DNA from: a virus | DNA: 64,000 nt | Direction: 5' to 3' (one strand) | Virus record (IMG/VR): IMGVR_UViG_3300042923_000569 | Coordinates: 293,874 to 357,873 of that record | Shown here: positions 1 to 64,000 of the stretch, one piece after another | Layout of the letters: each line of letters starts with the position of its first letter | How positions within the stretch are numbered: position 1 is the first letter of the stretch | The notes under the pieces: model-generated | The model's input: only the letters and a program-made list of their open reading frames with translations | What the model was told of the DNA's origin: nothing | The model's database searches: none | Made by a program: the position numbers and the translations under genes

Positions 1-78
1 CATTACTTCAGACAGATTGTTGTTCGCAATCCCATCCAAAATTTTTCTAAGGATTTTAATGTTTTCTTCCGATGACAT
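1..78 (-). CDS. Hypothetical protein, N-terminal 26 codons only
   Basis: An open frame starts at ATG (78-76) and runs off the window edge. The residues seen begin MSSEENIKILRKILDG. An AGGA ribosome site sits 8-9 bases upstream of the ATG. The visible part looks like an amphipathic helix. No function can be given. Confidence 0.6.
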   Translation of the reverse strand, partial: MSSEENIKILRKILDGIANNNLSEVM

Positions 79-147
79 ATTTATTCCTAAATTAAAAGGC
101 TGAAATCTTTTCTATACGGTCATCCAGACACAGCCTAAAAAGCAACA

Positions 148-239
148 TGGCTGCTGGGGGATCGAACCCCACCGTTTTTCATAGCAGGAAAAAAGTTTTT
201 ATGTTTGCTGTAAGATTTCGATATTGCTTCGTGCAGCGA
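148..239 (-). tRNA. Degenerate tRNA-like gene with insert-like segment and no D arm
   Basis: The 3' part is a good tRNA half: anticodon arm TTTTC-CTGCTAT-GAAAA (apparent anticodon GCT), T arm TGGGG-TTCGATC-CCCCA and acceptor strand GCAGCCA. A 5' strand TCGCTGC would pair with 6 of 7 acceptor bases. Between them there is no D arm. Instead there is a segment ending ACAGCAAACATAAAAACT that resembles the inserts in the Lys, Glu and Arg tRNA genes of this window. It could be a decayed interrupted tRNA or an unusual functional one. Confidence 0.4.
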
Positions 240-345
240 CAAGGATTTGAACCTACGTGATATTAAGAGAAACCTTCTCTACTTAATTCATTACCAGTGA
301 TCGATTTACTAATGAATCGCGTCAATCACCATCCCGCTAAACTTA
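240..345 (-). other. tRNA-like leader of unclear identity
   Basis: It lies directly downstream of an extended -10 promoter (351-380). It contains a T-arm-like stretch (AGGTTCAAATCCT) and a strong hairpin ATTAAG..GAGAA/TTCTC..TTAAT, but I could not build a full cloverleaf. It may be a decayed tRNA or part of a tRNA precursor. Confidence 0.3.
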
Positions 346-350
346 CTTAT

Positions 351-380
351 ATTATACCACAATTTTTTCTACCGTTTCAT
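351..380 (-). promoter_or_regulatory. Sigma-70 extended -10 promoter for the 148-345 tRNA-like unit
   Basis: ATGAAA (380-375), 18-base spacer ending TGG, then TATAAT (356-351). The TGGTATAAT extended -10 and the spacer length recur at seven other places. It overlaps the stop end of the upstream gene. Confidence 0.7.
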
Positions 381-1053
381 ATTTTTTCAAAGTATTTCGA
401 AAAGATACACCATCACCTGTATAACTTTGTGGAAGTAATGGATTTTGAGTATTGTTCATATCATCAATCATAATAGGAACAAATGAAATACGAACAAATG
501 TACGGACTTTGTTAGTACTTTCAACTGGACGACGATGAAGTACATAAGGATCTAAACAATAAAGTACATTCTCTTTGCATACACGAACTTCTTCAGAAAT
601 ATTATCCTGTAAGAAGTAATTAACATTGTGTACTTTAGGATAAAAGTCATCAGGGAACTTAACAGAAACATTGGTGTATTCTGTTGGAATACGATTAGAC
701 CAAATATAATTTTGTTCAGGTACATGTGAGACTTTAGTACTGAAACCATCTACATGCCATTCATCATCTGTTACTGATTTAACGTAACCATGTCGAACGG
801 TAATATAACAGTACTTTTTATCTACATTAACTACATTCTGTTGATGAGTTAATGCTTCAATTAGTAATGATTTCATCCATTGTAGTTCATCAGGAATATG
901 AAGAGTTTCACCATCTTCACTGATACACATACGTAAAATATACTGAGTACCATAAGGACATTTAACTTCAATCTTAGATAACTCAATTGGTTCAACATTG
1001 TTCTCAAATTCTGCTACAGAAACTAAACGCTTTGCACGATCAATGATACGCAT
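352..1053 (-). CDS. 2OG-Fe(II) oxygenase-like protein
   Basis: The 233-residue protein starts at ATG after an AGAGG ribosome site. It shows the spaced metal motif of the double-stranded beta-helix dioxygenases: HVD near residues 100-102, a distal His in YVLHRRP near 172, and an Arg in TFVRISF near 186 in the usual 2-oxoglutarate-binding position. Such enzymes hydroxylate proteins, small molecules or bases; the substrate here is unknown. It is followed by the promoter that drives the tRNA-like unit. The fold call is from motif spacing only. Confidence 0.55.
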   Translation of the reverse strand: MRIIDRAKRLVSVAEFENNVEPIELSKIEVKCPYGTQYILRMCISEDGETLHIPDELQWMKSLLIEALTHQQNVVNVDKKYCYITVRHGYVKSVTDDEWHVDGFSTKVSHVPEQNYIWSNRIPTEYTNVSVKFPDDFYPKVHNVNYFLQDNISEEVRVCKENVLYCLDPYVLHRRPVESTNKVRTFVRISFVPIMIDDMNNTQNPLLPQSYTGDGVSFRNTLKKYETVEKIVV

Positions 1054-1064
1054 GTGTACCTCTC

Positions 1065-1088
1065 AATTAAAAAAGGGCATAAGCCCTT
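1065..1088 (-). terminator. Intrinsic terminator
   Basis: AAGGGC-TTAT-GCCCTT stem followed by a T run and the recurring TTTTAATTGAGA tail, directly after the stop of the membrane protein gene and before the next ribosome site. Confidence 0.8.
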
Positions 1089-1557
1089 AGTCTAATACTA
1101 CTTCTTCAGTTTCTTTACGTTTAGCTGGTGCAGTAGTTGCAGCAGTAACATCAGTACTGGTAGTTTCTAGACTTTGTTCAAGTTTAACTACACGCTTGAA
1201 CGTTTTGATCTTTGGTTTAAAGCAAGACCATTCATTACTGTTATTTGCACCGTACTTAGCAAGATTCGCATATGCATAGTACTTATTACCTGTCCAAATC
1301 TCACCAGCTTTCTTACCGGTTTCTTTGTCATTAAAAGATAAAGATTTCTCAAGACGATCAACCGTCAAAAGACCAGCTTCAAGCTTATCAATTAGAAGGT
1401 TGATTTTAGTATCAGCTTCTTCATTGTAAATCATTGAGGACATTAGGAATTGTGCAACTTTCAGACGGTTGGTTCCCATAGCAGCCGTTACAACCAACAT
1501 GTAGATAACAAAACATGCAAGAGCACTAGCAACACCATAAAGAATATAAAGACCCAT
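1087..1557 (-). CDS. Hypothetical membrane-anchored protein
   Basis: 156 residues. Residues 3-25 form one hydrophobic segment (LYILYGVASALACFVIYML). A soluble charged domain of about 110 residues follows, then a low-complexity Thr/Ala-rich tail. No family recognised. It sits between a coiled-coil gene and the oxygenase-like gene and ends on a terminator. One membrane segment and a cytoplasmic body are inferred. Confidence 0.75.
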   Translation of the reverse strand: MGLYILYGVASALACFVIYMLVVTAAMGTNRLKVAQFLMSSMIYNEEADTKINLLIDKLEAGLLTVDRLEKSLSFNDKETGKKAGEIWTGNKYYAYANLAKYGANNSNEWSCFKPKIKTFKRVVKLEQSLETTSTDVTAATTAPAKRKETEEVVLD

Positions 1558-1569
1558 TTAAAACTCCGA

Positions 1570-1812
1570 TTAAGACGAAATAATTTCGGTGATAACCTTT
1601 TCTTTGAGTTCGTTGAATTTTAATTCAAGACCACGAATCTCATAGATAAGACCCCATTTTAATTTAGAAACATTCGCTAGATGCTTTGTTTCATCCTTTG
1701 ATTTACCTTCTTTACTTTCAAGTACTGCCCATTCATCCGTTGCAAGCTGAAGCTGCCCTTTCAGAAGTTTAATACGTTTGTGAAGGTTCTTAAGATCAGT
1801 TGCACTTTTCAT
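1570..1812 (-). CDS. Small coiled-coil protein
   Basis: 80 residues, highly charged and helical, with leucine repeats (LHKRIKLLKGQLQLA, IRGLELKFNELKEK) typical of a coiled coil. No enzymatic motif. It ends 13 bases before the membrane protein gene, so they are probably co-transcribed. Confidence 0.7.
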   Translation of the reverse strand: MKSATDLKNLHKRIKLLKGQLQLATDEWAVLESKEGKSKDETKHLANVSKLKWGLIYEIRGLELKFNELKEKVITEIISS

Positions 1813-1835
1813 GATAACAGTCCCGTTTCTAACTT

Positions 1836-1866
1836 AAAAGATACCGCCAACGTAGTTGACGGTATT
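1836..1866 (-). terminator. Probable terminator
   Basis: Hairpin TACCGTCAAC..GTTGGCGGTA followed by TCTTTT, just after the stop at 1893. Confidence 0.6.
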
Positions 1867-1892
1867 TGGTAATTCAAACTTTAAAGTTTAAT

Positions 1893-2141
1893 TTACTTAG
1901 TATGACGTGGTTTTGGAGCTACGCCACGAAGTTCTGCAAGCTCAGCCTGCAACTTCTTCTTCCAATCAAGAAGATGTGCGTAGCAGATCTTTGGCTTATC
2001 GCTGTTAGCGAATGGAGCAAGCTGCTCGTTTGCCTGAGCGATCTGGAACTTGATGTAGTTCTCAGTACGCATTGTTTCCAGACGAGCGATTTCAGCTTCT
2101 AGTTCTTCATTGCTCATTTCAACGATGGTGTTCTTAGCCAT
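1893..2141 (-). CDS. Small helical hypothetical protein
   Basis: 82 residues from ATG at 2141. An in-frame upstream codon exists, but this start gives the natural MAKNTIVEMSNEELEAEIARL beginning. Charged helix at the N terminus and a basic C terminus (PKPRHTK). It has its own consensus-like promoter 90 bases upstream. No function assigned. Confidence 0.65.
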   Translation of the reverse strand: MAKNTIVEMSNEELEAEIARLETMRTENYIKFQIAQANEQLAPFANSDKPKICYAHLLDWKKKLQAELAELRGVAPKPRHTK

Positions 2142-2230
2142 ATCTTTATAATACCTTTTAAATAAATGCTTCAAATAGTAACTCCAACACGAAGTTACCG
2201 GAAATACGATTTACATCCGTCGATGTGAAT

Positions 2231-2259
2231 ATGATACGAGATTTCTTATTAGGAGTCAA
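2231..2259 (-). promoter_or_regulatory. Sigma-70-type promoter
   Basis: TTGACT (2259-2254), 17-base spacer, TATCAT (2236-2231). It points at the 1893-2141 gene. Confidence 0.65.
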
Positions 2260-2282
2260 GTACAATTTTCAAAGTTTAATTC

Positions 2283-2759
2283 TTAATCTTGAAGTAAACC
2301 GTAATCATAGATGATTAGTTCATCATCTTTGATTCCGATATTATGACTCTCTACGTCATAAAGGATATTCGAAATATCTTCACGTGTCAAGCCACTTTTT
2401 AAAATCTTTTTTGCAAATTCTCTGAAGTGAGGATGAATAGAATTTAAGTACTTTTCATCTTCAGTCGCAGAATACAAGCGATGCATCATTTCGTCCAACT
2501 CATCCAGATCATAATCATTAGGATGGTCAGTAATACTAATCACTCGTTCCATCACTATACGCGTTTCTGAACTCATGTCAACAAAAATCTTACACAGAGG
2601 AAGTTTATCGCCATATTCCTTGAAAGTGGTTAGCTCGTTATGACACTGCTTAACACCCCAGGAATCTATGAAATCCATATTCTGTGCAATCTTGATTACC
2701 ATATCATCATTGATTGCATATACTATACGTGTAGATCCAGAAGCAATATAATTGAACAT
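2283..2759 (-). CDS. Protein kinase-like / phosphotransferase-fold protein
   Basis: 158 residues with the layout of a very small kinase fold. There is a glycine loop (ASGSTRIVY, residues 6-14), an ATP-lysine strand MVIKIA near 20-25, a hinge-like MERVISIT near 90-97, and near the C terminus ESHNIGIKDDELIIYDYGLL. The latter resembles the catalytic N and DFG-type metal site (HN..., DYG). The length is about half that of a typical kinase. It could phosphorylate host proteins or small molecules, or be a pseudokinase. Assignment is from motifs only. Confidence 0.5.
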   Translation of the reverse strand: MFNYIASGSTRIVYAINDDMVIKIAQNMDFIDSWGVKQCHNELTTFKEYGDKLPLCKIFVDMSSETRIVMERVISITDHPNDYDLDELDEMMHRLYSATEDEKYLNSIHPHFREFAKKILKSGLTREDISNILYDVESHNIGIKDDELIIYDYGLLQD

Positions 2760-2786
2760 TATATCCCTTAATTTTCATCATCTTAA

Positions 2787-2815
2787 TTAAAATTTGAGGG
2801 GCTGTCAAGCCCCTC
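2787..2815 (-). terminator. Strong intrinsic terminator
   Basis: GAGGGGC-TTGACA-GCCCCTC stem followed by AAATTTT and the TTTTAATTAAGA tail. It ends the adhesin transcript. Confidence 0.85.
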
Positions 2816-2827
2816 GTGGTATTTATT

Positions 2828-4189
2828 TTACCACTCTACACCGACACCAGCACCCCAAAGTACTTCGGACTGTGTGTTGGTACTGACCGTCACTTTCGTG
2901 GTTACAGCTTGGTTTACACGAGAACTGAAGCCTACTGCCACAGCCTGTTCACCATCATAACCACCTACGCCTGCACCCAGCATGAAATTACCATCGCGGG
3001 TTACCTGGGGAATGTTCGCCATAGCACCGGCACCGGCAATACCTGCACTTGCAAGTTTACGGTTATCGCCCATACGTTTATCAATATCAGAGAAACGTTT
3101 GTTATTTTTGTAATCGCTGTTGTTCATGCGATCTTCAACTTTACCAATACGCTGAGTGTTACTGGTGATACGTTCGTCATGATCAACCAGAGTACTGTCA
3201 TTGTTATCGATACGTTTACTTAACACAGCATCAGCACTTTTACGCGACGATGTTTCAGCAGTTACTGAGCGTTGTACAGAAGATACCGCAGCGGTACGTT
3301 CAGTACTTTCATCGTTGATCTGTTGTGCCAATGCTTTATCTGCGTTACCACGAGTAGTGGATTCAGACTGTAATGCATTATCCTGACGTTGTTGATCTTT
3401 CAGGAAGGTATTATTATCTACCTTAGTACTGATAACAACGTTTTGCTGGTCATCCGTAATACGCTGTTCAGCTTTGTTTTTGTCGATATTGCTTTGCAGC
3501 ATTTTATCGCCAGAAACACGCTCGGATTTTTCAACAATAAGTGCATTACTATTGTCCTGTCCCAGCCGAACACCAATATCAGCAGTGTTTTGTGCATTGA
3601 TCGCATTGTTGTTGGCATTCTGACCAATTTCAATTGCAGTCTGTGCATTATTACCTGCGTTGATTGCATTGTTATTTGCATTATGTGCCAGGTCTTTTGC
3701 TTCTTCAACACCGGCTTGTGCAGTGATTGCCTTGTTATCGGCTGCCTGACCAATTTCAATTGCAGTTTGTGCATTGGTCATTGCATTGTTAGCGGTGTTT
3801 TGTGCATCGCTGGCTTTATTAAAAGCGTTATGACCGATGTTTTTTGCTTCTTCAACACCTGTCTGACGTTCACTGATTTCTTTCTGAAGTGCATTGTCCT
3901 GACGTTGTTGATCAACCTGGAAAACGCTCTTATCAAGTTTATCTTTTTGGAGGTTTGAAACTTGATATTCTAAATTCTTCCCGGCGGCTTCATTGTACTT
4001 AGTTTGAATTTCTTTCCACTGAGTTTGTTCTTCTTTCCATGCACGATCTTTCTCAGCGAGAAGGTTCGCATCTTGTACTTTATCGTAAGCAGTGGGAGTT
4101 TTTACACAACCACAACTTGGATCAATTGAAGTAGCATGTGCAGAAACTGAACATGCAACAATCGCCATTGCAATCAATGTCTTTTTCAT
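2828..4189 (-). CDS. YadA-type trimeric autotransporter adhesin-like protein
   Basis: 453 residues from ATG at 4189, chosen because it opens on a clear signal peptide (MKKTLIAMAIVACSVSAHA). A coiled stalk follows, made of repeated Asn/Ala heptads (NAQTAIEIGQ occurs twice, with many NNNAINA units and repeated QQRQDNALQ). The C-terminal ~75 residues form a YadA-like beta-barrel anchor that ends in an aromatic residue (GAGVGVEW). These proteins trimerise in the outer membrane of Gram-negative bacteria, so the product is predicted to alter the host surface. It is an isolated transcription unit with its own promoter (4230-4258) and a strong terminator, which suggests independent acquisition. The head domain is small or absent. 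Confidence 0.85.
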   Translation of the reverse strand: MKKTLIAMAIVACSVSAHATSIDPSCGCVKTPTAYDKVQDANLLAEKDRAWKEEQTQWKEIQTKYNEAAGKNLEYQVSNLQKDKLDKSVFQVDQQRQDNALQKEISERQTGVEEAKNIGHNAFNKASDAQNTANNAMTNAQTAIEIGQAADNKAITAQAGVEEAKDLAHNANNNAINAGNNAQTAIEIGQNANNNAINAQNTADIGVRLGQDNSNALIVEKSERVSGDKMLQSNIDKNKAEQRITDDQQNVVISTKVDNNTFLKDQQRQDNALQSESTTRGNADKALAQQINDESTERTAAVSSVQRSVTAETSSRKSADAVLSKRIDNNDSTLVDHDERITSNTQRIGKVEDRMNNSDYKNNKRFSDIDKRMGDNRKLASAGIAGAGAMANIPQVTRDGNFMLGAGVGGYDGEQAVAVGFSSRVNQAVTTKVTVSTNTQSEVLWGAGVGVEW

Positions 4190-4229
4190 TTTTATTACCC
4201 TGGTGTGCCGCCACATTTGGCGTGAGGTA

Positions 4230-4258
4230 ATAATACCGTGTCGAAACATTTCGGTCAA
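4230..4258 (-). promoter_or_regulatory. Sigma-70 promoter of the adhesin gene
   Basis: TTGACC (4258-4253), 17-base spacer, TATTAT (4235-4230). The expected start of transcription is about 35 bases before the ATG at 4189. Confidence 0.75.
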
Positions 4259-4316
4259 CACATTTTTTAATATAATTCAAAGAAAACTTAACCCAAATTT
4301 ACATTAAAAAAGATAT

Positions 4317-4404
4317 TGGTGGGAATAGTCGGACTCGAACCGACACGCCATCTCTGGCGGGGGATTTTGAATCCCCTGCGTGCTACCAATTTCGCCATAT
4401 TCCC
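4317..4404 (-). tRNA. tRNA-Leu (CAA)
   Basis: Acceptor GGGAATA/TATTCCC, Leu-type D arm, anticodon arm GGGGA-TTCAAAA-TCCCC (anticodon CAA), long variable arm, T loop TTCGAGT and encoded CCA. A canonical type-II tRNA reading UUG. Confidence 0.92.
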
Positions 4405-4407
4405 AGA

Positions 4408-4432
4408 TAAGCCCTTCAGATGAAGGGCTAAG
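4408..4432 (-). terminator. Hairpin between the membrane gene and tRNA-Leu
   Basis: AGCCCTTCA..TGAAGGGCT stem with only a short T-rich tail. It may be a weak terminator or a tRNA-precursor processing stem. Confidence 0.45.
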
Positions 4433-4438
4433 AAGTAC

Positions 4439-4798
4439 TTATACTGACTTGTAAGAAATTACATGAATCCGATCACTAGCAATTGGAATACCAGTGTGGT
4501 CAGTAATATACTCAGCAAGAGTTAGGAGTACTTTATTACTATCTACTGTATATAAATGTAATTTAGCCGTGAATGTTTCACCTGGATTAGTGTAGAATTC
4601 ATAAACTACTTCTACATTACTGTTCTTTTGTCCAGTGGCAGATGCATAAATCTGGTCTGGTGTTTGGTGTACTTTCTTAATAGGAACAGCCCAAGCAATT
4701 AGACAGAACATACCAGCAAAGATACCTACTGCCATGTTGCCAAGAGAAAATGCTACAATTGCAACTGCAAGAAAGAATACTTCAAAAAAATGTTTCAT
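4439..4798 (-). CDS. Hypothetical inner-membrane protein
   Basis: 119 residues. The first ~42 residues are almost continuously hydrophobic (two short membrane segments around FFLAVAIVAFSLGN and MAVGIFAGMFCLIAW). A soluble domain of ~75 residues follows. No family recognised. It lies in a row with the acidic protein gene at 4808. Confidence 0.75.
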   Translation of the reverse strand: MKHFFEVFFLAVAIVAFSLGNMAVGIFAGMFCLIAWAVPIKKVHQTPDQIYASATGQKNSNVEVVYEFYTNPGETFTAKLHLYTVDSNKVLLTLAEYITDHTGIPIASDRIHVISYKSV

Positions 4799-4807
4799 TG
4801 TTAATCC

Positions 4808-5242
4808 TTAAAATCCAGTTACTTTGAATTCACGACTTTCTTCGTCGAAGTATAGTACTTCACCAATAGAAGCTGATGCCGCTGATGAATGGTCAGTTGT
4901 TGCATCACTTTCACCTTCTACCGATACACGGATACCATCGATAACAAAGGTCATATTATAACCATTAACTACTAGTTCATTTTCAACAGTAGTTTCAGAG
5001 TTTGATTCTTCATCATCATTTTCGTCTTCATCCCAATGATCATCCCAATCATCGTTCTCACTTATACGCCAGATGTTTGCTCGAAGGAAAGAAAGAATTT
5101 CTTCAATGCTTTCTGATTTTTCAGGTACAATTTTTACATTAAAGTGTTTATAAGTATATGCATCTGCATCTCCGTGCATAAACTTTAATGCAATTACAAG
5201 AACGTTTTTCTTTGGTTCTACAGGAATTAGTTTAATAGACAA
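4808..5242 (-). CDS. Acidic hypothetical protein, TTG start
   Basis: 144 residues if it starts at TTG 5242, preceded by AAGGG eight bases upstream; a longer frame would overlap the upstream gene by over 100 bases. The middle is a long acidic linker (DDWDDHWDEDENDDEE) between two beta-rich parts. Such linkers are common in phage proteins that bind host partners, but no function can be assigned. Confidence 0.6.
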   Translation of the reverse strand: MSIKLIPVEPKKNVLVIALKFMHGDADAYTYKHFNVKIVPEKSESIEEILSFLRANIWRISENDDWDDHWDEDENDDEESNSETTVENELVVNGYNMTFVIDGIRVSVEGESDATTDHSSAASASIGEVLYFDEESREFKVTGF

Positions 5243-5252
5243 TTTGTAACCC

Positions 5253-5501
5253 TTATTCTTCAGTTTGTTCTGGCATATTATGGTATTTGAAATTACCATG
5301 TTTATCTTTTGCCGTGTAACGATCATAAGTTCCTGGATAGGATGACTTAATTGATTGTTCACGTGCGACCGCAGGGTTAATAAAAGTTACATCAGTTTTA
5401 ATGTAATCTTTAAATTCTTTTTTCTTTTGTTCAAAAAGAACAGCAGTACTTTCAATGAAGTTATAAAACTTCATAGTAAGGTTTAATAGGTAATTAAACA
5501 T
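5253..5501 (-). CDS. Small basic hypothetical protein
   Basis: 82 residues from ATG 5501 (MFNYLLNLTMKFYNF). Upstream in-frame codons lie inside the tRNA-Lys gene and are not used. The N-terminal ~20 residues are hydrophobic, the rest charged. It starts 20 bases after the 3' end of tRNA-Lys, so processing of the tRNA may shape its mRNA. Confidence 0.65.
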   Translation of the reverse strand: MFNYLLNLTMKFYNFIESTAVLFEQKKKEFKDYIKTDVTFINPAVAREQSIKSSYPGTYDRYTAKDKHGNFKYHNMPEQTEE

Positions 5502-5517
5502 ATAATCCTCTGTAATT

Positions 5518-5640
5518 GGCGGCGAGTACTGGATTCGAACCAGTGACCAGGACATTAAAAGTGTATGAGTTATGGTTGCTGCGGGAATCCAATCAGGATT
5601 CCTTGGGTTCTACCTGCTCTACCAACTGAGCTAACTCGCC
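5518..5640 (-). tRNA. tRNA-Lys (TTT) interrupted by a 48-base insert in the anticodon stem
   Basis: Exon 1 (5640-5613) has acceptor GGCGAGT, D arm GCTC..GAGC and bases 26-28 (AGG). Exon 2 (5564-5521) starts ACA-CTTTTAA-TGTCC, followed by a perfect T arm and acceptor ACTCGCC; G73 and CCA are encoded (5518-5520). Joining the exons gives a perfect stem GGACA/TGTCC and loop CTTTTAA with anticodon TTT. The insert (5565-5612) lies between positions 28 and 29. It must be removed for a normal tRNA, or the gene is inactive. Confidence 0.8.
5565..5612 (-). other. 48-base insert within tRNA-Lys
   Basis: Contains hairpin GGAATCC-TGATT-GGATTCC followed by CGCAGCAACCATAACT. Same position and same plan as the inserts at 7864-7902 and 27293-27337. 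Too short for a group I or II intron. Confidence 0.7.
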
Positions 5641-5647
5641 TATATTT

Positions 5648-6004
5648 TTAACGAATAAGTACTAAAGTATTATTTTTAGCCAGCTCATTCACATCATAAT
5701 TATCAAGTAGTTGATCAAGTGATTCAACTAAGATAATTGGATTTTCGGTACTTTCGCTTACATCAACCAAGCTTTCTTTAATTTCCAAGAAATCTTGTAC
5801 ATATGGTTCACTGATAACACTATTATACTCAGATGCATAATAAGTTACAGTTTTGTTGACACGCAAATTAAGTAATGTTCCTACAAAATCATGAATATCA
5901 TTTGGTTTACCAATTAAAGTAAACTTCATACCAAGATCTTTTTTAGAACAAATATCAGATGCAATATCTTGATATGCATGTTCTGCCATTTTAATATTTA
6001 ACAT
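5648..6004 (-). CDS. Hypothetical protein
   Basis: 118 residues, mixed alpha/beta. It begins MLNIKMAEHAYQDIASDICSK and ends in a strand-rich part (NPIILVESLDQLLDNYDV, NNTLVLIR). No recognised motif. It is 8 bases downstream of the cREC gene stop and belongs to that run of genes. Confidence 0.7.
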   Translation of the reverse strand: MLNIKMAEHAYQDIASDICSKKDLGMKFTLIGKPNDIHDFVGTLLNLRVNKTVTYYASEYNSVISEPYVQDFLEIKESLVDVSESTENPIILVESLDQLLDNYDVNELAKNNTLVLIR

Positions 6005-6012
6005 TGTTATCC

Positions 6013-6372
6013 TTAGCTACGATTAGGTCGTGAATTTTTAATTAACTCAATGCCTGCATCAGTACATTTTTTAATATTCTGTTCGTACAGATTATCAACA
6101 ACATCGGTATCTGAACTGTGAAGATAAATCTGTTTCAGATTAGGAAACAGACCCCGCTTAAAGCGATATGTCATCATCGTTAGAATCTGACCACCAGTAC
6201 GCCCACCTGAACCAGACAAGAAATTATCCAAATGAACAACTTCGATTTCTGAAGCATTATCAAAGATAAAATTCTTTGCTTCCCACCACTCTTTCAACCA
6301 AACAATACCGTCTGATTGTTCAGCACTAAGGTGATTAGCTGGATTCCGAATATCATCTACATAGACTTTCAT
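6013..6372 (-). CDS. Cyclic-phosphate processing receiver-domain (cREC) protein, copy 1
   Basis: 119 residues with the cREC pattern: N-terminal MKVYVDDIRNP (acidic pair), an Asp in VVHLDNF near residue 48, and QIYLHSSD near 86. cREC proteins are receiver-like domains predicted to act with RNA-repair and cyclic-phosphate enzymes. The gene overlaps the next copy by 4 bases (ATGA). The two are about half identical, so this is a tandem duplication. Presence in a phage with interrupted tRNAs suggests, but does not show, a role in RNA end processing. Confidence 0.65.
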   Translation of the reverse strand: MKVYVDDIRNPANHLSAEQSDGIVWLKEWWEAKNFIFDNASEIEVVHLDNFLSGSGGRTGGQILTMMTYRFKRGLFPNLKQIYLHSSDTDVVDNLYEQNIKKCTDAGIELIKNSRPNRS

Positions 6373-6734
6373 TCGTGATTCTCCAGGCTATTAGCAATCA
6401 GTTCGATTCCAACTGCTTTTAGTAATTCAAAACAATTATCGAACATCATGTTAACCAAATCAGCATCAGATGAATGAAGATAAATCTGCTTGAGCTTAGG
6501 CCAAGTACTACCATCTCCCCACATCCAATCACCAGCAACCATATAAAACAGATCCTGACCAGTAAGTTCAGGTTCATCCATATAGTTATCGAAATGGATC
6601 ACTTCGATTTCAGCGGCATTTGCAATCAGGAAACTTCTTGATTCCCACCATTCTTTCAGCCAAACAATACCTTCTGACTGTTCAGGGGTAAGATGATTAA
6701 CCGGATTGCGAATATCATCAATAAAGACTTTCAT
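6369..6734 (-). CDS. Cyclic-phosphate processing receiver-domain (cREC) protein, copy 2
   Basis: 121 residues, closely related to the next gene: MKVFIDDIRNPVNHLTPEQS, VIHFDNY near residue 49 and QIYLHSSDADLV near 86 are all conserved. The middle loop differs (DEPELTGQDLFYMVAGDWMWG against a Gly-rich loop in the other copy), so substrate or partner may differ. Overlaps neighbours on both sides by 4 bases, hence translationally coupled. Confidence 0.65.
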   Translation of the reverse strand: MKVFIDDIRNPVNHLTPEQSEGIVWLKEWWESRSFLIANAAEIEVIHFDNYMDEPELTGQDLFYMVAGDWMWGDGSTWPKLKQIYLHSSDADLVNMMFDNCFELLKAVGIELIANSLENHE

Positions 6735-6973
6735 TGACTTTCCTTAATAACTTTTTGAAATGCTCGTATCTGCCTAATAATAACACAAACCGAATCATAT
6801 TCATCAATTGCTCCGGTATTAACCAGTACTTCAATTGAATCAAGAAGTTTTTCATCTTCTTCATTGATGTTGATTGATTTACTTAGTTTATTAAGTATCA
6901 ATAACGAACGATGAACAAAATGTAAATTATTCGAGCCAGGTTCACTGAAGATAGTTAGAAGATTATTGTCCAT
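6731..6973 (-). CDS. Small helical hypothetical protein
   Basis: 80 residues, mostly helical (HFVHRSLLILNKLSKSI, VCVIIRQIRAFQKVIKE). Overlaps the cREC gene by 4 bases. No motif recognised. Confidence 0.65.
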   Translation of the reverse strand: MDNNLLTIFSEPGSNNLHFVHRSLLILNKLSKSININEEDEKLLDSIEVLVNTGAIDEYDSVCVIIRQIRAFQKVIKESQ

Positions 6974-7235
6974 TTACCACCAGATGATGACCATGACTAC
7001 GAGCAATAAACTGATCGACACTACAACCCATTTCTTTACCAATAGTGGCAGTAGTGAAATCTGCTGAACCTACTTCACGGAACGTTTGTGTATCGAATGT
7101 ATTATCAACATTCAATTCATAAACACAGTTCTCTTTTAATTCGATGCTGCCATTAGCTGGATGGTCTTTTGGTACAATATGACCAATTACAATACCACCT
7201 GGCATTACATGGAGCCGCATGACCATTGAGTTCAT
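6963..7235 (-). CDS. Hypothetical protein
   Basis: 90 residues from ATG 7235 (MNSMVMRLHVMPGG). A longer frame with TTG exists but would start inside a likely promoter (7270-7298). Beta-rich, ending in SHGHHLVVNGQ. Function unknown. Confidence 0.55.
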   Translation of the reverse strand: MNSMVMRLHVMPGGIVIGHIVPKDHPANGSIELKENCVYELNVDNTFDTQTFREVGSADFTTATIGKEMGCSVDQFIARSHGHHLVVNGQ

Positions 7236-7269
7236 AAAATTAAATCCAGTGCATTTATTCAAGATATGA

Positions 7270-7298
7270 ATGTTATCAAATACGTCAATCAAAGTCAA
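7270..7298 (-). promoter_or_regulatory. Possible promoter
   Basis: TTGACT (7298-7293), 17-base spacer, TAACAT (7275-7270). An AGTACT box abuts the -35. Confidence 0.4.
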
Positions 7299-7305
7299 GT
7301 ACTTT

Positions 7306-7599
7306 TTATGAAAAATTTTCGTGATGCTTATAATTTAACGATGAATAGCACGATAGATCATACGCAATAAAATCATAAAATTTTGGTACATGTTCTTGTA
7401 GTTTACGCATCACTTTGAAATCAGCACGTGCTTCTTCAGGTGTGTAAACTTTTAGACCGCAATGAAAGTACTCGTCATGTTCGGACTTCCACTTTTCAAT
7501 TGCCATTTCATCAGTCATCAGATGATCATCAGTGTAGATAATCTCGGTTGTCCATCCTTCGCCAGTAGCAGCGTACTCATAGAATAAGAAACTTTTCAC
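7306..7599 (-). CDS. Hypothetical protein
   Basis: 97 residues beginning MKSFLFYEYAATGEGWTTE. Compact alpha/beta protein with a helix TPEEARADFKVMRKLQEHVP. It overlaps the upstream gene by 4 bases. No family recognised. Confidence 0.65.
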   Translation of the reverse strand: MKSFLFYEYAATGEGWTTEIIYTDDHLMTDEMAIEKWKSEHDEYFHCGLKVYTPEEARADFKVMRKLQEHVPKFYDFIAYDLSCYSSLNYKHHENFS

Positions 7600-7805
7600 T
7601 TATTAACCTCACTTATGTTTCTGATAATATTTTCACATCGCCCAAGTTTCTTTTTCAGCTTATTATGTTCCTTCAACAAATCATTGTATGTCTGAAGTTT
7701 AACAAATTCACCTTTTTTAGATTCCTGCATTTCTGCGTCATAAGAATATTCATCATCCCATAAATCAAAACTACGTTTTACTACTGGATTATATTTCTTT
7801 ACCAT
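7596..7805 (-). CDS. Small hypothetical protein with C-terminal coiled coil
   Basis: 69 residues. The second half (LQTYNDLLKEHNKLKKKLGR) is a short coiled coil. It begins 16 bases downstream of the interrupted tRNA-Glu gene and runs into the next gene by an ATGA-type overlap. Confidence 0.6.
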   Translation of the reverse strand: MVKKYNPVVKRSFDLWDDEYSYDAEMQESKKGEFVKLQTYNDLLKEHNKLKKKLGRCENIIRNISEVNK

Positions 7806-7820
7806 GATATTACCATTTGT

Positions 7821-7930
7821 GCAAGGTGCAGGATTCGAACCTGCGTTACGTTCTTGAAATGAAAGTTATGTATGCCGTAAGATTCCATCTGGAATCGCTT
7901 TTCGTGTCCTAACCACTAGACGAACCTTGC
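7821..7930 (-). tRNA. tRNA-Glu (TTC) interrupted by a 39-base insert in the anticodon stem
   Basis: Exon 1 (7930-7903): acceptor GCAAGGT, D arm GTCT..GGAC, then A-CG. Exon 2 (7863-7821): TTC-ATTTCAA-GAACG, T arm GCAGG-TTCGAAT-CCTGC, acceptor ACCTTGC. Joined, the stem is perfect (CGTTC/GAACG) and the anticodon is TTC. The insert sits between positions 28 and 29, exactly as in tRNA-Lys. CCA is not encoded. Confidence 0.8.
7864..7902 (-). other. 39-base insert within tRNA-Glu
   Basis: Contains hairpin GATTCC-AGAT-GGAATC followed by TTACGGCATACATAACT, matching the plan of the other tRNA inserts. Confidence 0.7.
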
Positions 7931-7936
7931 TATATT

Positions 7937-8239
7937 TTAGATTACTGGTGCATTAGAACCAATAAACATTTTAAAATTGCAGTCATGCATATAACCATTG
8001 AAATCTTTAATTGCAGTTTCAATGATTGTTAAGTATTCAGTACTACCGGGTTGAACATCAACTTCAAAGTAGTATTCCGATATATCAGTTGGATCAATCT
8101 GTAAAAGACGGGCTTTTCCACCTGCATAGATATTATATAACAGACGTTCATGAACGTCAGACCACGCTTCAGTATCTTGTTCATTTTTAGGTGCAATGGT
8201 CAATACGTTGGAACGTGCAACAATAACTAAGTTAATCAT
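7937..8239 (-). CDS. Hypothetical protein
   Basis: 100 residues, beta/alpha (MINLVIVARSNVLTIAPKN, RLLQIDPTDISEYYFEVDV). One base separates its ATG from the next stop. Unknown function. Confidence 0.65.
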   Translation of the reverse strand: MINLVIVARSNVLTIAPKNEQDTEAWSDVHERLLYNIYAGGKARLLQIDPTDISEYYFEVDVQPGSTEYLTIIETAIKDFNGYMHDCNFKMFIGSNAPVI

Positions 8240-8518
8240 TTAATCTCCGATGGCAATTTCTTTAGGAGTGAATTCAAAATAGCCGTGAGAATTCAATACT
8301 TCAATTACTTTGTCACGCACTTCTTCATCACGCTTATTATGATATTTTACATAATACTTATCTTCTTCACTAGCATGATCAACTTTAGCGTATTCATATT
8401 CACGCATTTTTTCAATTACAATGTTACGCATTTCATCGACTTCAGGAGAAGTATTATTACCGATGAATAATGATGTATATGAACAACAATCATATTCTTT
8501 TAGATTTAAAATTTTCAT
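8240..8518 (-). CDS. Hypothetical protein, paralogue pair member
   Basis: 92 residues from ATG 8518 (overlaps the upstream stop as ATGA). The C terminus HGYFEFTPKEIAIGD matches HGYSEYKPRSITIGD in the upstream neighbour, so the two arose by duplication. No function known. Confidence 0.65.
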   Translation of the reverse strand: MKILNLKEYDCCSYTSLFIGNNTSPEVDEMRNIVIEKMREYEYAKVDHASEEDKYYVKYHNKRDEEVRDKVIEVLNSHGYFEFTPKEIAIGD

Positions 8519-8784
8519 CAATCACCAATAGTAATAGAACGAGGTTTATATTCTGAGTAACCATGACCTTTAAGAATCGAATAGAACAATTCCTTCAATT
8601 CTTGTTGTTCACGATAACTACGGCAGTTAGTCTGAAAACCTTCGTCATCAACGATAGGTTCTTCCATGTATGTTTTTAATTCTGCCAGTACTACACTTGG
8701 CTGTGGGGAAAGTTCCCCACCTTTGAACAGTGTCTGTACCAAGCAATCAAAATCACCATAGGTGTTAATTGCTAGTAGTTTCAT
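8518..8784 (-). CDS. Hypothetical protein, paralogue pair member
   Basis: 88 residues, related to the downstream neighbour through its C-terminal HGYxExxPxxIxIGD motif and a similar N terminus (MKLLAINTYGDFDCL). Overlaps both neighbours, so a tightly coupled set. Confidence 0.65.
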   Translation of the reverse strand: MKLLAINTYGDFDCLVQTLFKGGELSPQPSVVLAELKTYMEEPIVDDEGFQTNCRSYREQQELKELFYSILKGHGYSEYKPRSITIGD

Positions 8785-8966
8785 TAGTAGTCACCCAAGT
8801 TTGATACACAAAAATCAGTATTGATTTCGTGTTCTTGAACATCAGTGATTTCACGGTCAACGGCAACTGGATGCGTAGAAAGCATACGATTGTAGGCATT
8901 TTCAACGGATACATCCACTAGCGTTATTGAACCGTAATATCCCAAATCTAACGTGTACAGTTTCAT
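8784..8966 (-). CDS. Small hypothetical protein
   Basis: 60 residues (MKLYTLDLGYYGSITLVDVS). The start resembles the N termini of the two following genes. Function unknown. Confidence 0.6.
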   Translation of the reverse strand: MKLYTLDLGYYGSITLVDVSVENAYNRMLSTHPVAVDREITDVQEHEINTDFCVSNLGDY

Positions 8967-9376
8967 AAGTAATCCTTAGTCATATCATATACAACTGAAT
9001 TAAGTTCAGAGAATTTTACTTTCCACGGCTGATAGTACTGTTGGAGTAGCTGATCTTTCTTGAACAAAGCTTCTAGTGCATTTACTGCGTATTTGAGATC
9101 TTCAACGAACTTATCCTTAACTTTCTGGATATATTCTGGTTTCATACCAGAGAAGCCCATTTTGTACGCAACTTCGAATTCACGATAGGACGCACCCAAA
9201 TCACCTAATGGGTTCTTAACGTTCTCAGGAAAACAGAAGCGATATACTTCTTCACATGTTTCCTTTAGACGTTCTTCAGCTTTAGCTTCTTTCCCGTACT
9301 TTTCGAAAAAGATTTCTGCTGGAGGATAGGTTTTGGCATTCGCATACCATTGAACCAGTAATTCATTCATTGCCAT
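8963..9376 (-). CDS. Hypothetical helical protein
   Basis: 137 residues, mostly helical and charged (EERLKETCEEVYRFCFPEN, IQKVKDKFVEDLKYAVNALEALF). Overlaps the upstream gene by 14 bases. No motif. Confidence 0.65.
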   Translation of the reverse strand: MAMNELLVQWYANAKTYPPAEIFFEKYGKEAKAEERLKETCEEVYRFCFPENVKNPLGDLGASYREFEVAYKMGFSGMKPEYIQKVKDKFVEDLKYAVNALEALFKKDQLLQQYYQPWKVKFSELNSVVYDMTKDYL

Positions 9377-10178
9377 AATCCTTATCAGACACGCCAGGGA
9401 TGCTAGTATAATCTTCTACACTGGTATTATGCATTTCCAGTACTATTACACCAGCACCTTGATCTTTCACAAATCCAGTACTACTGTAAATGGCGTCCAT
9501 CATTTCGGTCCACTTATCATAGTTCACTGTGTACTCAGTTCCGACAAACTCCCAGCGTCCGAAGCTTCCAGAAATGAATCCAATGAATTCACCTTTCCAG
9601 AAGACGTTAATAGTTCGAGTTCCGAATTTGTTATCGTAGCTATCAACATCATTCCATACAACTTTGAGATCTAAATCTACTGGCTGATTCTCATTATAAC
9701 CAAACCAGCTTTTAAAGTCCATGATTAGATCGTAGTTGCGATCATATTGTTCTTCCTGCAATCCAAAGAATTTACAAAAAGAATCTGTTAATACAGAGAA
9801 ATCAGATTTCATGATTTCGGGTGCATCAATTAGCTGACGCCAGTTCGGAACTTCAAGATGAATACGTGCGAAGCGTGAAGCATCAATGACCAGTGTTTCA
9901 GTTAATCCAGAAACATCCAATGTGTCACATTTGACGTAATCACGACAAGATTCAATAAGTTTAAAGGCTTTGTGCATGTCATCTTCGCACATTTGGTAAA
10001 CAGTACTTTCATTGGAGAACCCGACCATAAGTTCAACTTCATCGTTTACTAAAAACGGATAAACCAAAAAGTACTTATATTCTTCAATATTTTTATTGAA
10101 GCTTTTAATATGATTCCGACGACCATTTTTGATAAGATCGGTATAACCATCTACCAGCGTTTGTACTAAATCAGACAT
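9363..10178 (-). CDS. Hypothetical protein, first gene of an operon
   Basis: 271 residues, two-domain appearance with a beta-rich C-terminal half (TRTINVFWKGEFIGFISGSF). It is the first gene after a near-consensus promoter (10214-10242) and leads the run 8240-10178. No family recognised. Confidence 0.7.
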   Translation of the reverse strand: MSDLVQTLVDGYTDLIKNGRRNHIKSFNKNIEEYKYFLVYPFLVNDEVELMVGFSNESTVYQMCEDDMHKAFKLIESCRDYVKCDTLDVSGLTETLVIDASRFARIHLEVPNWRQLIDAPEIMKSDFSVLTDSFCKFFGLQEEQYDRNYDLIMDFKSWFGYNENQPVDLDLKVVWNDVDSYDNKFGTRTINVFWKGEFIGFISGSFGRWEFVGTEYTVNYDKWTEMMDAIYSSTGFVKDQGAGVIVLEMHNTSVEDYTSIPGVSDKDYGNE

Positions 10179-10208
10179 TGGACAACCTTTGGTTTCTCAA
10201 TTAATAGA

Positions 10209-10242
10209 ACAGTACTGTACCAGAAAGATTCAGTACTGTCAA
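10209..10242 (-). promoter_or_regulatory. Promoter with two CAGTACTG palindromes over -10 and -35
   Basis: TTGACA (10242-10237), 17-base spacer ending TGG, TACAGT (10219-10214). ACAGTACTGT (10209-10218) covers the -10 and CAGTACTG (10231-10238) abuts the -35. Their centres are about 21 bases apart, i.e. two helical turns, as expected for operator half-sites. Confidence 0.6.
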
Positions 10243-10246
10243 CAAC

Positions 10247-10705
10247 TTATACTATTTTATCGATAGCATCCAGATCAAACGCCTGCTCTGAACCAGGCAC
10301 GTGCGTTGAAGAAGTAAAGATAAAGTTTCCTGCTGGTGTTTCTTCGAACCGTTGACCCGGATGTGCGGTGAGATAACGATTTTCCTCACCATCAGGCCAT
10401 TCAATACCAACGGTTTTAACAGTTCCGCTTTCGTAGTTAATTTCGAATGCAGTTACATCTACGCCTTTTAAACGTGTTTTCCAATCGTATGAAGATGCAA
10501 AAGTTTCATCAGCAACAAGTTGTGCTGTTGGAAGAAATGCAATTCCAAACAATTCGCGGTTGTCATCTTCGAATACTTCGTGACCATTTTCAAACATAAA
10601 GTCACGATTGTTTATAAAACTAAACCAGAATACATGTTTGATATCGAATGTTAGTACTTCGCAGTTTTCTGTTACTAAGGTAATGCTTTTGATCTTATCT
10701 GTCAT
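10247..10705 (-). CDS. Hypothetical protein
   Basis: 152 residues, beta-rich (SITLVTENCEVLTFDIKHVFW, GNFIFTSSTHVPGSE). Last gene of the run that includes the small membrane protein at 10714. Unknown. Confidence 0.65.
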   Translation of the reverse strand: MTDKIKSITLVTENCEVLTFDIKHVFWFSFINNRDFMFENGHEVFEDDNRELFGIAFLPTAQLVADETFASSYDWKTRLKGVDVTAFEINYESGTVKTVGIEWPDGEENRYLTAHPGQRFEETPAGNFIFTSSTHVPGSEQAFDLDAIDKIV

Positions 10706-10713
10706 ATTGTTCC

Positions 10714-10848
10714 TTATTTGATAAAGTAGTATACTACGCTTAAGCCGATAACTACTGCTACAGTAGTAACAAGCTTCTTCAAATCATTCTTTCCAATACT
10801 TTCTGGATTTACTGCTTTATCGGTTTCTGGATCAATTTTAATAGACAT
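10714..10848 (-). CDS. 44-residue membrane mini-protein
   Basis: Starts at ATG 10848, four bases after the upstream stop. The N-terminal half is polar (MSIKIDPETDKAVNPESIGK). The C-terminal half is one membrane helix (LVTTVAVVIGLSVVYYFIK). Short but with clean codon structure and correct spacing to neighbours. Confidence 0.6.
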   Translation of the reverse strand: MSIKIDPETDKAVNPESIGKNDLKKLVTTVAVVIGLSVVYYFIK

Positions 10849-10851
10849 GGT

Positions 10852-11115
10852 TTACCAATCGTTAAGGATATAAATTGTTCTACACTCTGGATTATCTGCA
10901 AAAAGCTTTTCAAAGATTTTAGTCAAACCTTCAGATTCAAAGCTCATATAATCACGACTGACAGTAGTGAAGCCGGAACCATCTTGACCATAAAGACAAT
11001 CAACTTGACACATATCACATACGTCATTCCATTCATAGCCAAGTATTTCACCAACGGTATTAATATCACCAGTTGTAATGATATAATGCTGTTCAATAAT
11101 AAATGGTTCTGACAT
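10852..11115 (-). CDS. Hypothetical protein, Cys-containing
   Basis: 87 residues (MSEPFIIEQHYIITTGDI...), with CDMCQVDC in the middle that might bind a metal. It begins at the stop of the gene above. Unknown. Confidence 0.6.
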   Translation of the reverse strand: MSEPFIIEQHYIITTGDINTVGEILGYEWNDVCDMCQVDCLYGQDGSGFTTVSRDYMSFESEGLTKIFEKLFADNPECRTIYILNDW

Positions 11116-11345
11116 TATTTTACCTTTGGAGCAGTACGTGCTGCATCATAGAATTTGTTTACTTTATTACGATAAGAAATTGCAGCATCAAATGCAGTAC
11201 TGTCAATCCCTTCTTTCATGATGCGAATAACACCGTCTTCATATTCATAAAATTCTTTATTGATATAAGCAAGCACCGTAGTGCGGTGACCTTTAAGACG
11301 CTGAAGGCTCATTTTCTGTAGTACTTTATCTTCTAACTGTTTCAT
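11115..11345 (-). CDS. Small hypothetical protein
   Basis: 76 residues, helical, basic N terminus (KVLQKMSLQRLKGHRTTVL). Overlaps the upstream secreted-protein gene by 4 bases. Confidence 0.6.
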   Translation of the reverse strand: MKQLEDKVLQKMSLQRLKGHRTTVLAYINKEFYEYEDGVIRIMKEGIDSTAFDAAISYRNKVNKFYDAARTAPKVK

Positions 11346-11599
11346 TTGGACGTCCTAATTTTACAACTAGCATTGATATAACTAAATGCATCACCATCAG
11401 TATCAATACCAGAAATGATTTTTTTATCATAACTTAAAATATACGAAATAGCATCAACATCACCGTAACCCGTACAGTACAGTGTAAAGTACTTGTAACC
11501 GGGTGGAACAGTATACTTAGTTGATGGCTCATCAATACGATCCGCTAATGCAGAAGTACTGAATATCGATAACATTAATACCAGAAACATCTTACTCAT
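11342..11599 (-). CDS. Small secreted/periplasmic protein
   Basis: 85 residues from ATG 11599, chosen because it gives a textbook signal peptide (MSKMFLVLMLSIFSTSALA, cleavage before DRID). The mature part has two Cys (LYCTGYGD and ASCKIR) that could form a disulphide. Predicted periplasmic. Target unknown. Confidence 0.65.
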   Translation of the reverse strand: MSKMFLVLMLSIFSTSALADRIDEPSTKYTVPPGYKYFTLYCTGYGDVDAISYILSYDKKIISGIDTDGDAFSYINASCKIRTSK

Positions 11600-11600
11600 A

Positions 11601-11822
11601 TTATTCACCAAATAACTCAGGTGGTTCGGTAATTGCCAGTAATTGTAAAAAATCACAACAATCGTAATGGCTTATACCATCCACCAGAACAATACGACCA
11701 CCATTAATAGGCCAGCTTTCGATTTTAACAAGACTTCTTTTATTCTCAAAATCAGTCTCTAGTACTGTACCAAGCCAAACACCTTCTGGTACATTTTCAA
11801 AGTCAGTACATTCAATCCACAT
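11601..11822 (-). CDS. Small hypothetical protein
   Basis: 73 residues (MWIECTDFENVPEGVWLGT), beta-rich with an SH3-like look (GRIVLVDGISHYDCCDFLQ). Unknown function. Its stop is two bases before the secreted-protein ATG. Confidence 0.6.
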   Translation of the reverse strand: MWIECTDFENVPEGVWLGTVLETDFENKRSLVKIESWPINGGRIVLVDGISHYDCCDFLQLLAITEPPELFGE

Positions 11823-11840
11823 GATTATAGTACTCTTAAT

Positions 11841-11927
11841 TGGTACGGGTGATGAGATTCGAACTCACAAGACCTAAGTCTGAGGGATTTTAAATCCCTT
11901 GCGTACTGCCAATACCGCCACACCCGC
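11841..11927 (-). tRNA. tRNA-Leu (TAA), first copy
   Basis: Acceptor GCGGGTG/CACCCGT (G1:U72 wobble), Leu D arm, anticodon arm AGGGA-TTTAAAA-TCCCT, long variable arm, T loop TTCGAAT and encoded ACCA. Reads UUA. Confidence 0.9.
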
Positions 11928-11942
11928 ATTTAAATTTATAAT

Positions 11943-12386
11943 TTAGTAAGTACTTTCTAAAGGAAGAAAAGAGCTAGCGTTCTCGCTATGCAAGTCGCTC
12001 ATTTTTCCCCAAAAGGACATTGAACCTGCGATTCCATAACCAGCAGAGAGCATACCTGAAAAATTAGACTTAATCAAGCGTTTATTCATTTCAGTATAAA
12101 GTTTCTTACCATAACCCATACCACGAAAATCAGGCTTAATATAAATTTGGATATTGGTATCGAAATAACTCCAACGATATTCTTCATTATGGAAAACTAC
12201 ACCAATGTTATTACCTGTATCATCCTGGATAATAATTAAATCCGAGGATACAGCAACATCTTCATCAAAAGTTATATCCTGAAGACAACTAATTAATGTC
12301 CAAGCTGGAGATTCATAAAGTCCAGAATCAATTGCTAGTTGTGCAAGTTGTTTAATGCAAAATTCATCAGTAGTTAATAATTTCAT
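11943..12386 (-). CDS. GNAT-family acetyltransferase
   Basis: 147 residues from ATG 12386 (another ATG lies two codons upstream). The acetyl-CoA motif RGMGYGKKLYTEM is at residues ~104-116, after the beta-strand IQIYIKPDF. The N-terminal helix and substrate strands are in the usual order. GNAT enzymes transfer acetyl groups to amines; the target is not predictable. Overlaps the membrane protein gene upstream. Confidence 0.75.
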   Translation of the reverse strand: MKLLTTDEFCIKQLAQLAIDSGLYESPAWTLISCLQDITFDEDVAVSSDLIIIQDDTGNNIGVVFHNEEYRWSYFDTNIQIYIKPDFRGMGYGKKLYTEMNKRLIKSNFSGMLSAGYGIAGSMSFWGKMSDLHSENASSFLPLESTY

Positions 12387-12583
12387 TACCATAATCCAGT
12401 ATGAGTTACACTAAACAAACGAAGGAATGCATCAATCCAGATTACTGAATATGGTAAAGCATTACCAACTGATTTAATAAAAGTACTTAATTCGGACGCA
12501 ATTACAGTTTTTATTGCAACATGCCAATGATAAAATCCAAAGAATAAAGACCAGAAGAAAATCAATACGAGTACAATGCTCAT
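12386..12583 (-). CDS. Small membrane protein
   Basis: 65 residues from ATG 12583, in a TAATG stop/start overlap. Starts with a membrane helix (MSIVLVLIFFWSLFFGFYHW). The rest is moderately hydrophobic. Unknown. Confidence 0.6.
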   Translation of the reverse strand: MSIVLVLIFFWSLFFGFYHWHVAIKTVIASELSTFIKSVGNALPYSVIWIDAFLRLFSVTHTGLW

Positions 12584-12783
12584 TAAATAATTTCCCAATC
12601 TTGAACTTCTAGTTCAATATTCATGAAATCATCTTTAAGTACTTTACCATTAGTTAATTGATATACATTATTTCGTTTATCAATATAAAGTTCAATACCA
12701 TGTTCAATGAAATGTGGGCGTCTGATATAGAAGCCATTTTTAAAAGAGGTTTTTAAAAGTTGTTGGATTTCAGCAATAGTCAT
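12583..12783 (-). CDS. Small hypothetical protein
   Basis: 66 residues (MTIAEIQQLLKTSFKNGFY). Alpha/beta, no motif. Sits between two membrane mini-proteins. Confidence 0.6.
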   Translation of the reverse strand: MTIAEIQQLLKTSFKNGFYIRRPHFIEHGIELYIDKRNNVYQLTNGKVLKDDFMNIELEVQDWEII

Positions 12784-12789
12784 AGGTTC

Positions 12790-12942
12790 TCACTTGTTAA
12801 CGAGATATGTTTCATCAATTTGGTTCTGAGAAATTATACGACCTATTCCTTCATGTATTGCGTTTGATACTACTAGTAGTACTATGACAACTAACAAACC
12901 AAAAAGTACAAAGCATGAATTTCTTTTTAAGAAATGAATCAT
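12790..12942 (-). CDS. 50-residue membrane mini-protein
   Basis: ATG at 12942, TGA at 12792-12790. A basic N terminus (MIHFLKRNS) precedes one membrane helix (CFVLFGLLVVIVLLVVSNAI) and a polar tail. It begins just after the terminator-like hairpin of the structured RNA upstream. Confidence 0.6.
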   Translation of the reverse strand: MIHFLKRNSCFVLFGLLVVIVLLVVSNAIHEGIGRIISQNQIDETYLVNK

Positions 12943-12958
12943 AATTTATTTCTCTATT

Positions 12959-13266
12959 CTCAATTAAAAACTACAAGACTCCGTACTGACCGGAGATCTC
13001 TACTTGTAGAAGGTTTGTGTGGTTGGGGGTATCAACACAGTTAAGGCCAAATTCCCATTCTCGCCACGTCAAGATGTAAGTACTCTTACATTAGAGTTTG
13101 TTTTACCGCGATTAACTGGCTACATTCGAGGATAACCAATCCCCTAGCTACGATCAAGTAGCGTGGTTCTTTTTATTTCAAAAGGTGCACACCCTGTTAA
13201 TTCAGGCTTTCTATCTTTACGGGATAGTTTTTTGAATTATCCTTACTGGATAACTGTGTGGGTATT
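12959..13266 (-). ncRNA. Candidate structured RNA between tRNA-Met and a membrane gene
   Basis: About 300 bases with no gene. A 9-base outer stem pairs ACACAGTTA (13259-13251) with TAACTGTGT (13043-13035). Inside are hairpins TTATCC/GGATAA, CTATC/GATAG, GCTAC/GTAGC and ATGTAAG/CTTACAT. It ends in a strong hairpin CTACAAG..CTCCG/CGGAG..CTTGTAG (13009-12971) followed by TTTTT. The TTATCC hairpin shares bases with the outer stem, so two folds may compete. Probably processed from the tRNA transcript. Confidence 0.55.
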
Positions 13267-13343
13267 TGGTGGTCCCAGCAGGACTCGAACCTGCGACCAA
13301 AGAATTATGAGTTCTCTGCTCTAACCAACTGAGCTATAGGACC
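13267..13343 (-). tRNA. tRNA with CAT anticodon (Met, or Ile2 if modified)
   Basis: GGTCCTA/TGGGACC acceptor, D arm GCTC..GAGC, anticodon arm GAGAA-CTCATAA-TTCTT, T loop TTCGAGT, encoded ACCA. The flanks of the anticodon arm (GCA before, TTGGTC after) resemble E. coli tRNA-Ile2 as much as elongator Met, so identity depends on lysidine modification. Confidence 0.88.
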
Positions 13344-13350
13344 GAATTAA

Positions 13351-13500
13351 TTATTTCTTTTCTTCGCCGCAGTACTCGCATTGTACTACTTCAGTTGGTT
13401 CACCACCTTCTTCACCAGTGATAAACTCTGATGGGATGGATTGTTTCTGGTAGTTATGTCCTGCACCAGATGCTGAACACTCATTATATGGGAATGACAT
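13351..13500 (-). CDS. 49-residue protein with a C-terminal CxxC
   Basis: ATG at 13500, TAA at 13353-13351. The tail EVVQCEYCGEEKK looks like half a zinc ribbon; Cys-7 and His-15 might supply the other ligands. It starts two bases after the stop of the DnaJ-type zinc-finger protein. Confidence 0.6.
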   Translation of the reverse strand: MSFPYNECSASGAGHNYQKQSIPSEFITGEEGGEPTEVVQCEYCGEEKK

Positions 13501-13501
13501 A

Positions 13502-13714
13502 TTAACCTCTTTTACGACGCATTAATTTACGTAAAGCTAAAAATGGATTAGCTGGTTCTTTTACAGCTTCTTTTACTTTACCAAAAGATTCTTCTGAAAG
13601 TACTTTACTGTTTGTTTGAACGATTCCGGTAGTATTACAAGGATGACATTCATACATCATACCATCACCAGCATAATGCCAGCCATCACCATTACAAGAA
13701 GTACACTTATCCAT
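13502..13714 (-). CDS. Small DnaJ-type zinc-finger protein
   Basis: 70 residues opening MDKCTSCNGDGWHY with CHPCNTTG about 20 residues later, i.e. the CxxCxGxG repeat pair of the DnaJ zinc centre. The rest is a basic helix (KLMRRKRG at the end). Possibly an RNA- or protein-binding adaptor. Confidence 0.7.
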   Translation of the reverse strand: MDKCTSCNGDGWHYAGDGMMYECHPCNTTGIVQTNSKVLSEESFGKVKEAVKEPANPFLALRKLMRRKRG

Positions 13715-13739
13715 GATAATCTCTCTTAATTAAAAGGGT

Positions 13740-13848
13740 GCATAAAGTAGGGTTCGAACCTACAAGGGAACCTCGCGGCTGCTCCCGAAGTCCTATCTTC
13801 GCTTTCGCTATTGTCGGACTCTCCGTTTACCAATTCCGGCATTTATGC
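13740..13848 (-). tRNA. Leu-type tRNA with a greatly enlarged anticodon loop
   Basis: Acceptor GCATAAA/TTTATGC, Leu-like D arm CCG..CGG, variable arm GGGA..TCCC, T arm GTAGG-TTCGAAC-CCTAC. The anticodon stem GAGTC/GACTT closes a 24-base loop instead of 7, containing a GCGAAAGC mini-hairpin. About 17 bases are extra. An alternative stem CGAAG/CTTCG would present TAG. Anticodon not assigned. CCA not encoded. Confidence 0.6.
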
Positions 13849-13850
13849 AT

Positions 13851-13935
13851 TGGTGCGTCTGGTCGGACTCGAACCGACAAGCCATACGGCGGGGGATTTT
13901 AAATCCCCTGTGTTTACCAATTTCACCACAGACGC
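13851..13935 (-). tRNA. tRNA-Leu (TAA), second copy
   Basis: Acceptor GCGTCTG/CAGACGC, anticodon arm GGGGA-TTTAAAA-TCCCC, long variable arm, encoded CCA. Three bases from the previous tRNA. Confidence 0.9.
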
Positions 13936-14018
13936 TTTGTTCATCTTATATAAGTGTAGGCGTGTTCCGACGACCTCGTGTTAGTTGCTCGACATATTAT
14001 GTCGCTACCTTTAGTGCG

Positions 14019-14104
14019 GCGGGTAGAGGGAATCGAACCCCCGTAGCGATGAAACGCATTGACTAAGCTAGCACGTCAATTGAGGTCGCCAACCTCATAC
14101 CCGC
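14019..14104 (-). tRNA. Non-canonical tRNA, perhaps Ser (GCT)
   Basis: Perfect acceptor GCGGGTA/TACCCGC and a good T arm with loop TTCGATT. The D arm is tiny (GAGGT-TGGCG-ACCTC). The stem TTGAC/GTCAA closes an 11-base loop containing TGCTA. A short extra arm GCG..CGC follows. Either a highly diverged tRNA or a tRNA mimic. Confidence 0.5.
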
Positions 14105-14148
14105 ATCGATAATCGATGAACCACTAAAGCTCACTTATATTTTAAATT

Positions 14149-14224
14149 TGGTGCAGACAGCAGGATTCTAACCTGCGTCCATACATTCGGAATGTATGTG
14201 TTTTGACCCATAAACTATATCTGC
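14149..14224 (-). tRNA. tRNA-Arg (CCG) with altered T loop
   Basis: Acceptor GCAGATA/TGTCTGC, D arm GTTT..AAAC, anticodon arm ATACA-TTCCGAA-TGTAT (CCG, reads CGG), T arm GCAGG-TTAGAAT-CCTGC, encoded ACCA. Position 56 is A instead of the near-universal C. Confidence 0.8.
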
Positions 14225-14225
14225 T

Positions 14226-14300
14226 TGGTGCCCCTGACAGGATTCGAACCCGCGAATCACGGTTTTAGGGACCGCTGTTCTACCATAGAACGGCAGGGGC
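14226..14300 (-). tRNA. tRNA with CTA anticodon (amber suppressor candidate)
   Basis: Acceptor GCCCCTG/CAGGGGC, D arm GTTC..GAAC, anticodon stem GCGGT/ACCGT, T arm GCGGG-TTCGAAT-CCTGT, A73 and encoded CCA: a full cloverleaf. The 7-base loop is CCCTAAA, so positions 34-36 are CTA, complementary to UAG. Position 33 is C instead of the usual U. The arm resembles E. coli tRNA-Trp (CTCCAAA loop), but G1:C72 and A73 do not, so the amino acid is unknown. Confidence 0.8.
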
Positions 14301-14320
14301 GTTGTTGTCTTGATGTATCT

Positions 14321-14350
14321 ATTATACCACAGTTTTTCGAGCCGTTTCAA
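14321..14350 (-). promoter_or_regulatory. Extended -10 promoter of the 13.7-14.3 kb tRNA cluster
   Basis: TTGAAA (14350-14345), 18-base spacer ending TGG, TATAAT (14326-14321). It lies 20 bases upstream of the CUA tRNA. Confidence 0.75.
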
Positions 14351-14384
14351 TTTTTTCTTCAATTTTCAACGGCTTGGGCAAAAA

Positions 14385-14654
14385 TCAATCAGTACTGTTA
14401 CGTAGCTCAATGCAATGTGAGATATAAGTTCCTACCCACCAGCATAGTACTACAAGATTTACTACAGGTAAACTGCAAACTAAAATTATCGCTACAGTTA
14501 AACCCCAAATATTTCCGAAGCTATAACCAAACTTCGGGTCAGGCTTACAATATCCTAATAAACAAAGAATATCGTATACTGCAAAACAAAGGAACATTAC
14601 AATTCCAATTGTTAAACATAGCCAGAGATACCCATACCAAATAGTTAATAACAT
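14385..14654 (-). CDS. Hypothetical membrane protein
   Basis: 89 residues with two long hydrophobic segments (LWLCLTIGIVMFLCFAVYDI and GLTVAIILVCSLPVVNLVVL) and a short Cys-containing tail. Both ends are probably on the same side of the inner membrane. Unknown role. Confidence 0.65.
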   Translation of the reverse strand: MLLTIWYGYLWLCLTIGIVMFLCFAVYDILCLLGYCKPDPKFGYSFGNIWGLTVAIILVCSLPVVNLVVLCWWVGTYISHCIELRNSTD

Positions 14655-14662
14655 AGGTATCC

Positions 14663-14926
14663 TTAGTACTGGTAGCGTTCAACAAACTTGTTCTGACGAA
14701 CATCGAACACATGATGCCAAACATCAGTTGGTTCAAGCTGAACTACATCGATAATGAAACCTTCTTCAGTATCGCCAGTCCATGTATCTTCGAACATATA
14801 TGGACGATTAATCCACACACGAACGGTTCCATCTAAATCAATGGTTACATAACGAACATGTGAATGAACTTTAATAACTTGACCATTAATATTACAGTCA
14901 AGAAAAAGCTGTTCTTTCATTTTCAT
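14663..14926 (-). CDS. Hypothetical protein, small beta-rich family
   Basis: 87 residues. Same family as the upstream gene (shared pattern VRYVTIDLDGTVRVW against VKFISIDMAGRVEFW and a W-H/T near the C terminus) and, more distantly, the gene at 38534. Unknown function. Confidence 0.65.
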   Translation of the reverse strand: MKMKEQLFLDCNINGQVIKVHSHVRYVTIDLDGTVRVWINRPYMFEDTWTGDTEEGFIIDVVQLEPTDVWHHVFDVRQNKFVERYQY

Positions 14927-14935
14927 ATCATAACC

Positions 14936-15199
14936 TTAATCGTAATACATGTCAACAAAAGAATGTGTGTCAACTGAATAAAGTTTTGTCCAGGTGTCAC
15001 CATCTTCCATTGTTACCTGATACGCCCTGATGCTACTGGAACGGTCATGATACCAGTACCCTTCTGACATGTATGGAAGCTCAAGCCAGAATTCTACACG
15101 CCCTGCCATATCAATTGAAATGAATTTAACACCGAATGGAACTGAGAGTTCTGCACCATTGACGGTGCAAATCGTTTCGTTCTTTGCAAGTACTTTCAT
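14936..15199 (-). CDS. Hypothetical protein, small beta-rich family
   Basis: 87 residues (MKVLAKNETICTVNGAELS). Paralogue of the downstream gene; 9 bases separate them. Likely a small beta-sandwich. The start at ATG 15199 follows a T-rich leader. Confidence 0.65.
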   Translation of the reverse strand: MKVLAKNETICTVNGAELSVPFGVKFISIDMAGRVEFWLELPYMSEGYWYHDRSSSIRAYQVTMEDGDTWTKLYSVDTHSFVDMYYD

Positions 15200-15257
15200 T
15201 TTATTTTTTACTCTTTCGTGTCGATGAAAAGATTATACTCTTAAAACATGGCACTAA

Positions 15258-15377
15258 TCAAGGCTTTTTTTGATCTTTTTTAAGCTCGTGTACGGGCATC
15301 TGAGGGGTTTTTGTGGCTTCCCTGATGCGGTCAAGCATTGACTGCTTCGGCTTCTCTGGCTGCTTTTCGTTGCTCAT
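15258..15377 (-). CDS. 39-residue charged mini-protein
   Basis: ATG at 15377 inside the 3' end of the previous gene, TGA at 15260-15258. Sequence is Lys/Pro-rich (MSNEKQPEKPKQSMLDRIRE). The long overlap (47 bases) lowers confidence. Confidence 0.45.
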   Translation of the reverse strand: MSNEKQPEKPKQSMLDRIREATKTPQMPVHELKKDQKKP

Positions 15378-15702
15378 AGCGTTTCGTCCATTCGTCGTGT
15401 TGGTAGGATACCCAAAAATATACCCATGATATATTTTCAGGTGTCGCAAGCTTTTGCTGATTTAAATGATTAATTACAAATTGAATATCATCATCTTCAT
15501 TCATATCATGAGCATCATATTCAAGTGCTTCATCATAATGTCGGTACTGAATGCTACCCATACGTTCTATTGGAGTATCATTACTATCTAGCCAGAAAAA
15601 CTCTATCTCAACTATTTCATGCCATCTAATAGTGCCAAGTGAGTTACTATCTGGATATTCAACCCATTCTTGTGTTATATACTCCCATAAAAGTACTTTC
15701 AT
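15331..15702 (-). CDS. Hypothetical protein
   Basis: 123 residues (MKVLLWEYITQEWVEYPD), acidic in the middle (HDMNEDDDIQF) and Arg/Ala-rich at the C terminus. Overlaps the upstream gene by 4 bases. Unknown. Confidence 0.65.
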   Translation of the reverse strand: MKVLLWEYITQEWVEYPDSNSLGTIRWHEIVEIEFFWLDSNDTPIERMGSIQYRHYDEALEYDAHDMNEDDDIQFVINHLNQQKLATPENISWVYFWVSYQHDEWTKRYEQRKAAREAEAVNA

Positions 15703-16058
15703 AGTATTAACTCATGGTATTTTTTAATTTCAGCAAAATCATCAAAGTCAAAGTTTGCTGCTAAGAAATTTTTAGTACTTTCTTGAAAATGAGATTCTTC
15801 GGTATATTGATCTAATAGATCTAAATCCACTCTTCCACCACCGGTATAAATTAAAACTATATCATTCTGGTGAATGTACAATGTTCCTACATCTACAAAA
15901 AGGCATATATGTTTGTCAAGTATTGACAGTTCGAAACCACCCTCGGTAATATTTGTGTCTTCTAAAAATGCCCAAGTTACCCACTTAATAGGTTTGCCGT
16001 ACAGGAGTGTATAGTTTACATAAATGTCATTTAATGCTTTTAGTACTTGTTCTCTCAT
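15699..16058 (-). CDS. Hypothetical protein of the 'FFQQ-tail' family
   Basis: 119 residues. The C-terminal part (ESHFQESTKNF..DFDDFAEIKKYHE) matches the tails of genes at 23910, 25755, 26096 and 36659: an aromatic-FQ motif followed by an acidic helix. Apparently a multi-copy phage family of unknown role. Confidence 0.6.
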   Translation of the reverse strand: MREQVLKALNDIYVNYTLLYGKPIKWVTWAFLEDTNITEGGFELSILDKHICLFVDVGTLYIHQNDIVLIYTGGGRVDLDLLDQYTEESHFQESTKNFLAANFDFDDFAEIKKYHELIL

Positions 16059-16074
16059 TACACTATCCTACAAA

Positions 16075-16103
16075 AACAAAAAACCCAAGACTTAGCTTGG
16101 GTT
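16075..16103 (-). terminator. Intrinsic terminator after tRNA-Arg
   Basis: AACCCAAG-CTAAGT-CTTGGGTT stem followed by TTTTGTTTTTG. Confidence 0.8.
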
Positions 16104-16112
16104 AATTTAAAT

Positions 16113-16187
16113 TGGCATCCCGTATAGGAATCGAACCTATATCGATAGCTTAGAAGGCTACTGCTCTATCCATTGAGCTAACGGGAC
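16113..16187 (-). tRNA. tRNA-Arg (TCT)
   Basis: GTCCCGT/ACGGGAT acceptor (G1:U72), D arm GCTC..GAGC, anticodon arm GTAGC-CTTCTAA-GCTAT, T loop TTCGATT, G73 and CCA encoded. Reads AGA, a codon rare in enterobacteria and common in AT-rich phage. Confidence 0.92.
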
Positions 16188-16219
16188 ATAGTACTACTTT
16201 GTAGTACTTTTATTTATTC

Positions 16220-16561
16220 TTATTCAGTTTCGTTAAATTCACTGAATGTCATTACTGCACGTTGGTTTTTACCATTAAAATAATAGGTACAGGCAACATC
16301 ACCTGATTCTTCACCATGACGAATACACGTCAACAGAATTCCCGGTAAAGATAAGCTTAATTTAGTTAAATCTTCTATTTCATCATACCAAACAGCATCA
16401 CTATCAGTGCAAATCTGGTTGTTACGGATAAAGAATGATTCACCCGAAACTACATCTTTAAGTGCAGCTTGAATATAATTCAAATCAACTTTAGCATCTT
16501 TAATACCTGGTGGTAATGTATGTAGTTTAGCAGTAATTGAAAATGATGATGAGTAACCCAT
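16220..16561 (-). CDS. Hypothetical protein
   Basis: 113 residues (MGYSSSFSITAKLHTLPPG), beta-rich. It precedes tRNA-Arg by about 30 bases. No motif. Confidence 0.65.
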   Translation of the reverse strand: MGYSSSFSITAKLHTLPPGIKDAKVDLNYIQAALKDVVSGESFFIRNNQICTDSDAVWYDEIEDLTKLSLSLPGILLTCIRHGEESGDVACTYYFNGKNQRAVMTFSEFNETE

Positions 16562-16563
16562 TA

Positions 16564-16758
16564 TTAAACCTCTGTTGTTTCCTGAACTTCTAGTTCAAGT
16601 ACATTATCTAAATCTTCAGTACTACAAGTATCAAGCCATTCCTGACGTTCTTCAGCACTTTCGAAAATAAAAATACTATCCTTGTATTCGAAGCCATATG
16701 GAACACCATATTCAGCTTCTAAATCATCACGTAGATTAACCGAATCCTTCGTAATCAT
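16564..16758 (-). CDS. Small acidic hypothetical protein
   Basis: 64 residues, acidic (DDLEAEYGVPYGFEYKDSIF, CSTEDLDNVLELEVQE). It is 2 bases from the next start. Unknown. Confidence 0.6.
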   Translation of the reverse strand: MITKDSVNLRDDLEAEYGVPYGFEYKDSIFIFESAEERQEWLDTCSTEDLDNVLELEVQETTEV

Positions 16759-16770
16759 ATTGTATCCTTG

Positions 16771-17196
16771 TTAAAGTTGAAGTTCCATGAACTTCTGCAT
16801 AAGTAAATCATAATCATCAATTACAGTACTAGTTTTAGTTTCTGATACTTGTTTGTAATCATTTAAACTAATAATGTAAGTCCAACCTGTACAATAACCA
16901 TATCCACTAAATTCAGCAATGATATGGTCGTTTGATTGAATTCCTTCATTCGTTGAATATGCTTTCGCAAAAGAATGAACGAATCCAAGAGATTCACTAC
17001 CCCGAAGAATAGATGATACATGTTCACGAGCATTAATTGTTGAACGAATAAAAGAATACCATTGATTTCTTTTATCAAAGCCATAGTCATAAAGATCAAT
17101 TTCCTGTGCAGGAGAATGATCTTGAAAAACCAGAGTACAAATATCTTTTGTTTTTTCTGTTTTCGCACTAAACAATTTAAAAGTCAGCGTAGACAT
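16771..17196 (-). CDS. Hypothetical protein
   Basis: 141 residues from ATG 17196 (MSTLTFKLFSAKTEKTK), preceded by AGAG. Alpha/beta. It follows the hairpin that ends the recoded operon. Unknown. Confidence 0.65.
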   Translation of the reverse strand: MSTLTFKLFSAKTEKTKDICTLVFQDHSPAQEIDLYDYGFDKRNQWYSFIRSTINAREHVSSILRGSESLGFVHSFAKAYSTNEGIQSNDHIIAEFSGYGYCTGWTYIISLNDYKQVSETKTSTVIDDYDLLMQKFMELQL

Positions 17197-17210
17197 GTTA
17201 TTTCTCTGTT

Positions 17211-17233
17211 TATTGGCACCCGAAGGTGCCAAT
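17211..17233 (-). terminator. Hairpin at the end of the TAG-containing operon
   Basis: TTGGCACC-TTCG-GGTGCCAA stem with a UUCG loop and weak T tract, just after the stop at 17239. Confidence 0.6.
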
Positions 17234-17238
17234 CATTA

Positions 17239-17805
17239 TTATTTAGGTAAAGAGTTTAAGTACTTTTTACCTGCTTGGATAAGTTTCTTCTTTTTGATCT
17301 TAAAAGAAGTACTGTCCTGACCACCAAACATTGTGCAGTTCGCGAGAATTTCAGCCCACGCTGTCATATAAAGAGTTGGTGCAAGAGGATCTGTCCATAT
17401 GGTTTCAAAGTCCTCAGACTTCGCCATATGGAAGGTCATATCCTTGCGGATCAATTCTTGAATTACAGTTTCTTCAGGAAAGAGATGTTTCCATGTATCA
17501 GCACTAACATTAGCGTGATCAGGGAAATGTACTTTACCCTCTTCATCTTCTACACGACATAATGGTTTACCACAGTCATGATATTCTTGGTAACGAAGTA
17601 CAATATCATTTGGCAAAATCTTATCTTTGATTTTGCTATATACTTCAAGTAATACAGGGTCGCCCTATCCAGTGTCAAGTTCAGAAATTAGTACTTTGTA
17701 CTGTTCCTGAACCATAAGACCATGTGCATGTACACTTAGTCCTTTCATCTGTTCGGTTGTCTGCATTAAGTGTAGTAAGTCTTCGAAAGTGTTTGGATAA
17801 ATCAT
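17239..17805 (-). CDS. HD-motif phosphohydrolase-like protein with in-frame TAG at codon 47
   Basis: Starts at ATG 17805 in an ATGA overlap with the upstream gene, after a strong GGAGGT site. The frame stays coherent for 188 codons except for one TAG (17667-17665). The stretch around it reads ISELDTG-(TAG)-GDPVLLEVYSKIKDK. After it comes an HD-like segment (YQEYHDCGKP, then HFPDHANVS). This suggests a metal-dependent hydrolase; the substrate is unknown. Without suppression a 46-residue peptide results. The alternatives are a nonsense mutation, or re-initiation at TTG 17616. With the same feature in the upstream gene and a CUA tRNA in the window, readthrough is favoured. Confidence 0.7.
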
Positions 17806-18140
17806 TTAGCACCTCCGTTGAAGAGTTGATACTTACGGAAGATACTACGCTGTTCAGCAGTTACTGGAGCACTTGCAAAGGCGGTGAAGCCATAATCCCA
17901 ATCAGGTTCGAAGAACTGAACAAAGTCAATCCCTAATCCCTGGAGTTCATCATATGCTTTTTGTAACTTATGTTTATTCTTACACGAAATGACAATTAGA
18001 GAACTAGTCTCAGTACTGTTATTTTCGAAGGCCAAGCCGCTTTCATAAGCTGCGTGGTTAGATTGTACTACTATTTGCTCGATTGGAAGATCCGTTCTTA
18101 CAAATACATAAATCCAAGTTTTTTCATTCTAGTGAGCCAT
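17802..18140 (-). CDS. Pth2-like protein with in-frame TAG at codon 4
   Basis: ATG 18140 is preceded by TAAGGAA at ideal distance and by a promoter. Codons read M-A-H-TAG-N-E-K-T, then WIYVFVRTDLPIEQIVVQSN, HAAYESG, and later FVQFFEPDWDYGFTAFAS. This is the layout of small Pth2-like (peptidyl-tRNA hydrolase 2 fold) proteins: strand, DLP, QxxHA helix, then the C-terminal EPD/T strand. Total 112 codons. The TAG (18131-18129) is the only break. A shorter product from TTG 18035 would lose the first strand and the QxxHA helix. It leads the two-gene operon with the HD-like gene. Confidence 0.7.
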
Positions 18141-18151
18141 TTTTTATTTCC

Positions 18152-18601
18152 TTAGTTATTATACCACGATATGTGGGTTACTGTCTTACTGTACTTACAC
18201 GCTGCAAGTACTTTTAATGTACTATTCATAACATACATTTCGTATTTTCCATTACTAGGAACACCGAAACCGTCAGATGGGATAAATGCTCCACATTCAA
18301 CCATGTCATGAAATTCTTCAACAGTATAAAGTACGCCACCGTAAATACCGAACTGAACGGGTCTTTTTGTACTGTTTATTAATGATTCCCAATCAATTTC
18401 AATTACAGCAGGAACTACAACAAAGCTACTGTTATAAATGAACGTCTGAGAACTTTCACTATATACGACAATTGAATTTGTTGCTGGATCGTGCCATGCA
18501 TTTTCAATCTTTTCATATAGTTCAGTGTCACCAACTTTAACCAGTACTTTACCAATTAAAGATTTACAGATGAAATCCTGAACATTGTCAAATTCAAACA
18601 T
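18152..18601 (-). CDS. Hypothetical protein
   Basis: 149 residues from ATG 18601, after AAGAGG. Beta-rich (KVLVKVGDTELYEKIEN, TNSIVVYSESSQTFIYNSS). Its stop overlaps the -10 of the promoter for the next operon. Directly downstream of the rRNA-like RNA. Confidence 0.7.
   Translation of the reverse strand: MFEFDNVQDFICKSLIGKVLVKVGDTELYEKIENAWHDPATNSIVVYSESSQTFIYNSSFVVVPAVIEIDWESLINSTKRPVQFGIYGGVLYTVEEFHDMVECGAFIPSDGFGVPSNGKYEMYVMNSTLKVLAACKYSKTVTHISWYNN
18158..18187 (-). promoter_or_regulatory. Promoter of the TAG-containing operon
   Basis: AAGACA (18187-18182), 18-base spacer ending TGG, TATAAT (18163-18158). The extended -10 is perfect. It lies just upstream of the TAAGGA site and ATG at 18140. 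Confidence 0.65.
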
Positions 18602-18888
18602 ATTAACCTCTTAATTAAAATGCCGTTAGTAGTGTGTTATTACACCAAAGTCTCTAAGGGTCTATATTAGCATCTACTACAGAAGTCGCACCACACGCCC
18701 TTCTTATAATATCAGATACACGCCGCCCGTGTGTACCAAACTAATATAACTGTATCCGGTCTTTTCTTCCCCTGAGCTTATACGTTTGGTACTGGTGGTG
18801 TGTTTCCCAAATACGGTTCGCTCTCGACACTCTTTAAATGATGGCTACCTTTAGGCCAACATCCTAATAACGGTCAAAACTTTAAATC
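18602..18888 (-). ncRNA. Structured RNA containing a mimic of the 23S rRNA GTPase-associated centre
   Basis: A 287-base gap between two genes. Bases 18866-18831 match E. coli 23S rRNA around 1054-1089 at 31 of 36 positions without gaps (as recalled). The match includes the blocks AGGATGTTGGC and AGCCATCATTTAAAGA; all five differences are transitions. Downstream, nested stems pair CACACCAC with GTGTGGTG and GTACCAAAC with GTTTGGTAC, and there is a hairpin GTGT-AATA-ACAC. No open frame. It is probably carried on the operon transcript or processed from it. Confidence 0.7.
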
Positions 18889-19104
18889 TTAACTACTATG
18901 TCCTACCTGTACTGGTACAACACCGAGTTCAACTAAATCAATTTTAAGATGTGGGAATTCATCTTCCCAATCTTCACCGTACAGGCGTACCATTTCATCA
19001 TAGGTATCCTGACGGTATTTAAACATAGTGGACAGAATCAGATCAGTACTCCGAGTATCATGTCCAGCCCAATATTTAGGTTTGTGCGTTGGTGCAATTT
19101 CCAT
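18889..19104 (-). CDS. Small hypothetical protein
   Basis: 71 residues (MEIAPTHKPKYWAGHDTRS), acidic helical middle. Two bases from the upstream stop. It precedes the structured RNA. Unknown. Confidence 0.65.
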   Translation of the reverse strand: MEIAPTHKPKYWAGHDTRSTDLILSTMFKYRQDTYDEMVRLYGEDWEDEFPHLKIDLVELGVVPVQVGHSS

Positions 19105-19106
19105 TG

Positions 19107-19811
19107 TTACATCCCGAATGAATCATCGTCAGCATAATGTTTCTTAGTGACAGTAACTTTATCATTAGGGTGCTTGTCATTATTAACAAATACAATGATA
19201 TTGCCATTGTTCACTGAGTCGATTAGGTAACGAACAGTTTTCTTTTTGGTATATACTTTCAGTACTACACCAGTATCATTTACAACTTCGCCATTTGCAG
19301 TAGTTTCGAATTCAACTTCATCCAAAACATTCGGCAAACCTTTAAGCAGTTCTTCGATTTCACGTTTCTGGCGTTCGAATGATTCACGCTTCAGACGCAG
19401 GCCATTTTTTGCAATATATTCTACTGATTTGAAATCAAACATTTCAAATTTAGTAATACTACCCTGACCATGAATAGTACTGATACGAATTCCAAACTTT
19501 GGAAGTTCCTGAATATATTCAGGCCAAATTTCATTATCACCTTCATAGCTACGAGAATGTTTGCTAATATAGTTCCAGAACAATTTGCTCATTTCAGGTT
19601 CTGGTAGATTGTCGTACTTAGGCTCAAATACATACACACCATCAACCATAAAGCCTTTAAGGTATTCAATATCCTTAGAGAAAGCTTCTTCATCATAAGC
19701 TTCTTCTTGTTCTAAGGTGAATCCGAAGAAACTTAAATGGAATTCGTCTGGCGACATTTTAGCAATATTGTCCAAAGTCTTATCCAATGCTGCCCGCATT
19801 TTTTCGTTCAT
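19107..19811 (-). CDS. Hypothetical protein
   Basis: 234 residues, helical N-terminal part (MRAALDKTLDNIAKMSPDEF) and a central coiled region (ESFERQKREIEELLKGLPN), then beta strands. Overlaps the upstream gene by 4 bases. No family recognised. Confidence 0.7.
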   Translation of the reverse strand: MNEKMRAALDKTLDNIAKMSPDEFHLSFFGFTLEQEEAYDEEAFSKDIEYLKGFMVDGVYVFEPKYDNLPEPEMSKLFWNYISKHSRSYEGDNEIWPEYIQELPKFGIRISTIHGQGSITKFEMFDFKSVEYIAKNGLRLKRESFERQKREIEELLKGLPNVLDEVEFETTANGEVVNDTGVVLKVYTKKKTVRYLIDSVNNGNIIVFVNNDKHPNDKVTVTKKHYADDDSFGM

Positions 19812-20104
19812 TTACAAACCTTTTTAGTGGATTCGCATGTACCCAAAAACTGACTAAAGTTTTCTTCAACGTGTTGTACTGCTAGTATGATAGATTCTAC
19901 CACAACAGTAGGTGCGTTACCAGATAAAGCCCAACTAATATCAGTAATAATACTACTAATAAAGTTAATCTTTGCATTACAAAGTACAAATGCATAATTT
20001 GCACCATTCTCCAGATGATCATTACTATTATTTCGGATAATCTGGATACGTTCAAGCATATCTGTCTCTGCTTGAACTAAAAATTCTTTTTGTTCAGGAG
20101 TCAT
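19808..20104 (-). CDS. Small helical hypothetical protein
   Basis: 98 residues (MTPEQKEFLVQAETDMLERI), all-helical. It overlaps the methyltransferase end by 11 bases. Unknown. Confidence 0.65.
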   Translation of the reverse strand: MTPEQKEFLVQAETDMLERIQIIRNNSNDHLENGANYAFVLCNAKINFISSIITDISWALSGNAPTVVVESIILAVQHVEENFSQFLGTCESTKKVCK

Positions 20105-20957
20105 GAAATATCTCTTTTAAAAGGTGTTCTATAACGGGTACTGTCCAACCATTGCCAAGCATTTTATATGCTTGTGTGTTTGAGGAAACTTTAAAAAAGT
20201 TATCTGAAACTCCCTGAAGACGACAACATTCTACCACAGTTAATTTACGATAGTCAATACCATTTTTACCATTTTTTAATAAAAATTCTCTATCGATATC
20301 TTCATTATAGAATACCATCTGCCGCCTTGACTTATTAAAGTACTGATTACAATCACCACCTTTGAAATAATTAGCATCTATACAATATGATTTAACCCTG
20401 TCCGTATATTCAGATTCAAGGATACTTTCTAGTACTGGCGAATTGTATAATGCTGGTGGAATTATTATATTATCAGTACTAACCCAATAATACCTCTGCC
20501 TGTAATGTGCAGTATAGTTTTGTGAGTTAATAAGTACTGGTGTTCTACCTATAATACCAGAACAGTATTCTTCAAAATCTTTTTTCATTTTTACATTTTC
20601 AAACAGATAATTCACATCTGGATTTAAAGACTTTATGTGGTTGAAAATGTCAATCATAGTATGAAATAGCATACCACGAGGATCAGTTGTTCCGCCCTGC
20701 TTACCTGCAACACTCCATGCCTGACATGGGAAACCACCCATCAGTAAATCAATAGTACTCCAGTCAATATCCCATTCTTTCCACTTAGTCACATCACCCA
20801 ATTGAATAATGTCGGGAAAGTTTGCCTGACTTTCAGCAATTGCAAACTTGTCAATCTCTGATGAATAGTACTTTTCAACTGGTATTCCTGCATTTTCTAA
20901 TGCAAGATAACCACATGACATACCGTTGAATAACGATAGTACATTTATCGGTTTCAT
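20094..20957 (-). CDS. DNA (cytosine-5) methyltransferase
   Basis: 287 residues with the C5-MTase motifs in order: SAM-binding VLSLFNGMSCGYLALENAG (I), catalytic GGFPCQAWS (IV, Cys nucleophile near 79), LFENV (VI), HYRQRYYWV (VIII), and C-terminal VECCRLQG with KMLGNGWTVPV (IX-X). No restriction partner is adjacent, so it is an orphan enzyme that may modify phage or host DNA. The target-recognition region (about 185-225) is short; the target sequence is unknown. Confidence 0.9.
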   Translation of the reverse strand: MKPINVLSLFNGMSCGYLALENAGIPVEKYYSSEIDKFAIAESQANFPDIIQLGDVTKWKEWDIDWSTIDLLMGGFPCQAWSVAGKQGGTTDPRGMLFHTMIDIFNHIKSLNPDVNYLFENVKMKKDFEEYCSGIIGRTPVLINSQNYTAHYRQRYYWVSTDNIIIPPALYNSPVLESILESEYTDRVKSYCIDANYFKGGDCNQYFNKSRRQMVFYNEDIDREFLLKNGKNGIDYRKLTVVECCRLQGVSDNFFKVSSNTQAYKMLGNGWTVPVIEHLLKEIFHDS

Positions 20958-20979
20958 AGAAATCCTTTTCTATAAAGTT

Positions 20980-21405
20980 TTATTGTTCCTGTGCACAAGG
21001 CACTATCTTGTAGTACTCATACATACGATACATTAATTTACGTGCTTCTTCTAATTCTTCTGCTGACCAAGTATCACCCGGTTCATCGAAACGACTGATA
21101 CGCATTTCTACAATTGAAGATTTAGCTTTTGGTGCGTCATTCCAGATATTCATGGACGCTGACATACTCCAGGGCATCATACTTAGTTGATATTCCAACA
21201 TATCATCATTTACCCGGAATTTAATTTGTGCATAACGTTCATACACGAACACATCATACTTACCTGAATAAAAAGACCCTTCTGGATTTTTGAGTTCGGA
21301 AGTTTTTGAACCATCATTCTCAATAGAGATTAATGGTTTAGTATCAAGGTATTCATTTGCTTTAGCAATAACTTCTAAACGAGTGAGTATGGGTTTCTTA
21401 GGCAT
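20980..21405 (-). CDS. Hypothetical protein
   Basis: 141 residues from ATG 21405, which overlaps the upstream stop (ATGCCTAA). N-terminal basic helix (TRLEVIAKANEYLDT), then beta strands (YDVFVYERYAQIKF). Unknown. Confidence 0.65.
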   Translation of the reverse strand: MPKKPILTRLEVIAKANEYLDTKPLISIENDGSKTSELKNPEGSFYSGKYDVFVYERYAQIKFRVNDDMLEYQLSMMPWSMSASMNIWNDAPKAKSSIVEMRISRFDEPGDTWSAEELEEARKLMYRMYEYYKIVPCAQEQ

Positions 21406-21754
21406 CTTCATCACCATAACGTTCATCCATATAATCGTCGTCACGATCAAGTACATGTTTCTGACGCATTACTTCAGAACGTGCACCAGGTTCATGAGTT
21501 GTAACGTCAGCAAAATTATAGACAGCAGTCTGTTTGGACTGTACAAAGTTGACAGCTTCAAGCATCCGCTCAAGTTCTAGCTTCAGCTCTGCAATAGCTT
21601 CTTCTTGATTTGAACCACAGCCAGAAGGAGTTATTTCACCAGTGCCGCCGATCCTATTATTACCATAGTATACTTCAACAATAGTTGCAATATGTTCAAT
21701 AGTACCGTCTTCATGTTCGTAGGTTTCTACGACTACGCGATTGTTCCAAGACAT
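21398..21754 (-). CDS. Hypothetical protein
   Basis: 118 residues (MSWNNRVVVETYEHEDGTIE), a beta hairpin followed by a helix (QEEAIAELKLELERMLEAV) and a charged tail. It starts inside the previous gene. Unknown. Confidence 0.65.
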   Translation of the reverse strand: MSWNNRVVVETYEHEDGTIEHIATIVEVYYGNNRIGGTGEITPSGCGSNQEEAIAELKLELERMLEAVNFVQSKQTAVYNFADVTTHEPGARSEVMRQKHVLDRDDDYMDERYGDEDA

Positions 21755-22035
21755 GCTCTTGTTGCCCCTTTAATAAAGTTCTCGTAGTATTTGTTAGCTA
21801 CGAGTTGGCGATAAACAGTCATTGCATCTTCTAAATGCAAGTTCTTTTTCGCCCATTCAAATGTTTTTACGTGTTCAGTCAGTAATGAGGAAAATCCTGA
21901 GATTACCCGGCGATCTTCCCACTTGTTTTGTGGAGTTGAATCATAACGTGTAACCAATTCCTGATTAAGCTTTTTGAGTTCAGCAATAGCAATTTCAAAA
22001 TTATCACGATAGATAATAGTAAATTCCGAATTCAT
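21733..22035 (-). CDS. Small helical protein ending on tandem TAG codons
   Basis: 100 residues from ATG 22035 (MNSEFTIIYRDNFEIAIAEL). This is the only gene in the window that I found ending in TAG (21735-21733), and it reads TAG-TCG-TAG. If both were suppressed, the frame would continue about 31 codons to a TAA within the next gene. Unknown function. Confidence 0.65.
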   Translation of the reverse strand: MNSEFTIIYRDNFEIAIAELKKLNQELVTRYDSTPQNKWEDRRVISGFSSLLTEHVKTFEWAKKNLHLEDAMTVYRQLVANKYYENFIKGATRACLGTIA

Positions 22036-22043
22036 TTTTAATC

Positions 22044-22298
22044 TCACTTAATAACAGTAAACTGATGTTGATCTTCTGGAAGTTCATCAATGGTGATTAC
22101 TTCAAGAAGCCCTTTATTCATATACAAATTAAAGAGCGGTAAATATCGACCAAAAATATCTTCTAAATCTACCACATCTTCAGTTACAACAAGCTGTTTT
22201 TCGCCAGTATTAAGACGCTTCCAAAGCTGACGGTGTATCTCTAAAGTTTTGAACTCATCATCGTCAAGCACTCTGCGGGTATTACCAACTTTAGACAT
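22044..22298 (-). CDS. Small hypothetical protein
   Basis: 84 residues from ATG 22298 (MSKVGNTRRVLDDDEFKTLE), helical. A GTG four codons upstream is possible. Unknown. Confidence 0.6.
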   Translation of the reverse strand: MSKVGNTRRVLDDDEFKTLEIHRQLWKRLNTGEKQLVVTEDVVDLEDIFGRYLPLFNLYMNKGLLEVITIDELPEDQHQFTVIK

Positions 22299-22306
22299 TT
22301 TAAATC

Positions 22307-22423
22307 TCACATCTTTAGTAATTGAATGTGACTATAGTATACGATAGTATTGCCGTGACTGTCAACGTTTTTTACAGGTTTTTCAAAGACTACTAGTGTC
22401 TTTTTGTCATAGCTGGTCATCAT
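22307..22423 (-). CDS. Possible 38-residue mini-protein
   Basis: ATG 22423, TGA 22309-22307. The peptide (MMTSYDKKTLVVFEKPVKNV...) has a natural composition, but no good ribosome site is seen, and a promoter-like sequence lies inside it. Confidence 0.35.
   Translation of the reverse strand: MMTSYDKKTLVVFEKPVKNVDSHGNTIVYYSHIQLLKM
22336..22365 (-). promoter_or_regulatory. Near-consensus promoter
   Basis: TTGACA (22365-22360), 18-base spacer, TATACT (22341-22336), upstream of the 22044 gene. Confidence 0.6.
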
Positions 22424-22449
22424 AAATGTCTTGTCATGACGGGTACTAG

Positions 22450-22689
22450 TTAGGAAATATGGCACTTAAATAACTCCAACAACTTATCAATTAAACTTAC
22501 TTTTTTATCTACATGAACAGTTACTAAATCTGAATATCCGAAGAATACATCTGATAATTCAGTACTGTCACCAACAAATCCAAGTACCTGAATAGTATAT
22601 TCAGAACGTATAATTTGTTGTACTAAAATATTACCATAATCATTAATGATTATATCACCAACAATTATATTTTTAGCTTTCTTTTGCAT
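22450..22689 (-). CDS. Small hypothetical protein
   Basis: 79 residues from ATG 22689, overlapping the upstream stop (ATGCAAAAGAAAGCTAA). Hint-like strand pattern VGDIIINDYGNILVQQII; homologous in layout to the next gene upstream (VLVQISGGYKVLPV). Unknown. Confidence 0.6.
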   Translation of the reverse strand: MQKKAKNIIVGDIIINDYGNILVQQIIRSEYTIQVLGFVGDSTELSDVFFGYSDLVTVHVDKKVSLIDKLLELFKCHIS

Positions 22690-22903
22690 GAACCATATTA
22701 CCTTGGGAGAATTCAACATCAATGTTGATTTCACGCCACATAATTTTTGAATTACTTGTAACATTACTTACTAATAATGCAATATAAGTTTGACCATTTT
22801 TTGCAAACAAATTACCAGTACTATTACGTTTAAAAACTGGAAGTACTTTATAACCGCCACTGATTTGTACAAGTACTTCAGCGTTTTCAATCTTAGTAAA
22901 CAT
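22673..22903 (-). CDS. Small hypothetical protein
   Basis: 76 residues (MFTKIENAEVLVQISGGYK), beta-rich. Overlaps neighbours on both sides. Unknown. Confidence 0.6.
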   Translation of the reverse strand: MFTKIENAEVLVQISGGYKVLPVFKRNSTGNLFAKNGQTYIALLVSNVTSNSKIMWREINIDVEFSQGNMVHAKES

Positions 22904-23261
22904 CGTCGGGGTGTCCGTAAATTAGAATTAATTGTCCTGATGGGTCGTATTCGCGAGTAACTATGCCCTTGCGTTCAGAACCACGCGTCCAGTTGATCAT
23001 ACTAACCTTAGTGCCATCTTTACACGTATAGAAGGTATTTTGTTCTTTATCAACAACTGATGAACATTGTTCGTTTTTAATTTTAGTCAGTACTTCAGTA
23101 TAAAGTACTTGGTCTTGTCTTTTAGGTTCTTTTGCTTTTTGTTCTTCTTTAGACTGCTCATATCGTTGAGCATGTTCAGGTGATACCTGAGAAATATACA
23201 GATTCAGTACTGTGAATGCTATCCAGAAACCGATAAACCAATATAAATTTTTATTACTCAT
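22893..23261 (-). CDS. Membrane-anchored hypothetical protein
   Basis: 122 residues with an N-terminal signal anchor (LYWFIGFWIAFTVLNLYI). A charged linker (ERYEQSKEEQKAKEPKRQ) follows, then a small domain with two Cys (NEQCSSVV, FYTCKDG). Predicted periplasmic domain tethered to the inner membrane. Confidence 0.65.
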   Translation of the reverse strand: MSNKNLYWFIGFWIAFTVLNLYISQVSPEHAQRYEQSKEEQKAKEPKRQDQVLYTEVLTKIKNEQCSSVVDKEQNTFYTCKDGTKVSMINWTRGSERKGIVTREYDPSGQLILIYGHPDDVY

Positions 23262-23274
23262 ATCTTTCTCCAGA

Positions 23275-23299
23275 CAAAAAAAAAGCTGCGTAAGCAGCT
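23275..23299 (-). terminator. Intrinsic terminator
   Basis: AGCTGC-TTAC-GCAGCT stem followed by nine T. It terminates the tRNA-Leu transcript. It also lies only about 10 bases downstream of the promoter at 23317, where it could act as an attenuator. Confidence 0.8.
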
Positions 23300-23316
23300 A
23301 TAAACTTAACTTTTAA

Positions 23317-23344
23317 ATTATACATAAAAGGTATATCAAGTCAA
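23317..23344 (-). promoter_or_regulatory. Promoter directly followed by a terminator hairpin
   Basis: TTGACT (23344-23339), 16-base spacer, TATAAT (23322-23317). Confidence 0.5.
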
Positions 23345-23374
23345 GAAAAATCAGAGGGCGTGATTAAAAATAAA

Positions 23375-23459
23375 TGGTGGGGATGGTCGGACTCGAACCG
23401 ACACGCCCGAAGGCATCAGTACCTAAAACTGAGGCGTCTACCAATTTCGCCACATCCCC
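23375..23459 (-). tRNA. tRNA-Leu (TAG)
   Basis: Acceptor GGGGATG/CATCCCC, Leu D arm, anticodon arm TCAGT-TTTAGGT-ACTGA (TAG, reads CUA), long variable arm, T loop TTCGAGT, A73 and encoded CCA. A single-gene transcript between promoter 23472 and terminator 23275. Confidence 0.92.
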
Positions 23460-23471
23460 ATTTATACTTAT

Positions 23472-23501
23472 ATTATACCACAAAAGTATTTACTGTTTCA
23501 T
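23472..23501 (-). promoter_or_regulatory. Extended -10 promoter of tRNA-Leu (TAG)
   Basis: ATGAAA (23501-23496), 18-base spacer ending TGG, TATAAT (23477-23472). Confidence 0.75.
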
Positions 23502-23506
23502 TTATT

Positions 23507-23932
23507 TTACCAACATTGCAACCTTTTTGTTGCAGCAATAACTTCTTGATTAGGATAAATGATTAATCCTGTTTGTGTCAGTCCATCAAAGAAGTTAAAA
23601 CCATAATCGAATATGTCCAAGACAAAGAATCCTGGATGGTAATCATACCCATTTACCTGGTCGAGTACTTTAGCCTTGACCTTGTTCATATGGTCTTCAT
23701 CTTTAAGTTTAAGGATAATTTTGCGGCGACCTTCTTCATGCCAGCCTTCAAAATTAGCAACAGGAAGAATAAGTTCTTCATTATCTTCTGTCCTGCGACG
23801 TTCCTTATAAGTATTATAGGTTCCCCATACTTGATCAAGGCCATGACCAACCTGTGCAGAGAACTTACCTACTGGCATATTTAAATCTTCACGTAAAAGC
23901 ACATAGCATTTATACTTTAGTACTGGCTGCAT
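23507..23932 (-). CDS. Peptidyl-tRNA hydrolase 2 (Pth2) family protein
   Basis: 141 residues. The N-terminal strand YKCYVLLREDL, then GKFSAQVGHGLDQVW (the GKxxAQxxHA active-site helix of Pth2), a long insert (YNTYKERRRTEDNEEL), then strand RKIILKLKDEDHM, helix and FFVLDIFDYGFN. Pth2 releases peptides from dropped-off peptidyl-tRNA and is mainly archaeal/eukaryal and phage-borne. Here the catalytic Ala is Gly (HG for HA) and the final part is diverged. A second, smaller Pth2-like gene lies at 17802. Confidence 0.75.
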   Translation of the reverse strand: MQPVLKYKCYVLLREDLNMPVGKFSAQVGHGLDQVWGTYNTYKERRRTEDNEELILPVANFEGWHEEGRRKIILKLKDEDHMNKVKAKVLDQVNGYDYHPGFFVLDIFDYGFNFFDGLTQTGLIIYPNQEVIAATKRLQCW

Positions 23933-24365
23933 TTCTTATTGCCTCAGTTTTATAATAGACTGTATCTACAAATTTTATTAGGCTAATAATATCATCCATT
24001 TCAAATTCAGACAAGTCCTGAATGGTCATTTGTTGAAAATAACCTTCTTCTGTGCAGGCGGTTCGTAGAGAAGTATAATTAGTTATCTGGTCTGGTGCAC
24101 TAAACTTCCAATGACCACTATACTTGGCAGTGACATAGTAGCTAACTGAATCATTTCTCATATCATAGTTAATATGATGATAGAATCCAGTTATCTTATA
24201 TTTTAATTCAATCAAATTTTCACTTGTACATTTGATATCAAAACAATCAAAATCTCCAAGTTTAAAATAACATGCAGATTGTCGATTTACAGTTTTTTGT
24301 AGTAGATCAATCCTCTGAACGAATCTTCCGATTACGTCTTTGAGGGGCTTCTTCTGCCATGCCAT
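23910..24365 (-). CDS. Hypothetical protein of the 'FFQQ-tail' family
   Basis: 151 residues if the ATG at 24365 is used, which overlaps the previous gene by 59 bases; a later start may be real. The tail EEGYFQQMTIQDLSEFEMDDI is nearly the same as in the gene at 25755 (EEMYFQQMTIQDCSAFEYTDV). The body is beta-rich. Unknown role. Confidence 0.6.
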   Translation of the reverse strand: MAWQKKPLKDVIGRFVQRIDLLQKTVNRQSACYFKLGDFDCFDIKCTSENLIELKYKITGFYHHINYDMRNDSVSYYVTAKYSGHWKFSAPDQITNYTSLRTACTEEGYFQQMTIQDLSEFEMDDIISLIKFVDTVYYKTEAIRNAASTKV

Positions 24366-24840
24366 TTTCTAATTCCTTCTCTAAGAGTTCGGCACCTTCA
24401 GTGAAATTATTGTTGGTACACCAATCATGCATATATTCTAAAGCTTGATCCTGAATATCTTTTGGAAGCACACGATGATGCCGTACAACGCGTACAAACC
24501 AGCGTAAACAGTCCATACGAGAAGATTCAGAATTATCTTTTTCTTTACAAAACTCCAAGCAAGTCTGCATATACCTGCGGGTGAGATCGTAATACATTTC
24601 ATTTTTACTAGACCTTATCCATGCGTCTGACCATTGTTTATATAGTTCGAAACCAGCTTTAAAGATATATTCTTCTGGTACGTATCCAGACCATTTATCA
24701 TTGATATAAACACAATATTCAGAAACTGATGGATGCCAGTGTATATAAGTATTAGTCCAAGTTACATTTTCACCGTGTAGTAAATTATCGATATAATACA
24801 TCATAAAGTGATCTTTTAAATCGGGGTCATCTTTGTACAT
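24307..24840 (-). CDS. Hypothetical protein
   Basis: 177 residues, Trp/Tyr-rich (MYYIDNLLHGENVTWTNTYI, DKWSGYVPEEYIFKAGFELY) with a basic helical C terminus (APQRRNRKIRSED). No family recognised. Confidence 0.65.
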   Translation of the reverse strand: MYKDDPDLKDHFMMYYIDNLLHGENVTWTNTYIHWHPSVSEYCVYINDKWSGYVPEEYIFKAGFELYKQWSDAWIRSSKNEMYYDLTRRYMQTCLEFCKEKDNSESSRMDCLRWFVRVVRHHRVLPKDIQDQALEYMHDWCTNNNFTEGAELLEKELENGMAEEAPQRRNRKIRSED

Positions 24841-25112
24841 TATAGTACTCCAAAATCTTCCATATCATCATTACTGTCTAAGGTTTCAACAATTTCAATG
24901 CCGCTTCCGTTATAATCATCAAGGTCTTCATTCCAGTACTTCTCTGGCATGTCTTCAATCCAACCATGATTTTCAACTTCAAACTTAATATCAATACCAC
25001 GTTGTTTTAGTAGTTCATTGACATGACCCAATACAAAATCTGCTGAATCCCATACAGAACGAGCATATTCCAGATCTTCGTCACACACATTAAAAGTTAC
25101 TTTAGTGCTCAT
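24840..25112 (-). CDS. Small acidic hypothetical protein
   Basis: 90 residues (MSTKVTFNVCDEDLEYARSV), acidic C terminus (LDSNDDMEDFGVL). Start overlaps the upstream stop by one base. Confidence 0.65.
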   Translation of the reverse strand: MSTKVTFNVCDEDLEYARSVWDSADFVLGHVNELLKQRGIDIKFEVENHGWIEDMPEKYWNEDLDDYNGSGIEIVETLDSNDDMEDFGVL

Positions 25113-25300
25113 TACCAGCTCCCGTCTCTATAACGTTGGTTGTATGCACGTTCACGTTCTGCATCAGCAGCCCAACTTGCATCTGATACTGCTTTACTAC
25201 GTGCATCTTCTGCTTTTTTATAATCGGTGTACTTTACATATTCACCATTTACATCAGGCATTAGTTCGCCATCAATTAAATCATAACGTTGTACTGTCAT
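25112..25300 (-). CDS. Small hypothetical protein
   Basis: 62 residues with a helical Ala/Arg-rich second half (KAEDARSKAVSDASWAADAE). One-base overlap with both neighbours. Confidence 0.65.
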   Translation of the reverse strand: MTVQRYDLIDGELMPDVNGEYVKYTDYKKAEDARSKAVSDASWAADAERERAYNQRYRDGSW

Positions 25301-25752
25301 TATTCTTCACCATTGTAATTTTCATCTTCATGCCATGAACAACCAATTTCACAATCACCATCAGTTAGTGACCATTGAATACCATGTAAGATATTACCTT
25401 GAAGTACATAACATTCTCCCCAAGTTCCATCTGAACCAATATTAAGGCTTTCGATGAATCGACATACATCATATTCAAGATCGCATTGGTCACCAGCGGG
25501 TAGTGTTAAACATACGGTTTTATGTTTTACTGGTTTTGGATATTGGTAAAAACCATAACCAGAAACTTCTTCGTATAGCTGACGCATAATACGACGAATA
25601 CCATCTTGGCGATTTTTAAATTCTTCTTCTGTTTCGATTAACCATTCACCGTTGACATGTCGCGGGGTTCTCATTGAGAATGAGTGGTCATAACGTAGAC
25701 ACATACTATCAATGAGTCGTGCATCTGGTTCTTGTGGGAGATTGGGTTGCAT
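25300..25752 (-). CDS. Hypothetical protein
   Basis: 150 residues (MQPNLPQEPDARLIDSMCLR) with several Cys and a C-terminal GCSWHEDENYNGEE. Possibly metal-binding. Unknown. Confidence 0.65.
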   Translation of the reverse strand: MQPNLPQEPDARLIDSMCLRYDHSFSMRTPRHVNGEWLIETEEEFKNRQDGIRRIMRQLYEEVSGYGFYQYPKPVKHKTVCLTLPAGDQCDLEYDVCRFIESLNIGSDGTWGECYVLQGNILHGIQWSLTDGDCEIGCSWHEDENYNGEE

Positions 25753-25754
25753 CT

Positions 25755-26099
25755 TTAATCCTCGGTACGGGTTTTATATATTCGGTACATATTATCCATA
25801 AATGCAGATACATCTGTATATTCGAAAGCAGAACAATCTTGAATTGTCATTTGCTGGAAGTACATTTCTTCACTGTTAATTGTACTGAAATTTTCAATTA
25901 CAGAAAACTTTCTAGCACAATTATCTCGGATATATAACTTGTCTTCGTCCATGTTATATATAAGTATACCAACTAGAGTATGAATCATAGTAATATTAAG
26001 TTGTATTACCCAACCACGATTCTCTTTCGTAATATATTCAATACTGGTGTAAACTAAACTACCTTCTACACTGTCATTATAATCACTGAGTAGACTCAT
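25755..26099 (-). CDS. Hypothetical protein of the 'FFQQ-tail' family
   Basis: 114 residues. Beta-rich body (GWVIQLNITMIHTLVGILIY, KLYIRDNCARKF) and the tail EEMYFQQMTIQDCSAFEYTD. Overlaps its paralogue upstream by 5 bases: a tandem duplication. Confidence 0.65.
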   Translation of the reverse strand: MSLLSDYNDSVEGSLVYTSIEYITKENRGWVIQLNITMIHTLVGILIYNMDEDKLYIRDNCARKFSVIENFSTINSEEMYFQQMTIQDCSAFEYTDVSAFMDNMYRIYKTRTED

Positions 26100-26401
26100 A
26101 GTATATAGCTCATTAGTTCTGCCATTTCTTCAGATGAATAGTGGATATATTTCTTACTATATTGCTGAAAATGAAAATCTTCGTTTACCAACTTGGAAGC
26201 ATGGTAGAATATAAAGTACTCATTTGTCAACCAATCACGTATATAAAGAAAATCAGTACTGGTATTATAAAGAATTACCAGTGCCGTATCAGTTTCTTCG
26301 TATGTCACTCTAAGTTCAATATAGTTACCATCAAACTTCTTTTCAAATGAATTTGATTTTAGTCGGAGTATTACATCTTCAAAATTACTTAGCTTATCCA
26401 T
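26096..26401 (-). CDS. Hypothetical protein of the 'FFQQ-tail' family
   Basis: 101 residues. Same plan as the downstream paralogue: TALVILYNTSTDFLYIRDW against LVGILIYNMDEDKLYIRDN, then EDFHFQQYSKKYIHYSSEEM. Unknown role. Confidence 0.65.
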   Translation of the reverse strand: MDKLSNFEDVILRLKSNSFEKKFDGNYIELRVTYEETDTALVILYNTSTDFLYIRDWLTNEYFIFYHASKLVNEDFHFQQYSKKYIHYSSEEMAELMSYIL

Positions 26402-27185
26402 TTAATGCATCCACGATAGAAGGTATGTCACATGCATAAAAACCAGCACAATTTATATTATTCACTTCAAGTACACAGAACCCTTCGGCATCTTCTGCAA
26501 AATCCATCACGAATGCTGGAGCAGGTGTCCAGATTTTACAGAGTTCTTCAGCTTTTTGAATAATAATATTTGGTACAACAGGATTAGTACAGAACTGTCC
26601 TCGTACTTTATATAAAGATTGAGCTACCACTTTACCATTAACAATGAACAGACGATATTCTGATAAAATTTCAACTGCTTCAGATACAAGAATATCAAGT
26701 TGGTCATTTCCACCATTCTTATAATATTCACGTAATGCATAAAAAAAGTTCTCTCTCTCAATAACCTTTGCAATTAACTGTTTAGTATCAAAGACGGGTC
26801 TGATAAAAATATTATCCCAATATGGTAATTCAACTTTTCCAATTTTAAAAAAATTACAATTTCCATTAAGGAAATTTTCAGAACCCCACTTTTCCATCTG
26901 TAGTTTTATATTGAAATTATCATTTATAAAACCACCTGGTGTATATCCATTTTCTACTAACTGATTAGCAAGAGCATAACTACCAAATGACATAGTTGGG
27001 ATTGATTTATCGAAGTACTTTTCATAAGTAGCATCAGAATAATCTTCAATGTCTTCTGGAACAAATATGTTAGCAAACGGTAATGGTTTAACTGAAGTAT
27101 GTGGGATATTATTATCTACCATATACTGTTTCATAATACGAAACCCATCTTCGTTGAAGTACTTATCCATAATCAAAAAGTGCAT
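26394..27185 (-). CDS. ATP-grasp enzyme, R2K-type, copy 1
   Basis: 263 residues. N-terminal substrate domain with GSYALANQLVENG (about 92-104), then an ATP-grasp core: NIFIRPVFDTKQLIAK, EYRLFIVNGKVVAQSLY (about 177-193) and the metal/ATP end FVMDFAEDAEGFCVLEVNNI with E and N ligands. R2K ATP-grasp proteins, common in phages, ligate amino groups to carboxylates. The substrate is unknown. A paralogue lies at 34498. Confidence 0.7.
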   Translation of the reverse strand: MHFLIMDKYFNEDGFRIMKQYMVDNNIPHTSVKPLPFANIFVPEDIEDYSDATYEKYFDKSIPTMSFGSYALANQLVENGYTPGGFINDNFNIKLQMEKWGSENFLNGNCNFFKIGKVELPYWDNIFIRPVFDTKQLIAKVIERENFFYALREYYKNGGNDQLDILVSEAVEILSEYRLFIVNGKVVAQSLYKVRGQFCTNPVVPNIIIQKAEELCKIWTPAPAFVMDFAEDAEGFCVLEVNNINCAGFYACDIPSIVDALNG

Positions 27186-27214
27186 AATTAACTCATGTTT
27201 CTATGTACAGAAAG

Positions 27215-27239
27215 AAAAAAACCAGCAATAAGCTGGTTT
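27215..27239 (-). terminator. Intrinsic terminator after the interrupted tRNA-Arg
   Basis: AAACCAGC-TTATT-GCTGGTTT stem followed by TTTTTCTTTC. Confidence 0.8.
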
Positions 27240-27250
27240 AAATAATTAGT

Positions 27251-27365
27251 CGGGAATGATGGACTCGAACCACCAATAACGGCTCCGCAGGCAAAGTATT
27301 AGTTGCTGTGAAATTCCATTACAAGAATTTGTGTTTACGTCGTGTTACCCTTACACTAATTCCCG
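27251..27365 (-). tRNA. tRNA-Arg (GCG) interrupted by a 45-base insert in the anticodon stem
   Basis: Exon 1 (27365-27338): acceptor CGGGAAT, D arm GTGT..ACAC, then G-ACG. Exon 2 (27292-27251): GC-CTGCGGA-GCCGT, T arm GGTGG-TTCGAGT-CCATC, acceptor ATTCCCG. Joined, the stem ACGGC/GCCGT is perfect and the loop gives anticodon GCG (CGC/CGU). The insert lies after position 29, one base from the Lys and Glu insertion point. CCA is not encoded. Confidence 0.75.
27293..27337 (-). other. 45-base insert within tRNA-Arg
   Basis: Hairpin AAATTC..GAATTT followed by CACAGCAACTAATACT, the same design as the inserts in tRNA-Lys and tRNA-Glu. Confidence 0.65.
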
Positions 27366-27367
27366 AT

Positions 27368-27386
27368 AAAAGTACTGAGTACTTTT
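27368..27386. repeat. Perfect inverted repeat made of two AGTACT boxes
   Basis: AAAAGTACT-G-AGTACTTTT, 9-base arms with one central base, two bases 5' of tRNA-Arg. It could be an operator or a precursor hairpin. The rest of 27387-27497 holds no gene or clear promoter that I can see. Confidence 0.55.
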
Positions 27387-27497
27387 CTTATATCATTCTG
27401 TTTCTTGGCTGATTTGCCTCAGAAATTAATTCGATACAGCTTATGCTGTTTATAAAAGAAGGTAATTTCAGTTATAGTCAGAAATAATGACTTAGAC

Positions 27498-27523
27498 AAA
27501 AAAAAATAACACCGCCAAGTGTT
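27498..27523 (-). terminator. Strong intrinsic terminator
   Basis: AACACTTGGCGGTGTT hairpin followed by ATTTTTTTTT, downstream of the gene at 27551. Confidence 0.85.
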
Positions 27524-27550
27524 ACTCGTATACAGCCACTTCAGGCTAAA

Positions 27551-27898
27551 TTAGTAATGGCGATGCCGCAAATTACGTCTTTCAAGATATTCAATGAACG
27601 TACTTACAGTACCGATAACTTCAGGTTCCCACTGATTTTCAAGACCGTAGCAAGAACAATGACCACCGTGAACTTCATAGTACTGTTCATCTTCAGGGTT
27701 GAAGTAAATTACAAAAGCACTACCGGAATAATCTTCATATTCGTAAAAGGCATAGACAAATTCAAGATTGTCTAGTTCAGACTCAGGGATTCCGAATTGA
27801 CCTGCAATATCGCTTGGTGATTGAAATAGTTCGTTGAATACTACTGGAAATCGTTCTTTAATTTTGTATAATTCTTCGTTAGTCACTTTTATTCTCAT
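27551..27898 (-). CDS. Hypothetical protein
   Basis: 115 residues from ATG 27898 (MRIKVTNEELYKIKERFP), which overlaps the upstream stop; GTG four codons later is also possible. The conserved-looking segment EVHGGHCSCYGLENQWEPE has His and two Cys that may bind metal. Unknown. Confidence 0.65.
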   Translation of the reverse strand: MRIKVTNEELYKIKERFPVVFNELFQSPSDIAGQFGIPESELDNLEFVYAFYEYEDYSGSAFVIYFNPEDEQYYEVHGGHCSCYGLENQWEPEVIGTVSTFIEYLERRNLRHRHY

Positions 27899-28079
27899 TA
27901 ATATTTTTAGTATGTTCTTCATGAGCAGATTGTGCTTTTTGAAGTACTTCAATCAATCCGGCCCATTCTTCTTGGGAAAGATAAATTGTTTGATCACCAT
28001 CAAAAATTTCTACAGTAGGGAAATCGTCGTAGTAGGTTGCAGCTATATCTTCACTAATTTCTACAAGGTGACTTTTCAT
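27879..28079 (-). CDS. Small hypothetical protein
   Basis: 66 residues (MKSHLVEISEDIAATYYDDF), beta hairpin then helix (SQEEWAGLIEVLQKAQSAHE). It resembles phage proteins of unknown function that bind partner surfaces, but no motif is diagnostic. Confidence 0.65.
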   Translation of the reverse strand: MKSHLVEISEDIAATYYDDFPTVEIFDGDQTIYLSQEEWAGLIEVLQKAQSAHEEHTKNINENKSD

Positions 28080-28116
28080 TTTAACGTTCTCGTTTTCGTT
28101 TTCTTACCCTATGTGT

Positions 28117-28192
28117 TGGTGCTCCAAGCAGGATTTGAACCCACGGCTTCCTCATTACAAGTGAGGCACTCTACCAACTGAGTTATTGGAGC
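28117..28192 (-). tRNA. tRNA-Thr (TGT)
   Basis: Acceptor GCTCCAA/TTGGAGC, D arm ACTC..GAGT, anticodon arm CCTCA-CTTGTAA-TGAGG (TGT), T loop TTCAAAT, A73 and encoded CCA. Confidence 0.92.
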
Positions 28193-28499
28193 AGTAATAC
28201 ATTTTTATAAGCAACATAAAAACGTAGACAAAAAGATTGTGCTGATGAAGTAAAGCAACCAGGCAACCATACAACCAAGCAACTATGCAATCGAGTAAAG
28301 CCGTTTCCACAACAAAGCAAGATATAGTATCTGTTAAGTATGAACGGAGCAAACTCTTCATTTATAATTACGTTAGCGTAATTGTCCATTAATCTTTTAA
28401 GGATTAATTATCATACTGACATGAGTCAGTATCTTCATCAGCAATTTGGGGTTTCCCCCAATAACACCTCAACCGCCGGTTGACATGTTATCAAACTAA
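28193..28499 (-). ncRNA. Gene-free, structured leader of tRNA-Thr
   Basis: About 300 bases between a stop codon and tRNA-Thr. Consecutive hairpins: CAACC-GGC-GGTTG, TTGGGG-GAAA-CCCCAA (GNRA loop), ATACTGAC-TCAT-GTCAGTAT and AATTACG-CTAA-CGTAATT. A frame 28183-28389 (MDNYANVIINEEF...) exists, but its second half is Cys/Leu/Trp-rich and unlike its neighbours, so I treat the stretch as non-coding. Confidence 0.4.
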
Positions 28500-29078
28500 T
28501 TAAAGTACTTGTAGTGCTTTGAACAACTCTTGAAACTTATTATCAACATCGATTTCAAGTTTATTGTTAATGTAAGCAAGCTTATCACTAACAATTTCCT
28601 GCTGACGCTTCAACTGAACGTACTGTTCATTAAACGCGTTATGATCCATAGAACTTAGACCAGAAACAAGAATATACGAATCGCGATACTCGCTAGTACT
28701 TTCTTGTGCATCTTTAACCTGGCGTTGGATTATCGCAAGGCGTTCTGCATCTGTTTCATCTTCAACACGAGAGAATCCTGAAAGGACACGCATTTTATTC
28801 TCAATCTTAACTTTGTCGTTAAGAAGGGAATCAATTGAAATACCGTCAATTACGGTTGAATTTGCCGCTTGTAAAGCTTCGCGAATTTCACTGATTGCAT
28901 CAACTACAGATAGGGTTTGTTTAACTGCTTCTGCGTTAATTGCGGTTACTGCTGCGAAGGTATCTGACACTTCTTCGTTTGACGCTGAACGGTGTACATT
29001 CTTACGTGTACTACCAATGCGTAGATTGCTTTGTAACTCTTTTACTAAACGGTGTGCTTTACGTAGGGTCAACTTCAT
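28500..29078 (-). CDS. Hypothetical helical protein
   Basis: 192 residues, almost entirely helical with coiled-coil stretches (QYVQLKRQQEIVSDKLAYIN) and a basic N terminus (MKLTLRKAHRLVKELQ). It is the first gene behind an extended -10 promoter 40 bases upstream. A structural or nucleic-acid-binding role is possible but not shown. Confidence 0.7.
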   Translation of the reverse strand: MKLTLRKAHRLVKELQSNLRIGSTRKNVHRSASNEEVSDTFAAVTAINAEAVKQTLSVVDAISEIREALQAANSTVIDGISIDSLLNDKVKIENKMRVLSGFSRVEDETDAERLAIIQRQVKDAQESTSEYRDSYILVSGLSSMDHNAFNEQYVQLKRQQEIVSDKLAYINNKLEIDVDNKFQELFKALQVL

Positions 29079-29119
29079 CGTGATTCTCCAATTCTTTGTC
29101 TCTTTTTGTTCATGACTAT

Positions 29120-29149
29120 ATTATACCACAAAAACTTTTTTCGTTTCAT
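29120..29149 (-). promoter_or_regulatory. Extended -10 promoter
   Basis: ATGAAA (29149-29144), 18-base spacer ending TGG, TATAAT (29125-29120). Drives the 28500 gene and perhaps tRNA-Thr. Confidence 0.75.
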
Positions 29150-29158
29150 TTTTCTCAA

Positions 29159-29186
29159 TTAAAATTGGGTGATTTTATTCACCCAA
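29159..29186 (-). terminator. Intrinsic terminator
   Basis: TTGGGTGA-ATAAAA-TCACCCAA stem, then TTTTAATTGAGA. Stop of the 29194 gene lies 8 bases upstream. Confidence 0.75.
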
Positions 29187-29193
29187 GTACTAC

Positions 29194-29742
29194 TTATTGT
29201 GCAGCTTCAAGTTCATCAAAGAATTTGTTACTAATTTCGATAAGTTCATTGTACCAGAATACACCACTGTCATTCTGAGTAATAGGTAGATCAAATACTG
29301 CTGCATATAGCAATTCAGATTTGGTAATATCACAACGTGACCAAGTACCAATACCGTAGCCAGTTAGAATACTGAAATTACCATGAGATTCGTCAGCTAG
29401 TTTTTCACACAAATAAACAGTATTAATTTCATCATCTTGGAATGAACGTAGTTTAATGTTAGTACTGTTAATATAAGACATTAGGTTATAATTAGCATCA
29501 GTAGTTACTACAAAACGCTCAGCACCACCATCTTTGATGACTTTCAAATCAAGAGTACAATCAAGTGCATGTACAACTTGTTCTAACAGATAAAGTTCAT
29601 ATCCATGATATACATTAGATTCACCGTTATCATCAAAAACACGAATTGATATACCACCTTCTTCAATTACAGTTTGGAAGCTTTCATACGCTGCTAGATG
29701 ATTTTCAATACGATGAATAATATCTTGTACTTCTTTTAACAT
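29194..29742 (-). CDS. Hypothetical protein
   Basis: 182 residues, alpha/beta (MLKEVQDIIHRIENHLAAYE, GGISIRVFDDNGESNVYHGY). One-base overlap with the nucleotidase gene. Unknown. Confidence 0.65.
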   Translation of the reverse strand: MLKEVQDIIHRIENHLAAYESFQTVIEEGGISIRVFDDNGESNVYHGYELYLLEQVVHALDCTLDLKVIKDGGAERFVVTTDANYNLMSYINSTNIKLRSFQDDEINTVYLCEKLADESHGNFSILTGYGIGTWSRCDITKSELLYAAVFDLPITQNDSGVFWYNELIEISNKFFDELEAAQ

Positions 29743-30599
29743 TAGTTTAGTCCTTTAATATAATTTAGTACTTCAATCCATGATGGAAACTGTTCAGTAC
29801 CAAAATGGATAAAGCATCCTTCAAATGATTCACAATTTGCTTTGTGTTTACGATCATCAATTAGAATATCACCACGCAAGCAACCTTTATCTGAAGTAAT
29901 AATTACTTTAGAAAGTAACTCTGGAAGATGCTCAGAAAGCCAGTGTTTCTTCTCTGAGTCAGCAAGTAAATTGTGAGTTGGAGTTTTAGTTGCAATCCAA
30001 ACATCATGACCCATATTTATAAGCTCACGAACTGCTTCAATTGCCCCTTCAATCGGATCAAGACGAATGTATGTACCTGGCATCATCTTGACTTCTTTTG
30101 GGTTACGCCCTTTAAGGTTTTTTTCAAAATCAGCAATAACACCGTCCATATCAACATAGATACGTAGTGGTTTAAATTCTGCCGGTTCGTGATATACACG
30201 TTGTGCATGTGGATATTCATGACCGTTAGCACAAACTGTTGGGCCTTCTGGATTACGTGCACAGCTAACACCTTCAGCATTGCAAACTGGACAGTACCCT
30301 AATACGTTTTTCATCATAATTTTTATCATTTCCGATTTTGTGAATAAGCCAACAAACCAAGAATCTTCGTCTTCTTCTGTTTTTCTCATGTACAAATAAA
30401 TCTTAGTAGCTAGTTCAAGCCAAGAATCTATTTTGTTTCGAATACTGTAAGTAGATCTTAGTACTGCTAAATTTTCGCGATGGCTTTTATCTTCGAAGGT
30501 ATAATCTTTAAGATATTGATCAATTTCTTCTAATTTATTTTCACTTATCATCGCCATAATATGTTCTATCATTTGACGTGCTTTCTGACGATCATTCAT
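29742..30599 (-). CDS. Zinc-ribbon / 5'(3')-deoxyribonucleotidase-like HAD fusion
   Basis: 285 residues from ATG 30599. An N-terminal helical domain (about 1-110) leads to a zinc ribbon CPVCNAEGVSCARN...CANGH (about 112-138). A HAD domain follows: YVDMDGVIADF (nucleophile D, about 160), MGHDVWIATKTP (motif II, about 208), and ILIDDRKHK (motif IV, about 255). The DMDG form is that of the 5'(3')-deoxyribonucleotidases, which dephosphorylate dNMPs. The zinc ribbon and helical front are unusual and may target it to a nucleic acid or complex. Confidence 0.7.
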   Translation of the reverse strand: MNDRQKARQMIEHIMAMISENKLEEIDQYLKDYTFEDKSHRENLAVLRSTYSIRNKIDSWLELATKIYLYMRKTEEDEDSWFVGLFTKSEMIKIMMKNVLGYCPVCNAEGVSCARNPEGPTVCANGHEYPHAQRVYHEPAEFKPLRIYVDMDGVIADFEKNLKGRNPKEVKMMPGTYIRLDPIEGAIEAVRELINMGHDVWIATKTPTHNLLADSEKKHWLSEHLPELLSKVIITSDKGCLRGDILIDDRKHKANCESFEGCFIHFGTEQFPSWIEVLNYIKGLN

Positions 30600-30927
30600 T
30601 ACTTTCATCCTCTGGTGGGCGAGGATTAAACATAGGTGGGATAGTACCGCGAGGTTTTACGCCTTTGTGAATATCACTTCTAATCCAGTCATGCAGTCGA
30701 ACTTCTTTGCTGAACTCACCGTATTGGTATTCGTTAAGCTGTACTAATTTAGATTCAGGATAAATGAAAACATATCCCCGATCCCAATCAGTACCTTTAT
30801 AGGCACCAGTTACTGGTGTACTTGGTCGTGGACCCATCGTTAAAAAAGTTTTATTCGCCGGAATAACAACTTCCATATCAAGATCGTATCTTAGAAGTTG
30901 TTCTATTAATTCTTGTACTGTCATCAT
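30592..30927 (-). CDS. Hypothetical protein
   Basis: 111 residues from ATG 30927 (MMTVQELIEQLLRYDLDMEV), a start typical of phage proteins of the form TVQELIEXL. The C terminus is Pro-rich (PRGTIPPMFNPRPPED). Overlaps the next gene by 8 bases. Unknown. Confidence 0.65.
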   Translation of the reverse strand: MMTVQELIEQLLRYDLDMEVVIPANKTFLTMGPRPSTPVTGAYKGTDWDRGYVFIYPESKLVQLNEYQYGEFSKEVRLHDWIRSDIHKGVKPRGTIPPMFNPRPPEDESNE

Positions 30928-30928
30928 T

Positions 30929-31210
30929 TCACCATTGGTTTTCACATTCAATAAAACCCAAGGATTCGATGAATTGTGTCAGTATACTAATAATACTAGA
31001 AAGTTTTTCTGCATCTTCGGGTCTTACTTTAATATAAAAATCATTATTGTTTAATTGTAAATCTATACAACTTTCAATACGGATATTAAATTGTTTAAGA
31101 TAATTGCAGAATTCTGTATATCTTGATGTAGATTCTAATTTGTCTGCATATTCAATTGAGCTAATACGTACATCAATTAGTTTAATTTCATGAAATCCAA
31201 ATGTACTCAT
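30929..31210 (-). CDS. Hypothetical protein
   Basis: 93 residues from ATG 31210 after GGAG; an apparent TTG upstream overlaps that site. Helical (FCNYLKQFNIRIESCIDLQL) with an ACT-like alternation. Unknown. Confidence 0.65.
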   Translation of the reverse strand: MSTFGFHEIKLIDVRISSIEYADKLESTSRYTEFCNYLKQFNIRIESCIDLQLNNNDFYIKVRPEDAEKLSSIISILTQFIESLGFIECENQW

Positions 31211-31223
31211 GTAAATCTCCAAA

Positions 31224-31247
31224 TAAAAAAGACGCCTTAAGCGTCTT
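31224..31247 (-). terminator. Intrinsic terminator
   Basis: AAGACGC-TTAA-GCGTCTT stem followed by TTTTATTT, overlapping the stop at 31237. Confidence 0.85.
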
Positions 31248-31710
31248 CTTTTTCTAAAATTGTTTCATCCCAAATCAGTGCATGTTTAGACCAGAATTCA
31301 TTTGCTTCATGGGCTTCTTCATACTCAAGTTTCGGATCATGTACTTCTTTAGTTGCCAGGCCGCCGATATAAGCAGTCAGTAACGTATAACCATAGTTTT
31401 CACTGTTTGGAGTACGTTTCATAATAACAACTACAGTACTACAAGGTTCTGCCTGACGATTCATCACGAAGCGAGTAGGATATTTGCGACCCAAACGCTT
31501 AGCATAACGGAATTCATCATTGTTACGTACCTGTACGCAAGTAGTGTGTCCGATTACGTAGTCGAACTGCACGGCTAATTTAATAAATGCAGCATCATTA
31601 GTATCAATGCGACTCATGGCTTCTTCCAGATGTTCCATAACATTGGCATGTACCTTGAGATGATATTTGCTGTAGTAAACCCGGTGACCATCTTTAGTAA
31701 TTAATTTCAT
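31237..31710 (-). CDS. Hypothetical protein with a C-terminal toxin-like strand pattern
   Basis: 157 residues from ATG 31710. The second half (STVVVIMKRTP, then YGYTLLTAYIGG, and later FWSKHALIW) resembles the ends of several bacterial RNase-type toxin domains, but I cannot identify catalytic residues, so this is weak. The ATG sits 3 bases after a hairpin and T run whose 3' strand holds the only AGGG. Confidence 0.55.
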   Translation of the reverse strand: MKLITKDGHRVYYSKYHLKVHANVMEHLEEAMSRIDTNDAAFIKLAVQFDYVIGHTTCVQVRNNDEFRYAKRLGRKYPTRFVMNRQAEPCSTVVVIMKRTPNSENYGYTLLTAYIGGLATKEVHDPKLEYEEAHEANEFWSKHALIWDETILEKEDA

Positions 31711-31712
31711 AA

Positions 31713-31739
31713 GAAAAAGCCCTACTGTTTTCAATAGGG
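31713..31739 (-). promoter_or_regulatory. Terminator-like hairpin overlapping the leader of the 31237 gene
   Basis: AGCCCTA-TTGAAAACAG-TAGGGCT stem followed by TTTTTC, between a promoter start and the ATG at 31710. It could attenuate transcription or hide the ribosome site. Confidence 0.55.
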
Positions 31740-31741
31740 CT

Positions 31742-31770
31742 ATTTTACAGGCACGGTCATGGGAAGTCAA
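31742..31770 (-). promoter_or_regulatory. Promoter of the 31237 gene
   Basis: TTGACT (31770-31765), 17-base spacer, TAAAAT (31747-31742). Confidence 0.6.
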
Positions 31771-31781
31771 TATAAATTTGC

Positions 31782-31867
31782 AGGCACGGTAAGATTCGAA
31801 CTCACAATGGGGGTTTCCCCTCGCCGGATTTGGAATCCGGTGCATTCAGCCATTCTGCCACGTGCCT
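31782..31867 (-). tRNA. Type-II tRNA with CCA anticodon (Trp codon, Ser-like body)
   Basis: Acceptor AGGCACG/CGTGCCT, Ser-like D arm (TGGCAGAATGGCTGAATGC), anticodon arm CCGGA-TTCCAAA-TCCGG (CCA), long variable arm GAGGGG-AAA-CCCCC, T loop TTCGAAT, G73, no CCA end. CCA, A1:U72 and G73 are Trp identity features; the long variable arm is a Ser feature. Identity is ambiguous. Confidence 0.8.
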
Positions 31868-31917
31868 AAAAATCGAGAGAGGGGGAAGTACTATTCAGTA
31901 CTAACAAGACCTCTCTC
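31868..31917 (-). terminator. Terminator of the AAA+ gene with inner AGTACT hairpin
   Basis: AGAGAGAGG..CCTCTCTC outer stem enclosing AGTACT-GAAT-AGTACT, followed by GATTTTT. Confidence 0.7.
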
Positions 31918-31925
31918 TGTGTTAC

Positions 31926-33155
31926 TTATTTACCGTCAAACATGGTTTCGATAACGTCTGGTGTTTCAGTTTTAACAAACTTAGCACGTAGGTTATACTC
32001 ACCAAAAGCACGAGTAATAGTGATACTTGAGTTAGTAACCAATGTATCGGCTTTATCAAACTCAAGATTGAAGAAGTACTCCAATTGCTTAACAGCAACT
32101 ACTTCGTCTTCATCGTCGTCTTCTGCATCATCTGCTTTAGAAGAAGATGGAGAAACCGTTGGTGTGTCTTCTTCGTCGTACCAATCAGTGTCATGCAAGC
32201 GAGCACCTAGTGCTGCTAGCTCATTTAGACGAGTACCTTCATCAGCATAGACATATGCACGAAGTTGTTCGTACTTAGCCATGAATGAGAAAGTGGTGAA
32301 GTTATTGGTATATTCTTCATCGAACTTGAATGGAATACCATTCACTGTTAGTTCAGATAGAACGAATGCGTTACCTTCACGTGCTTCAACTTCTACGTTT
32401 AGTTCTTTAAACGTTTCAGTAAACGTCTGAGTTGGGTAACGGTTAAGTTCCTCAATCAAACACTGAATAATGTCAAAGCTGATTGTCTCAGCAACATCCC
32501 AAAGAGTTTCGAACTGTGGAATATAGCTCTTATTAACTAGCTTATCGTTTAGAAGATCTAGCATAATTTCTTTAGCTAGTTTCTTGTATTCGAAATGATA
32601 AAAAATACGGCTCGGACGGTTGCGTAGGAATTCTGAAACACCACGACTGTTAGAGGTTAGGATGTACAATTTGTTGTACGAACCAGTACCATCAAGTAGA
32701 GTTAGAATTGATTCCTGATGCTCACGTTCGTTATAAACCTTTTCGAACTCATCAAATAGAATTAGTGCTTTATCTTCAATTGCTTTGATGAAGTTAATGA
32801 AACCACCAGAAGTATAGCAGTTCTGAATGATGATGGTAGGGATACCAAGTTTCATTAGTTCTAGACTTACGTCTTTAGCCAGTTGAGTTTTACCCGCACC
32901 TTTAGTACCGCTTAGTAGTACGCCAGTGTTTTTACCTTCACGTTTTAGGAAAGTATTAATTACTTTCTGGTTACGTGAAGTCATTTCACCATACACCTTA
33001 TCGGGACGGGTGAATACTGGAGAAGATAGTAGGTAGAATTCACCAGTTTGTGGATTCTGTTCTACTGTGTAAGCTCCAGGTGGAATCTTATCAATTTTGT
33101 TACCGAATTCGTGAGCAATTGAGATAACTTCGCCGCTTTGATTATATTGAGACAT
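31926..33155 (-). CDS. AAA+ ATPase
   Basis: 409 residues. Walker A LSGTKGAGKTQLAK near 80-93, Walker B ALILFDEFEKVY near 130-141, sensor-1 LYILTSNS near 160-167 and an Arg-containing RNRPSRIFYHFEY that looks like an arginine finger. The C-terminal third is acidic (AEDDDEDEVV) then beta-rich. Likely a remodelling or clamp-type ATPase. A separate transcription unit followed by a terminator. Confidence 0.8.
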   Translation of the reverse strand: MSQYNQSGEVISIAHEFGNKIDKIPPGAYTVEQNPQTGEFYLLSSPVFTRPDKVYGEMTSRNQKVINTFLKREGKNTGVLLSGTKGAGKTQLAKDVSLELMKLGIPTIIIQNCYTSGGFINFIKAIEDKALILFDEFEKVYNEREHQESILTLLDGTGSYNKLYILTSNSRGVSEFLRNRPSRIFYHFEYKKLAKEIMLDLLNDKLVNKSYIPQFETLWDVAETISFDIIQCLIEELNRYPTQTFTETFKELNVEVEAREGNAFVLSELTVNGIPFKFDEEYTNNFTTFSFMAKYEQLRAYVYADEGTRLNELAALGARLHDTDWYDEEDTPTVSPSSSKADDAEDDDEDEVVAVKQLEYFFNLEFDKADTLVTNSSITITRAFGEYNLRAKFVKTETPDVIETMFDGK

Positions 33156-33223
33156 TACAATTCCTAAATTAGTTATTTTTAAGTTTGACTAACAAGTACC
33201 CAACGGCGTGAGTACTTAATTTT

Positions 33224-34498
33224 TTATTTGTTTAAAATACGTAGTTCAACAGCTTTGTTAAAGAAAATATCATAAATGTCTAGTGGATCTTCACGCCATG
33301 ACCATTCACCCGGTTGAATGACAATCATTTCTGAATCACCCATTTTATCTAGTAGAGGCTGTAAATGTGTATCAGCTTCATCTTCATACCATTCCTGATA
33401 ACGAACTTTTATTTCAGAAAGAGTTACTTCCTGCCAGATTTCTTTATGCATCTTGGTAATAATATTTTCATCATCACCCCAAGGTGAAGGAATCATTGAA
33501 ATAGCATCTGCCATTTCATGTAAGAACTGTGCATGAGCTGGTAAATCATGTTCTTGTCCAGAGGTCATAATAGGACGGTACATTAAGTTGTAAGTATACA
33601 TTCCAATATTAAAGAAACGTACTTCACAAACTGGACGTATAATACTTTCAAGTTCTTCTTGAGAAAGTGAAATGCTATGTACTTCAATATCTTCGAATTC
33701 TTCTGGACTTTCCAATTTCTTTTGTTCGCGGGCAAAACGTGCCATGTACTTAATTGGATCGCGGCGGTTTGCAATATATTCATAACGATATGAATCACTA
33801 TCGTACAAACCTGATACTTTTTGTTCTGCGTTAACTTCAGCCAAACTTTCTACTATCGCAAGAATCGTTTCAGTATCTTCGCTACCAAGCTTGTCTTTAT
33901 AACGATCAAGAAGTTTTTCATATTCAAGTTTAAAACATTGTTCATAAGTCATCGCTGATTGAGCAGCAATTTCTTTAGCAATTTCATCTTCAAGAGTGAA
34001 GGTAGTGTAAATTGAATTACGGTTGTCATCAAATTCATGATTCTCATAACTCTTAGCTTGTACAACGTTAAAAATACTTTCGTGTACTGCCATTGTTGCA
34101 ATATAACCTTTTTCGCTACCATACTTCCTGACAAAGAAGCGTCCACTGTGTGTCATATTCTGAATAGTTTCAAAGTCTAAATCTTCGACCTTGATACTCA
34201 TGTGATCATGATATTCATTATATTTTACACCAGGTTCTGGAATATTCTCTAAGTATTCTTCTTTTAGTAAAGAAAGAATATACTTAGCCTCAATAGAATC
34301 TTCGTCGAACTCGTAATTATTATAATCAGCATAAGTAGCTTTTAATGCAATACCACCAACGATTTGAAAATTATCATGAGGGTAACATTCGAAGCCGTTA
34401 TGATCTGATGAATTAGATTTCAGAAAGAACAAACGTACTGCATCACCCTCACGAATAGGAGTATGACTAATTGCACAAGTAGTGTTAAAAGAACCCAT
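33224..34498 (-). CDS. Large hypothetical phage protein
   Basis: 424 residues opening MGSFNTTCAISHTPIREGD, a pattern I associate with conserved phage proteins of unknown function. The N-terminal 60 residues may bind a metal (Cys/His). The rest is acidic, helical and ends EDPLDIYDIFFNKAVELRI. It overlaps the ATP-grasp gene upstream by one base, so the two are co-expressed. Confidence 0.65.
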   Translation of the reverse strand: MGSFNTTCAISHTPIREGDAVRLFFLKSNSSDHNGFECYPHDNFQIVGGIALKATYADYNNYEFDEDSIEAKYILSLLKEEYLENIPEPGVKYNEYHDHMSIKVEDLDFETIQNMTHSGRFFVRKYGSEKGYIATMAVHESIFNVVQAKSYENHEFDDNRNSIYTTFTLEDEIAKEIAAQSAMTYEQCFKLEYEKLLDRYKDKLGSEDTETILAIVESLAEVNAEQKVSGLYDSDSYRYEYIANRRDPIKYMARFAREQKKLESPEEFEDIEVHSISLSQEELESIIRPVCEVRFFNIGMYTYNLMYRPIMTSGQEHDLPAHAQFLHEMADAISMIPSPWGDDENIITKMHKEIWQEVTLSEIKVRYQEWYEDEADTHLQPLLDKMGDSEMIVIQPGEWSWREDPLDIYDIFFNKAVELRILNK

Positions 34499-35322
34499 TA
34501 AATTTTGCCTTTGTAATATTCTTGTATCGTACTAAAAAGTTTTAAGGTATCCATGTGATATAAACCAGAACCGTTCCAGCAATTGTATTCAACAATCTTG
34601 ATGCCGTGTGGAGTTTCAGCTAAATCCATAGTGTAAATGTCTGCTGGTTCATATAAAGGTGCATACTCATCCGCAGCGTCTAAAACAGATTGTGGTATTA
34701 CAGAACTATAAACAGTACTGTTATTCCGGCGATATTGAGAACCAGATATTACTTCACGATTTAAACAGATGAAACGATATTCAGCTTCAATTTCAAGTAC
34801 TTCGTGCACTAAAGCAGTTTCTTCAGCATAGCCGCTACGATGGTAGTTGCTTTCTACGAAATTCTTCAGTACTTCTCCAGGTTCCATGATACCAGCAGTG
34901 AATGCTTTTAGATCAGAACTTGGTTTAACAAATTTGGGTACACCAAATGATGCAAATAAATCTTTATCATCATTCAGATTCAAAATTTCAGGATTACTAT
35001 TAAGTAATGGTAAATCCAACTTGGAATAATAAGCTTGGTCGAATTTCTCTTGATTATACGAGATACCCAACCGAAGTTTAGCGATCAAATCGTCGCTTAG
35101 ATTTTCAGGGTGACCACTGTCAAGCATCTGAACAATCTTAGTACCACCCCTGACAATGAAAGTATCCGATGGGTCTAATTCATCAATACCAGTAATTGTA
35201 CTGGTAAATGGAATTACACCAAATGTTACTAAATCATACCCTAATGTTTTGAGAGGGATAATTTCATTTTCAATTGCAGAATACATACGGGCTGTATCTT
35301 GTACTAACCATTTAATTGTCAT
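34498..35322 (-). CDS. ATP-grasp enzyme, R2K-type, copy 2
   Basis: 274 residues. KFVKPSSDLKAFTAG (about 130-144), EAEYRFICLNREVISGSQY (about 188-206) and the C-terminal IYTMDLAETPHGIKIVEYNC with E and N ligands match copy 1 at 26394. It probably forms an amide or similar bond on an unknown substrate. The gene upstream overlaps by 4 bases. Confidence 0.7.
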   Translation of the reverse strand: MTIKWLVQDTARMYSAIENEIIPLKTLGYDLVTFGVIPFTSTITGIDELDPSDTFIVRGGTKIVQMLDSGHPENLSDDLIAKLRLGISYNQEKFDQAYYSKLDLPLLNSNPEILNLNDDKDLFASFGVPKFVKPSSDLKAFTAGIMEPGEVLKNFVESNYHRSGYAEETALVHEVLEIEAEYRFICLNREVISGSQYRRNNSTVYSSVIPQSVLDAADEYAPLYEPADIYTMDLAETPHGIKIVEYNCWNGSGLYHMDTLKLFSTIQEYYKGKI

Positions 35323-35783
35323 TCTTCTACCAAGATGGTACGTAAAATATCAACGATTGCCATTAAGCCTAATGCAACGTCATCGCACTGCATGAAAATA
35401 TTATAACTTTCATGTTCAGTATATTCGTCGTCTAACCAGATTGTCCCTTTTACCGAAATACCAAACCACATATCCATATCAATGCCACATACAGAGCCAT
35501 CAAAGCCGTGTGTAATTTCAGCACATAGCTGACTAACTAATGATGCATGGATTTCTGGATTAAAATCTGGAATATAACTATTTAAACGATCTGTCCAGTA
35601 CTTTTTATCTTCAGGGGAACAAGTACACGCAAAATATGAATAATAATGATTAACTACATCAATATCTGGACTATTCCATTCGCGGCCACGCTCTTTTGCG
35701 ACACGCTGTTCATATGTTACGGATTTATCAATTTCAACATCTTCAGCACGAAGAAGAAAAGGTTCAGCTTTTACTAATTTCAT
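35319..35783 (-). CDS. Hypothetical protein
   Basis: 154 residues from ATG 35783 (MKLVKAEPFLLRAEDVEIDK); the longer frame runs into tRNA-Ser. Contains YSYFACTCSPEDKKYW and ends in a hydrophobic helix (VALGLMAIVDILRTILVEE). Unknown. Confidence 0.65.
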   Translation of the reverse strand: MKLVKAEPFLLRAEDVEIDKSVTYEQRVAKERGREWNSPDIDVVNHYYSYFACTCSPEDKKYWTDRLNSYIPDFNPEIHASLVSQLCAEITHGFDGSVCGIDMDMWFGISVKGTIWLDDEYTEHESYNIFMQCDDVALGLMAIVDILRTILVEE

Positions 35784-35813
35784 TTTTATTCTCTTTATCT
35801 GGAGGTAGATGTG

Positions 35814-35894
35814 GGATTCGAACCCACGAGCCGCTTTTAAGGGCGACTGCCTTCTTAGCAGGAAGGTGGTTTCATCCGTCTCACCCAATCTACC
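35814..35894 (-). tRNA. tRNA-Ser (GCT)
   Basis: Acceptor GGTAGAT/ATCTACC, Ser D arm, anticodon arm CCTTC-CTGCTAA-GAAGG (GCT), long variable arm, T arm GTGGG-TTCGAAT-CCCAC. CCA is not encoded (TCC follows). Confidence 0.9.
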
Positions 35895-35904
35895 TTACAC
35901 TCAT

Positions 35905-35934
35905 ATTATACCAGATAATTTTTTGCCGTTTCAT
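35905..35934 (-). promoter_or_regulatory. Extended -10 promoter of tRNA-Ser
   Basis: ATGAAA (35934-35929), 18-base spacer ending TGG, TATAAT (35910-35905). It is embedded in the 3' end of the upstream gene. Confidence 0.75.
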
Positions 35935-36346
35935 CTTTTTTGAACATATCTACCAGTTCATCATAGATGCGTTTAAGGTCAATTAAATTTTCACGCGTGA
36001 TTCGTGCTATAACAAGATCTTCATCTGGAATATCTTCAATTGTTGGATATTCAACCAGCCCACTATCCGGCTCCATAAATTTGTTCATGTCAAATAATGA
36101 AACCCGACCACCATCTTCGCTGTCAAATATCACATGCACAAGATCGTTATTCCACATATCAAAGAACATAATATGCTCATTGTATTGACATAGACTTACT
36201 GATGCGGTGATATTTTTAGTAAGTGAAACAGTACTGTTGAATACCTTGTAAGGTTCATGCACTACTGATGGATAGAAATAGATGCTTTCAAACGAGCGTT
36301 CAATAGCAGCAATATTGTATCCTGATAATAAATCGTAAAGGTTCAT
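35906..36346 (-). CDS. Hypothetical protein
   Basis: 146 residues (MNLYDLLSGYNIAAIERSFE), beta-rich middle and a helical end (TRENLIDLKRIYDELVDMFK). Distantly similar in plan to its two upstream neighbours. Overlaps by 4 bases. Confidence 0.65.
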   Translation of the reverse strand: MNLYDLLSGYNIAAIERSFESIYFYPSVVHEPYKVFNSTVSLTKNITASVSLCQYNEHIMFFDMWNNDLVHVIFDSEDGGRVSLFDMNKFMEPDSGLVEYPTIEDIPDEDLVIARITRENLIDLKRIYDELVDMFKKDETAKNYLV

Positions 36347-36657
36347 CCCAAGCTCCTGTAGTAATCGAGTACTGTTTGTATATCTTCTTTGGTAATACCG
36401 AAAACATCATTTGCATCAGAATCTAAAAATGTATTATAATCTATCATAAACACATTAGTACGATTGATTGGGATTCCATGATGTGGATACATTAATTGCA
36501 TTGAGTACTCAACTGAGTCCAATTTCATCATTTCAGGTGTAACCTGAATTTCATGATCAGTACTGCTTATTGTGAGAATCTGGTTAATTCCATCGTATCG
36601 CTCATAGCGATTATAACTTTCATTATTAAAAAGTGATTCAAAAATTGGACTTAGCAT
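36343..36657 (-). CDS. Hypothetical protein
   Basis: 104 residues from ATG 36657 (MLSPIFESLFNNESYNRYER), next to the upstream stop. Ends in a short acidic helix (TKEDIQTVLDYYRSL) like the FFQQ-tail family. Unknown. Confidence 0.6.
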   Translation of the reverse strand: MLSPIFESLFNNESYNRYERYDGINQILTISSTDHEIQVTPEMMKLDSVEYSMQLMYPHHGIPINRTNVFMIDYNTFLDSDANDVFGITKEDIQTVLDYYRSLG

Positions 36658-36658
36658 A

Positions 36659-37042
36659 TTACTCTCCCGCGTATCTTCTATAAAATAATGTTTTGACCAA
36701 CTCAATATCTTCGTATAACAAAGAACCAAAGTTCCGAGTCGTACTTAGCTGGAAAAACCATTCTTCAGATACATTTTCGGGTATGCTGTCGTAATCAACA
36801 GTATAATCTAATGCTGAAACTGTCAAGGATTTTCCGTTAAATGTTAAACAAAAATCTTCAGTACTATACGTTAAAAACTTTCTACCAAGATCGCGGTCGC
36901 TTCCACATATTACATATCCCGGTGCATCACGTCCTAATGTTTTTACATTATATTTTAATATACTGTTCAACATGACTACAAGTACGTGCTCCTGCACGTA
37001 CTCAAGGTCATCGAACAGAATATCCTGAATTTCAGTACTCAT
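36659..37042 (-). CDS. Hypothetical protein of the 'FFQQ-tail' family
   Basis: 127 residues. The tail EEWFFQLSTTRNFGSLLYEDI aligns with those at 25755 and 26096. The body has a beta hairpin around a Cys (GYVICGSDRDLGRKF). Unknown. Confidence 0.6.
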   Translation of the reverse strand: MSTEIQDILFDDLEYVQEHVLVVMLNSILKYNVKTLGRDAPGYVICGSDRDLGRKFLTYSTEDFCLTFNGKSLTVSALDYTVDYDSIPENVSEEWFFQLSTTRNFGSLLYEDIELVKTLFYRRYAGE

Positions 37043-37383
37043 AGTACCTCGTAGTCAGTCCAATTACGCTGTTCTTTTGAAGCAGCTTTTTGTGCATCGG
37101 TACGGTTATCTTCAAGACGTGAAACTACATCTTTTAGTACTGCTACATCGATAATACTATCCATATAATGCATATGGTCGGTATAACCGAAAGCGTATTT
37201 CAGACCAATCCATGCACGTTTATACCAGGGATTACGGATCTCCATTGAGAGATTGATGCTGCAATGACCGATTTCGGAATCATCGCTTGCATCACCTGTA
37301 TTCCACTGATGGATGTGTACTGCGTGTTCACGTGCGTCACCGCACTCACAACGAATAATATAACCTTTACTTTTAATTTCCAT
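37039..37383 (-). CDS. Hypothetical protein with N-terminal Cys/His cluster
   Basis: 114 residues (MEIKSKGYIIRCECGDAREH) followed by VHIHQW and IGHCSI, which could form a zinc site. C-terminal basic helix. Overlaps both neighbours. Confidence 0.65.
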   Translation of the reverse strand: MEIKSKGYIIRCECGDAREHAVHIHQWNTGDASDDSEIGHCSINLSMEIRNPWYKRAWIGLKYAFGYTDHMHYMDSIIDVAVLKDVVSRLEDNRTDAQKAASKEQRNWTDYEVL

Positions 37384-37708
37384 ATTTTCCCACCGTACAA
37401 ATAGTTTTTAGAAAGTCGTACATATCTGTACGAAATGATTCCCATGATGTTAGAGTGTAATTATTTTTGATATCCACCGTTTCTAACAGTTCATGGTCAT
37501 CGTTGTATACTTCAAATGCAACCAAATCTGGTGAAATTTTATTTTCGACCATTACTGCCCTGATCGCATCGACCATAATAAGTTGACTGATAGTGACGTA
37601 CTTATTCGTGTTTACCGGAATATCCGTTAGAAATGCGGCGGCCTGACGTTTTAACTGTGCATCTGAAACAGCACATTCAGTGTTTGGTTTATACATTACG
37701 ATAAGCAT
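37373..37708 (-). CDS. Hypothetical protein, paralogue pair member
   Basis: 111 residues from ATG 37708 in a TAATG overlap. ISPDLVAFEVYNDDHELLET and a following IKNNYTLTS align with IDPSRFVYVLYDKETHEPST and IDKDYNYSY of the upstream gene: a tandem duplication. Unknown. Confidence 0.65.
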   Translation of the reverse strand: MLIVMYKPNTECAVSDAQLKRQAAAFLTDIPVNTNKYVTISQLIMVDAIRAVMVENKISPDLVAFEVYNDDHELLETVDIKNNYTLTSWESFRTDMYDFLKTICTVGKYGN

Positions 37709-38040
37709 TAGAAAAGCTCCAATAACATTCGACACATATCATTTGGATATTTAAATTCACCATCCAAACCATAACTGTAATTATAGTCTTTATCTATAAG
37801 TACAGTAGATGGTTCGTGGGTTTCCTTATCATAGAGAACATACACGAATCGTGATGGATCGATGTTGTTAACTTTCAAAGAATAACGAAAGCAGGTAAGT
37901 AAAAATTCGCTACCTACTGTAATATCAATCTTTCCACACTTTACCATTTCGTCAGCATATTTCATGGCTGCGGCATCTGGTAAAGTGAAACCATTTTGTG
38001 GGTCGTAACGCACGGTTAAGTCAAACTGTTCGAGGTCCAT
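37708..38040 (-). CDS. Hypothetical protein, paralogue pair member
   Basis: 110 residues (MDLEQFDLTVRYDPQNGFTL). Homologous to the downstream gene in the central strand-turn-strand. Unknown. Confidence 0.65.
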   Translation of the reverse strand: MDLEQFDLTVRYDPQNGFTLPDAAAMKYADEMVKCGKIDITVGSEFLLTCFRYSLKVNNIDPSRFVYVLYDKETHEPSTVLIDKDYNYSYGLDGEFKYPNDMCRMLLELF

Positions 38041-38047
38041 ATGTACC

Positions 38048-38485
38048 TTAAAAATAGGGTGGTGGCTCAGGTAATTTACCTAAACTGTCAGCATCATAGT
38101 GATACACAAAGATGAAATTTCCATCCTGGTTAATTTTATAGACGCTATGAATATGAGGAAAACCAATCCTTACATAGCCAGATTTGTGATCACGCTTAGC
38201 AAACATTTCTGCCATTTCACGAGTCGGGTAGATATTGTAAAAACGACGGAATGCGTTTACATCATGTTTGTATTCGTACAAACGATTGAACTGCAAGCCA
38301 GTTTTGTACTGTTCTTCTGTCAGTTCTTCTGATTTATTGCGGCGGCAATCAAGCATATGAACCCATGAGTTGTTTTCTTCAAACAATGCTTTGGCTTCAT
38401 CAAGATCATAACTACCCGCAAAGTACTCCCAAAAATCTATCCCATGTCCACTTGCATCTGTTTCATTAACACGAAAGTAGTTCAT
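38048..38485 (-). CDS. Hypothetical protein
   Basis: 145 residues, aromatic-rich (MNYFRVNETDASGHGIDFWE). It starts after TTTTAATTGAGAAGGAT, a terminator tail running straight into the ribosome site. Unknown. Confidence 0.65.
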   Translation of the reverse strand: MNYFRVNETDASGHGIDFWEYFAGSYDLDEAKALFEENNSWVHMLDCRRNKSEELTEEQYKTGLQFNRLYEYKHDVNAFRRFYNIYPTREMAEMFAKRDHKSGYVRIGFPHIHSVYKINQDGNFIFVYHYDADSLGKLPEPPPYF

Positions 38486-38502
38486 TATTTTATCCTTCTC
38501 AA

Positions 38503-38526
38503 TTAAAAGTACCGATTACTCGGTAC
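38503..38526 (-). terminator. Intrinsic terminator
   Basis: GTACCGA-GTAA-TCGGTAC stem, then TTTTAATTGAGA. It follows the stop at 38534. Confidence 0.75.
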
Positions 38527-38533
38527 GTGAACA

Positions 38534-38776
38534 TTATACAGCTTGTAGCGTGGTTGTCCAGTCTTTTCCTTCAAGATCCAGTACACCAAGTTCGTACATG
38601 TCTAAACCATTTGGGCTATCCCAAAATTTCAGTTCCAGATCAGCTACTGGTTCTTCTTCATAACCAAGAAACTTACCTGATTCATCGGTTGCAATGAAAT
38701 GGATGGTTGCGGGTACGTGTACTTCAATATTGAAGTAAGTTACCACTTTCATTTTAGTTAGTTCTACAATTTTCAA
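38534..38776 (-). CDS. Hypothetical protein, small beta-rich family
   Basis: 80 residues. Distant member of the family at 14663 and 14936 (HFIATDESGKFLGYEE against KFISIDMAGRVEFWLE, and a W-T near the C terminus). Overlaps pnuC by 4 bases. Confidence 0.6.
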   Translation of the reverse strand: MKIVELTKMKVVTYFNIEVHVPATIHFIATDESGKFLGYEEEPVADLELKFWDSPNGLDMYELGVLDLEGKDWTTTLQAV

Positions 38777-39582
38777 TTTAGATTACCTTTACGCCACTGA
38801 TACCAGCCGTAGATTGAGTTTAATAAGAATGTGGTCCACATCATAAGTACTGCATAACCTTGATTCTGATGATGTAGTACTGCAAGTACCCACATAACAA
38901 CAGCTACCGAGTTTACCAAGATCCAGAACAACCACTGTTCAGCATAACGTTTAACCATCAATGTAGTTGCTACTACACTCAAGATGGATGTTGCAGAATC
39001 AAGTCCAGGGGTTGCACCTTCAAGGTAACGAAGGAAGAATGCATATGCTGCAATAGTAATAGCTGTACCAGCGAACACATAGAATCGTTGTTTGGTAGTC
39101 ATTACTTTTTTGATTACATCAGTGTTTTCTTCTTTACTATTTTTAATCCAGTAATAATAACCAGAAACTTGCATTGGAAGGAATAGTAATGCATAGGTAA
39201 TGGTTTCACCATAGAAGCGATATTGATATGAGATTAAAATGTATAATCCAGTACCAACAAATCCCCACACATATGAACTAATTTTACCTTTAGCAACAAG
39301 TATTGCACCGACAATACTTACTAATGAACATACAATTTCAAGATTAGAACTACCCATAGTTAAACTGATAATAAGAATAGCTAGTGGAGCAGCAATTACC
39401 CAAAGATACTCTTTAACAGACCAACCATTGAAATCAGTAACACATGAAGTTAAAACTTCTTTAAAACTTAAATTAGTTCCCGTAATGCGATAGACATACA
39501 ATCCGCAGTAGGTAAGAAGAAATACTGCATAGCTCAACAACAAAGTTGGTGAGAGATTAAGACTCGTTACGAGTGCATTCAT
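38773..39582 (-). CDS. pnuC: PnuC-type nicotinamide riboside transporter
   Basis: 269 residues with seven to eight hydrophobic segments and the PnuC signature region (SSYVWGFVGTGLYILISYQY, MQVSGYYYWIKN, MWTTFLLNSIYGWYQWRKG with the conserved W and N residues). PnuC lets NR enter by facilitated diffusion; phosphorylation by NadR traps it. nadR is 2 bases upstream in the same transcript, a classic pair. Inner membrane of the host. Confidence 0.85.
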   Translation of the reverse strand: MNALVTSLNLSPTLLLSYAVFLLTYCGLYVYRITGTNLSFKEVLTSCVTDFNGWSVKEYLWVIAAPLAILIISLTMGSSNLEIVCSLVSIVGAILVAKGKISSYVWGFVGTGLYILISYQYRFYGETITYALLFLPMQVSGYYYWIKNSKEENTDVIKKVMTTKQRFYVFAGTAITIAAYAFFLRYLEGATPGLDSATSILSVVATTLMVKRYAEQWLFWILVNSVAVVMWVLAVLHHQNQGYAVLMMWTTFLLNSIYGWYQWRKGNLN

Positions 39583-39583
39583 T

Positions 39584-40633
39584 TTAAGTACTCGGATATA
39601 ATAAGTTGTTTACAAGTTCAACGGCATTTACATATCGTTGTTCGAAGTTACCACTAAGGGTGACGTACTTTACATTGTGAGCTTTGCACAGAAATTTCAA
39701 CAAATCGTGTGTTTCAGTTCTTTTTTCATTACTATAATTGTTACGTAATGGATCATACACCCAAGGAACATCAATGTCAAGCATAATAACAAGATCATAT
39801 TCTTCTGCGTATGACATTTGACTTAGTACTGTGCTAGTTTTCCCCATACACTCAGCAGAGAACATAGTGATTAGATTATTAGTATCACTGAACATAACTT
39901 TATTGGCAGTTTTTGCTACCTTATGTTCTTTAACTTTATGTTCCATTGCGACATATACATAATCTTCAATATTCATCATATCTTCAGACCAGTGATATTC
40001 ATTTTCACATATGGTACGACCAACTTCTTCAACATACTCAGTACTGAAGTGATTGGCTAAGTTAATAGTCAATGTACTTTTACCAGTACTTTCTACACCA
40101 ATAATACACACCTTCTTAACGAAGTGTTTGTGTGCTGCTGGAGCAAGTAAATCCCAATACTTATATGGATTAGAACGAACCCTTGTAGCACTGATATTAA
40201 CAAATTCACGATCAGGATCAATCAATACATGTTCTGATTTAGGCCAATAATTACTAAAGTATTCATTGTAATCAGTTTCTGAACTGAATACTTTATCTAT
40301 TTCTGGATAAGAATGACAACCAGTACTATGAAATATTTCATTCAGTACTAAGCCAGTAAAGTCTTCGCTACCTTCTGGATATGCTTCAATGGGAGTTTCA
40401 TCAACAACCAGTACATTAATCTTAGGCATATGTTTAAAAGTATCTTTCAACCACATTAGACGATTTCTTTTCGTCATAATTTTTTGTAATTCAGGTGAAA
40501 GTGTATTTTGAAATTTTTCATCCCAGCACAGTACTACAAATAGTTCGTCTACTTTAGTAGCGGCTTTAACGATAGCAGCAATATGACCAGTAGTTAACGG
40601 GGCGAACTTACCGAAAAATAAGCCATTTACCAT
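39584..40633 (-). CDS. nadR: NadR-like NMN adenylyltransferase / ribosylnicotinamide kinase
   Basis: 349 residues. N-terminal nucleotidyltransferase domain with GKFAPLTTGH (GxFxPxxxGH, residues 8-17) and ISATRVR (about 148-154). The C-terminal kinase domain has Walker A GVESTGKSTL (about 178-187). The protein converts NR to NMN and NMN to NAD. It lacks the DNA-binding repressor domain of E. coli NadR, as usual in phage forms. It forms an operon with pnuC for NAD salvage. Confidence 0.88.
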   Translation of the reverse strand: MVNGLFFGKFAPLTTGHIAAIVKAATKVDELFVVLCWDEKFQNTLSPELQKIMTKRNRLMWLKDTFKHMPKINVLVVDETPIEAYPEGSEDFTGLVLNEIFHSTGCHSYPEIDKVFSSETDYNEYFSNYWPKSEHVLIDPDREFVNISATRVRSNPYKYWDLLAPAAHKHFVKKVCIIGVESTGKSTLTINLANHFSTEYVEEVGRTICENEYHWSEDMMNIEDYVYVAMEHKVKEHKVAKTANKVMFSDTNNLITMFSAECMGKTSTVLSQMSYAEEYDLVIMLDIDVPWVYDPLRNNYSNEKRTETHDLLKFLCKAHNVKYVTLSGNFEQRYVNAVELVNNLLYPST

Positions 40634-40634
40634 T

Positions 40635-40880
40635 TTACTTTCCTAGTACAGAAGTCTGCACATATACTTTATGCTTACTACGTTTTGGTAAGGTATCGAT
40701 TTTATCCTGCTTCGCTTTGAGTGCAAGGGCTTCATCGAAATACACGCCAATAATATCGTCACAATCATTATGTGAACTCGCTTTACGAATAACGCAGTAA
40801 ACCGGAATTTCACCCTCTGATGGAGTTGAGTTGACAATAGTTTCAAAAATCCTTTGTACAATTTTAGATGATGCTTGCAT
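40635..40880 (-). CDS. Small hypothetical protein
   Basis: 81 residues (MQASSKIVQRIFETIVNSTP), strand-helix pattern (VYCVIRKASSHNDCDDIIGV). One base before nadR. Unknown. Confidence 0.65.
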   Translation of the reverse strand: MQASSKIVQRIFETIVNSTPSEGEIPVYCVIRKASSHNDCDDIIGVYFDEALALKAKQDKIDTLPKRSKHKVYVQTSVLGK

Positions 40881-40971
40881 GTTAGTATTTCCATTTGCTA
40901 AAAGTTAAATGTATAATCGCCAGACAGTATGATGCCCTAAAAATTAGGGCATGTCAATATAAATTATAAAT

Positions 40972-41217
40972 TTATTTTGGAACGTACAGAAATTCAAAGA
41001 ATTGAACTTCACATCCTTCATAGATAGGGTTGGTTGCAACAATATTATAAACAAGCTCTTTTAGTGCGTTGCATTGCCACGATTTGTTCTGTCGAAAACG
41101 AAGTACTGAACCGTCATGAATAATCCAGTACCGATTCTGATAGACAGTACTATTATTACTAGGTTCTAGTAGTTCGTCTACTGGAAATTTGTCGAACAAC
41201 TTTTCATTGAAGGTCAC
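40972..41217 (-). CDS. Small hypothetical protein, GTG start
   Basis: 81 residues if it starts at GTG 41217, eight bases after GAGGA. A longer frame would overlap the previous gene by 70 bases. Beta-rich (RYWIIHDGSVLRFRQNKSW). Unknown. Confidence 0.6.
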   Translation of the reverse strand: MTFNEKLFDKFPVDELLEPSNNSTVYQNRYWIIHDGSVLRFRQNKSWQCNALKELVYNIVATNPIYEGCEVQFFEFLYVPK

Positions 41218-41221
41218 TGTA

Positions 41222-41938
41222 TTATTCCTCGTCTGACATTCTGTGCCGGTTTGACTCATACTCTTTACCACGTTGTAAGTACTCTTTAGCACGGTCTACA
41301 GCTTCATACAAGGTCCGTCCGAAGAAAGTGTGGTGCCAGATACCTTCTTCATCTACGCCTTGATATGGGGCTTCACGGTGGCGTACAGCCCAACGCTGAC
41401 GCTCATTGTACGCGTCTGTCATGCGAGGGTCATCGGTATTAAATGTTACTGACCATTCATTATTAATTTCAATAACTTCATCAATACCACATCCAAAGTA
41501 CTTGAATACAGTAGTTTCTTCATCACTATTTTCATAGTCAGAAAGTACTTCTTCAAATCCTACTATATTTTTTAAAAGTTTGTTATCAATTCCACTACCA
41601 GTTACATACCATTCAGTACCATCCCAAACGTACATATATTCTTCATCATATCGAGGTGTATCAGTGATGCGTTTTTCTGTCCATTCTTCACCACGATCAC
41701 GACCATAATAAACTGTGCGACCAACAGCAGGAGTATCGAAAGAATGTCCTTCTTCTGTTTCACATGATACATCCAATGTGCTCATATCACCAAATGAAAC
41801 TAAACGCTCTGCTAGTTCTTGTGAATTATAGTGATTTACTAATGTTTCTCCTACACCCTCTGGATAACCATCATTATGACAGTAAACACTATGGTACTTG
41901 TCATTTACTTTAACATTAATATTACTGCGAGTTGCCAT
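41222..41938 (-). CDS. Conserved phage protein of unknown function
   Basis: 238 residues opening MATRSNINVKVNDKYHSVYC with HNDGYPEGVGETLVNHYNS. This N-terminal domain, to my knowledge, is widespread in phages and mobile elements and uncharacterised. The middle is acidic and Tyr-rich, the C terminus basic. Confidence 0.7.
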   Translation of the reverse strand: MATRSNINVKVNDKYHSVYCHNDGYPEGVGETLVNHYNSQELAERLVSFGDMSTLDVSCETEEGHSFDTPAVGRTVYYGRDRGEEWTEKRITDTPRYDEEYMYVWDGTEWYVTGSGIDNKLLKNIVGFEEVLSDYENSDEETTVFKYFGCGIDEVIEINNEWSVTFNTDDPRMTDAYNERQRWAVRHREAPYQGVDEEGIWHHTFFGRTLYEAVDRAKEYLQRGKEYESNRHRMSDEE

Positions 41939-41973
41939 TTTTAATCCCTTTATTCATTTTGTCTTCACGTACT

Positions 41974-42285
41974 TCAGTCTGTCTCTTCATATACACGGTT
42001 CTCCTGTAGGAACAAGTGATAACCGGAATCACCAAAACAATCCTGTGCAAAAAAGACTACGTACTGTTCATCTTCGTATGCAATACGACCATATTCTAAG
42101 CAGTACGTATCTCCGTCACCCTCTAATAAGTGCTTCTTATTATTTTCACCGTTTATAGAAATTTGATATCCTGAGTAAAACCACATATCTTCATTTAATT
42201 TAAATTCTAATCCATATTGGGTGTTTAGTGCAGAAAATTCTTTTTTAATTTGGATTGCTTTTGTTAATGCTTCATTTGTAGTCAT
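41974..42285 (-). CDS. Hypothetical protein
   Basis: 103 residues (MTTNEALTKAIQIKKEFSAL), helix then beta strands. One-base overlap with the zinc-ribbon gene. Unknown. Confidence 0.65.
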   Translation of the reverse strand: MTTNEALTKAIQIKKEFSALNTQYGLEFKLNEDMWFYSGYQISINGENNKKHLLEGDGDTYCLEYGRIAYEDEQYVVFFAQDCFGDSGYHLFLQENRVYEETD

Positions 42286-42632
42286 TAAAATTTAAACTCC
42301 TGTGAATTACGTTTCGCTACTCCATGCTGATACCAGCGTTCATATGTTTCTTGCCATTTGGTATTTTCATACTCAGTACGCATTTCTACACAATCATAAC
42401 CATCATTGTATCCATCATCTTCAGCATCCTTTCCAGTTTTCTGACCAGGTAACACTTCGACGAATTCTCCACATGAACAGTACTTACAACCTACTGGTTG
42501 CATATTTTCCCATGAATCGAAATGACGTTCATATGTATGTCCACATTCGCAAATACGGGTATCACCATATTCTGGATTATACTGACGTTCAATCAGTACT
42601 ACTTCTTTAATAATATAAGGTTGTTGGCTCAT
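42285..42632 (-). CDS. Small zinc-ribbon protein
   Basis: 115 residues. CECGHTYERH and VGCKYCSCGEF (residues ~28-58) supply Cys and His ligands for one or two zinc sites. The C-terminal half is charged and aromatic. Possibly a nucleic-acid-binding adaptor. Confidence 0.65.
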   Translation of the reverse strand: MSQQPYIIKEVVLIERQYNPEYGDTRICECGHTYERHFDSWENMQPVGCKYCSCGEFVEVLPGQKTGKDAEDDGYNDGYDCVEMRTEYENTKWQETYERWYQHGVAKRNSQEFKF

Positions 42633-42832
42633 GATGATTGTTCTTCATCCTTTTGAGCTTTTCCCCATTCATAACCGCGTTTAAACTGCTTACTCTTACG
42701 GTCTTCTTTAAAGGCTACCGGACTTGCATCGATTCCTGATAAAAATTCCAAATGAGGATTTTTATATTCTTCGTTATTATAACCCTGTTCTTTACCTGCA
42801 TAGAATGCTGCTAGTTCATCTTCTTCAAACAT
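42629..42832 (-). CDS. Small hypothetical protein
   Basis: 67 residues (MFEEDELAAFYAGKEQGYNN), with an FKRGYEWGKAQ tail typical of small phage proteins. Unknown. Confidence 0.65.
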   Translation of the reverse strand: MFEEDELAAFYAGKEQGYNNEEYKNPHLEFLSGIDASPVAFKEDRKSKQFKRGYEWGKAQKDEEQSS

Positions 42833-43152
42833 TAATCTTTTCTCGTAAAAGTGTGAAAATCTTCATCGGCCTGTTCTTCACCAACGATTGCTTTATGCAT
42901 TTCATATTCTTCTTGACGTAATTCAGCAGCTTCCTCTGCTTCATAACGTTCATCTTCTTCCTGTTGCATCATCTCTAGAAGTTCATCTAGGCGATCATAC
43001 ATAGTAGTTACTCTGTCATATAGTTCATCAAAATATCTGCGTTCGGATTTAGATAGTTGATCAGGATGAAACCCGTCTTCGTACATTTTATCAATTAAAT
43101 CTTGCATGTCGTTTGAAGTGTTTTCAAACATGCAGTATGACATATTTGGCAT
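42832..43152 (-). CDS. Acidic coiled-coil hypothetical protein
   Basis: 106 residues, strongly acidic helix (LDELLEMMQQEEDERYEAEE). Overlaps both neighbours by 1 base. Confidence 0.65.
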   Translation of the reverse strand: MPNMSYCMFENTSNDMQDLIDKMYEDGFHPDQLSKSERRYFDELYDRVTTMYDRLDELLEMMQQEEDERYEAEEAAELRQEEYEMHKAIVGEEQADEDFHTFTRKD

Positions 43153-44087
43153 TATCTTTTCCTGTTATAAAGTTTAGTTGCTAGTTCAATAATTTCATCC
43201 GAGTCAGTAATAGTATCTACCCATTTTTTAGAAATACCATCTAACCCATAATACGCACCAGCTAATTGACCAGTAATTGCTGCAACTGTATCTGCATCAT
43301 CACCCAAATTAGCGGCAAGAAGTACTGCATCTTCAAAATTATTTGTTTTACTAAAGCACCATAACGCTGCTTCAATAGAATCAATTACGTAGCCAGTACT
43401 TTTAATTTCGTCTCGTGTTTTTGGCATATAATGAACAGGATTTACTGCTACTTTAACTCTGCGATTTGTGATCCCAAAGCTGTTCATTGTGTCAGGAGTC
43501 ATACGTACTACATCCATATAATCATAACCCAAAATAGCACGGTTAATCATTATTGAATATGCTAAGCATGATTGAACTGGTAATTCTCCTGCATGAGTTG
43601 TTGACGAACTTAATTGTGAGTACTCAAGTAAATCTGCAAATGCATGTGAGTATTTTTCTTCAGTACTATAGAAGATTGGAATAGGTGCAAGCCGCATTAA
43701 ACTACCATTTCCAGCAGAATTGATTTCTGGATTATGTAGGATAGTATCATGACGTTTAAAATCAGCAATAGCACAATGAGTAGAATGACCAATATCGAAG
43801 CATGTTCCAGTACTACTCTTATAACCATAATGAAGCCAGTTGTAATAGCGACTTAACTGGTCACGAGGTTCAAAACCCTGTATAAAATTAAGACTTTCAC
43901 CTAAACACAAAGCAAGACTTGTATCATCTGTCCACTGACCGGGTTTTAACTCAAATGGTCCACCACCGATCATATCAGTCAGTACTGGATATGTATCACG
44001 TGGCATGAACTCTAAAGTTGCCCCTAATGCATCACCAACTGCTAATCCTACTAGAGAACCAATTGCACGGTTTTCTTTATCAATCAT
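43152..44087 (-). CDS. ADP-ribosylglycohydrolase (DraG/ARH-like)
   Basis: 311 residues with the family metal sites in order: GLAVGDALGATLEF (about 13-26), WTDDTSLALCLGES (about 52-65), GNGSLMRLAP (about 124-133), and near the end NLGDDADTVAAITGQLAG (about 259-276). These Asp/Thr residues bind two Mg ions. The enzyme removes ADP-ribose from protein or nucleic acid. In a phage it may reverse host ADP-ribosylating defences or control its own modification. Belongs with the NAD genes at 38-41 kb. Confidence 0.88.
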   Translation of the reverse strand: MIDKENRAIGSLVGLAVGDALGATLEFMPRDTYPVLTDMIGGGPFELKPGQWTDDTSLALCLGESLNFIQGFEPRDQLSRYYNWLHYGYKSSTGTCFDIGHSTHCAIADFKRHDTILHNPEINSAGNGSLMRLAPIPIFYSTEEKYSHAFADLLEYSQLSSSTTHAGELPVQSCLAYSIMINRAILGYDYMDVVRMTPDTMNSFGITNRRVKVAVNPVHYMPKTRDEIKSTGYVIDSIEAALWCFSKTNNFEDAVLLAANLGDDADTVAAITGQLAGAYYGLDGISKKWVDTITDSDEIIELATKLYNRKR

Positions 44088-44256
44088 ATTACTTTACCTT
44101 GTTTGATTTGCCATTCTTCGAATGTCAAAGAATTTTCGTTAGTACTCGCATTAGCTCGTACTTAACTCAATTCGAATCTTAATTAAAACGTTACACACTT
44201 TATACTGACGAGATTTGTAGAGGACATTTTCATCCCCCCGCAGGGGAATAAAGACG
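44088..44256 (-). promoter_or_regulatory. Leader of the ADP-ribosylglycohydrolase gene
   Basis: About 170 bases with no gene. It has a GC-rich hairpin CCCCTGCGGGG near 44235-44247 and a late AGTACT box. I see no clear promoter. Confidence 0.35.
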
Positions 44257-44280
44257 TAAAAAAAGTACACGTATGTGTAC
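44257..44280 (-). terminator. Terminator closing the orphan RNA unit
   Basis: GTACAC-ATAC-GTGTAC stem followed by seven T on the minus strand. Confidence 0.75.
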
Positions 44281-44749
44281 TGAATTTTTCTGACGATGAT
44301 AGTCGTCGGAATCTGTCGAATTGTGAATTTCTCTGAATTTAAGATACAACTTCATTGTATAAATTTCTGAGAGCGAAAGCGGGTTGCTCGGTTTCTCTCA
44401 TATCACAGTCATATGCAACGGTCGCAGGTTTAAACATGCCTGCACTCAGTACTGAATCTATTCGACCAAATCAGTACCTGCCATACAATGGCTCCCTTAG
44501 CGTATTGGTAAGTGACCTTATATATCTATCAAGGGAATGCTGATATGCCTAATGCATTCCTTTATAGTGCCGTATTGCCGTGATTCGTAGTCTTATGTCG
44601 CTTTGTATGACTGCTAGTACTCTAACGGGTTTCTTCTGCACTTCGTACTGATTGAACTACTCATCTGCCATCTACTTGTCGATAGGATCAGGTTTTACTC
44701 ATCAAGGACATTCCTTGTCAATCAGAGTTGTATCTTAATTCTGTACTAC
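44281..44749 (-). ncRNA. Orphan structured RNA, ~470 bases
   Basis: Bounded by an extended -10 promoter (44751-44780) and a terminator (44257-44280) with no credible gene inside. A 13-base perfect long-range stem TTAAGATACAACT (44739-44727) / AGTTGTATCTTAA (44351-44339) closes it. Inside are hairpins CAAGG/CCTTG, GGAATGC/GCATTCC, GTACTGA/TCAGTAC, GCAGG/CCTGC and GAGAG/CTCTC, and near the 3' end GACGA/TCGTC. The size, the phage setting and the neighbouring tRNA genes recall large phage RNAs such as GOLLD or ROOL, but I do not recognise either motif set. Confidence 0.6.
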
Positions 44750-44750
44750 A

Positions 44751-44780
44751 ATTATACCATAATTTTCTACGGTGTTTCAT
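44751..44780 (-). promoter_or_regulatory. Extended -10 promoter of the orphan RNA
   Basis: ATGAAA (44780-44775), 18-base spacer ending TGG, TATAAT (44756-44751). Confidence 0.75.
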
Positions 44781-44790
44781 TTATCTCAAT

Positions 44791-44818
44791 TAAAAAAATA
44801 CCAGCACTAAGGCTGGTA
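44791..44818 (-). terminator. Intrinsic terminator
   Basis: ATACCAGC-CTTAGT-GCTGGTAT stem, seven T and TTTTAATTGAGA. Ends the 44829 gene. Confidence 0.85.
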
Positions 44819-44828
44819 TTGGGTAGTA

Positions 44829-46715
44829 TTATAGGTCAGTTTTCTCAATTAGCATAACGTAACCATTTACTAGTACTTCATAGAATGCAAAATCTGGTAC
44901 ATCTTCGATACGTAGTAGTTCATCATCGTAAGTGTACTTTTGACGAATATCATCATTGAATAGATGGATTGGTAGATAGAATTCTTCAGCTTTATATTTG
45001 CTGGTAATCTTAACTACGTTGGCTTCTTCTTTGCCTAATACTAGATTTACACCACGGCTGCGATGTTCAGTACGTTCCTTCTTGGTTGCAAATGCAGTTA
45101 ATTTATCCCAATCGATAGTTAGATTAACTTCATTTTTAAGAACTTCAAAATCGCGTTCCATGTCTATTAGTGCTGCACGAATTTTAGCAGTACTTTCGCG
45201 AACAAAGTTGTTGTGTTTATTAACACGAGACATAAATTCACTAACCATGTCACGCTCATATACTTTATGGAAGTCAGTATAGAAAGATATATTCTCTGAA
45301 TCTTTCTGAATCCAAGCTGGTGGTAGACTATCCATCATATCATGAAACTTTTGAATTTTCTCTGCGGAGGTAACACCTTCGTCATTATACTTGATCATTA
45401 AGGTTGTTGGTGAATTTAAACTCCAACCTACTACATTGTGGTTTGCAGCGTAGTTATCAAATTCACTGAAACTAATCAATGCAACTTTTAGTTCAATTGT
45501 TTCGGTTACAGTATCTGCAAATGATGACATTTTATTGAAAAATTCTTCTTCTTCTGGTGTAATATTTCCAGTAGGAATTTCAGAACGTGAACCTAAAATT
45601 TCATCGGCAAAAGTTTTTCCTGGAGAACGAAGATAATCAATATCTTGTTCTAGTTTAGTTTTCACTTCTGGAACTTTTACAACAAGATCTGTATCATAAA
45701 TGAATGAAATATCACCACATGAACCGAATGTAATTTTATTACCATAAACATCAAGTTTAACTGCTTCTTCCATAGTTTCAAAATTAGCACCAACTTCAGA
45801 AAGGCCATTTAGTAGTTCTTTCATTTTATCAGTATTGATTTCTTGATCGGTTTTATAAAACACATCTTCTACCATATTAATCTTAGCTACTGGACGATCA
45901 TTTTCAATATCGTCGAAAGCTTTCATAATATCTTCAATCTGTGCAGTACCACGAATCTGAGTTACATTTTCGTTATGCTTAATTGCACTTTCAATTTGAG
46001 TATTGAAATTCGCATTAACATCATCAAATGCAGAATTAAGTTCGAACTTACTTTTATCATTTCTAAGAACTTCTGTTCTAACAATTAATACAGTACCGTC
46101 TACTGAGTCATAAGATTCTGGACTATACTTCAATTCGTATTCATCTTGTAGAAGAATAATATTATTATCTTCTAAAAAAATCATCACAGTACCGTTATTA
46201 ACGCTGATGTTCTCTAAACTAACACGCTTTCCACGTACAAGATAGTCGTCTTTAACTTCCTGTTGTGCGATAGTTGCTTTACGAATGGACTCATTGATTT
46301 CTGCCATTTCTTCGTCGGTATAACGTTCGATGACAATATCAGTATCTTTAGGAAGACTATCATAAATTGTCTCCATTGCTTCTAAATCAATATCTGATAG
46401 GTCAGGTTCATCTTCGTAGTTATGTACAATCTCAACTGCAAATTCACCAACTGGAATAGTTTCTAGAAGAACATTTGGGAAGTCAACTAAGAATTGATTG
46501 TAGATGCCTTCGATATTATGGAAGATACCAGAAGTTTCTAAGGTGATACCAAATTCAGCATGTGGATTAACTACATGAACAACGATTTTGTTTGGTGATA
46601 GGAAATAACCACTAATCTGTTCATTTTGTAATTCTTGAGTAAGTAGATTGAATAGATCAATATCGTACTTACAACCTTTAATATCAATAGTTTTAATTTC
46701 AATTTTGGTAATCAT
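44829..46715 (-). CDS. Large acidic hypothetical protein
   Basis: 628 residues from ATG 46715. Acidic, with several alternating strand/helix domains and repeated EVxLxxD-type strands. No known motif recognised. It sits between the NADAR gene and the orphan RNA and is terminated separately. It could be multi-domain structural or a host-interaction protein. Confidence 0.65.
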   Translation of the reverse strand: MITKIEIKTIDIKGCKYDIDLFNLLTQELQNEQISGYFLSPNKIVVHVVNPHAEFGITLETSGIFHNIEGIYNQFLVDFPNVLLETIPVGEFAVEIVHNYEDEPDLSDIDLEAMETIYDSLPKDTDIVIERYTDEEMAEINESIRKATIAQQEVKDDYLVRGKRVSLENISVNNGTVMIFLEDNNIILLQDEYELKYSPESYDSVDGTVLIVRTEVLRNDKSKFELNSAFDDVNANFNTQIESAIKHNENVTQIRGTAQIEDIMKAFDDIENDRPVAKINMVEDVFYKTDQEINTDKMKELLNGLSEVGANFETMEEAVKLDVYGNKITFGSCGDISFIYDTDLVVKVPEVKTKLEQDIDYLRSPGKTFADEILGSRSEIPTGNITPEEEEFFNKMSSFADTVTETIELKVALISFSEFDNYAANHNVVGWSLNSPTTLMIKYNDEGVTSAEKIQKFHDMMDSLPPAWIQKDSENISFYTDFHKVYERDMVSEFMSRVNKHNNFVRESTAKIRAALIDMERDFEVLKNEVNLTIDWDKLTAFATKKERTEHRSRGVNLVLGKEEANVVKITSKYKAEEFYLPIHLFNDDIRQKYTYDDELLRIEDVPDFAFYEVLVNGYVMLIEKTDL

Positions 46716-46751
46716 AATACACTCCATGTATATTTAAATTTAGAACTTAAT

Positions 46752-47234
46752 TTACTCATCTTGTAGGACAGTTCTGATATCCTCAAAATTTGCACTTAAC
46801 CAATCAAAACCTTCAGGTACTATCACTCGACCATAATAGTCATAGTAATGTGCAAAAGGTAAAGTACTTTCTTTAAGTAGTAATGCTATCCGTGGGTTAT
46901 GTGCAATTTTGCAGATAAGCATGTTTTCCATAATCGTGAGATCTTCATCTGTCAATCCCAATACATCTAATCTATCATCACGGTATTTACGACCAGCTTT
47001 TTTCGCCTCAAAACCAGATAACGTTCTAAGATTGTCGTGCTGTTGTCCTGTAAGATACCAGTACCAGAATGCTTCCGCAGAAGCAAAGTATCCATAAGGT
47101 TCGAATGTAAAAGGTGAATAAGCAAAGTTAGATAACAATTTACCTAACTCTGTCTTAGCTTGACTGTAGATATTGATGTGGGTTATGCCATCTTCTTCAG
47201 GATTATAGATAGGGGTACTATCAAATTCGAACAT
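46752..47234 (-). CDS. NADAR-domain ADP-ribose-processing protein
   Basis: 160 residues with the YbiA/NADAR pattern: LSNFAYSPFTFEPYGYFASA-EAFWYWYLTG (about 33-63), AKKAGRKYRDD (about 75-85), and the C-terminal HYYDYYGRVIVPEGFDWLSA. NADAR domains remove ADP-ribose from DNA bases or act on ribosylated small molecules. With the glycohydrolase at 43152 and NAD salvage genes, it forms an ADP-ribose set. Confidence 0.75.
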   Translation of the reverse strand: MFEFDSTPIYNPEEDGITHINIYSQAKTELGKLLSNFAYSPFTFEPYGYFASAEAFWYWYLTGQQHDNLRTLSGFEAKKAGRKYRDDRLDVLGLTDEDLTIMENMLICKIAHNPRIALLLKESTLPFAHYYDYYGRVIVPEGFDWLSANFEDIRTVLQDE

Positions 47235-47276
47235 AGCTTTTCCAACATAACTCCCTCATTGCAAGGGACTTATTTA

Positions 47277-47624
47277 TTATTGTGCAACATCATTATGGTC
47301 TTCGCCTGGCATACCGCGTGAACGTTCAATATCAACATACACACCAGTACTGTTCTTGGCTTGACACTGATCCATTACCCAAGAGTATTGAGTACTGGCA
47401 TTTGTAATCCAACCTTTAGTCTGACATGAACCCATTTTAAAAAGTTTAACACTACATAAAAGAGTTGAAATAACAAATGCGATTAACATTGTTTTGAAAA
47501 ACCGCTTAAGGTTGTCACCGATGATAAGAACAAAATCATCTTTTAGATAAAAACGTGAAAAAAGATACCAGATGCCGAAGTTTATAACAAATGCACCTAA
47601 AACTACTAACAAGTATAATGACAT
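47277..47624 (-). CDS. Hypothetical membrane protein
   Basis: 115 residues. Two membrane helices (YLLVVLGAFVINFGIWYLFS, TMLIAFVISTLLCSVKLF) and a periplasmic tail with two Cys (SCQTKGW, DQCQAKN) suited to a disulphide. Unknown. Confidence 0.65.
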   Translation of the reverse strand: MSLYLLVVLGAFVINFGIWYLFSRFYLKDDFVLIIGDNLKRFFKTMLIAFVISTLLCSVKLFKMGSCQTKGWITNASTQYSWVMDQCQAKNSTGVYVDIERSRGMPGEDHNDVAQ

Positions 47625-47633
47625 AACTTCCTC

Positions 47634-47807
47634 TTACTCTATAGGCACGCAACGTGCAGTGACTGAACTAAATTTGGTGCCAACATATGATTTAAGCACT
47701 TGAGTCTTGATTTCTTCACAGCGTTCATTTGAGTTATAGTTACCAAAGCTGGTAGTACTCATGGACGAATTGGTACTGAGAACAAGAGTCAGAATGATAG
47801 CGTACAT
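47634..47807 (-). CDS. 57-residue secreted or anchored mini-protein
   Basis: ATG 47807, TAA 47636-47634. Hydrophobic start (MYAIILTLVLSTNSS), then a polar part with Cys in NERCEEI and TARCVPIE. Similar in plan to the tail of the downstream membrane protein. No clear ribosome site was checked beyond spacing. Confidence 0.5.
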   Translation of the reverse strand: MYAIILTLVLSTNSSMSTTSFGNYNSNERCEEIKTQVLKSYVGTKFSSVTARCVPIE

Positions 47808-47808
47808 G

Positions 47809-48219
47809 TTATGCTCCTAAATTTTTTAGAATTGAATTAACTGTAAGCAAACTGAAATCGAATCTGTTGGTAGTGTCGATTTGGAATGCCTGAGCCTCAA
47901 AATCAATCTTATCAAACCAATCGCAATTTATCAAGTACTTTTTATCTCCCACATACAACTGAAATTCAATTTCATCAACATCAAAGAGAGTTAAAATTTC
48001 GATAGAATATAATTTTTTATCAATAAATGTAAACAATGAATATTCGCGTTGGTTTAATCTACATTGCCATACATATATATCATCATCTTTGCGTATAACT
48101 AATTCATTCTCACCTGAAAGATTTACTTTTTCTTTGTTGGGTAGATAATCAAATACAGTACGATCATAAGTAATAAACTGCCTTACTTTTTCATCTAATT
48201 TGTCAATAGTTTCTCTCAT
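47809..48219 (-). CDS. Hypothetical protein
   Basis: 136 residues, beta-rich (NELVIRKDDDIYVWQCRLNQ, KLYSIEILTLFDVDEIEFQL). Overlaps the upstream gene by 4 bases; a similar beta-rich plan suggests paralogy with it. Unknown. Confidence 0.65.
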   Translation of the reverse strand: MRETIDKLDEKVRQFITYDRTVFDYLPNKEKVNLSGENELVIRKDDDIYVWQCRLNQREYSLFTFIDKKLYSIEILTLFDVDEIEFQLYVGDKKYLINCDWFDKIDFEAQAFQIDTTNRFDFSLLTVNSILKNLGA

Positions 48220-48773
48220 TTTAGAAAATTCTCATACATATCAATCATGCATAATATACTAATATCATTATCTCCTACATCTTTAATAAATGCATCAGGT
48301 GAATCATATTTGTACCATTCACCATTAGCTAATACATCATTATCATGAAAGATAACTGAATGTACAGATCTCAAACCATCATTATCTAATAAATTTAAAG
48401 ATGAATAATTAGAAGACCATTTTTCATATACAGTAATTTTTAAAAGTCTTTCTTTAGTACAGAGAATTTCTACTTGATAATAACTAATTTGATCTGCCGG
48501 ATAAATGACAATTGGGATGGATTGTTGTTGATATATACCGGTTATTGTACCTTGAGTGGGTGCTGTTCCAGGGACAGGAAGTGGTTTATTATACTGAATT
48601 GCATTTCGTGTACATTTAAATGAGTACAATCCTTCTTTCTCTAGAGTTATATTTGTTTCACTATAACCATAGCTGCCGACGAGATCGATTACATTAAAAT
48701 TACATTTATTAATTATGCTTAGTAGATATTCTAAATCTTCATACCAAACATCAAAAGGTATTGTTGCAGTCAT
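48216..48773 (-). CDS. Hypothetical protein
   Basis: 185 residues, beta-rich with a Pro-rich loop (PLPVPGTAPTQGTITG). Ends in an acidic helix (DNDISILCMIDMYENFLK) like other small paralogues here. Unknown. Confidence 0.65.
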   Translation of the reverse strand: MTATIPFDVWYEDLEYLLSIINKCNFNVIDLVGSYGYSETNITLEKEGLYSFKCTRNAIQYNKPLPVPGTAPTQGTITGIYQQQSIPIVIYPADQISYYQVEILCTKERLLKITVYEKWSSNYSSLNLLDNDGLRSVHSVIFHDNDVLANGEWYKYDSPDAFIKDVGDNDISILCMIDMYENFLK

Positions 48774-48786
48774 TTATTATCCATAG

Positions 48787-48809
48787 AAAAACTGCCCCGA
48801 AGGGCAGTT
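48787..48809 (-). terminator. Intrinsic terminator
   Basis: AACTGCCC-TTCG-GGGCAGTT stem with UUCG loop, followed by TTTCT. Ends the LemA-like operon. Confidence 0.85.
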
Positions 48810-48820
48810 GTATTTTTTTT

Positions 48821-49375
48821 TTAGTGTAGCTTAATTACTTCTTGGCGACCAGTTTCAAAAGCTTTAACAGTACGGTCATCGGTAATAACCTGACATAGCT
48901 TGTCAATGTTCTTACTTGGGAATTTATTGCTTAGTACCATGCTTGACCAAAAGCGACCACGATATTCTTCATAATCAGAACACGCATCAATTTTAAGCTT
49001 CTGTGCATTATTGAATGCATCCCGGCCTGCATCAATAGTAACCATTAACGTCTGATACATCTTTGGAGACAAGTTAGGTATGTTCTGGTTCACAAATGAA
49101 CGAACATAATTCTCATCTTGTTTACCACGACCTTCAAAGTACGCTTTAAGTGTCTTCTGTAGATCTTCAGCATACATCGATGGGATCTGAACCTGTTCTT
49201 GTACTTTAAGGGTATAAGTACTCAACTGGCTTTGACTTGCCTGATCATAACGCTTAATATTTGCTTCATAGCTGTTAGCAGCATTGTAAGTACTAGTATA
49301 CATACCCGAAATACCAAGAGCACCAACTACAACTACAAACAGTACTGCAATGGCAACGATTAAACCCGTTTTCAT
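48821..49375 (-). CDS. LemA-like membrane protein
   Basis: 184 residues. One N-terminal membrane helix (VAIAVLFVVVVGALGISGMY), then a long helical domain beginning TYNAANSYEANIKRYDQAS, the layout of LemA proteins. LemA function is not well known; it is often paired with TPM-domain membrane proteins, and here it overlaps such a candidate by 4 bases. Confidence 0.65.
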   Translation of the reverse strand: MKTGLIVAIAVLFVVVVGALGISGMYTSTYNAANSYEANIKRYDQASQSQLSTYTLKVQEQVQIPSMYAEDLQKTLKAYFEGRGKQDENYVRSFVNQNIPNLSPKMYQTLMVTIDAGRDAFNNAQKLKIDACSDYEEYRGRFWSSMVLSNKFPSKNIDKLCQVITDDRTVKAFETGRQEVIKLH

Positions 49376-50466
49376 AACTTATTCCTTCCTACGTAAATTC
49401 CAACACCAATTGAGATTGCCGCTGACATAATGGATGATAAGATAACAATCCATAAGCTCGGTTCCAGTTTATATTTCAAATACTCGAATTCTTTATTAGG
49501 AAGACGATTGAAATGTGTATCAACATCTTGTACTAACTTCTGAACAAGACCAAGAGACATTTTCTCAGTCATTGCATCCATCTTCATAGTACTATGAAGT
49601 ATTTCGTTTTTCATGCCCTGGCCGAATGAAGTACTACTGAAATTACTTACAACACCTTCATCATCTAAACCAACGAACATGATAACGTCATTCTTTTTTC
49701 CACCACGCCATTTTGCAGTTAATGCTTTTACTAAATTAACATCAGACTGTGGATACATTACCAGAACAATGTTTACTTGTTTTGCTGCACCCATATCACG
49801 TAGAACCATATCGATGTAATCATTATAACCAGTACTATCATACTTCGTCAAGTTTAAAACATGATTTACACGATAATAATCATATACTTCAGGATAGTCC
49901 GGTAATTTCTTTTTGTAATCCGCCGTAAATTCTTTCTCGTACTGATGTTCAAAGAACAATGAATCTTTATTGCCTAAAAGATAATTAATGTAAGTATTCT
50001 CTCCAGCAGCCGGATCACCAATCTTTATGTTCGCCCAACGGGAAGGTATAGCAGTACCTTGGCGGTTTACACGGTCAATTGTATGTAACCCTACTGAAGT
50101 CTTAACTTCCCAATCTACTTCATATGGATAGTCAAATACTTTATAGGATTCACAACTTTTATGTCTCTTACCTTTACTGTCAGTATAATATGAGCATCGT
50201 TCACGTGTATGATAATGCTTACATGAACTGTACTCAGTACAGGTTTCAACTTCTCGATATTTAGAAAGTACTTTACCATTTAAAATTTCAGTATCAGCCA
50301 TTGATGCATACATACTTGCATATGTAACACCCATCATTAAAGCAATACTTGCACAGACCGCCAGAAAGTGAATACCAAATTCTTTTGGTGTGATTTCATG
50401 TTTATAATAGTACTTCATTATCAAGCAAATCAATAATGCAGGTAGTGCGATAATGATGAAGTTCAT
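49372..50466 (-). CDS. Membrane protein with TPM-like domain, partner of LemA
   Basis: 364 residues. Two N-terminal membrane helices, a periplasmic Cys-rich segment (ETCTEYSSCKHYHTRERCSYY), a central globular part with VNIVLVMYPQSDVNLV and NDVIMFVGLDDEG as in TPM-type domains, then a C-terminal membrane helix (LWIVILSSIMSAAISIGVGI). Its own promoter lies 30 bases upstream. Role unknown; the pair resembles bacterial LemA-TPM operons. Confidence 0.55.
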   Translation of the reverse strand: MNFIIIALPALLICLIMKYYYKHEITPKEFGIHFLAVCASIALMMGVTYASMYASMADTEILNGKVLSKYREVETCTEYSSCKHYHTRERCSYYTDSKGKRHKSCESYKVFDYPYEVDWEVKTSVGLHTIDRVNRQGTAIPSRWANIKIGDPAAGENTYINYLLGNKDSLFFEHQYEKEFTADYKKKLPDYPEVYDYYRVNHVLNLTKYDSTGYNDYIDMVLRDMGAAKQVNIVLVMYPQSDVNLVKALTAKWRGGKKNDVIMFVGLDDEGVVSNFSSTSFGQGMKNEILHSTMKMDAMTEKMSLGLVQKLVQDVDTHFNRLPNKEFEYLKYKLEPSLWIVILSSIMSAAISIGVGIYVGRNKL

Positions 50467-50497
50467 CGTATTCGGCTCATGATTAATTTATGTATAC

Positions 50498-50526
50498 ATT
50501 GTAAAGTACTTTGTATATTAAGTCAA
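50498..50526 (-). promoter_or_regulatory. Promoter of the LemA/TPM pair
   Basis: TTGACT (50526-50521), 17-base spacer, TACAAT (50503-50498). AAAGTACTTT lies within the spacer. Confidence 0.65.
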
Positions 50527-50532
50527 GCTTTT

Positions 50533-51204
50533 TTATGCGTTATTTGAGAATTTTTGCATCATAAAAGAAATATAAAGAGCTTCTTTTGCTGCATCATAAA
50601 GTGGGTTGTGTAAACACAATGGATACAACAAACCCATTTCATCCACTTCTTCGCAGAATAAGTCCAAGTGCAGTTGAGTAGCTTCCTTCATTTCTAATTC
50701 ATCATCTTCTGACATTAGTAAACGTAAGGTACGTACATTGTTAGGAGAACTGTAATGCCATAGACTTCCATCATTAAACATTACACGATGGTTATCCTGA
50801 AGAATACTACAGTCGAAGTGACAACCATTGCCAAATACTTTAGTATTTGAGGATGGTTCACCTAAGAACTTATGTAGTGCTAGTGGGATGTTGGTTGTAT
50901 CAAATTTTTCACCTTTACTACTTAATAGTACTGATGGTGATGTAAGTGTAAAAGACTTCTGCATTTCACAAAGTGCAAGTGGAAATTCCTGTGCACAGAT
51001 GTTAAACCAGAAATCCATAGTTCTTGCATCAACCTTCAAACCATTATCAAGTTGATCCTGGATTGGAAGTTGGGTATACATCCAATCAAGTTTATGTGTT
51101 AATACTTCTGGTACTTTAACTAATGCATAGTTAGGAATAACAATACCATATCCAGAATTTTCAGGTGTAGCAAGTGATTCAATATCTAACGAAAATAAAT
51201 CCAT
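50533..51204 (-). CDS. DexA-like 3'-5' exodeoxyribonuclease
   Basis: 223 residues with a DEDD exonuclease layout like T4 DexA: SLDIESL (D and E, residues 5-11), ARTMDFWFN as in DexA, FGNGCHFDCSIL (D near 130), RTLRLL, and HNPLYDAAKEAL (H and D near 205). Predicted to degrade single-stranded DNA from the 3' end, probably host DNA or replication intermediates. Confidence 0.8.
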   Translation of the reverse strand: MDLFSLDIESLATPENSGYGIVIPNYALVKVPEVLTHKLDWMYTQLPIQDQLDNGLKVDARTMDFWFNICAQEFPLALCEMQKSFTLTSPSVLLSSKGEKFDTTNIPLALHKFLGEPSSNTKVFGNGCHFDCSILQDNHRVMFNDGSLWHYSSPNNVRTLRLLMSEDDELEMKEATQLHLDLFCEEVDEMGLLYPLCLHNPLYDAAKEALYISFMMQKFSNNA

Positions 51205-51221
51205 AATTTACCTTTTATATG

Positions 51222-51246
51222 AAAAAAGCCCCCATATGGGAGCTTT
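51222..51246 (-). terminator. Intrinsic terminator of the TelA pair
   Basis: AGCTCCCATATGGGGGCT stem with T-rich tail. Confidence 0.75.
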
Positions 51247-51266
51247 TCATTTACGTGCTGATTTTA

Positions 51267-52412
51267 TTACTTTTTGTTCGCAATGTCGCGTAGTGCAAGT
51301 TTCAGATCCTGATCCATTTTGTTCATTAGGACTGCTGCCTGTTTGCGTTCTTCGCGACCTTTACGTTCGATGTTAATGGTTTCATTGATACCATTCAACA
51401 TGTCAGTTTGAATAGACTGTAAAGTACTTAAGTCTACTACGCCACGCTGGTTTGCAGCAGCAGCATCGGTCATGTTCTTAGCCACGGTTTTCGCATTACT
51501 CTTCAATAAGCGGTTAGTTTCATTGTCAATCATATTTGACAATTCGTTGTCTTTCTTCTGCTGTAAGCTGATGAGTGACAGACTCATGTTATTCTGCCAG
51601 GCAGGAATAACAACACTATTAAGAGATTCAAACTTCTCTACAGTGTTCATGTTAACTTTACGCATTGACGCAATCTGAGGTGCAGTCAATTTGGTAAGCT
51701 GGATCAGACGACGAAGTTTATCAGCCTGTTTATCCAATGCATCGGTAAGCATACGTTGCTCATCCAGAATGTTCATTGGAGTATCTGGATTAGCCATTAG
51801 TGCAGCCAACTTTTTATCTTCAGCTTCTTTTACTGGCTCCAGATGTTCCAGAATATGATCCAGTTCATGGAGATATTCAATGTTTGCATCATATGCACTT
51901 TCAAGCCATACAGCTTCGCCACGCATACGTTCAATGCCAGTACCCAAAGTTGTAGAGATTTTGGTGATCTGATCTTTGCTGGTTTCGAACTGGTCAAGTA
52001 CTTTCTGTTTGGTGTCACCAAAGATGTTCCAGACGCGTGCCAACATACCATTACGTTGTTCACCCAATTTGGAAACATCAACCTTACGAGTTAAAGTAAG
52101 GATACTTGCAATACCTTCACCGAGTTCACCGGTATCTGAAACTTTCACTTTAGACAGAATTTCTTCTGAAAGTTTACCAATGCTCTGACCTGCGTCAGCA
52201 CCCAAAGTATGGATGTTAGCGACGGTCAACTGAATTTCAGTACCTTTAGAATCACGAAGTACTGGTAGGCTTTTTTCAGTTTGACTGATTTCTTCCTGAT
52301 CGAAAGTTTGTGCTTCTTTTTGTTTAGTAGCCGCAGGCTTACGCTTACGCTGGGTAGTTTTCTTTGGCTGTGGTACTTCTTCAAAGCTGTTAGTCGTGTC
52401 GTCGAGGGCCAT
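51267..52412 (-). CDS. TelA/KlaA-family protein
   Basis: 381 residues, mostly helical. The N-terminal region is basic and disordered (PKKTTQRKRKPAATKQK). The core matches the toxic-anion-resistance TelA family (TAPQIASMRKVNMNTVEKFE, then VVIPAWQNNMSLSLISLQQ). TelA proteins are linked to tellurite and other stress resistance and to phage and colicin resistance, but the mechanism is not known. It is preceded by a related-size helical gene in the same orientation. Confidence 0.75.
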   Translation of the reverse strand: MALDDTTNSFEEVPQPKKTTQRKRKPAATKQKEAQTFDQEEISQTEKSLPVLRDSKGTEIQLTVANIHTLGADAGQSIGKLSEEILSKVKVSDTGELGEGIASILTLTRKVDVSKLGEQRNGMLARVWNIFGDTKQKVLDQFETSKDQITKISTTLGTGIERMRGEAVWLESAYDANIEYLHELDHILEHLEPVKEAEDKKLAALMANPDTPMNILDEQRMLTDALDKQADKLRRLIQLTKLTAPQIASMRKVNMNTVEKFESLNSVVIPAWQNNMSLSLISLQQKKDNELSNMIDNETNRLLKSNAKTVAKNMTDAAAANQRGVVDLSTLQSIQTDMLNGINETINIERKGREERKQAAVLMNKMDQDLKLALRDIANKK

Positions 52413-52487
52413 TTTTTTTAAATCCTGTTCTTAGTTAAATTGAGTATCGGCTGTATATGAACATTCTACCGATACTCGCATGATCTG

Positions 52488-53645
52488 TCAAGGGTTTTTA
52501 GGAGGATCTAGAGGTTTATTTTCCTCTGTTGCCGTGTCGCGATACGCCATATTGCGAATCAATGCGACCGTCTCATCATCCACTTTCTTTGAAGCCTGGT
52601 TTTGTAGTTTAACAATCAACAGTGGTACAAGTACTTCTTGGATTTCACCAAGTTTACTGAGATTGTTTAAGAAACGTTTATTAACCGTAGTTAATGACAT
52701 TTCTGAAATATCCGTGGTTGCACGGAGTTTCATTAAACGTTCCTGACGTAATTCGAATTCATATGGATCATCATCAGTACTGATGACATATTGACAGCCG
52801 ATGATACCATGCTCAACATTGTCTTTAATACCTTTGATCTTATCCTGTAAACCTTTGAACATAGTACTAACACCACTGAAGCGGTGTGGATCAATTTTCA
52901 CTGCATTGTTCAAACAGCTTAGAATAGTCCCGATTTCATCCTGCTTAACAACGATATCTTTCTGAGTACCCAACATACGTTGTAAGAACGTTTGTTTCAA
53001 CGGGAATAATGTTTCAAGAACATTAGTCAGATTGTCAAACACACTTGAGATGTATTCACTATTAGTTTGGAGTACCTTAACCAGATTCATTTGTTCTTCC
53101 GCAAGTTCGCGATTACTGGTAGTAATTTCCATACTACAAACTTCAAAGTTCTCAACCCAATCGAGTACTTGCATTGGTTTAAAGTTGAAGTCTGATTTCA
53201 TTTCGATAATAGCTGGCAGGCGTGGATCGTTTTCTGACAGTTCTTTTCGAGTGAATACAATTGGTGCTGGCATAGCTGGTGCAGCATTTTCAATAACTAC
53301 TGGTTTTGCTCGGCCTGCTTCATACTCCTGGTATTCATGCTGTAAACGCGGTACTGGAAGATCCATAATGCTGATACGACCAAAATAGATATCGTCGAGC
53401 ATCATTTCCAGAACACGTAGGCGAGTACTGTCATAATAGATTTCATTAAGGTCTAATGAACGTACATCAAAGATCGGCATACCGGCACCATCATATGTGC
53501 GGCTAACGATAACATTGAATTTGTATTTTTTCTGTACATTCTTATCAAATACTTTCAGCAAAGAGTTACGAACATAATCGTAATCGAATTCCTGAATTTC
53601 GATGCTTGCACCCGTAGAATCCTTGAAAAAATATTTGCCTTTCAT
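52488..53645 (-). CDS. TelA-associated helical protein
   Basis: 385 residues. N-terminal alpha/beta part (IEIQEFDYDYVRNSLLKVFD), then a long helical domain with INDxx-type repeats (MLGTQKDIVVKQDEIGTI). It is one transcript with telA and probably works with it. No family recognised directly. Confidence 0.6.
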   Translation of the reverse strand: MKGKYFFKDSTGASIEIQEFDYDYVRNSLLKVFDKNVQKKYKFNVIVSRTYDGAGMPIFDVRSLDLNEIYYDSTRLRVLEMMLDDIYFGRISIMDLPVPRLQHEYQEYEAGRAKPVVIENAAPAMPAPIVFTRKELSENDPRLPAIIEMKSDFNFKPMQVLDWVENFEVCSMEITTSNRELAEEQMNLVKVLQTNSEYISSVFDNLTNVLETLFPLKQTFLQRMLGTQKDIVVKQDEIGTILSCLNNAVKIDPHRFSGVSTMFKGLQDKIKGIKDNVEHGIIGCQYVISTDDDPYEFELRQERLMKLRATTDISEMSLTTVNKRFLNNLSKLGEIQEVLVPLLIVKLQNQASKKVDDETVALIRNMAYRDTATEENKPLDPPKNP

Positions 53646-53666
53646 GATGGGATAATCTCTCTTTTA

Positions 53667-53695
53667 ATTAAAAATTGGGAGATTTAATCTCCCAA
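53667..53695 (-). terminator. Intrinsic terminator
   Basis: TTGGGAGATT/AATCTCCCAA stem followed by TTTTTAATT. Confidence 0.85.
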
Positions 53696-53702
53696 GTATA
53701 TC

Positions 53703-53903
53703 TTAACGCCAGACTACTTTATCAACAGAAGCTGTGGTCACAACGCGTAGTACAGTGAATTCGCGTTCTGGATTTGCTTGTGCTAGGCGTGCTGCTTCTG
53801 CCTTTGCTGCTGTTTCAGATGTGTGTGGCTTTGGTTTGTCGGCCATTGAACTTTGACCAGTTGCCTTATTAGTACTGACAACAATATACTTACCAGTTTC
53901 CAT
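53703..53903 (-). CDS. Small hypothetical protein
   Basis: 66 residues (METGKYIVVSTNKATGQSSM), strand-helix-strand with ETAAKAEAARLAQANPEREF. It resembles small single-domain phage proteins. Unknown. Confidence 0.65.
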   Translation of the reverse strand: METGKYIVVSTNKATGQSSMADKPKPHTSETAAKAEAARLAQANPEREFTVLRVVTTASVDKVVWR

Positions 53904-53937
53904 TATTATTATACCTACTTGTTTAAGTTTACTTTTT

Positions 53938-54531
53938 TTATTTTAGAACGTCAAGTGCTTTTAACGCTTCAATTGAGTTCTGATCAAGACCTGCTGCTGA
54001 AAGTTCTTCGCTTACAGTCTGTGGTGTACGTTTACCTTCTGCTTTAGCAACGCTAGGAATACCCTTTAGTACTTCCTGTTCTTCTTCTGCCGGTGCTGGG
54101 CGGGATTCATCACCACGAGTGCTGCTGGCGGTGACGTACTGTGCTTTACGTGCTGCACGGCGTGCTGCGTATTTTGCTGCTTCTTTCGCTTCACGCTCTG
54201 GTGCTTTTGCTTCACGATAAGCCTTAACGCGTTCAGCTTCTGCTTCGATGTTTTTCTGACGCTGAACACCAGCACCAACCGGAACAATTTCGAAGCTGGT
54301 ATACAGACTTGGGATAATAGTAACTTCACCATCTTCCAAGTCTTTCACTACTGCATAAAGAAGATCGTCCATGTCGATTGAACGCATGTTGTGACCAGCG
54401 ATAGTACGGTCAGCGTTATGTGCCTGCTGTACATAAGAAAGAATTCCGCTGTCACGATCAACGTTAATTTCAACAACGCTGGTGGCTTTGAAAGATGCAG
54501 ATTCGGTAAAGAAGAATTTAATAGTGTACAT
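53938..54531 (-). CDS. Hypothetical protein with Ala/Arg/Lys-rich helix
   Basis: 197 residues from ATG 54531 (MYTIKFFFTESASFK). N-terminal beta domain of ~90 residues, a long Ala/Arg-rich helix (AKEAAKYAARRAARKAQYV), and a C-terminal helix. Possibly nucleic-acid-binding. Unknown. Confidence 0.65.
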   Translation of the reverse strand: MYTIKFFFTESASFKATSVVEINVDRDSGILSYVQQAHNADRTIAGHNMRSIDMDDLLYAVVKDLEDGEVTIIPSLYTSFEIVPVGAGVQRQKNIEAEAERVKAYREAKAPEREAKEAAKYAARRAARKAQYVTASSTRGDESRPAPAEEEQEVLKGIPSVAKAEGKRTPQTVSEELSAAGLDQNSIEALKALDVLK

Positions 54532-54654
54532 GATATTCCTTGTTTTCAATTTACGATTTTAAAAGTATAATTTATTTCTACAGAGAAATCCAGCTAATCT
54601 GCCGTCTTCATGAGATAAATCATACGCCCATTTTGGCAGGCTGTCAAGCGACAA

Positions 54655-54688
54655 AAACAAAAAAGGACGAAAAAATTACGTCCTTTTG
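54655..54688 (-). terminator. Terminator overlapping the stop at 54676
   Basis: AAAAGGACG..CGTCCTTTT stem followed by TTGTTTTTG. Confidence 0.75.
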
Positions 54689-55470
54689 ATATTCCAATGA
54701 AATGATGAGACAGGAACAAACCTTTCAGGGGCCGGTGTCATGTCATACATCGTTGCATTTCTAAATTTTAAAATATAGGTATTCTGTAAAGTTGCGACCG
54801 CTTTATTCAAAGCCTGCATTGCACGTTCTTTCCAGAAGTTTTCATAGGGTTCAGGACATTTGATATAATCATATCTATACATACCTAAACTTGCTTGAAG
54901 TAGTCTATGTGGAGATTCAGTCCTTCCATCTACTAAACTTGCACCATGTTGTACTGAAGTCCAGCCGGGTATTCCCGGTAATGAACAATGCAAATCAAAG
55001 TCTCTAATACTACTGCACAATGTTGAATCAACAATCTGATTATGGATAACAGCATCCTTTACGGTGTTGTATAAATTAAATTCCATATAAAAAGGTTTGT
55101 TGTCAAATATATGCTGTAGTTCATTATATGTTGTCGGTACTGGTAGTTCTGGTAATAATTCACCAAAAACTTCAACACAAAATATCTTCCATAGACCATT
55201 CGTAAATGCAACTTCTGACTCGTATATCTCATCAATCATATATCTACCACGCAGACGCTTTTCATTGATAAAGACTTTTCGAGCCAGATATGATCTTAAC
55301 ACCATCTCAGTACTTATATCTCTTCGATTAATGTTATCGTAATTTTTACCTATACGATTGATTTCATAAGTCCTAACGTACATACGTTTACTTATTCCAA
55401 CATTACCTAGCGAGTGTAAAGGAGTTCTCGTACTTTCATGCAGTGCCACTAACATATTATATATTTTCAT
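54676..55470 (-). CDS. Hypothetical protein
   Basis: 264 residues (MKIYNMLVALHESTRTPLHS). Aromatic and Arg-rich helical protein. It is last of a three-gene block (56153, 55470, 54676) joined by 1-base overlaps, so the three probably act together. No family recognised. Confidence 0.65.
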   Translation of the reverse strand: MKIYNMLVALHESTRTPLHSLGNVGISKRMYVRTYEINRIGKNYDNINRRDISTEMVLRSYLARKVFINEKRLRGRYMIDEIYESEVAFTNGLWKIFCVEVFGELLPELPVPTTYNELQHIFDNKPFYMEFNLYNTVKDAVIHNQIVDSTLCSSIRDFDLHCSLPGIPGWTSVQHGASLVDGRTESPHRLLQASLGMYRYDYIKCPEPYENFWKERAMQALNKAVATLQNTYILKFRNATMYDMTPAPERFVPVSSFHWNIKRT

Positions 55471-56153
55471 TATCTTAGTACTACGTACTTCCCGTTAATA
55501 CCAACAATGTATTCATTGCCAGATTTAAGCACATCATAGTTATCACCAAGAACTGCACTCAATCTTGTACCATCCAGACTTGAACCTTCATTAAGTAGGT
55601 TTTTAACGTATGACTCATTAACGATACCAGAACCTTTACTGTAATGTAACTCAGTACCATAAACGCTTCTAATACAGATACTTTCATTTACGATTTCTAC
55701 GTTCACCGCAGCAAAATCGAAAAATTCTTTTAGTTCTGTTTCGCTTACAAGTTCCATATCATTTGTTATCTGATCAATATCTAAATCGATTGGGTCATTT
55801 ACGCCGTACATCTGTAATTTCCAACCCGGATTAGGACAAATATTTTCGATTGATTTCATAAGTTCAATAAGCTTAGCAGGGAATTCCCCATCACGCTCGA
55901 ACTCAACGAATACCTGATACTGTCCGTCAACATTTGGTGTTTCAGCAGCTTCAGTATCAACAACATCTACTGGTGATCTTTCAATAAATGAACTTAAATC
56001 ATATGCAGCATCAAAATTATCTTTAACTTGGAATAGTACTACTATATTAGATTCATCAATCTTCGGTGTATATTCGTCAACGCTGATTACAGGATGAATC
56101 AAATCTTTAAGTACTAATGGGCGTAAAGCCCTTTCATAAATTCTCTTAGACAT
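55470..56153 (-). CDS. Hypothetical protein
   Basis: 227 residues, beta-rich (NVDGQYQVFVEFERDGEFPA, NESICIRSVYGTELHY). Middle gene of the block. Unknown. Confidence 0.65.
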   Translation of the reverse strand: MSKRIYERALRPLVLKDLIHPVISVDEYTPKIDESNIVVLFQVKDNFDAAYDLSSFIERSPVDVVDTEAAETPNVDGQYQVFVEFERDGEFPAKLIELMKSIENICPNPGWKLQMYGVNDPIDLDIDQITNDMELVSETELKEFFDFAAVNVEIVNESICIRSVYGTELHYSKGSGIVNESYVKNLLNEGSSLDGTRLSAVLGDNYDVLKSGNEYIVGINGKYVVLR

Positions 56154-56722
56154 TACATCCCTCCTTGTTCATCGAATTGAATATCATCTGAACCATCATC
56201 AGCCTGTTGCTGATCTTGTGGTTGTTCTTGTGGCTGTTGTTCTGGTGCATCAGTTTCATCATTTACTGAATTACTGTTAAAATCAGAGGCCATAAGTTTG
56301 TATTCATCAAAACTTTCAGGGTTAACTAAACGTCGTGGAATCTGAAACTTGTATAAAATAATTGCTTTACGCTCATCTTTAGGTTCACGCATTGAAGCAG
56401 AATTACCTAAGACGCTTTGCATGTCCTGATTACCACGAGGGTGAGAGATAGGGTAAACTTCCCAATCTGGACGTACTGAAATAATTGTACCCTGCTTTTC
56501 GAATATCTTTGTAGCTACAGGATCTGGAAATGTTTCATGATCAAACTTCAATGTGATCTCAACCCAATACTTACTTACAATTGGGCCTTCAACAACTTCA
56601 CCATAAATCCAGTTCTTATATGCATACAAGTCCATGTTGTCAAAATATTCTTCAACACCAAGAAGGATATCTAATAATCCATCCTGGTCATAAAGAGTTT
56701 GAACTGCTTGTGAACTATCCAT
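56153..56722 (-). CDS. Hypothetical protein with Gln-rich tail
   Basis: 189 residues. Globular N-terminal ~150 residues and a low-complexity Gln/Asp tail (EQQPQEQPQDQQQADDGSDD). First gene of the block, behind a hairpin AAGGTTA..TAACCTT just upstream of its AAGGAAG site. Confidence 0.65.
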   Translation of the reverse strand: MDSSQAVQTLYDQDGLLDILLGVEEYFDNMDLYAYKNWIYGEVVEGPIVSKYWVEITLKFDHETFPDPVATKIFEKQGTIISVRPDWEVYPISHPRGNQDMQSVLGNSASMREPKDERKAIILYKFQIPRRLVNPESFDEYKLMASDFNSNSVNDETDAPEQQPQEQPQDQQQADDGSDDIQFDEQGGM

Positions 56723-56771
56723 GTATATCTTCCTTTAAGGTTAATAATATAACCTTATTTACTAATAAGAA

Positions 56772-57398
56772 TTATAGAAGCTCTCCATCTATTTTTAGAC
56801 TAATATAATCAGCCATTTCACGCCAATCAGTTACAAAATTATATTTTGGATTATCTTTTTCATTAGTATTGTGTGTACATTGAAGTACTACAGCATCTAA
56901 TCCAAGTTCTAGTGCAACATCAATATTAGCTAGATGATCATCTACTACAGTTACAATATCATATTTTTTAGACAATAGATTATATGTACCACGTTTGCTT
57001 TGATAGTTTTCAAGAATAATAATATCATCGAAAATATCACCAAAGACATTATGTAAGTTAACTTTACGTAGTACTTCCCCATGTCCAAATGTCCCACTTT
57101 TAGTAACAACAATAAAGGCTACTTCAGGGTGGAACATTTCAAGAAATTGCATACGATCTACTACATATTGGTCCATTGGTTCTAGTAAACCGAATTCGTA
57201 TGAATAGAAGTTAAAGTTCTTCAATAGATCCATAACTTGTTCACCATCACACTGTAGCCATTCCTGTAGATTATATTGTTCTGGCTCACCGACTGTCTGA
57301 ATGTCGTGGTACTTTTCCACGTACTTTTTAAATCCACCTAAGTGATTTAGTAGGATCTCATCGCAATCAATGATTACGGCTTTCTGCTTATTGGACAT
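56772..57398 (-). CDS. HAD-superfamily phosphatase
   Basis: 208 residues from ATG 57398. Motif I IIDCDEILLNHLGG (DxD, Asp near 11-13), motif II AFIVVTKSG (about 114), motif IV VTVVDDHLANID (about 163). The length and the C1 cap region suggest a small nucleotidase-like HAD enzyme. Substrate unknown. The next gene upstream is the clamp loader. Confidence 0.7.
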   Translation of the reverse strand: MSNKQKAVIIDCDEILLNHLGGFKKYVEKYHDIQTVGEPEQYNLQEWLQCDGEQVMDLLKNFNFYSYEFGLLEPMDQYVVDRMQFLEMFHPEVAFIVVTKSGTFGHGEVLRKVNLHNVFGDIFDDIIILENYQSKRGTYNLLSKKYDIVTVVDDHLANIDVALELGLDAVVLQCTHNTNEKDNPKYNFVTDWREMADYISLKIDGELL

Positions 57399-57409
57399 TA
57401 GTCTTCCTA

Positions 57410-58363
57410 TTACATTTGGTCGTTGCAAATCAAATCTACTTCACATAGTAGAGCGGATAGGTTCATTTCACGATCAGATACCGATGCCTGCTTTACTACT
57501 GCATCGCGAATCTTAACCTTGATCTTCATTTCTTTAATTTCATCTTTAGTAAACATGTCCACGTTCTGATACAAGAATGAGAAGAAACCATCAATTTCAT
57601 CTTCTGGAATATTCTGTACAATCTGTTCACGCATTTGACGAATGTTACCTGCTTGTAGTGCTTCAATGATAGACGCACGATAACTCGCAGTACTGTCAAT
57701 AGAATCTTCAAGCTTAACTAACTTACCACCAACTACAGAACTCTGTAATGTGTTTAGTGTCTTACGGAAGTCAGGGAAGGTACACTTAATATATTTCTGT
57801 ACTAAGTCTAGACTTTCTTCTGAATCCAGTTCAACACCTTCAGACATTAAGATTTCAATGATTCTAGTAGTAAATTCATCCTGATCATGTTTTTCAATCA
57901 TAATAGATTGTACACGAGAGATGATTGGTTTTAGAATTTTGTGCGGTTCATTTGATGTAAGAATGAAACGAGCATTCTCGTGATAATCTTCCATAATACG
58001 TTTTAGTGAACCTTGAGCCTTAAGACCCATTTGTTCCATTTCTTCTAATACGAAGATACGGTAATCACCAAAAGCTGATAGCCGAGCCGCAGCATCAATT
58101 TTTTCACGTACTGCATCCATACCTTCATCTGACATATTAAGAGTGGTTACGTCTGATGGATCAACAAAACCATTTTCAACAAGGCCATTAATTAGTACTT
58201 TAATTGCAGTAGTTTTACCAGTGCCAGCAGGTCCAAAGAAACCGATATGTGGAATCTCACCAGTTTCAATCCATTCTAACATTTTTTGTTTGAATGCTGG
58301 ATTTTTAAAAACGTATTCTTCAACTGTTCCTGGGCGGTACTTTTCTGTCCATAGAGTGGTCAT
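57410..58363 (-). CDS. Sliding-clamp loader ATPase subunit (T4 gp44-like)
   Basis: 317 residues from ATG 58363 (MTTLWTEKYRPGTVEEYVFK). Walker A FFGPAGTGKTTAIK near 43-56, Walker B-like IFVLEEMEQMG near 102-112, sensor 1 ARFILTSNE near 129-137, and SRVQSI near 150 in place of the SRC arginine-finger motif. The helical C-terminal collar is complete. It loads the phage sliding clamp at primer ends. The small partner (gp62) and clamp (gp45) are not in the window. Confidence 0.88.
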   Translation of the reverse strand: MTTLWTEKYRPGTVEEYVFKNPAFKQKMLEWIETGEIPHIGFFGPAGTGKTTAIKVLINGLVENGFVDPSDVTTLNMSDEGMDAVREKIDAAARLSAFGDYRIFVLEEMEQMGLKAQGSLKRIMEDYHENARFILTSNEPHKILKPIISRVQSIMIEKHDQDEFTTRIIEILMSEGVELDSEESLDLVQKYIKCTFPDFRKTLNTLQSSVVGGKLVKLEDSIDSTASYRASIIEALQAGNIRQMREQIVQNIPEDEIDGFFSFLYQNVDMFTKDEIKEMKIKVKIRDAVVKQASVSDREMNLSALLCEVDLICNDQM

Positions 58364-58375
58364 TATCAATTCCTT

Positions 58376-58666
58376 TTAATTAGGGTTTTCGTTTATCCAT
58401 TCAGGATATAGTAGGGCGGTAAATATATCTTCATTCATTTCTATTTGGTCTAATAAGAACTCAAACGTATTAGCCATTTTGGGATTTTCATGTCCCGTAT
58501 TCTTAATATTTGAAGCACTAACCAGAAGAGTTTTAAATAAATCTTCATCTACTTCAAATACTCTGCTTGTATTTTTAACTGCCTGCATGTAAAACTTGCC
58601 TGTCTTATTAGTACTGTTTAGTTTTACATTATAGAAATTAAATTTACCATCTATGGTCATGCTCAT
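58376..58666 (-). CDS. Hypothetical protein
   Basis: 96 residues (MSMTIDGKFNFYNVKLNSTN), beta hairpin then helices. It lies next to the clamp loader and could be a replication accessory, but nothing in it shows this. Confidence 0.6.
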   Translation of the reverse strand: MSMTIDGKFNFYNVKLNSTNKTGKFYMQAVKNTSRVFEVDEDLFKTLLVSASNIKNTGHENPKMANTFEFLLDQIEMNEDIFTALLYPEWINENPN

Positions 58667-58680
58667 AATATCTCGACAAA

Positions 58681-58708
58681 AATAATGCCCTGACTAAGCA
58701 GGGCATGT
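58681..58708 (-). terminator. Intrinsic terminator
   Basis: ATGCCCT-GCTTAGTC-AGGGCAT stem followed by TATTTTTG. Confidence 0.8.
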
Positions 58709-58712
58709 AATA

Positions 58713-59033
58713 TTAATATCCGAGTCCTAAGAACTCAGGTCTTTCATCTCCAGCGGCGAGAACACCTTTTGGATAATCAACTAAATTTAAAGAAACATCA
58801 TTGATGGTGATTGTACGTGACCATCTACCGTGTGCGATTAAAATCCAATCACCTTCTTTAAGTTCAGTAATGTCTTCACCGACTGAATATACTTTAGCCC
58901 AACGGCTATGTACACCACGTACAGTACCGTCATCATCACGAAGAACAATGCCGGATTTTAATTTTTGTTCACCAGTATCTAAATGTGTTACGAGAACTTT
59001 GCCTTTACAAGCGGTAAGTACTTTCGACTCCAT
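58713..59033 (-). CDS. GroES-like co-chaperonin (gp31-type)
   Basis: 106 residues from ATG 59033. Starts KVLTACKGKVLVTHLD, a mobile-loop-like stretch (GEQKLKSGIVLRDDDGTV, about 21-38), RWAKVYSVGEDITELKEGDW and a final strand. This is the beta-barrel plan of GroES. It may replace host GroES on GroEL for folding phage proteins such as the capsid. Confidence 0.7.
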   Translation of the reverse strand: MESKVLTACKGKVLVTHLDTGEQKLKSGIVLRDDDGTVRGVHSRWAKVYSVGEDITELKEGDWILIAHGRWSRTITINDVSLNLVDYPKGVLAAGDERPEFLGLGY

Positions 59034-59043
59034 GTGAATATCC

Positions 59044-59421
59044 TTATTCTTGTTCAGTATCATCTTTTACAGTTCTAGCACGTTTCACAGGTGCTTTCTT
59101 CTCAACTTCTTGAGTAGCATCACCAGTAGGAGTACTTTCAAACTGTGAATCATCAAATCCAGTATCTGCGAAATCCATTGAGTCGCCCATCTGAGGTGCT
59201 TGAGAATGGCTTTGATGTTCTGGACTAATATCTGGTTTTTGTAATTCGCGTTCACGCTCAGCAAGCAAATCTTCACGCTTCTTAACAACTGTACCGCCAC
59301 GTCCGATGATATCACCGCGTGCGTTCATGTTTGCGTTTCCAATCGCTACACTATGCTGATGCTGGAATTTCAACATTTCCATGTCGATCTTCTGACCGCG
59401 ATAGCTTGTGTGTTTTTTCAT
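59044..59421 (-). CDS. Hypothetical protein, charged
   Basis: 125 residues, basic helix near the N terminus, disordered acidic middle and basic tail (KKAPVKRARTVKDDTEQE). First gene behind a promoter; followed by the GroES-like gene. Unknown. Confidence 0.6.
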   Translation of the reverse strand: MKKHTSYRGQKIDMEMLKFQHQHSVAIGNANMNARGDIIGRGGTVVKKREDLLAERERELQKPDISPEHQSHSQAPQMGDSMDFADTGFDDSQFESTPTGDATQEVEKKAPVKRARTVKDDTEQE

Positions 59422-59449
59422 AAAAATCCTTTTTTACGTTTCTTGGTAC

Positions 59450-59479
59450 ATTATACCATAAAAATTATTACCATTTCAA
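59450..59479 (-). promoter_or_regulatory. Extended -10 promoter
   Basis: TTGAAA (59479-59474), 18-base spacer ending TGG, TATAAT (59455-59450). Drives the 59044-58713 genes. Confidence 0.75.
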
Positions 59480-59986
59480 AAATTCGTTAACATCTAAATC
59501 ATATTTAATAGAATCCACCATGTGTAATTCAATCAAAAATAAACAATAGCTGCTAACAGAACTTCCACGACCTAATCCCCAAAAGATATTATTCTCTTTC
59601 AAGTAATCTACTAGCCATATCATGCAGCGTAGTAGTTTAGTCATATTGTAGCTCTCATATAGACTCAACTCATATAGTACTCGCTCACGAGCTTCATCAG
59701 TAGTACATAAGTTAAGAAAATAGTCTTCCAGATTTATCTTGTCATAAGCAGGATCATAACGCCATAATTCATGATTCTTATCATGGTCAATGGTGTAATC
59801 TAACATACGTTCTTCTAATCCGAACTTACGGCAGTTATCGTTGAACTTTAAACGTTCAGCTTCATCCTGCTCATTCAATTGGATATAGCTTATATCTGCA
59901 CCGCAGTTTATCGCATAAACTACAGCATTAAGATCTAAACGTACATCACCATGATCGCTTATAAACCGATTTCCTTGTACTTTCAT
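59468..59986 (-). CDS. DnaE-like fragment of bacterial DNA polymerase III alpha
   Basis: 172 residues. RVLYELSLYESYNMTKLLRCMIWLVDYLKENNIFWG-LGRGSSVSSYCLFLIE-VDSIKYDLDVNEFL follows the DnaE palm/fingers region just before the catalytic aspartates (GRGSAAGS..DPLxYxLxFERFL). The GRGS loop is present. The PDIDxD and later catalytic Asp are absent, since the protein stops right after the motif. Alone it cannot polymerise. It could be one piece of a split polymerase, or a nucleotide-binding regulator. Confidence 0.75.
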   Translation of the reverse strand: MKVQGNRFISDHGDVRLDLNAVVYAINCGADISYIQLNEQDEAERLKFNDNCRKFGLEERMLDYTIDHDKNHELWRYDPAYDKINLEDYFLNLCTTDEARERVLYELSLYESYNMTKLLRCMIWLVDYLKENNIFWGLGRGSSVSSYCLFLIELHMVDSIKYDLDVNEFLKW

Positions 59987-60251
59987 TTTTCACTTCATTT
60001 GTTGAATTAAGATACTTATCTGAATCAAATACACATGAGTTCTTTTCTTTCTGCACTTCTTCCAGATTTACTTTAGCTTGCCTGGTACGAAGTTCTTCTT
60101 CACATGCATGAATAACAGAAAACATTTGTTGGATAACTTCGTATTGAACACCCGCAGAACGGGCGTTACTTACACGAATGGATACTTCATTAATCTTATC
60201 AAAAAGTTCTTGATTACTCAAAGGTGAAGGATCAAAAAATGGATGAAACAT
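59946..60251 (-). CDS. Hypothetical protein
   Basis: 101 residues, helical (MFHPFFDPSPLSNQELFDKI, VIQQMFSVIHACEEELRTRQ). Overlaps the DnaE-like gene by 41 bases in another frame, so they are co-translated; it might be a partner. Confidence 0.6.
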   Translation of the reverse strand: MFHPFFDPSPLSNQELFDKINEVSIRVSNARSAGVQYEVIQQMFSVIHACEEELRTRQAKVNLEEVQKEKNSCVFDSDKYLNSTNEVKNESTRKSVYKRSW

Positions 60252-60260
60252 AGATCCTCC

Positions 60261-62627
60261 TTATTGGAATAAATTTGGTGCTCTTAGAGCTGCCATGAAT
60301 GTTTCACGTTCATAACGTTGGTTGTTTTGTACATAGTAGTTAAACTCTACTCCAGAAACTTCAAACTCAAGATTCAATAAAGAACCATGTTCGTTATTTT
60401 GGATAAGGCTATTAAAGAATGATTCTCCCGTACCAGGCTGCAAGTATGCAACAACAATACAAGGGAAATACATAGGTTTAATATTACCTTCAATGTATGG
60501 ATGGTTCATGAAACGTGGAACAGTATCAATCATTTCATCTGACAATCCGTTAATAGCATCAACTACGACCGCACGATTGTTAAAATCAGTTGGGTCTGTT
60601 AGTAGGTTAGTAGTGTCTTCACCTAGTATTTTGTATGCATTTTGACGTAGGCCGTAAATCTCAGAAATGACATTAGTACTGTAATCAGAGTATACAAGAG
60701 GTTTAAGACTTAAACTAACTAGTGTTCCTTCGGGGTGCAATTCACGGTATAGAACATCATACAGTACATTACCTAAATTGTCAAGAGCAGAACGTACTTT
60801 ATAATTACCTAGTACTAATCTAAATGAACTGTCTGGAGTTGCCGCACCAGTGGTGGTATTAATAATTCCATTCCGAACCTTTGTAGCAGTACTCTTGATA
60901 CCATCCCATGCATTCGAACTATTAACTAAGTTCTCTTTTAGTAAAATACGTGGTACTTTACGAATACCATAGCGAGGATCTGATGTTCTGTAATATGAAG
61001 CTTTGCTGAATGCGTTAGTACTTATTACATTAAACCAACTACGTTCCATAGATAGTGAAGGACAAATATCAGCACTCATAAAGTTCTGACCGAATCCACG
61101 AACTATCGTAATTTTAAATCTCTGAGTAAGAGCCTTACCATTTTTACCAGTAGCTACTACGTCAAATTCCAAGTTAATGTCATCGTTTGCTGAGAAATCT
61201 GAACCTATTGCATATGCAGTTCCAATCAATGTTCCATCTGCACTTAAATCTAATCCATACTTACGAATATCATTAGGAGAAGTACTTTCATTAATGGTAT
61301 AAGAAATTAATTCAGAACCTGAAGCTACTATTTTCGGATACACAGTATGACCATAGTATTCACCAACATGAATAGTTCCTAAATTTGAATCTGTCTCAAA
61401 TGCAATATCCGAACCAGTTTCATCATTCAGTACTATTCTGAAAATTCTAGTTTCACCAATTTGAGATGAACCTAACGATTCATTATAAACTCCCAAATCG
61501 TACCACTTTGTAGGATCATAATACGTAAATTCAGTACCTTCAAATATAACGTTACTTACTACATAAGGATATATCTTAGTATCTCTTAATTGATATAAAT
61601 GTTGTGCACTTGGTGTTTCTTTAAAACCAGATACATCATCCGGTGCTACCCATGTTTGATATGCACGGAAACGCTTACCTTCATAATAGGCTGATGCCTG
61701 CGTTGTGTAATATGATTTCACTGATACAATTCTTACTTTGAAATAAGCATCGATTGGGTCAGAATCATATAACATAGTCTGCGTTATTTGACCGTTGTTA
61801 CCATTGAATTTTAAACCAGTACTGACTAGATTTCCAGTACTATCTTTAACAAGTAATGGAATCTCTTCAATTAAACCACCTGACAAATCAGGAACAATAA
61901 TTGTACCTGAACCCGTAATGTGGGTTGAGGGTTTTTCAGCATCAGTGATTGTTAAAATTTCATATGCAGGCATGAAAACATTGGTTGTTCCTGATATAAC
62001 TTGGCTGTTACCAAATGCTTGAACAAACAAGCGACTTTCAGCTCCATAGCCTATACCACCAATGGTATATAAATTGTTACCGTGTGTAGTGAGATTTGGA
62101 GTTAACCATATTTCATCTTCGGTGTTATAATTAAGGGTAGCAGTACTTACACCAATAAAACCGCTTGCATTGGTATTTGCAATTTGGTCATCTATTAGTG
62201 TTATTACATTAATGCTATCAATATTAAATGTTAATGATTCCGGGCCATCCCATATACCATCTTCTGGACATTCAATTTTGAAGTAATAGGCATCGGTAAA
62301 AGTACCAGTACCTAAGTCGAAGTTAGTTTTATTAAACTTAACTACATGTGACCCTTGAATTGTGGATGAGCCAGTACCCGCCTGACCAATAAGAACTAGA
62401 TTGGAAATGTCTTCTCCGACTGATACTACAAAATCGCGTTCTTCAAGGGTTTCCCCTGCTCCAACTATATTGAAGCTAAATTGCAAGTACTGATCATTTT
62501 CTAATACATATGATGATTCAGTTGATTCTTGATTTTTAGATAAACGTAATCTAAAGTATGTCGTTTGACCTTCCTTAATTGAATTGGTGTCGGCTATCAA
62601 ATCCCATTTGGGTTCGAAATTTGCCAT
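60261..62627 (-). CDS. Large beta-rich virion-type protein
   Basis: 788 residues from ATG 62627 (MANFEPKWDLIADTNSIKEG). N-terminal domains look like Calx-beta or Ig-type repeats (QTTYFRLRLSKNQ, TFNIDSINVITLIDDQ). Another Ig-like module lies around 440-510 (DLSADGTLIGTAYAIGSDFS), and the last third is mixed. This is the composition of a baseplate or tail-surface protein. Exact role unknown. Confidence 0.65.
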   Translation of the reverse strand: MANFEPKWDLIADTNSIKEGQTTYFRLRLSKNQESTESSYVLENDQYLQFSFNIVGAGETLEERDFVVSVGEDISNLVLIGQAGTGSSTIQGSHVVKFNKTNFDLGTGTFTDAYYFKIECPEDGIWDGPESLTFNIDSINVITLIDDQIANTNASGFIGVSTATLNYNTEDEIWLTPNLTTHGNNLYTIGGIGYGAESRLFVQAFGNSQVISGTTNVFMPAYEILTITDAEKPSTHITGSGTIIVPDLSGGLIEEIPLLVKDSTGNLVSTGLKFNGNNGQITQTMLYDSDPIDAYFKVRIVSVKSYYTTQASAYYEGKRFRAYQTWVAPDDVSGFKETPSAQHLYQLRDTKIYPYVVSNVIFEGTEFTYYDPTKWYDLGVYNESLGSSQIGETRIFRIVLNDETGSDIAFETDSNLGTIHVGEYYGHTVYPKIVASGSELISYTINESTSPNDIRKYGLDLSADGTLIGTAYAIGSDFSANDDINLEFDVVATGKNGKALTQRFKITIVRGFGQNFMSADICPSLSMERSWFNVISTNAFSKASYYRTSDPRYGIRKVPRILLKENLVNSSNAWDGIKSTATKVRNGIINTTTGAATPDSSFRLVLGNYKVRSALDNLGNVLYDVLYRELHPEGTLVSLSLKPLVYSDYSTNVISEIYGLRQNAYKILGEDTTNLLTDPTDFNNRAVVVDAINGLSDEMIDTVPRFMNHPYIEGNIKPMYFPCIVVAYLQPGTGESFFNSLIQNNEHGSLLNLEFEVSGVEFNYYVQNNQRYERETFMAALRAPNLFQ

Positions 62628-62680
62628 ATATAATCTCCAAAACATAAAAGCTTTGTGGTATTTATTACATCGCTTAAGTA

Positions 62681-62713
62681 AAAAATAAAGGACGCATTAA
62701 GCGTCCTTTTTTA
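62681..62713 (-). terminator. Intrinsic terminator
   Basis: AAGGACGC-TTAAT-GCGTCCTT stem followed by TATTTTTTAC. Ends the topoisomerase gene. Confidence 0.9.
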
Positions 62714-62715
62714 TA

Positions 62716-64000
62716 TTACTCTGCATCTTCATCATAGACGATGTTCATGTTTCGTAGCTCTACAAGTTCTTGCTTATAGATATTCCAGATTTTGTCTGGA
62801 TTCTGTAGCAATTCACTGTATTCATCCATTTTAGCCAATGCATCTTCAATATCTTGAAGTACTTTATCGTAGTTTTCCTGAGTCCAGCGATAACTTGAGA
62901 AGTTAACAATATTTTGAATATTTTCTTCGCTAGCTTCAATCTCAGCATTTAGACCAGTTACAAAGTCAACAACTTCTGCACGGTTTTTGAATGCTTTAAT
63001 TTTACTCATCATATCGTTATCAAAGCATTCTTTGATTAAGATTTTATAACGTACTTCGGCATCTGCATCAGATAGAAGTTTTTCGTAACGCTTAATGTAG
63101 TATTTGAATCGGAACTGAACGAAGTCCTGGATAATACCCCGAACATCATCATAACTTTTTACTTTTCCGTTTTCACCTAAAACATTAAGGGTATGTGCCA
63201 ATTTAGTTGAAATGCCAAAATACTGCATTACATCCATTTCATTCCATGAAACTGCTGTTCCACGTGGCAATTTGATAGTTATATCAACTTTACCAGAACT
63301 ATCATCACTATAACTACGAATCTTACCAGCGTCTTCCATCTCGTTTAAATCTTCGATGAATTTCTCTAGCTTCATACGTGGTGATAGACCTCTGATACGA
63401 ACAGTACTTGCATCAATGATTTCTGCTTTGCCGAAGAATGTATACTTACCTTCTCCACGGTCTTCAACATAATCATTTGCACCGTAACTTGCATAGTATG
63501 GTGTCATTACTTGTAGTTCTTCACCATCAATTGCACGAATTGTATTATCGATAATGTCATTCATACGATATGGGAAGATAAAACTTTTATATGCTGTTGC
63601 CGTACCATCCACACCTAGTAGTGCTAGTGGGATTAGTGGTAAGAAGAATTTAGGTTCCATAGTGGTTCCGTCATAGTTCTCCTGCATTGGTACAACATCC
63701 ATATCACGAAGTACTAATGCTTCAGTTAGCTTAGTTTTCTTCACGTATGTATAACGTGGGCTTGCTGGGTCAGGGTTTACCTGAGTACCAAAGCCACCAC
63801 GCTTGCCGATTAGTGGATAGTTGTTCACAACTGGACTTGCAAGATTTTGCAAAGTACCTGAAGCTGAAGCATCACCATGAAGGTAGATACCATCGCTAAT
63901 CATACGACCTGCACATGATACGGTTTTAATTTCCCCGCTGATTTTGCTTAGGGTGAAGATTGCTTTACGTTGTGAGTTTTTAAAACCGTCAATACCAGGT
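62716..64000 (-). CDS. Type II topoisomerase medium subunit (T4 gp52-like), N terminus outside window
   Basis: At least 427 residues; the frame runs through the window edge, starting PGIDGFKNSQRKAIF as in GyrA/ParC-type cleavage subunits. It shows YLHGDASASGTLQNLA, KRGGFGTQVNPDPASPRYTY with the catalytic Tyr in PRY, and downstream the tower and long coiled coil. No GyrA C-terminal wheel is present, as in T4 gp52. With gp39/gp60-like subunits (not seen here) it would pass DNA strands during replication. Confidence 0.88.
   Translation of the reverse strand, partial: PGIDGFKNSQRKAIFTLSKISGEIKTVSCAGRMISDGIYLHGDASASGTLQNLASPVVNNYPLIGKRGGFGTQVNPDPASPRYTYVKKTKLTEALVLRDMDVVPMQENYDGTTMEPKFFLPLIPLALLGVDGTATAYKSFIFPYRMNDIIDNTIRAIDGEELQVMTPYYASYGANDYVEDRGEGKYTFFGKAEIIDASTVRIRGLSPRMKLEKFIEDLNEMEDAGKIRSYSDDSSGKVDITIKLPRGTAVSWNEMDVMQYFGISTKLAHTLNVLGENGKVKSYDDVRGIIQDFVQFRFKYYIKRYEKLLSDADAEVRYKILIKECFDNDMMSKIKAFKNRAEVVDFVTGLNAEIEASEENIQNIVNFSSYRWTQENYDKVLQDIEDALAKMDEYSELLQNPDKIWNIYKQELVELRNMNIVYDEDAE

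Follow-up and report, generated by a model that had tools for sequence, protein, structure and literature searches.

An RNA family of large bacterial viruses that copies the GTPase-associated centre of 23S rRNA and may capture host ribosomal protein uL11

Comparative analysis of phage genomes indicates that large bacterial viruses carry an undescribed RNA family, the core of which reproduces the GTPase-associated centre (GAC) of 23S rRNA together with its tertiary contacts. By this evidence, the RNA probably serves the virus to sequester L11 or associated components of host translation. The RNA that led to the family lies in a 64,000-nucleotide stretch (the window) at the end of a 357,873-base (358-kb) record from a phage related to Cronobacter phage GAP32; the relatives of the record are the Mimasvirus (GAP32, CBB, XbC2), Kaldavass and Eneladusvirus (BF) phages. 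A search of 5.39 million open-access papers found no prior description of this family and, as the original prediction had supposed, no phage example. No family in Rfam 15, including GOLLD and ROOL, scored above its gathering cut-off at these loci.

The segment first noticed, positions 18831-18866 on the minus strand (TAGGATGTTGGCCTAAAGGTAGCCATCATTTAAAGA), is identical to E. coli 23S rRNA at 31 of 36 ungapped positions when compared with the E. coli K-12 rrlB gene sequence. This agrees with the original prediction, except that the match falls at 1053-1088 instead of about 1054-1089; the A equivalent to A1067 is retained in the window, as had been stated. The proposed comparison with rRNA returned this site in the 23S GAC as the best match, 31/36 being the top 36-mer score of the minus strand of the window against 16S, 23S and 5S rRNA together, and the top score of the opposite strand being 26/36. 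By a simple binomial estimate, approximately 3e-5 matches this good would be expected by chance over all comparisons of the window with rRNA. A cmscan search aligned the same place with positions 1096-1145 of the LSU_rRNA_bacteria model (14.2 bits, E = 0.023), a score that is under the family cut-off because the match spans only part of a 2,925-position model. Contiguous large-subunit rRNA is absent from the locus, where the GAC is present alone and is split by an insert between the equivalents of 1090 and 1091.

The intergenic region that contains this segment (18602-18888) is 81-92% conserved over approximately 267 nt in the related Mimasvirus and Eneladusvirus phages. Its counterpart is unannotated in nearly all of them, one having a 93-nt hypothetical ORF inside it. 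Within it, the whole core occupies 251 nt of the minus strand (18623-18873) and is arranged as H42*-H43-insert-H44-H42*, H42* being a lengthened H42 of free sequence. On that strand, the 5' arm of H42 (18864-18873, CCGUUAUUAG), corresponding to the 1046-1055 side of 23S rRNA, pairs with the 3' arm (18623-18632, CUACUAACGG), and the window has A-U where relatives have G-C. H43 (23S 1057-1081, 18838-18862), with A1067 at 18852 and U1072 at 18847, is followed by the 1082-1090 strand (18829-18837, UUAAAGAGU), which contains the lone pair 1082-1086 and the conserved A1084, A1085 and A1088. A type A insert of 179 nt (18650-18828) then precedes H44 and its loop (23S 1091-1104, 18632-18645, GUGUAAUAACACAC), which supply U1092-A1099 of a base triple. 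In the alignment of relatives, this 3' part reads UUUGGYGUAAYARCACAC and is followed by a strand that pairs with sequence 5' of H43. The interval first proposed covers H43 and the 1082-1088 strand alone and leaves out H44. The RNA had also been imagined as a short decoy; it is in fact approximately 250 nt long, and relatives reach approximately 450 nt. A decoy function by itself would leave the conserved insert unexplained.

Secondary structure was assessed by covariation in an alignment of 28 members and 84 gap-free columns, which the insert could not disturb because the 5' and 3' parts were joined. Standard pairs filled 90.3% of the pair cells, and 14 of 21 pairs were altered on both sides, giving a covariation score of 0.570, as compared to 0.155 for shuffled alignments and at most 0.203 for slid pairings. 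Across the family, both sides had changed in 10 of 11 tested pairs of the lengthened H42, and the H43 pair 1058-1080 occurred as UA (16), AU (10), GC (10) and GU (1). The H44 hairpin, with a loop of the GUAAYA type whose tip drifts, is present 97-344 nt downstream in members. RNAalifold recovered the same core from 17 full type A RNAs, so that the structure prediction proposed at the outset, together with covariation, yields a conserved GAC core. For the window sequence by itself, the fold energy is unexceptional (z = -0.95), and the case therefore rests on comparison and not on folding energy.

The diagnostic feature of the GAC fold is tertiary. The 23S triple 1072:(1092-1099) reportedly varies as C:C-G or U:U-A, as described by Conn, Gutell and Draper. 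The search patterns accepted any combination of Y at 1072, Y at 1092 and R at 1099, and all 48 true members obey this rule, with C:C-G in 35 and U:U-A in 13; the sole formal exception among 49 RNAs is a tRNA stretch misassigned as H44 at a Lak megaphage locus. In a tree computed for 17 type A members without the columns of the triple, the state switches in concert at least four times. The window has U1072:U1092-A1099 and its close relatives have C:C-G; both the window and one further contig (L021) differ from the closely related XbC2 at all three positions. The lone pair 1082-1086 also varies, being standard in 34 of 37 RNAs and of three types (UA 27, AU 6, CG 1). Covariation of the triple and of this lone pair indicates that the GAC tertiary fold is conserved in the phage RNAs, so that the mimicry first suspected from a linear match is borne out by secondary structure and by the base triple. 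In host 23S rRNA, 47 copies from 21 genomes, retrieved with a pattern open to Y and R at these sites, showed only C:C-G at 1072/1092/1099. The phage RNAs are thus not recent copies of host rRNA and evolve independently under the constraint of the GAC fold.

The insert lies at one identical place, between 1090 and 1091, in all members, and its length ranges from 97 to 344 nt. Two types were distinguished: type A, which is that of the window (CGUAUAAGYUCAGGGGAAG ... GACCCUUAGAG), and type B (GAGUGGG ... CCCUUUGG). In the 17 full type A RNAs, RNAalifold found double changes in P3 (NNC/GNN), P4 and one long helix; it also predicted an AGGG/CCCU helix, which hardly varies. In the window, the 5' strand of P3 (GUC, 18826-18828, minus strand) pairs with its 3' strand (GAC, 18650-18652), and the AGGG of the conserved CUCAGGGGAAG (18770-18773) is predicted to pair with the CCCU of the conserved GACCCUUAGAG (18657-18660). 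At each of two P3 pairs, 8 of 17 sequences carry changes on both sides. A GGGCGAAGCC hairpin is conserved in many type A inserts (e.g., L051, L043, L055, L023 and L007), its place being taken by GGGCGGCG in Mimasvirus members. A second rRNA mimic within the insert, noticed by eye as a sarcin-ricin-like AAAAGACCGGA and a 16S-like ACACGGGCGGCGTGT, was rejected because no rRNA match of the window beat that of the GAC and because the second region consists of unrelated hairpins in relatives.

Members were collected by pattern scans of viral contigs and by nucleotide searches of phage records. Of 49 distinct RNAs extracted, 48 are clear members, nearly all of them in large-phage genomes: these include Acinetobacter ME3, Xanthomonas XaC1 and XacN1, Aeromonas 4_4572, Vibrio 2.275.O, and Pseudomonas pf16, Astolliot, Milchi and UNO-G1W1, plus many metagenomic phage contigs. 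Otagovirus phages carry two tandem copies, one with a type A and one with a type B insert. In the Otagoviruses Astolliot (L011) and Milchi (L012), two different GAC-mimic RNAs lie directly 5' of tRNA-Met (1640-2180 in both), the first copy having C1095 and a U:U-A triple and the second C:C-G. One scan of a genome collection with the type A pattern returned just two contigs, both from a single Neisseriaceae metagenome bin and possibly phage; as far as the collections were searched, the family appears to be restricted to phages. A bacterial or plasmid origin was rejected on the strength of that scan and because the plasmid matches are confined to the GAC segment and resemble ordinary 23S rRNA. 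The match in Paenibacillus Pd_22F is genuine contiguous 23S rRNA and not a member, and matches in short Listeria and Salmonella records are likewise true contiguous 23S rRNA. RNAs C and D of T4, whose sequences were inspected, do not contain the GAC sequence. In a Prevotella Lak megaphage (L013, 985-1400), a locus 5' of tRNA-Gly reads CATCATTTAAAGAGTTTCGAGA ... CCCTTAGAGAATTTG and has the H43 strand and CCCTTAGAG; an H44 loop was sought there and none was recognisable. This locus would be, at best, a divergent relative.

The RNA lies between a 71-aa gene (18889-19104, minus strand), the 3' end of which is just 5' of the RNA, and a 149-aa gene downstream (18152-18601, minus strand). The upstream coding sequence ends at the same place in relatives, and the downstream gene next to the RNA differs among them. 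In approximately 6 of 10 loci, a tRNA gene is found within 1.5 kb and on the same strand every time; about a third of the loci have a same-strand tRNA 14-34 nt from an end of the extracted core, and in UNO-G1W1 the RNA is embedded in an extensive array of tRNA genes. No tRNA adjoins it in the window or in the closest relatives. With a coding sequence that ends just upstream and a downstream gene that varies between phages, this arrangement speaks for a trans-acting RNA that would be processed from longer transcripts, rather than for a leader.

Several other RNA genes were seen during this analysis. At 5520-5640 of the window (minus strand), Rfam calls a 121-nt tRNA that ARAGORN misses; its acceptor and T arms are normal, and approximately 45 extra nucleotides, which separate the D arm from what may be a UUU (Lys) anticodon arm, suggest an insertion or intron. 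A tRNA at 14229-14300 (minus strand) is likewise called by Rfam and missed by ARAGORN, and the ARAGORN tRNA-Ser at 35800-35894 is missing from the Rfam list. A 307-kb phage contig (L018) has a tmRNA gene (7552-7919, plus strand, 86 bits) approximately 750 nt upstream of its GAC-mimic RNA, and a T4-sized contig rich in tRNA genes (L024) has a weak tmRNA-like match (7170-7223, minus strand) beside the GAC RNA.

The positions that are held and those that drift bear on the nature of the partner. Invariant or nearly so are the fold-building positions 1063-1064, 1071, 1073-1074, 1077, 1084-1085, 1087-1088, 1091, 1093-1094, 1098, 1100 and 1102. At the tip of H44, in positions 1095-1096, which contact factors, 5 of 36 RNAs carry C or G at 1095, and 6 of 36 carry G or U at 1096; host 23S rRNA has AA here in 47 of 47 copies (21 genomes), retrieved with a pattern that left the tip free. 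A1067 is replaced by G in 5 of 39 members, and UUUGG and A1101 are common to phage members and absent from E. coli 23S rRNA. The C-terminal domain of L11 reads the folded GAC core, and EF-G reads the tips; the map of L11 contact nucleotides used here follows known structures. An almost fixed core with drifting tips is what selection on the folded core would be expected to produce, and it favours a partner of the first kind over one of the second.

We consider the following mechanism, with uL11 binding as the most economical reading. The phage RNA would act in trans, its core folding as a bona fide copy of the GAC (H42-H43-H44 with the tertiary contacts), and would bind host ribosomal protein uL11; uL11 would then be sequestered or competed for, altering how the host ribosome reacts to factors and starvation; the phages concerned supply tRNAs as well. 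L11 is essential for the activation of RelA by starved ribosomes (PMC7058999), and A1067 stacks on the elbow of the A/R tRNA in RelA complexes (PMC5829649); for these reasons, an RNA that captured L11 could dampen stringent signalling or change the turnover of factors, and an effect on stalk function is also conceivable. To the reading in which a trans-acting GAC copy binds and titrates uL11 and so changes the response of the ribosome, we give an even chance. The wider proposal, that several large lytic phage groups capture uL11 in this way and reprogram ribosomes (stringent signalling and factor turnover) during infection, is a little more tentative. We infer production of the RNA, uL11 as its ligand, titration over recruitment, and an output in stringent signalling or factor handling. 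Titration of a ribosomal protein would require a very abundant RNA, and a pure decoy would have no need of a conserved insert of 97-344 nt. The G at 1067 in some members also speaks against this mechanism, as does the absence from the 358-kb record of L11, L12 and RelA/SpoT homologues that would point to the pathway.

The main rival to titration is an L11-containing RNP in which the GAC core would be a handle by which host uL11 is brought in as a structural cofactor, used and not depleted, and the insert would be the working part, docking, for example, on ribosomes, tRNAs or a phage protein. The single insertion site in all members, the conserved motifs and covarying helices of the type A insert, and the tandem Otagovirus copies with different inserts all fit this proposal; however, the inserts vary in size and type, no effector motif is common to A and B, and we regard it as rather unlikely. 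A decoy for translation factors (EF-G, IF2 or RF3) or for the tRNA-RelA complex, in place of L11, is improbable. The factor-contacting loops are present, A1067 stacks on the A/R tRNA elbow, and EF-G is said to bind oligoribonucleotides that mimic the thiostrepton domain (Munishkin and Wool, 1997), but the factor-facing tip (1095-1097) is the very part that drifts, A1067 is G in five members, and no sarcin-ricin loop was recognised in these RNAs.

More improbable still is a lure that would absorb a host toxin, nuclease or modifying enzyme attacking the GAC of 23S rRNA. Fold and sequence are both retained in large phages that supply tRNAs as well, and tRNAs are often targeted by defence systems, which would suit such a role; against it, no anti-phage effector directed at the GAC is known to us, and nothing in the sequence hints at one. 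Ribosomal-protein leaders such as the L10 leader mimic rRNA binding sites and capture the protein in cis on their own operon, and a start codon lies just downstream of the RNA in the window, as would be expected if L11 levels controlled the next phage gene. That gene differs among close relatives and is often a tRNA 14-34 nt away; the cis-leader reading is largely refuted by these changing downstream genes, and we give it very little credence. A chance match, contamination or a degenerate remnant of host 23S rRNA, to which the contiguous 23S rRNA among the database matches (Pd_22F, plasmid, and short Listeria and Salmonella records) might have pointed, is hardly credible: it is already refuted by covariation in 48 members, and the fixed insertion site, the UUUGG and A1101 absent from E. 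coli 23S rRNA, and the conserved synteny of the phage genomes also oppose it.

Compared with the 23S GAC (H42-H44, E. coli 1051-1108), the phage RNA shares H43, the 1082-1088 strand, the H44 loop sequence, the triple and the lone pair, but it is independent, carries 97-344 nt between 1090 and 1091, has a lengthened H42 of free sequence and a bulged A at 1101, and drifts at the tip. Ribosomal-protein leaders act on their own operons, whereas the genes downstream of this RNA vary and many copies lie among tRNAs. 6S RNA and CsrB, which sequester proteins, likewise mimic the nucleic acid that a host protein normally binds; here, the putative target is a ribosomal protein, and a virus carries the gene. 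T4 also has small stable RNAs within its tRNA cluster, RNAs C and D (species 1 and 2), but these lack the GAC sequence. We know of no viral RNA that reproduces a ribosomal functional centre, and none was found in the open-access literature. ROOL and GOLLD are large structured RNAs of phages and prophages, often near tRNA islands (PMC12286853). The GAC family resembles them in being a structured phage RNA often near tRNA genes, but is smaller and has no Rfam match to either, and ROOL and GOLLD are not known to mimic rRNA.

If the proposed role is correct, these phages would have evolved an RNA-based takeover of a ribosomal functional centre. With approximately fifty members, the family supplies natural variants, evolved away from the ribosome, of an RNA tertiary fold that is among the best studied. 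It also suggests what part of the sequence between phage tRNA genes that has no assignment may do. Finally, it points to a testable route by which phages may control host translation or the stringent response.
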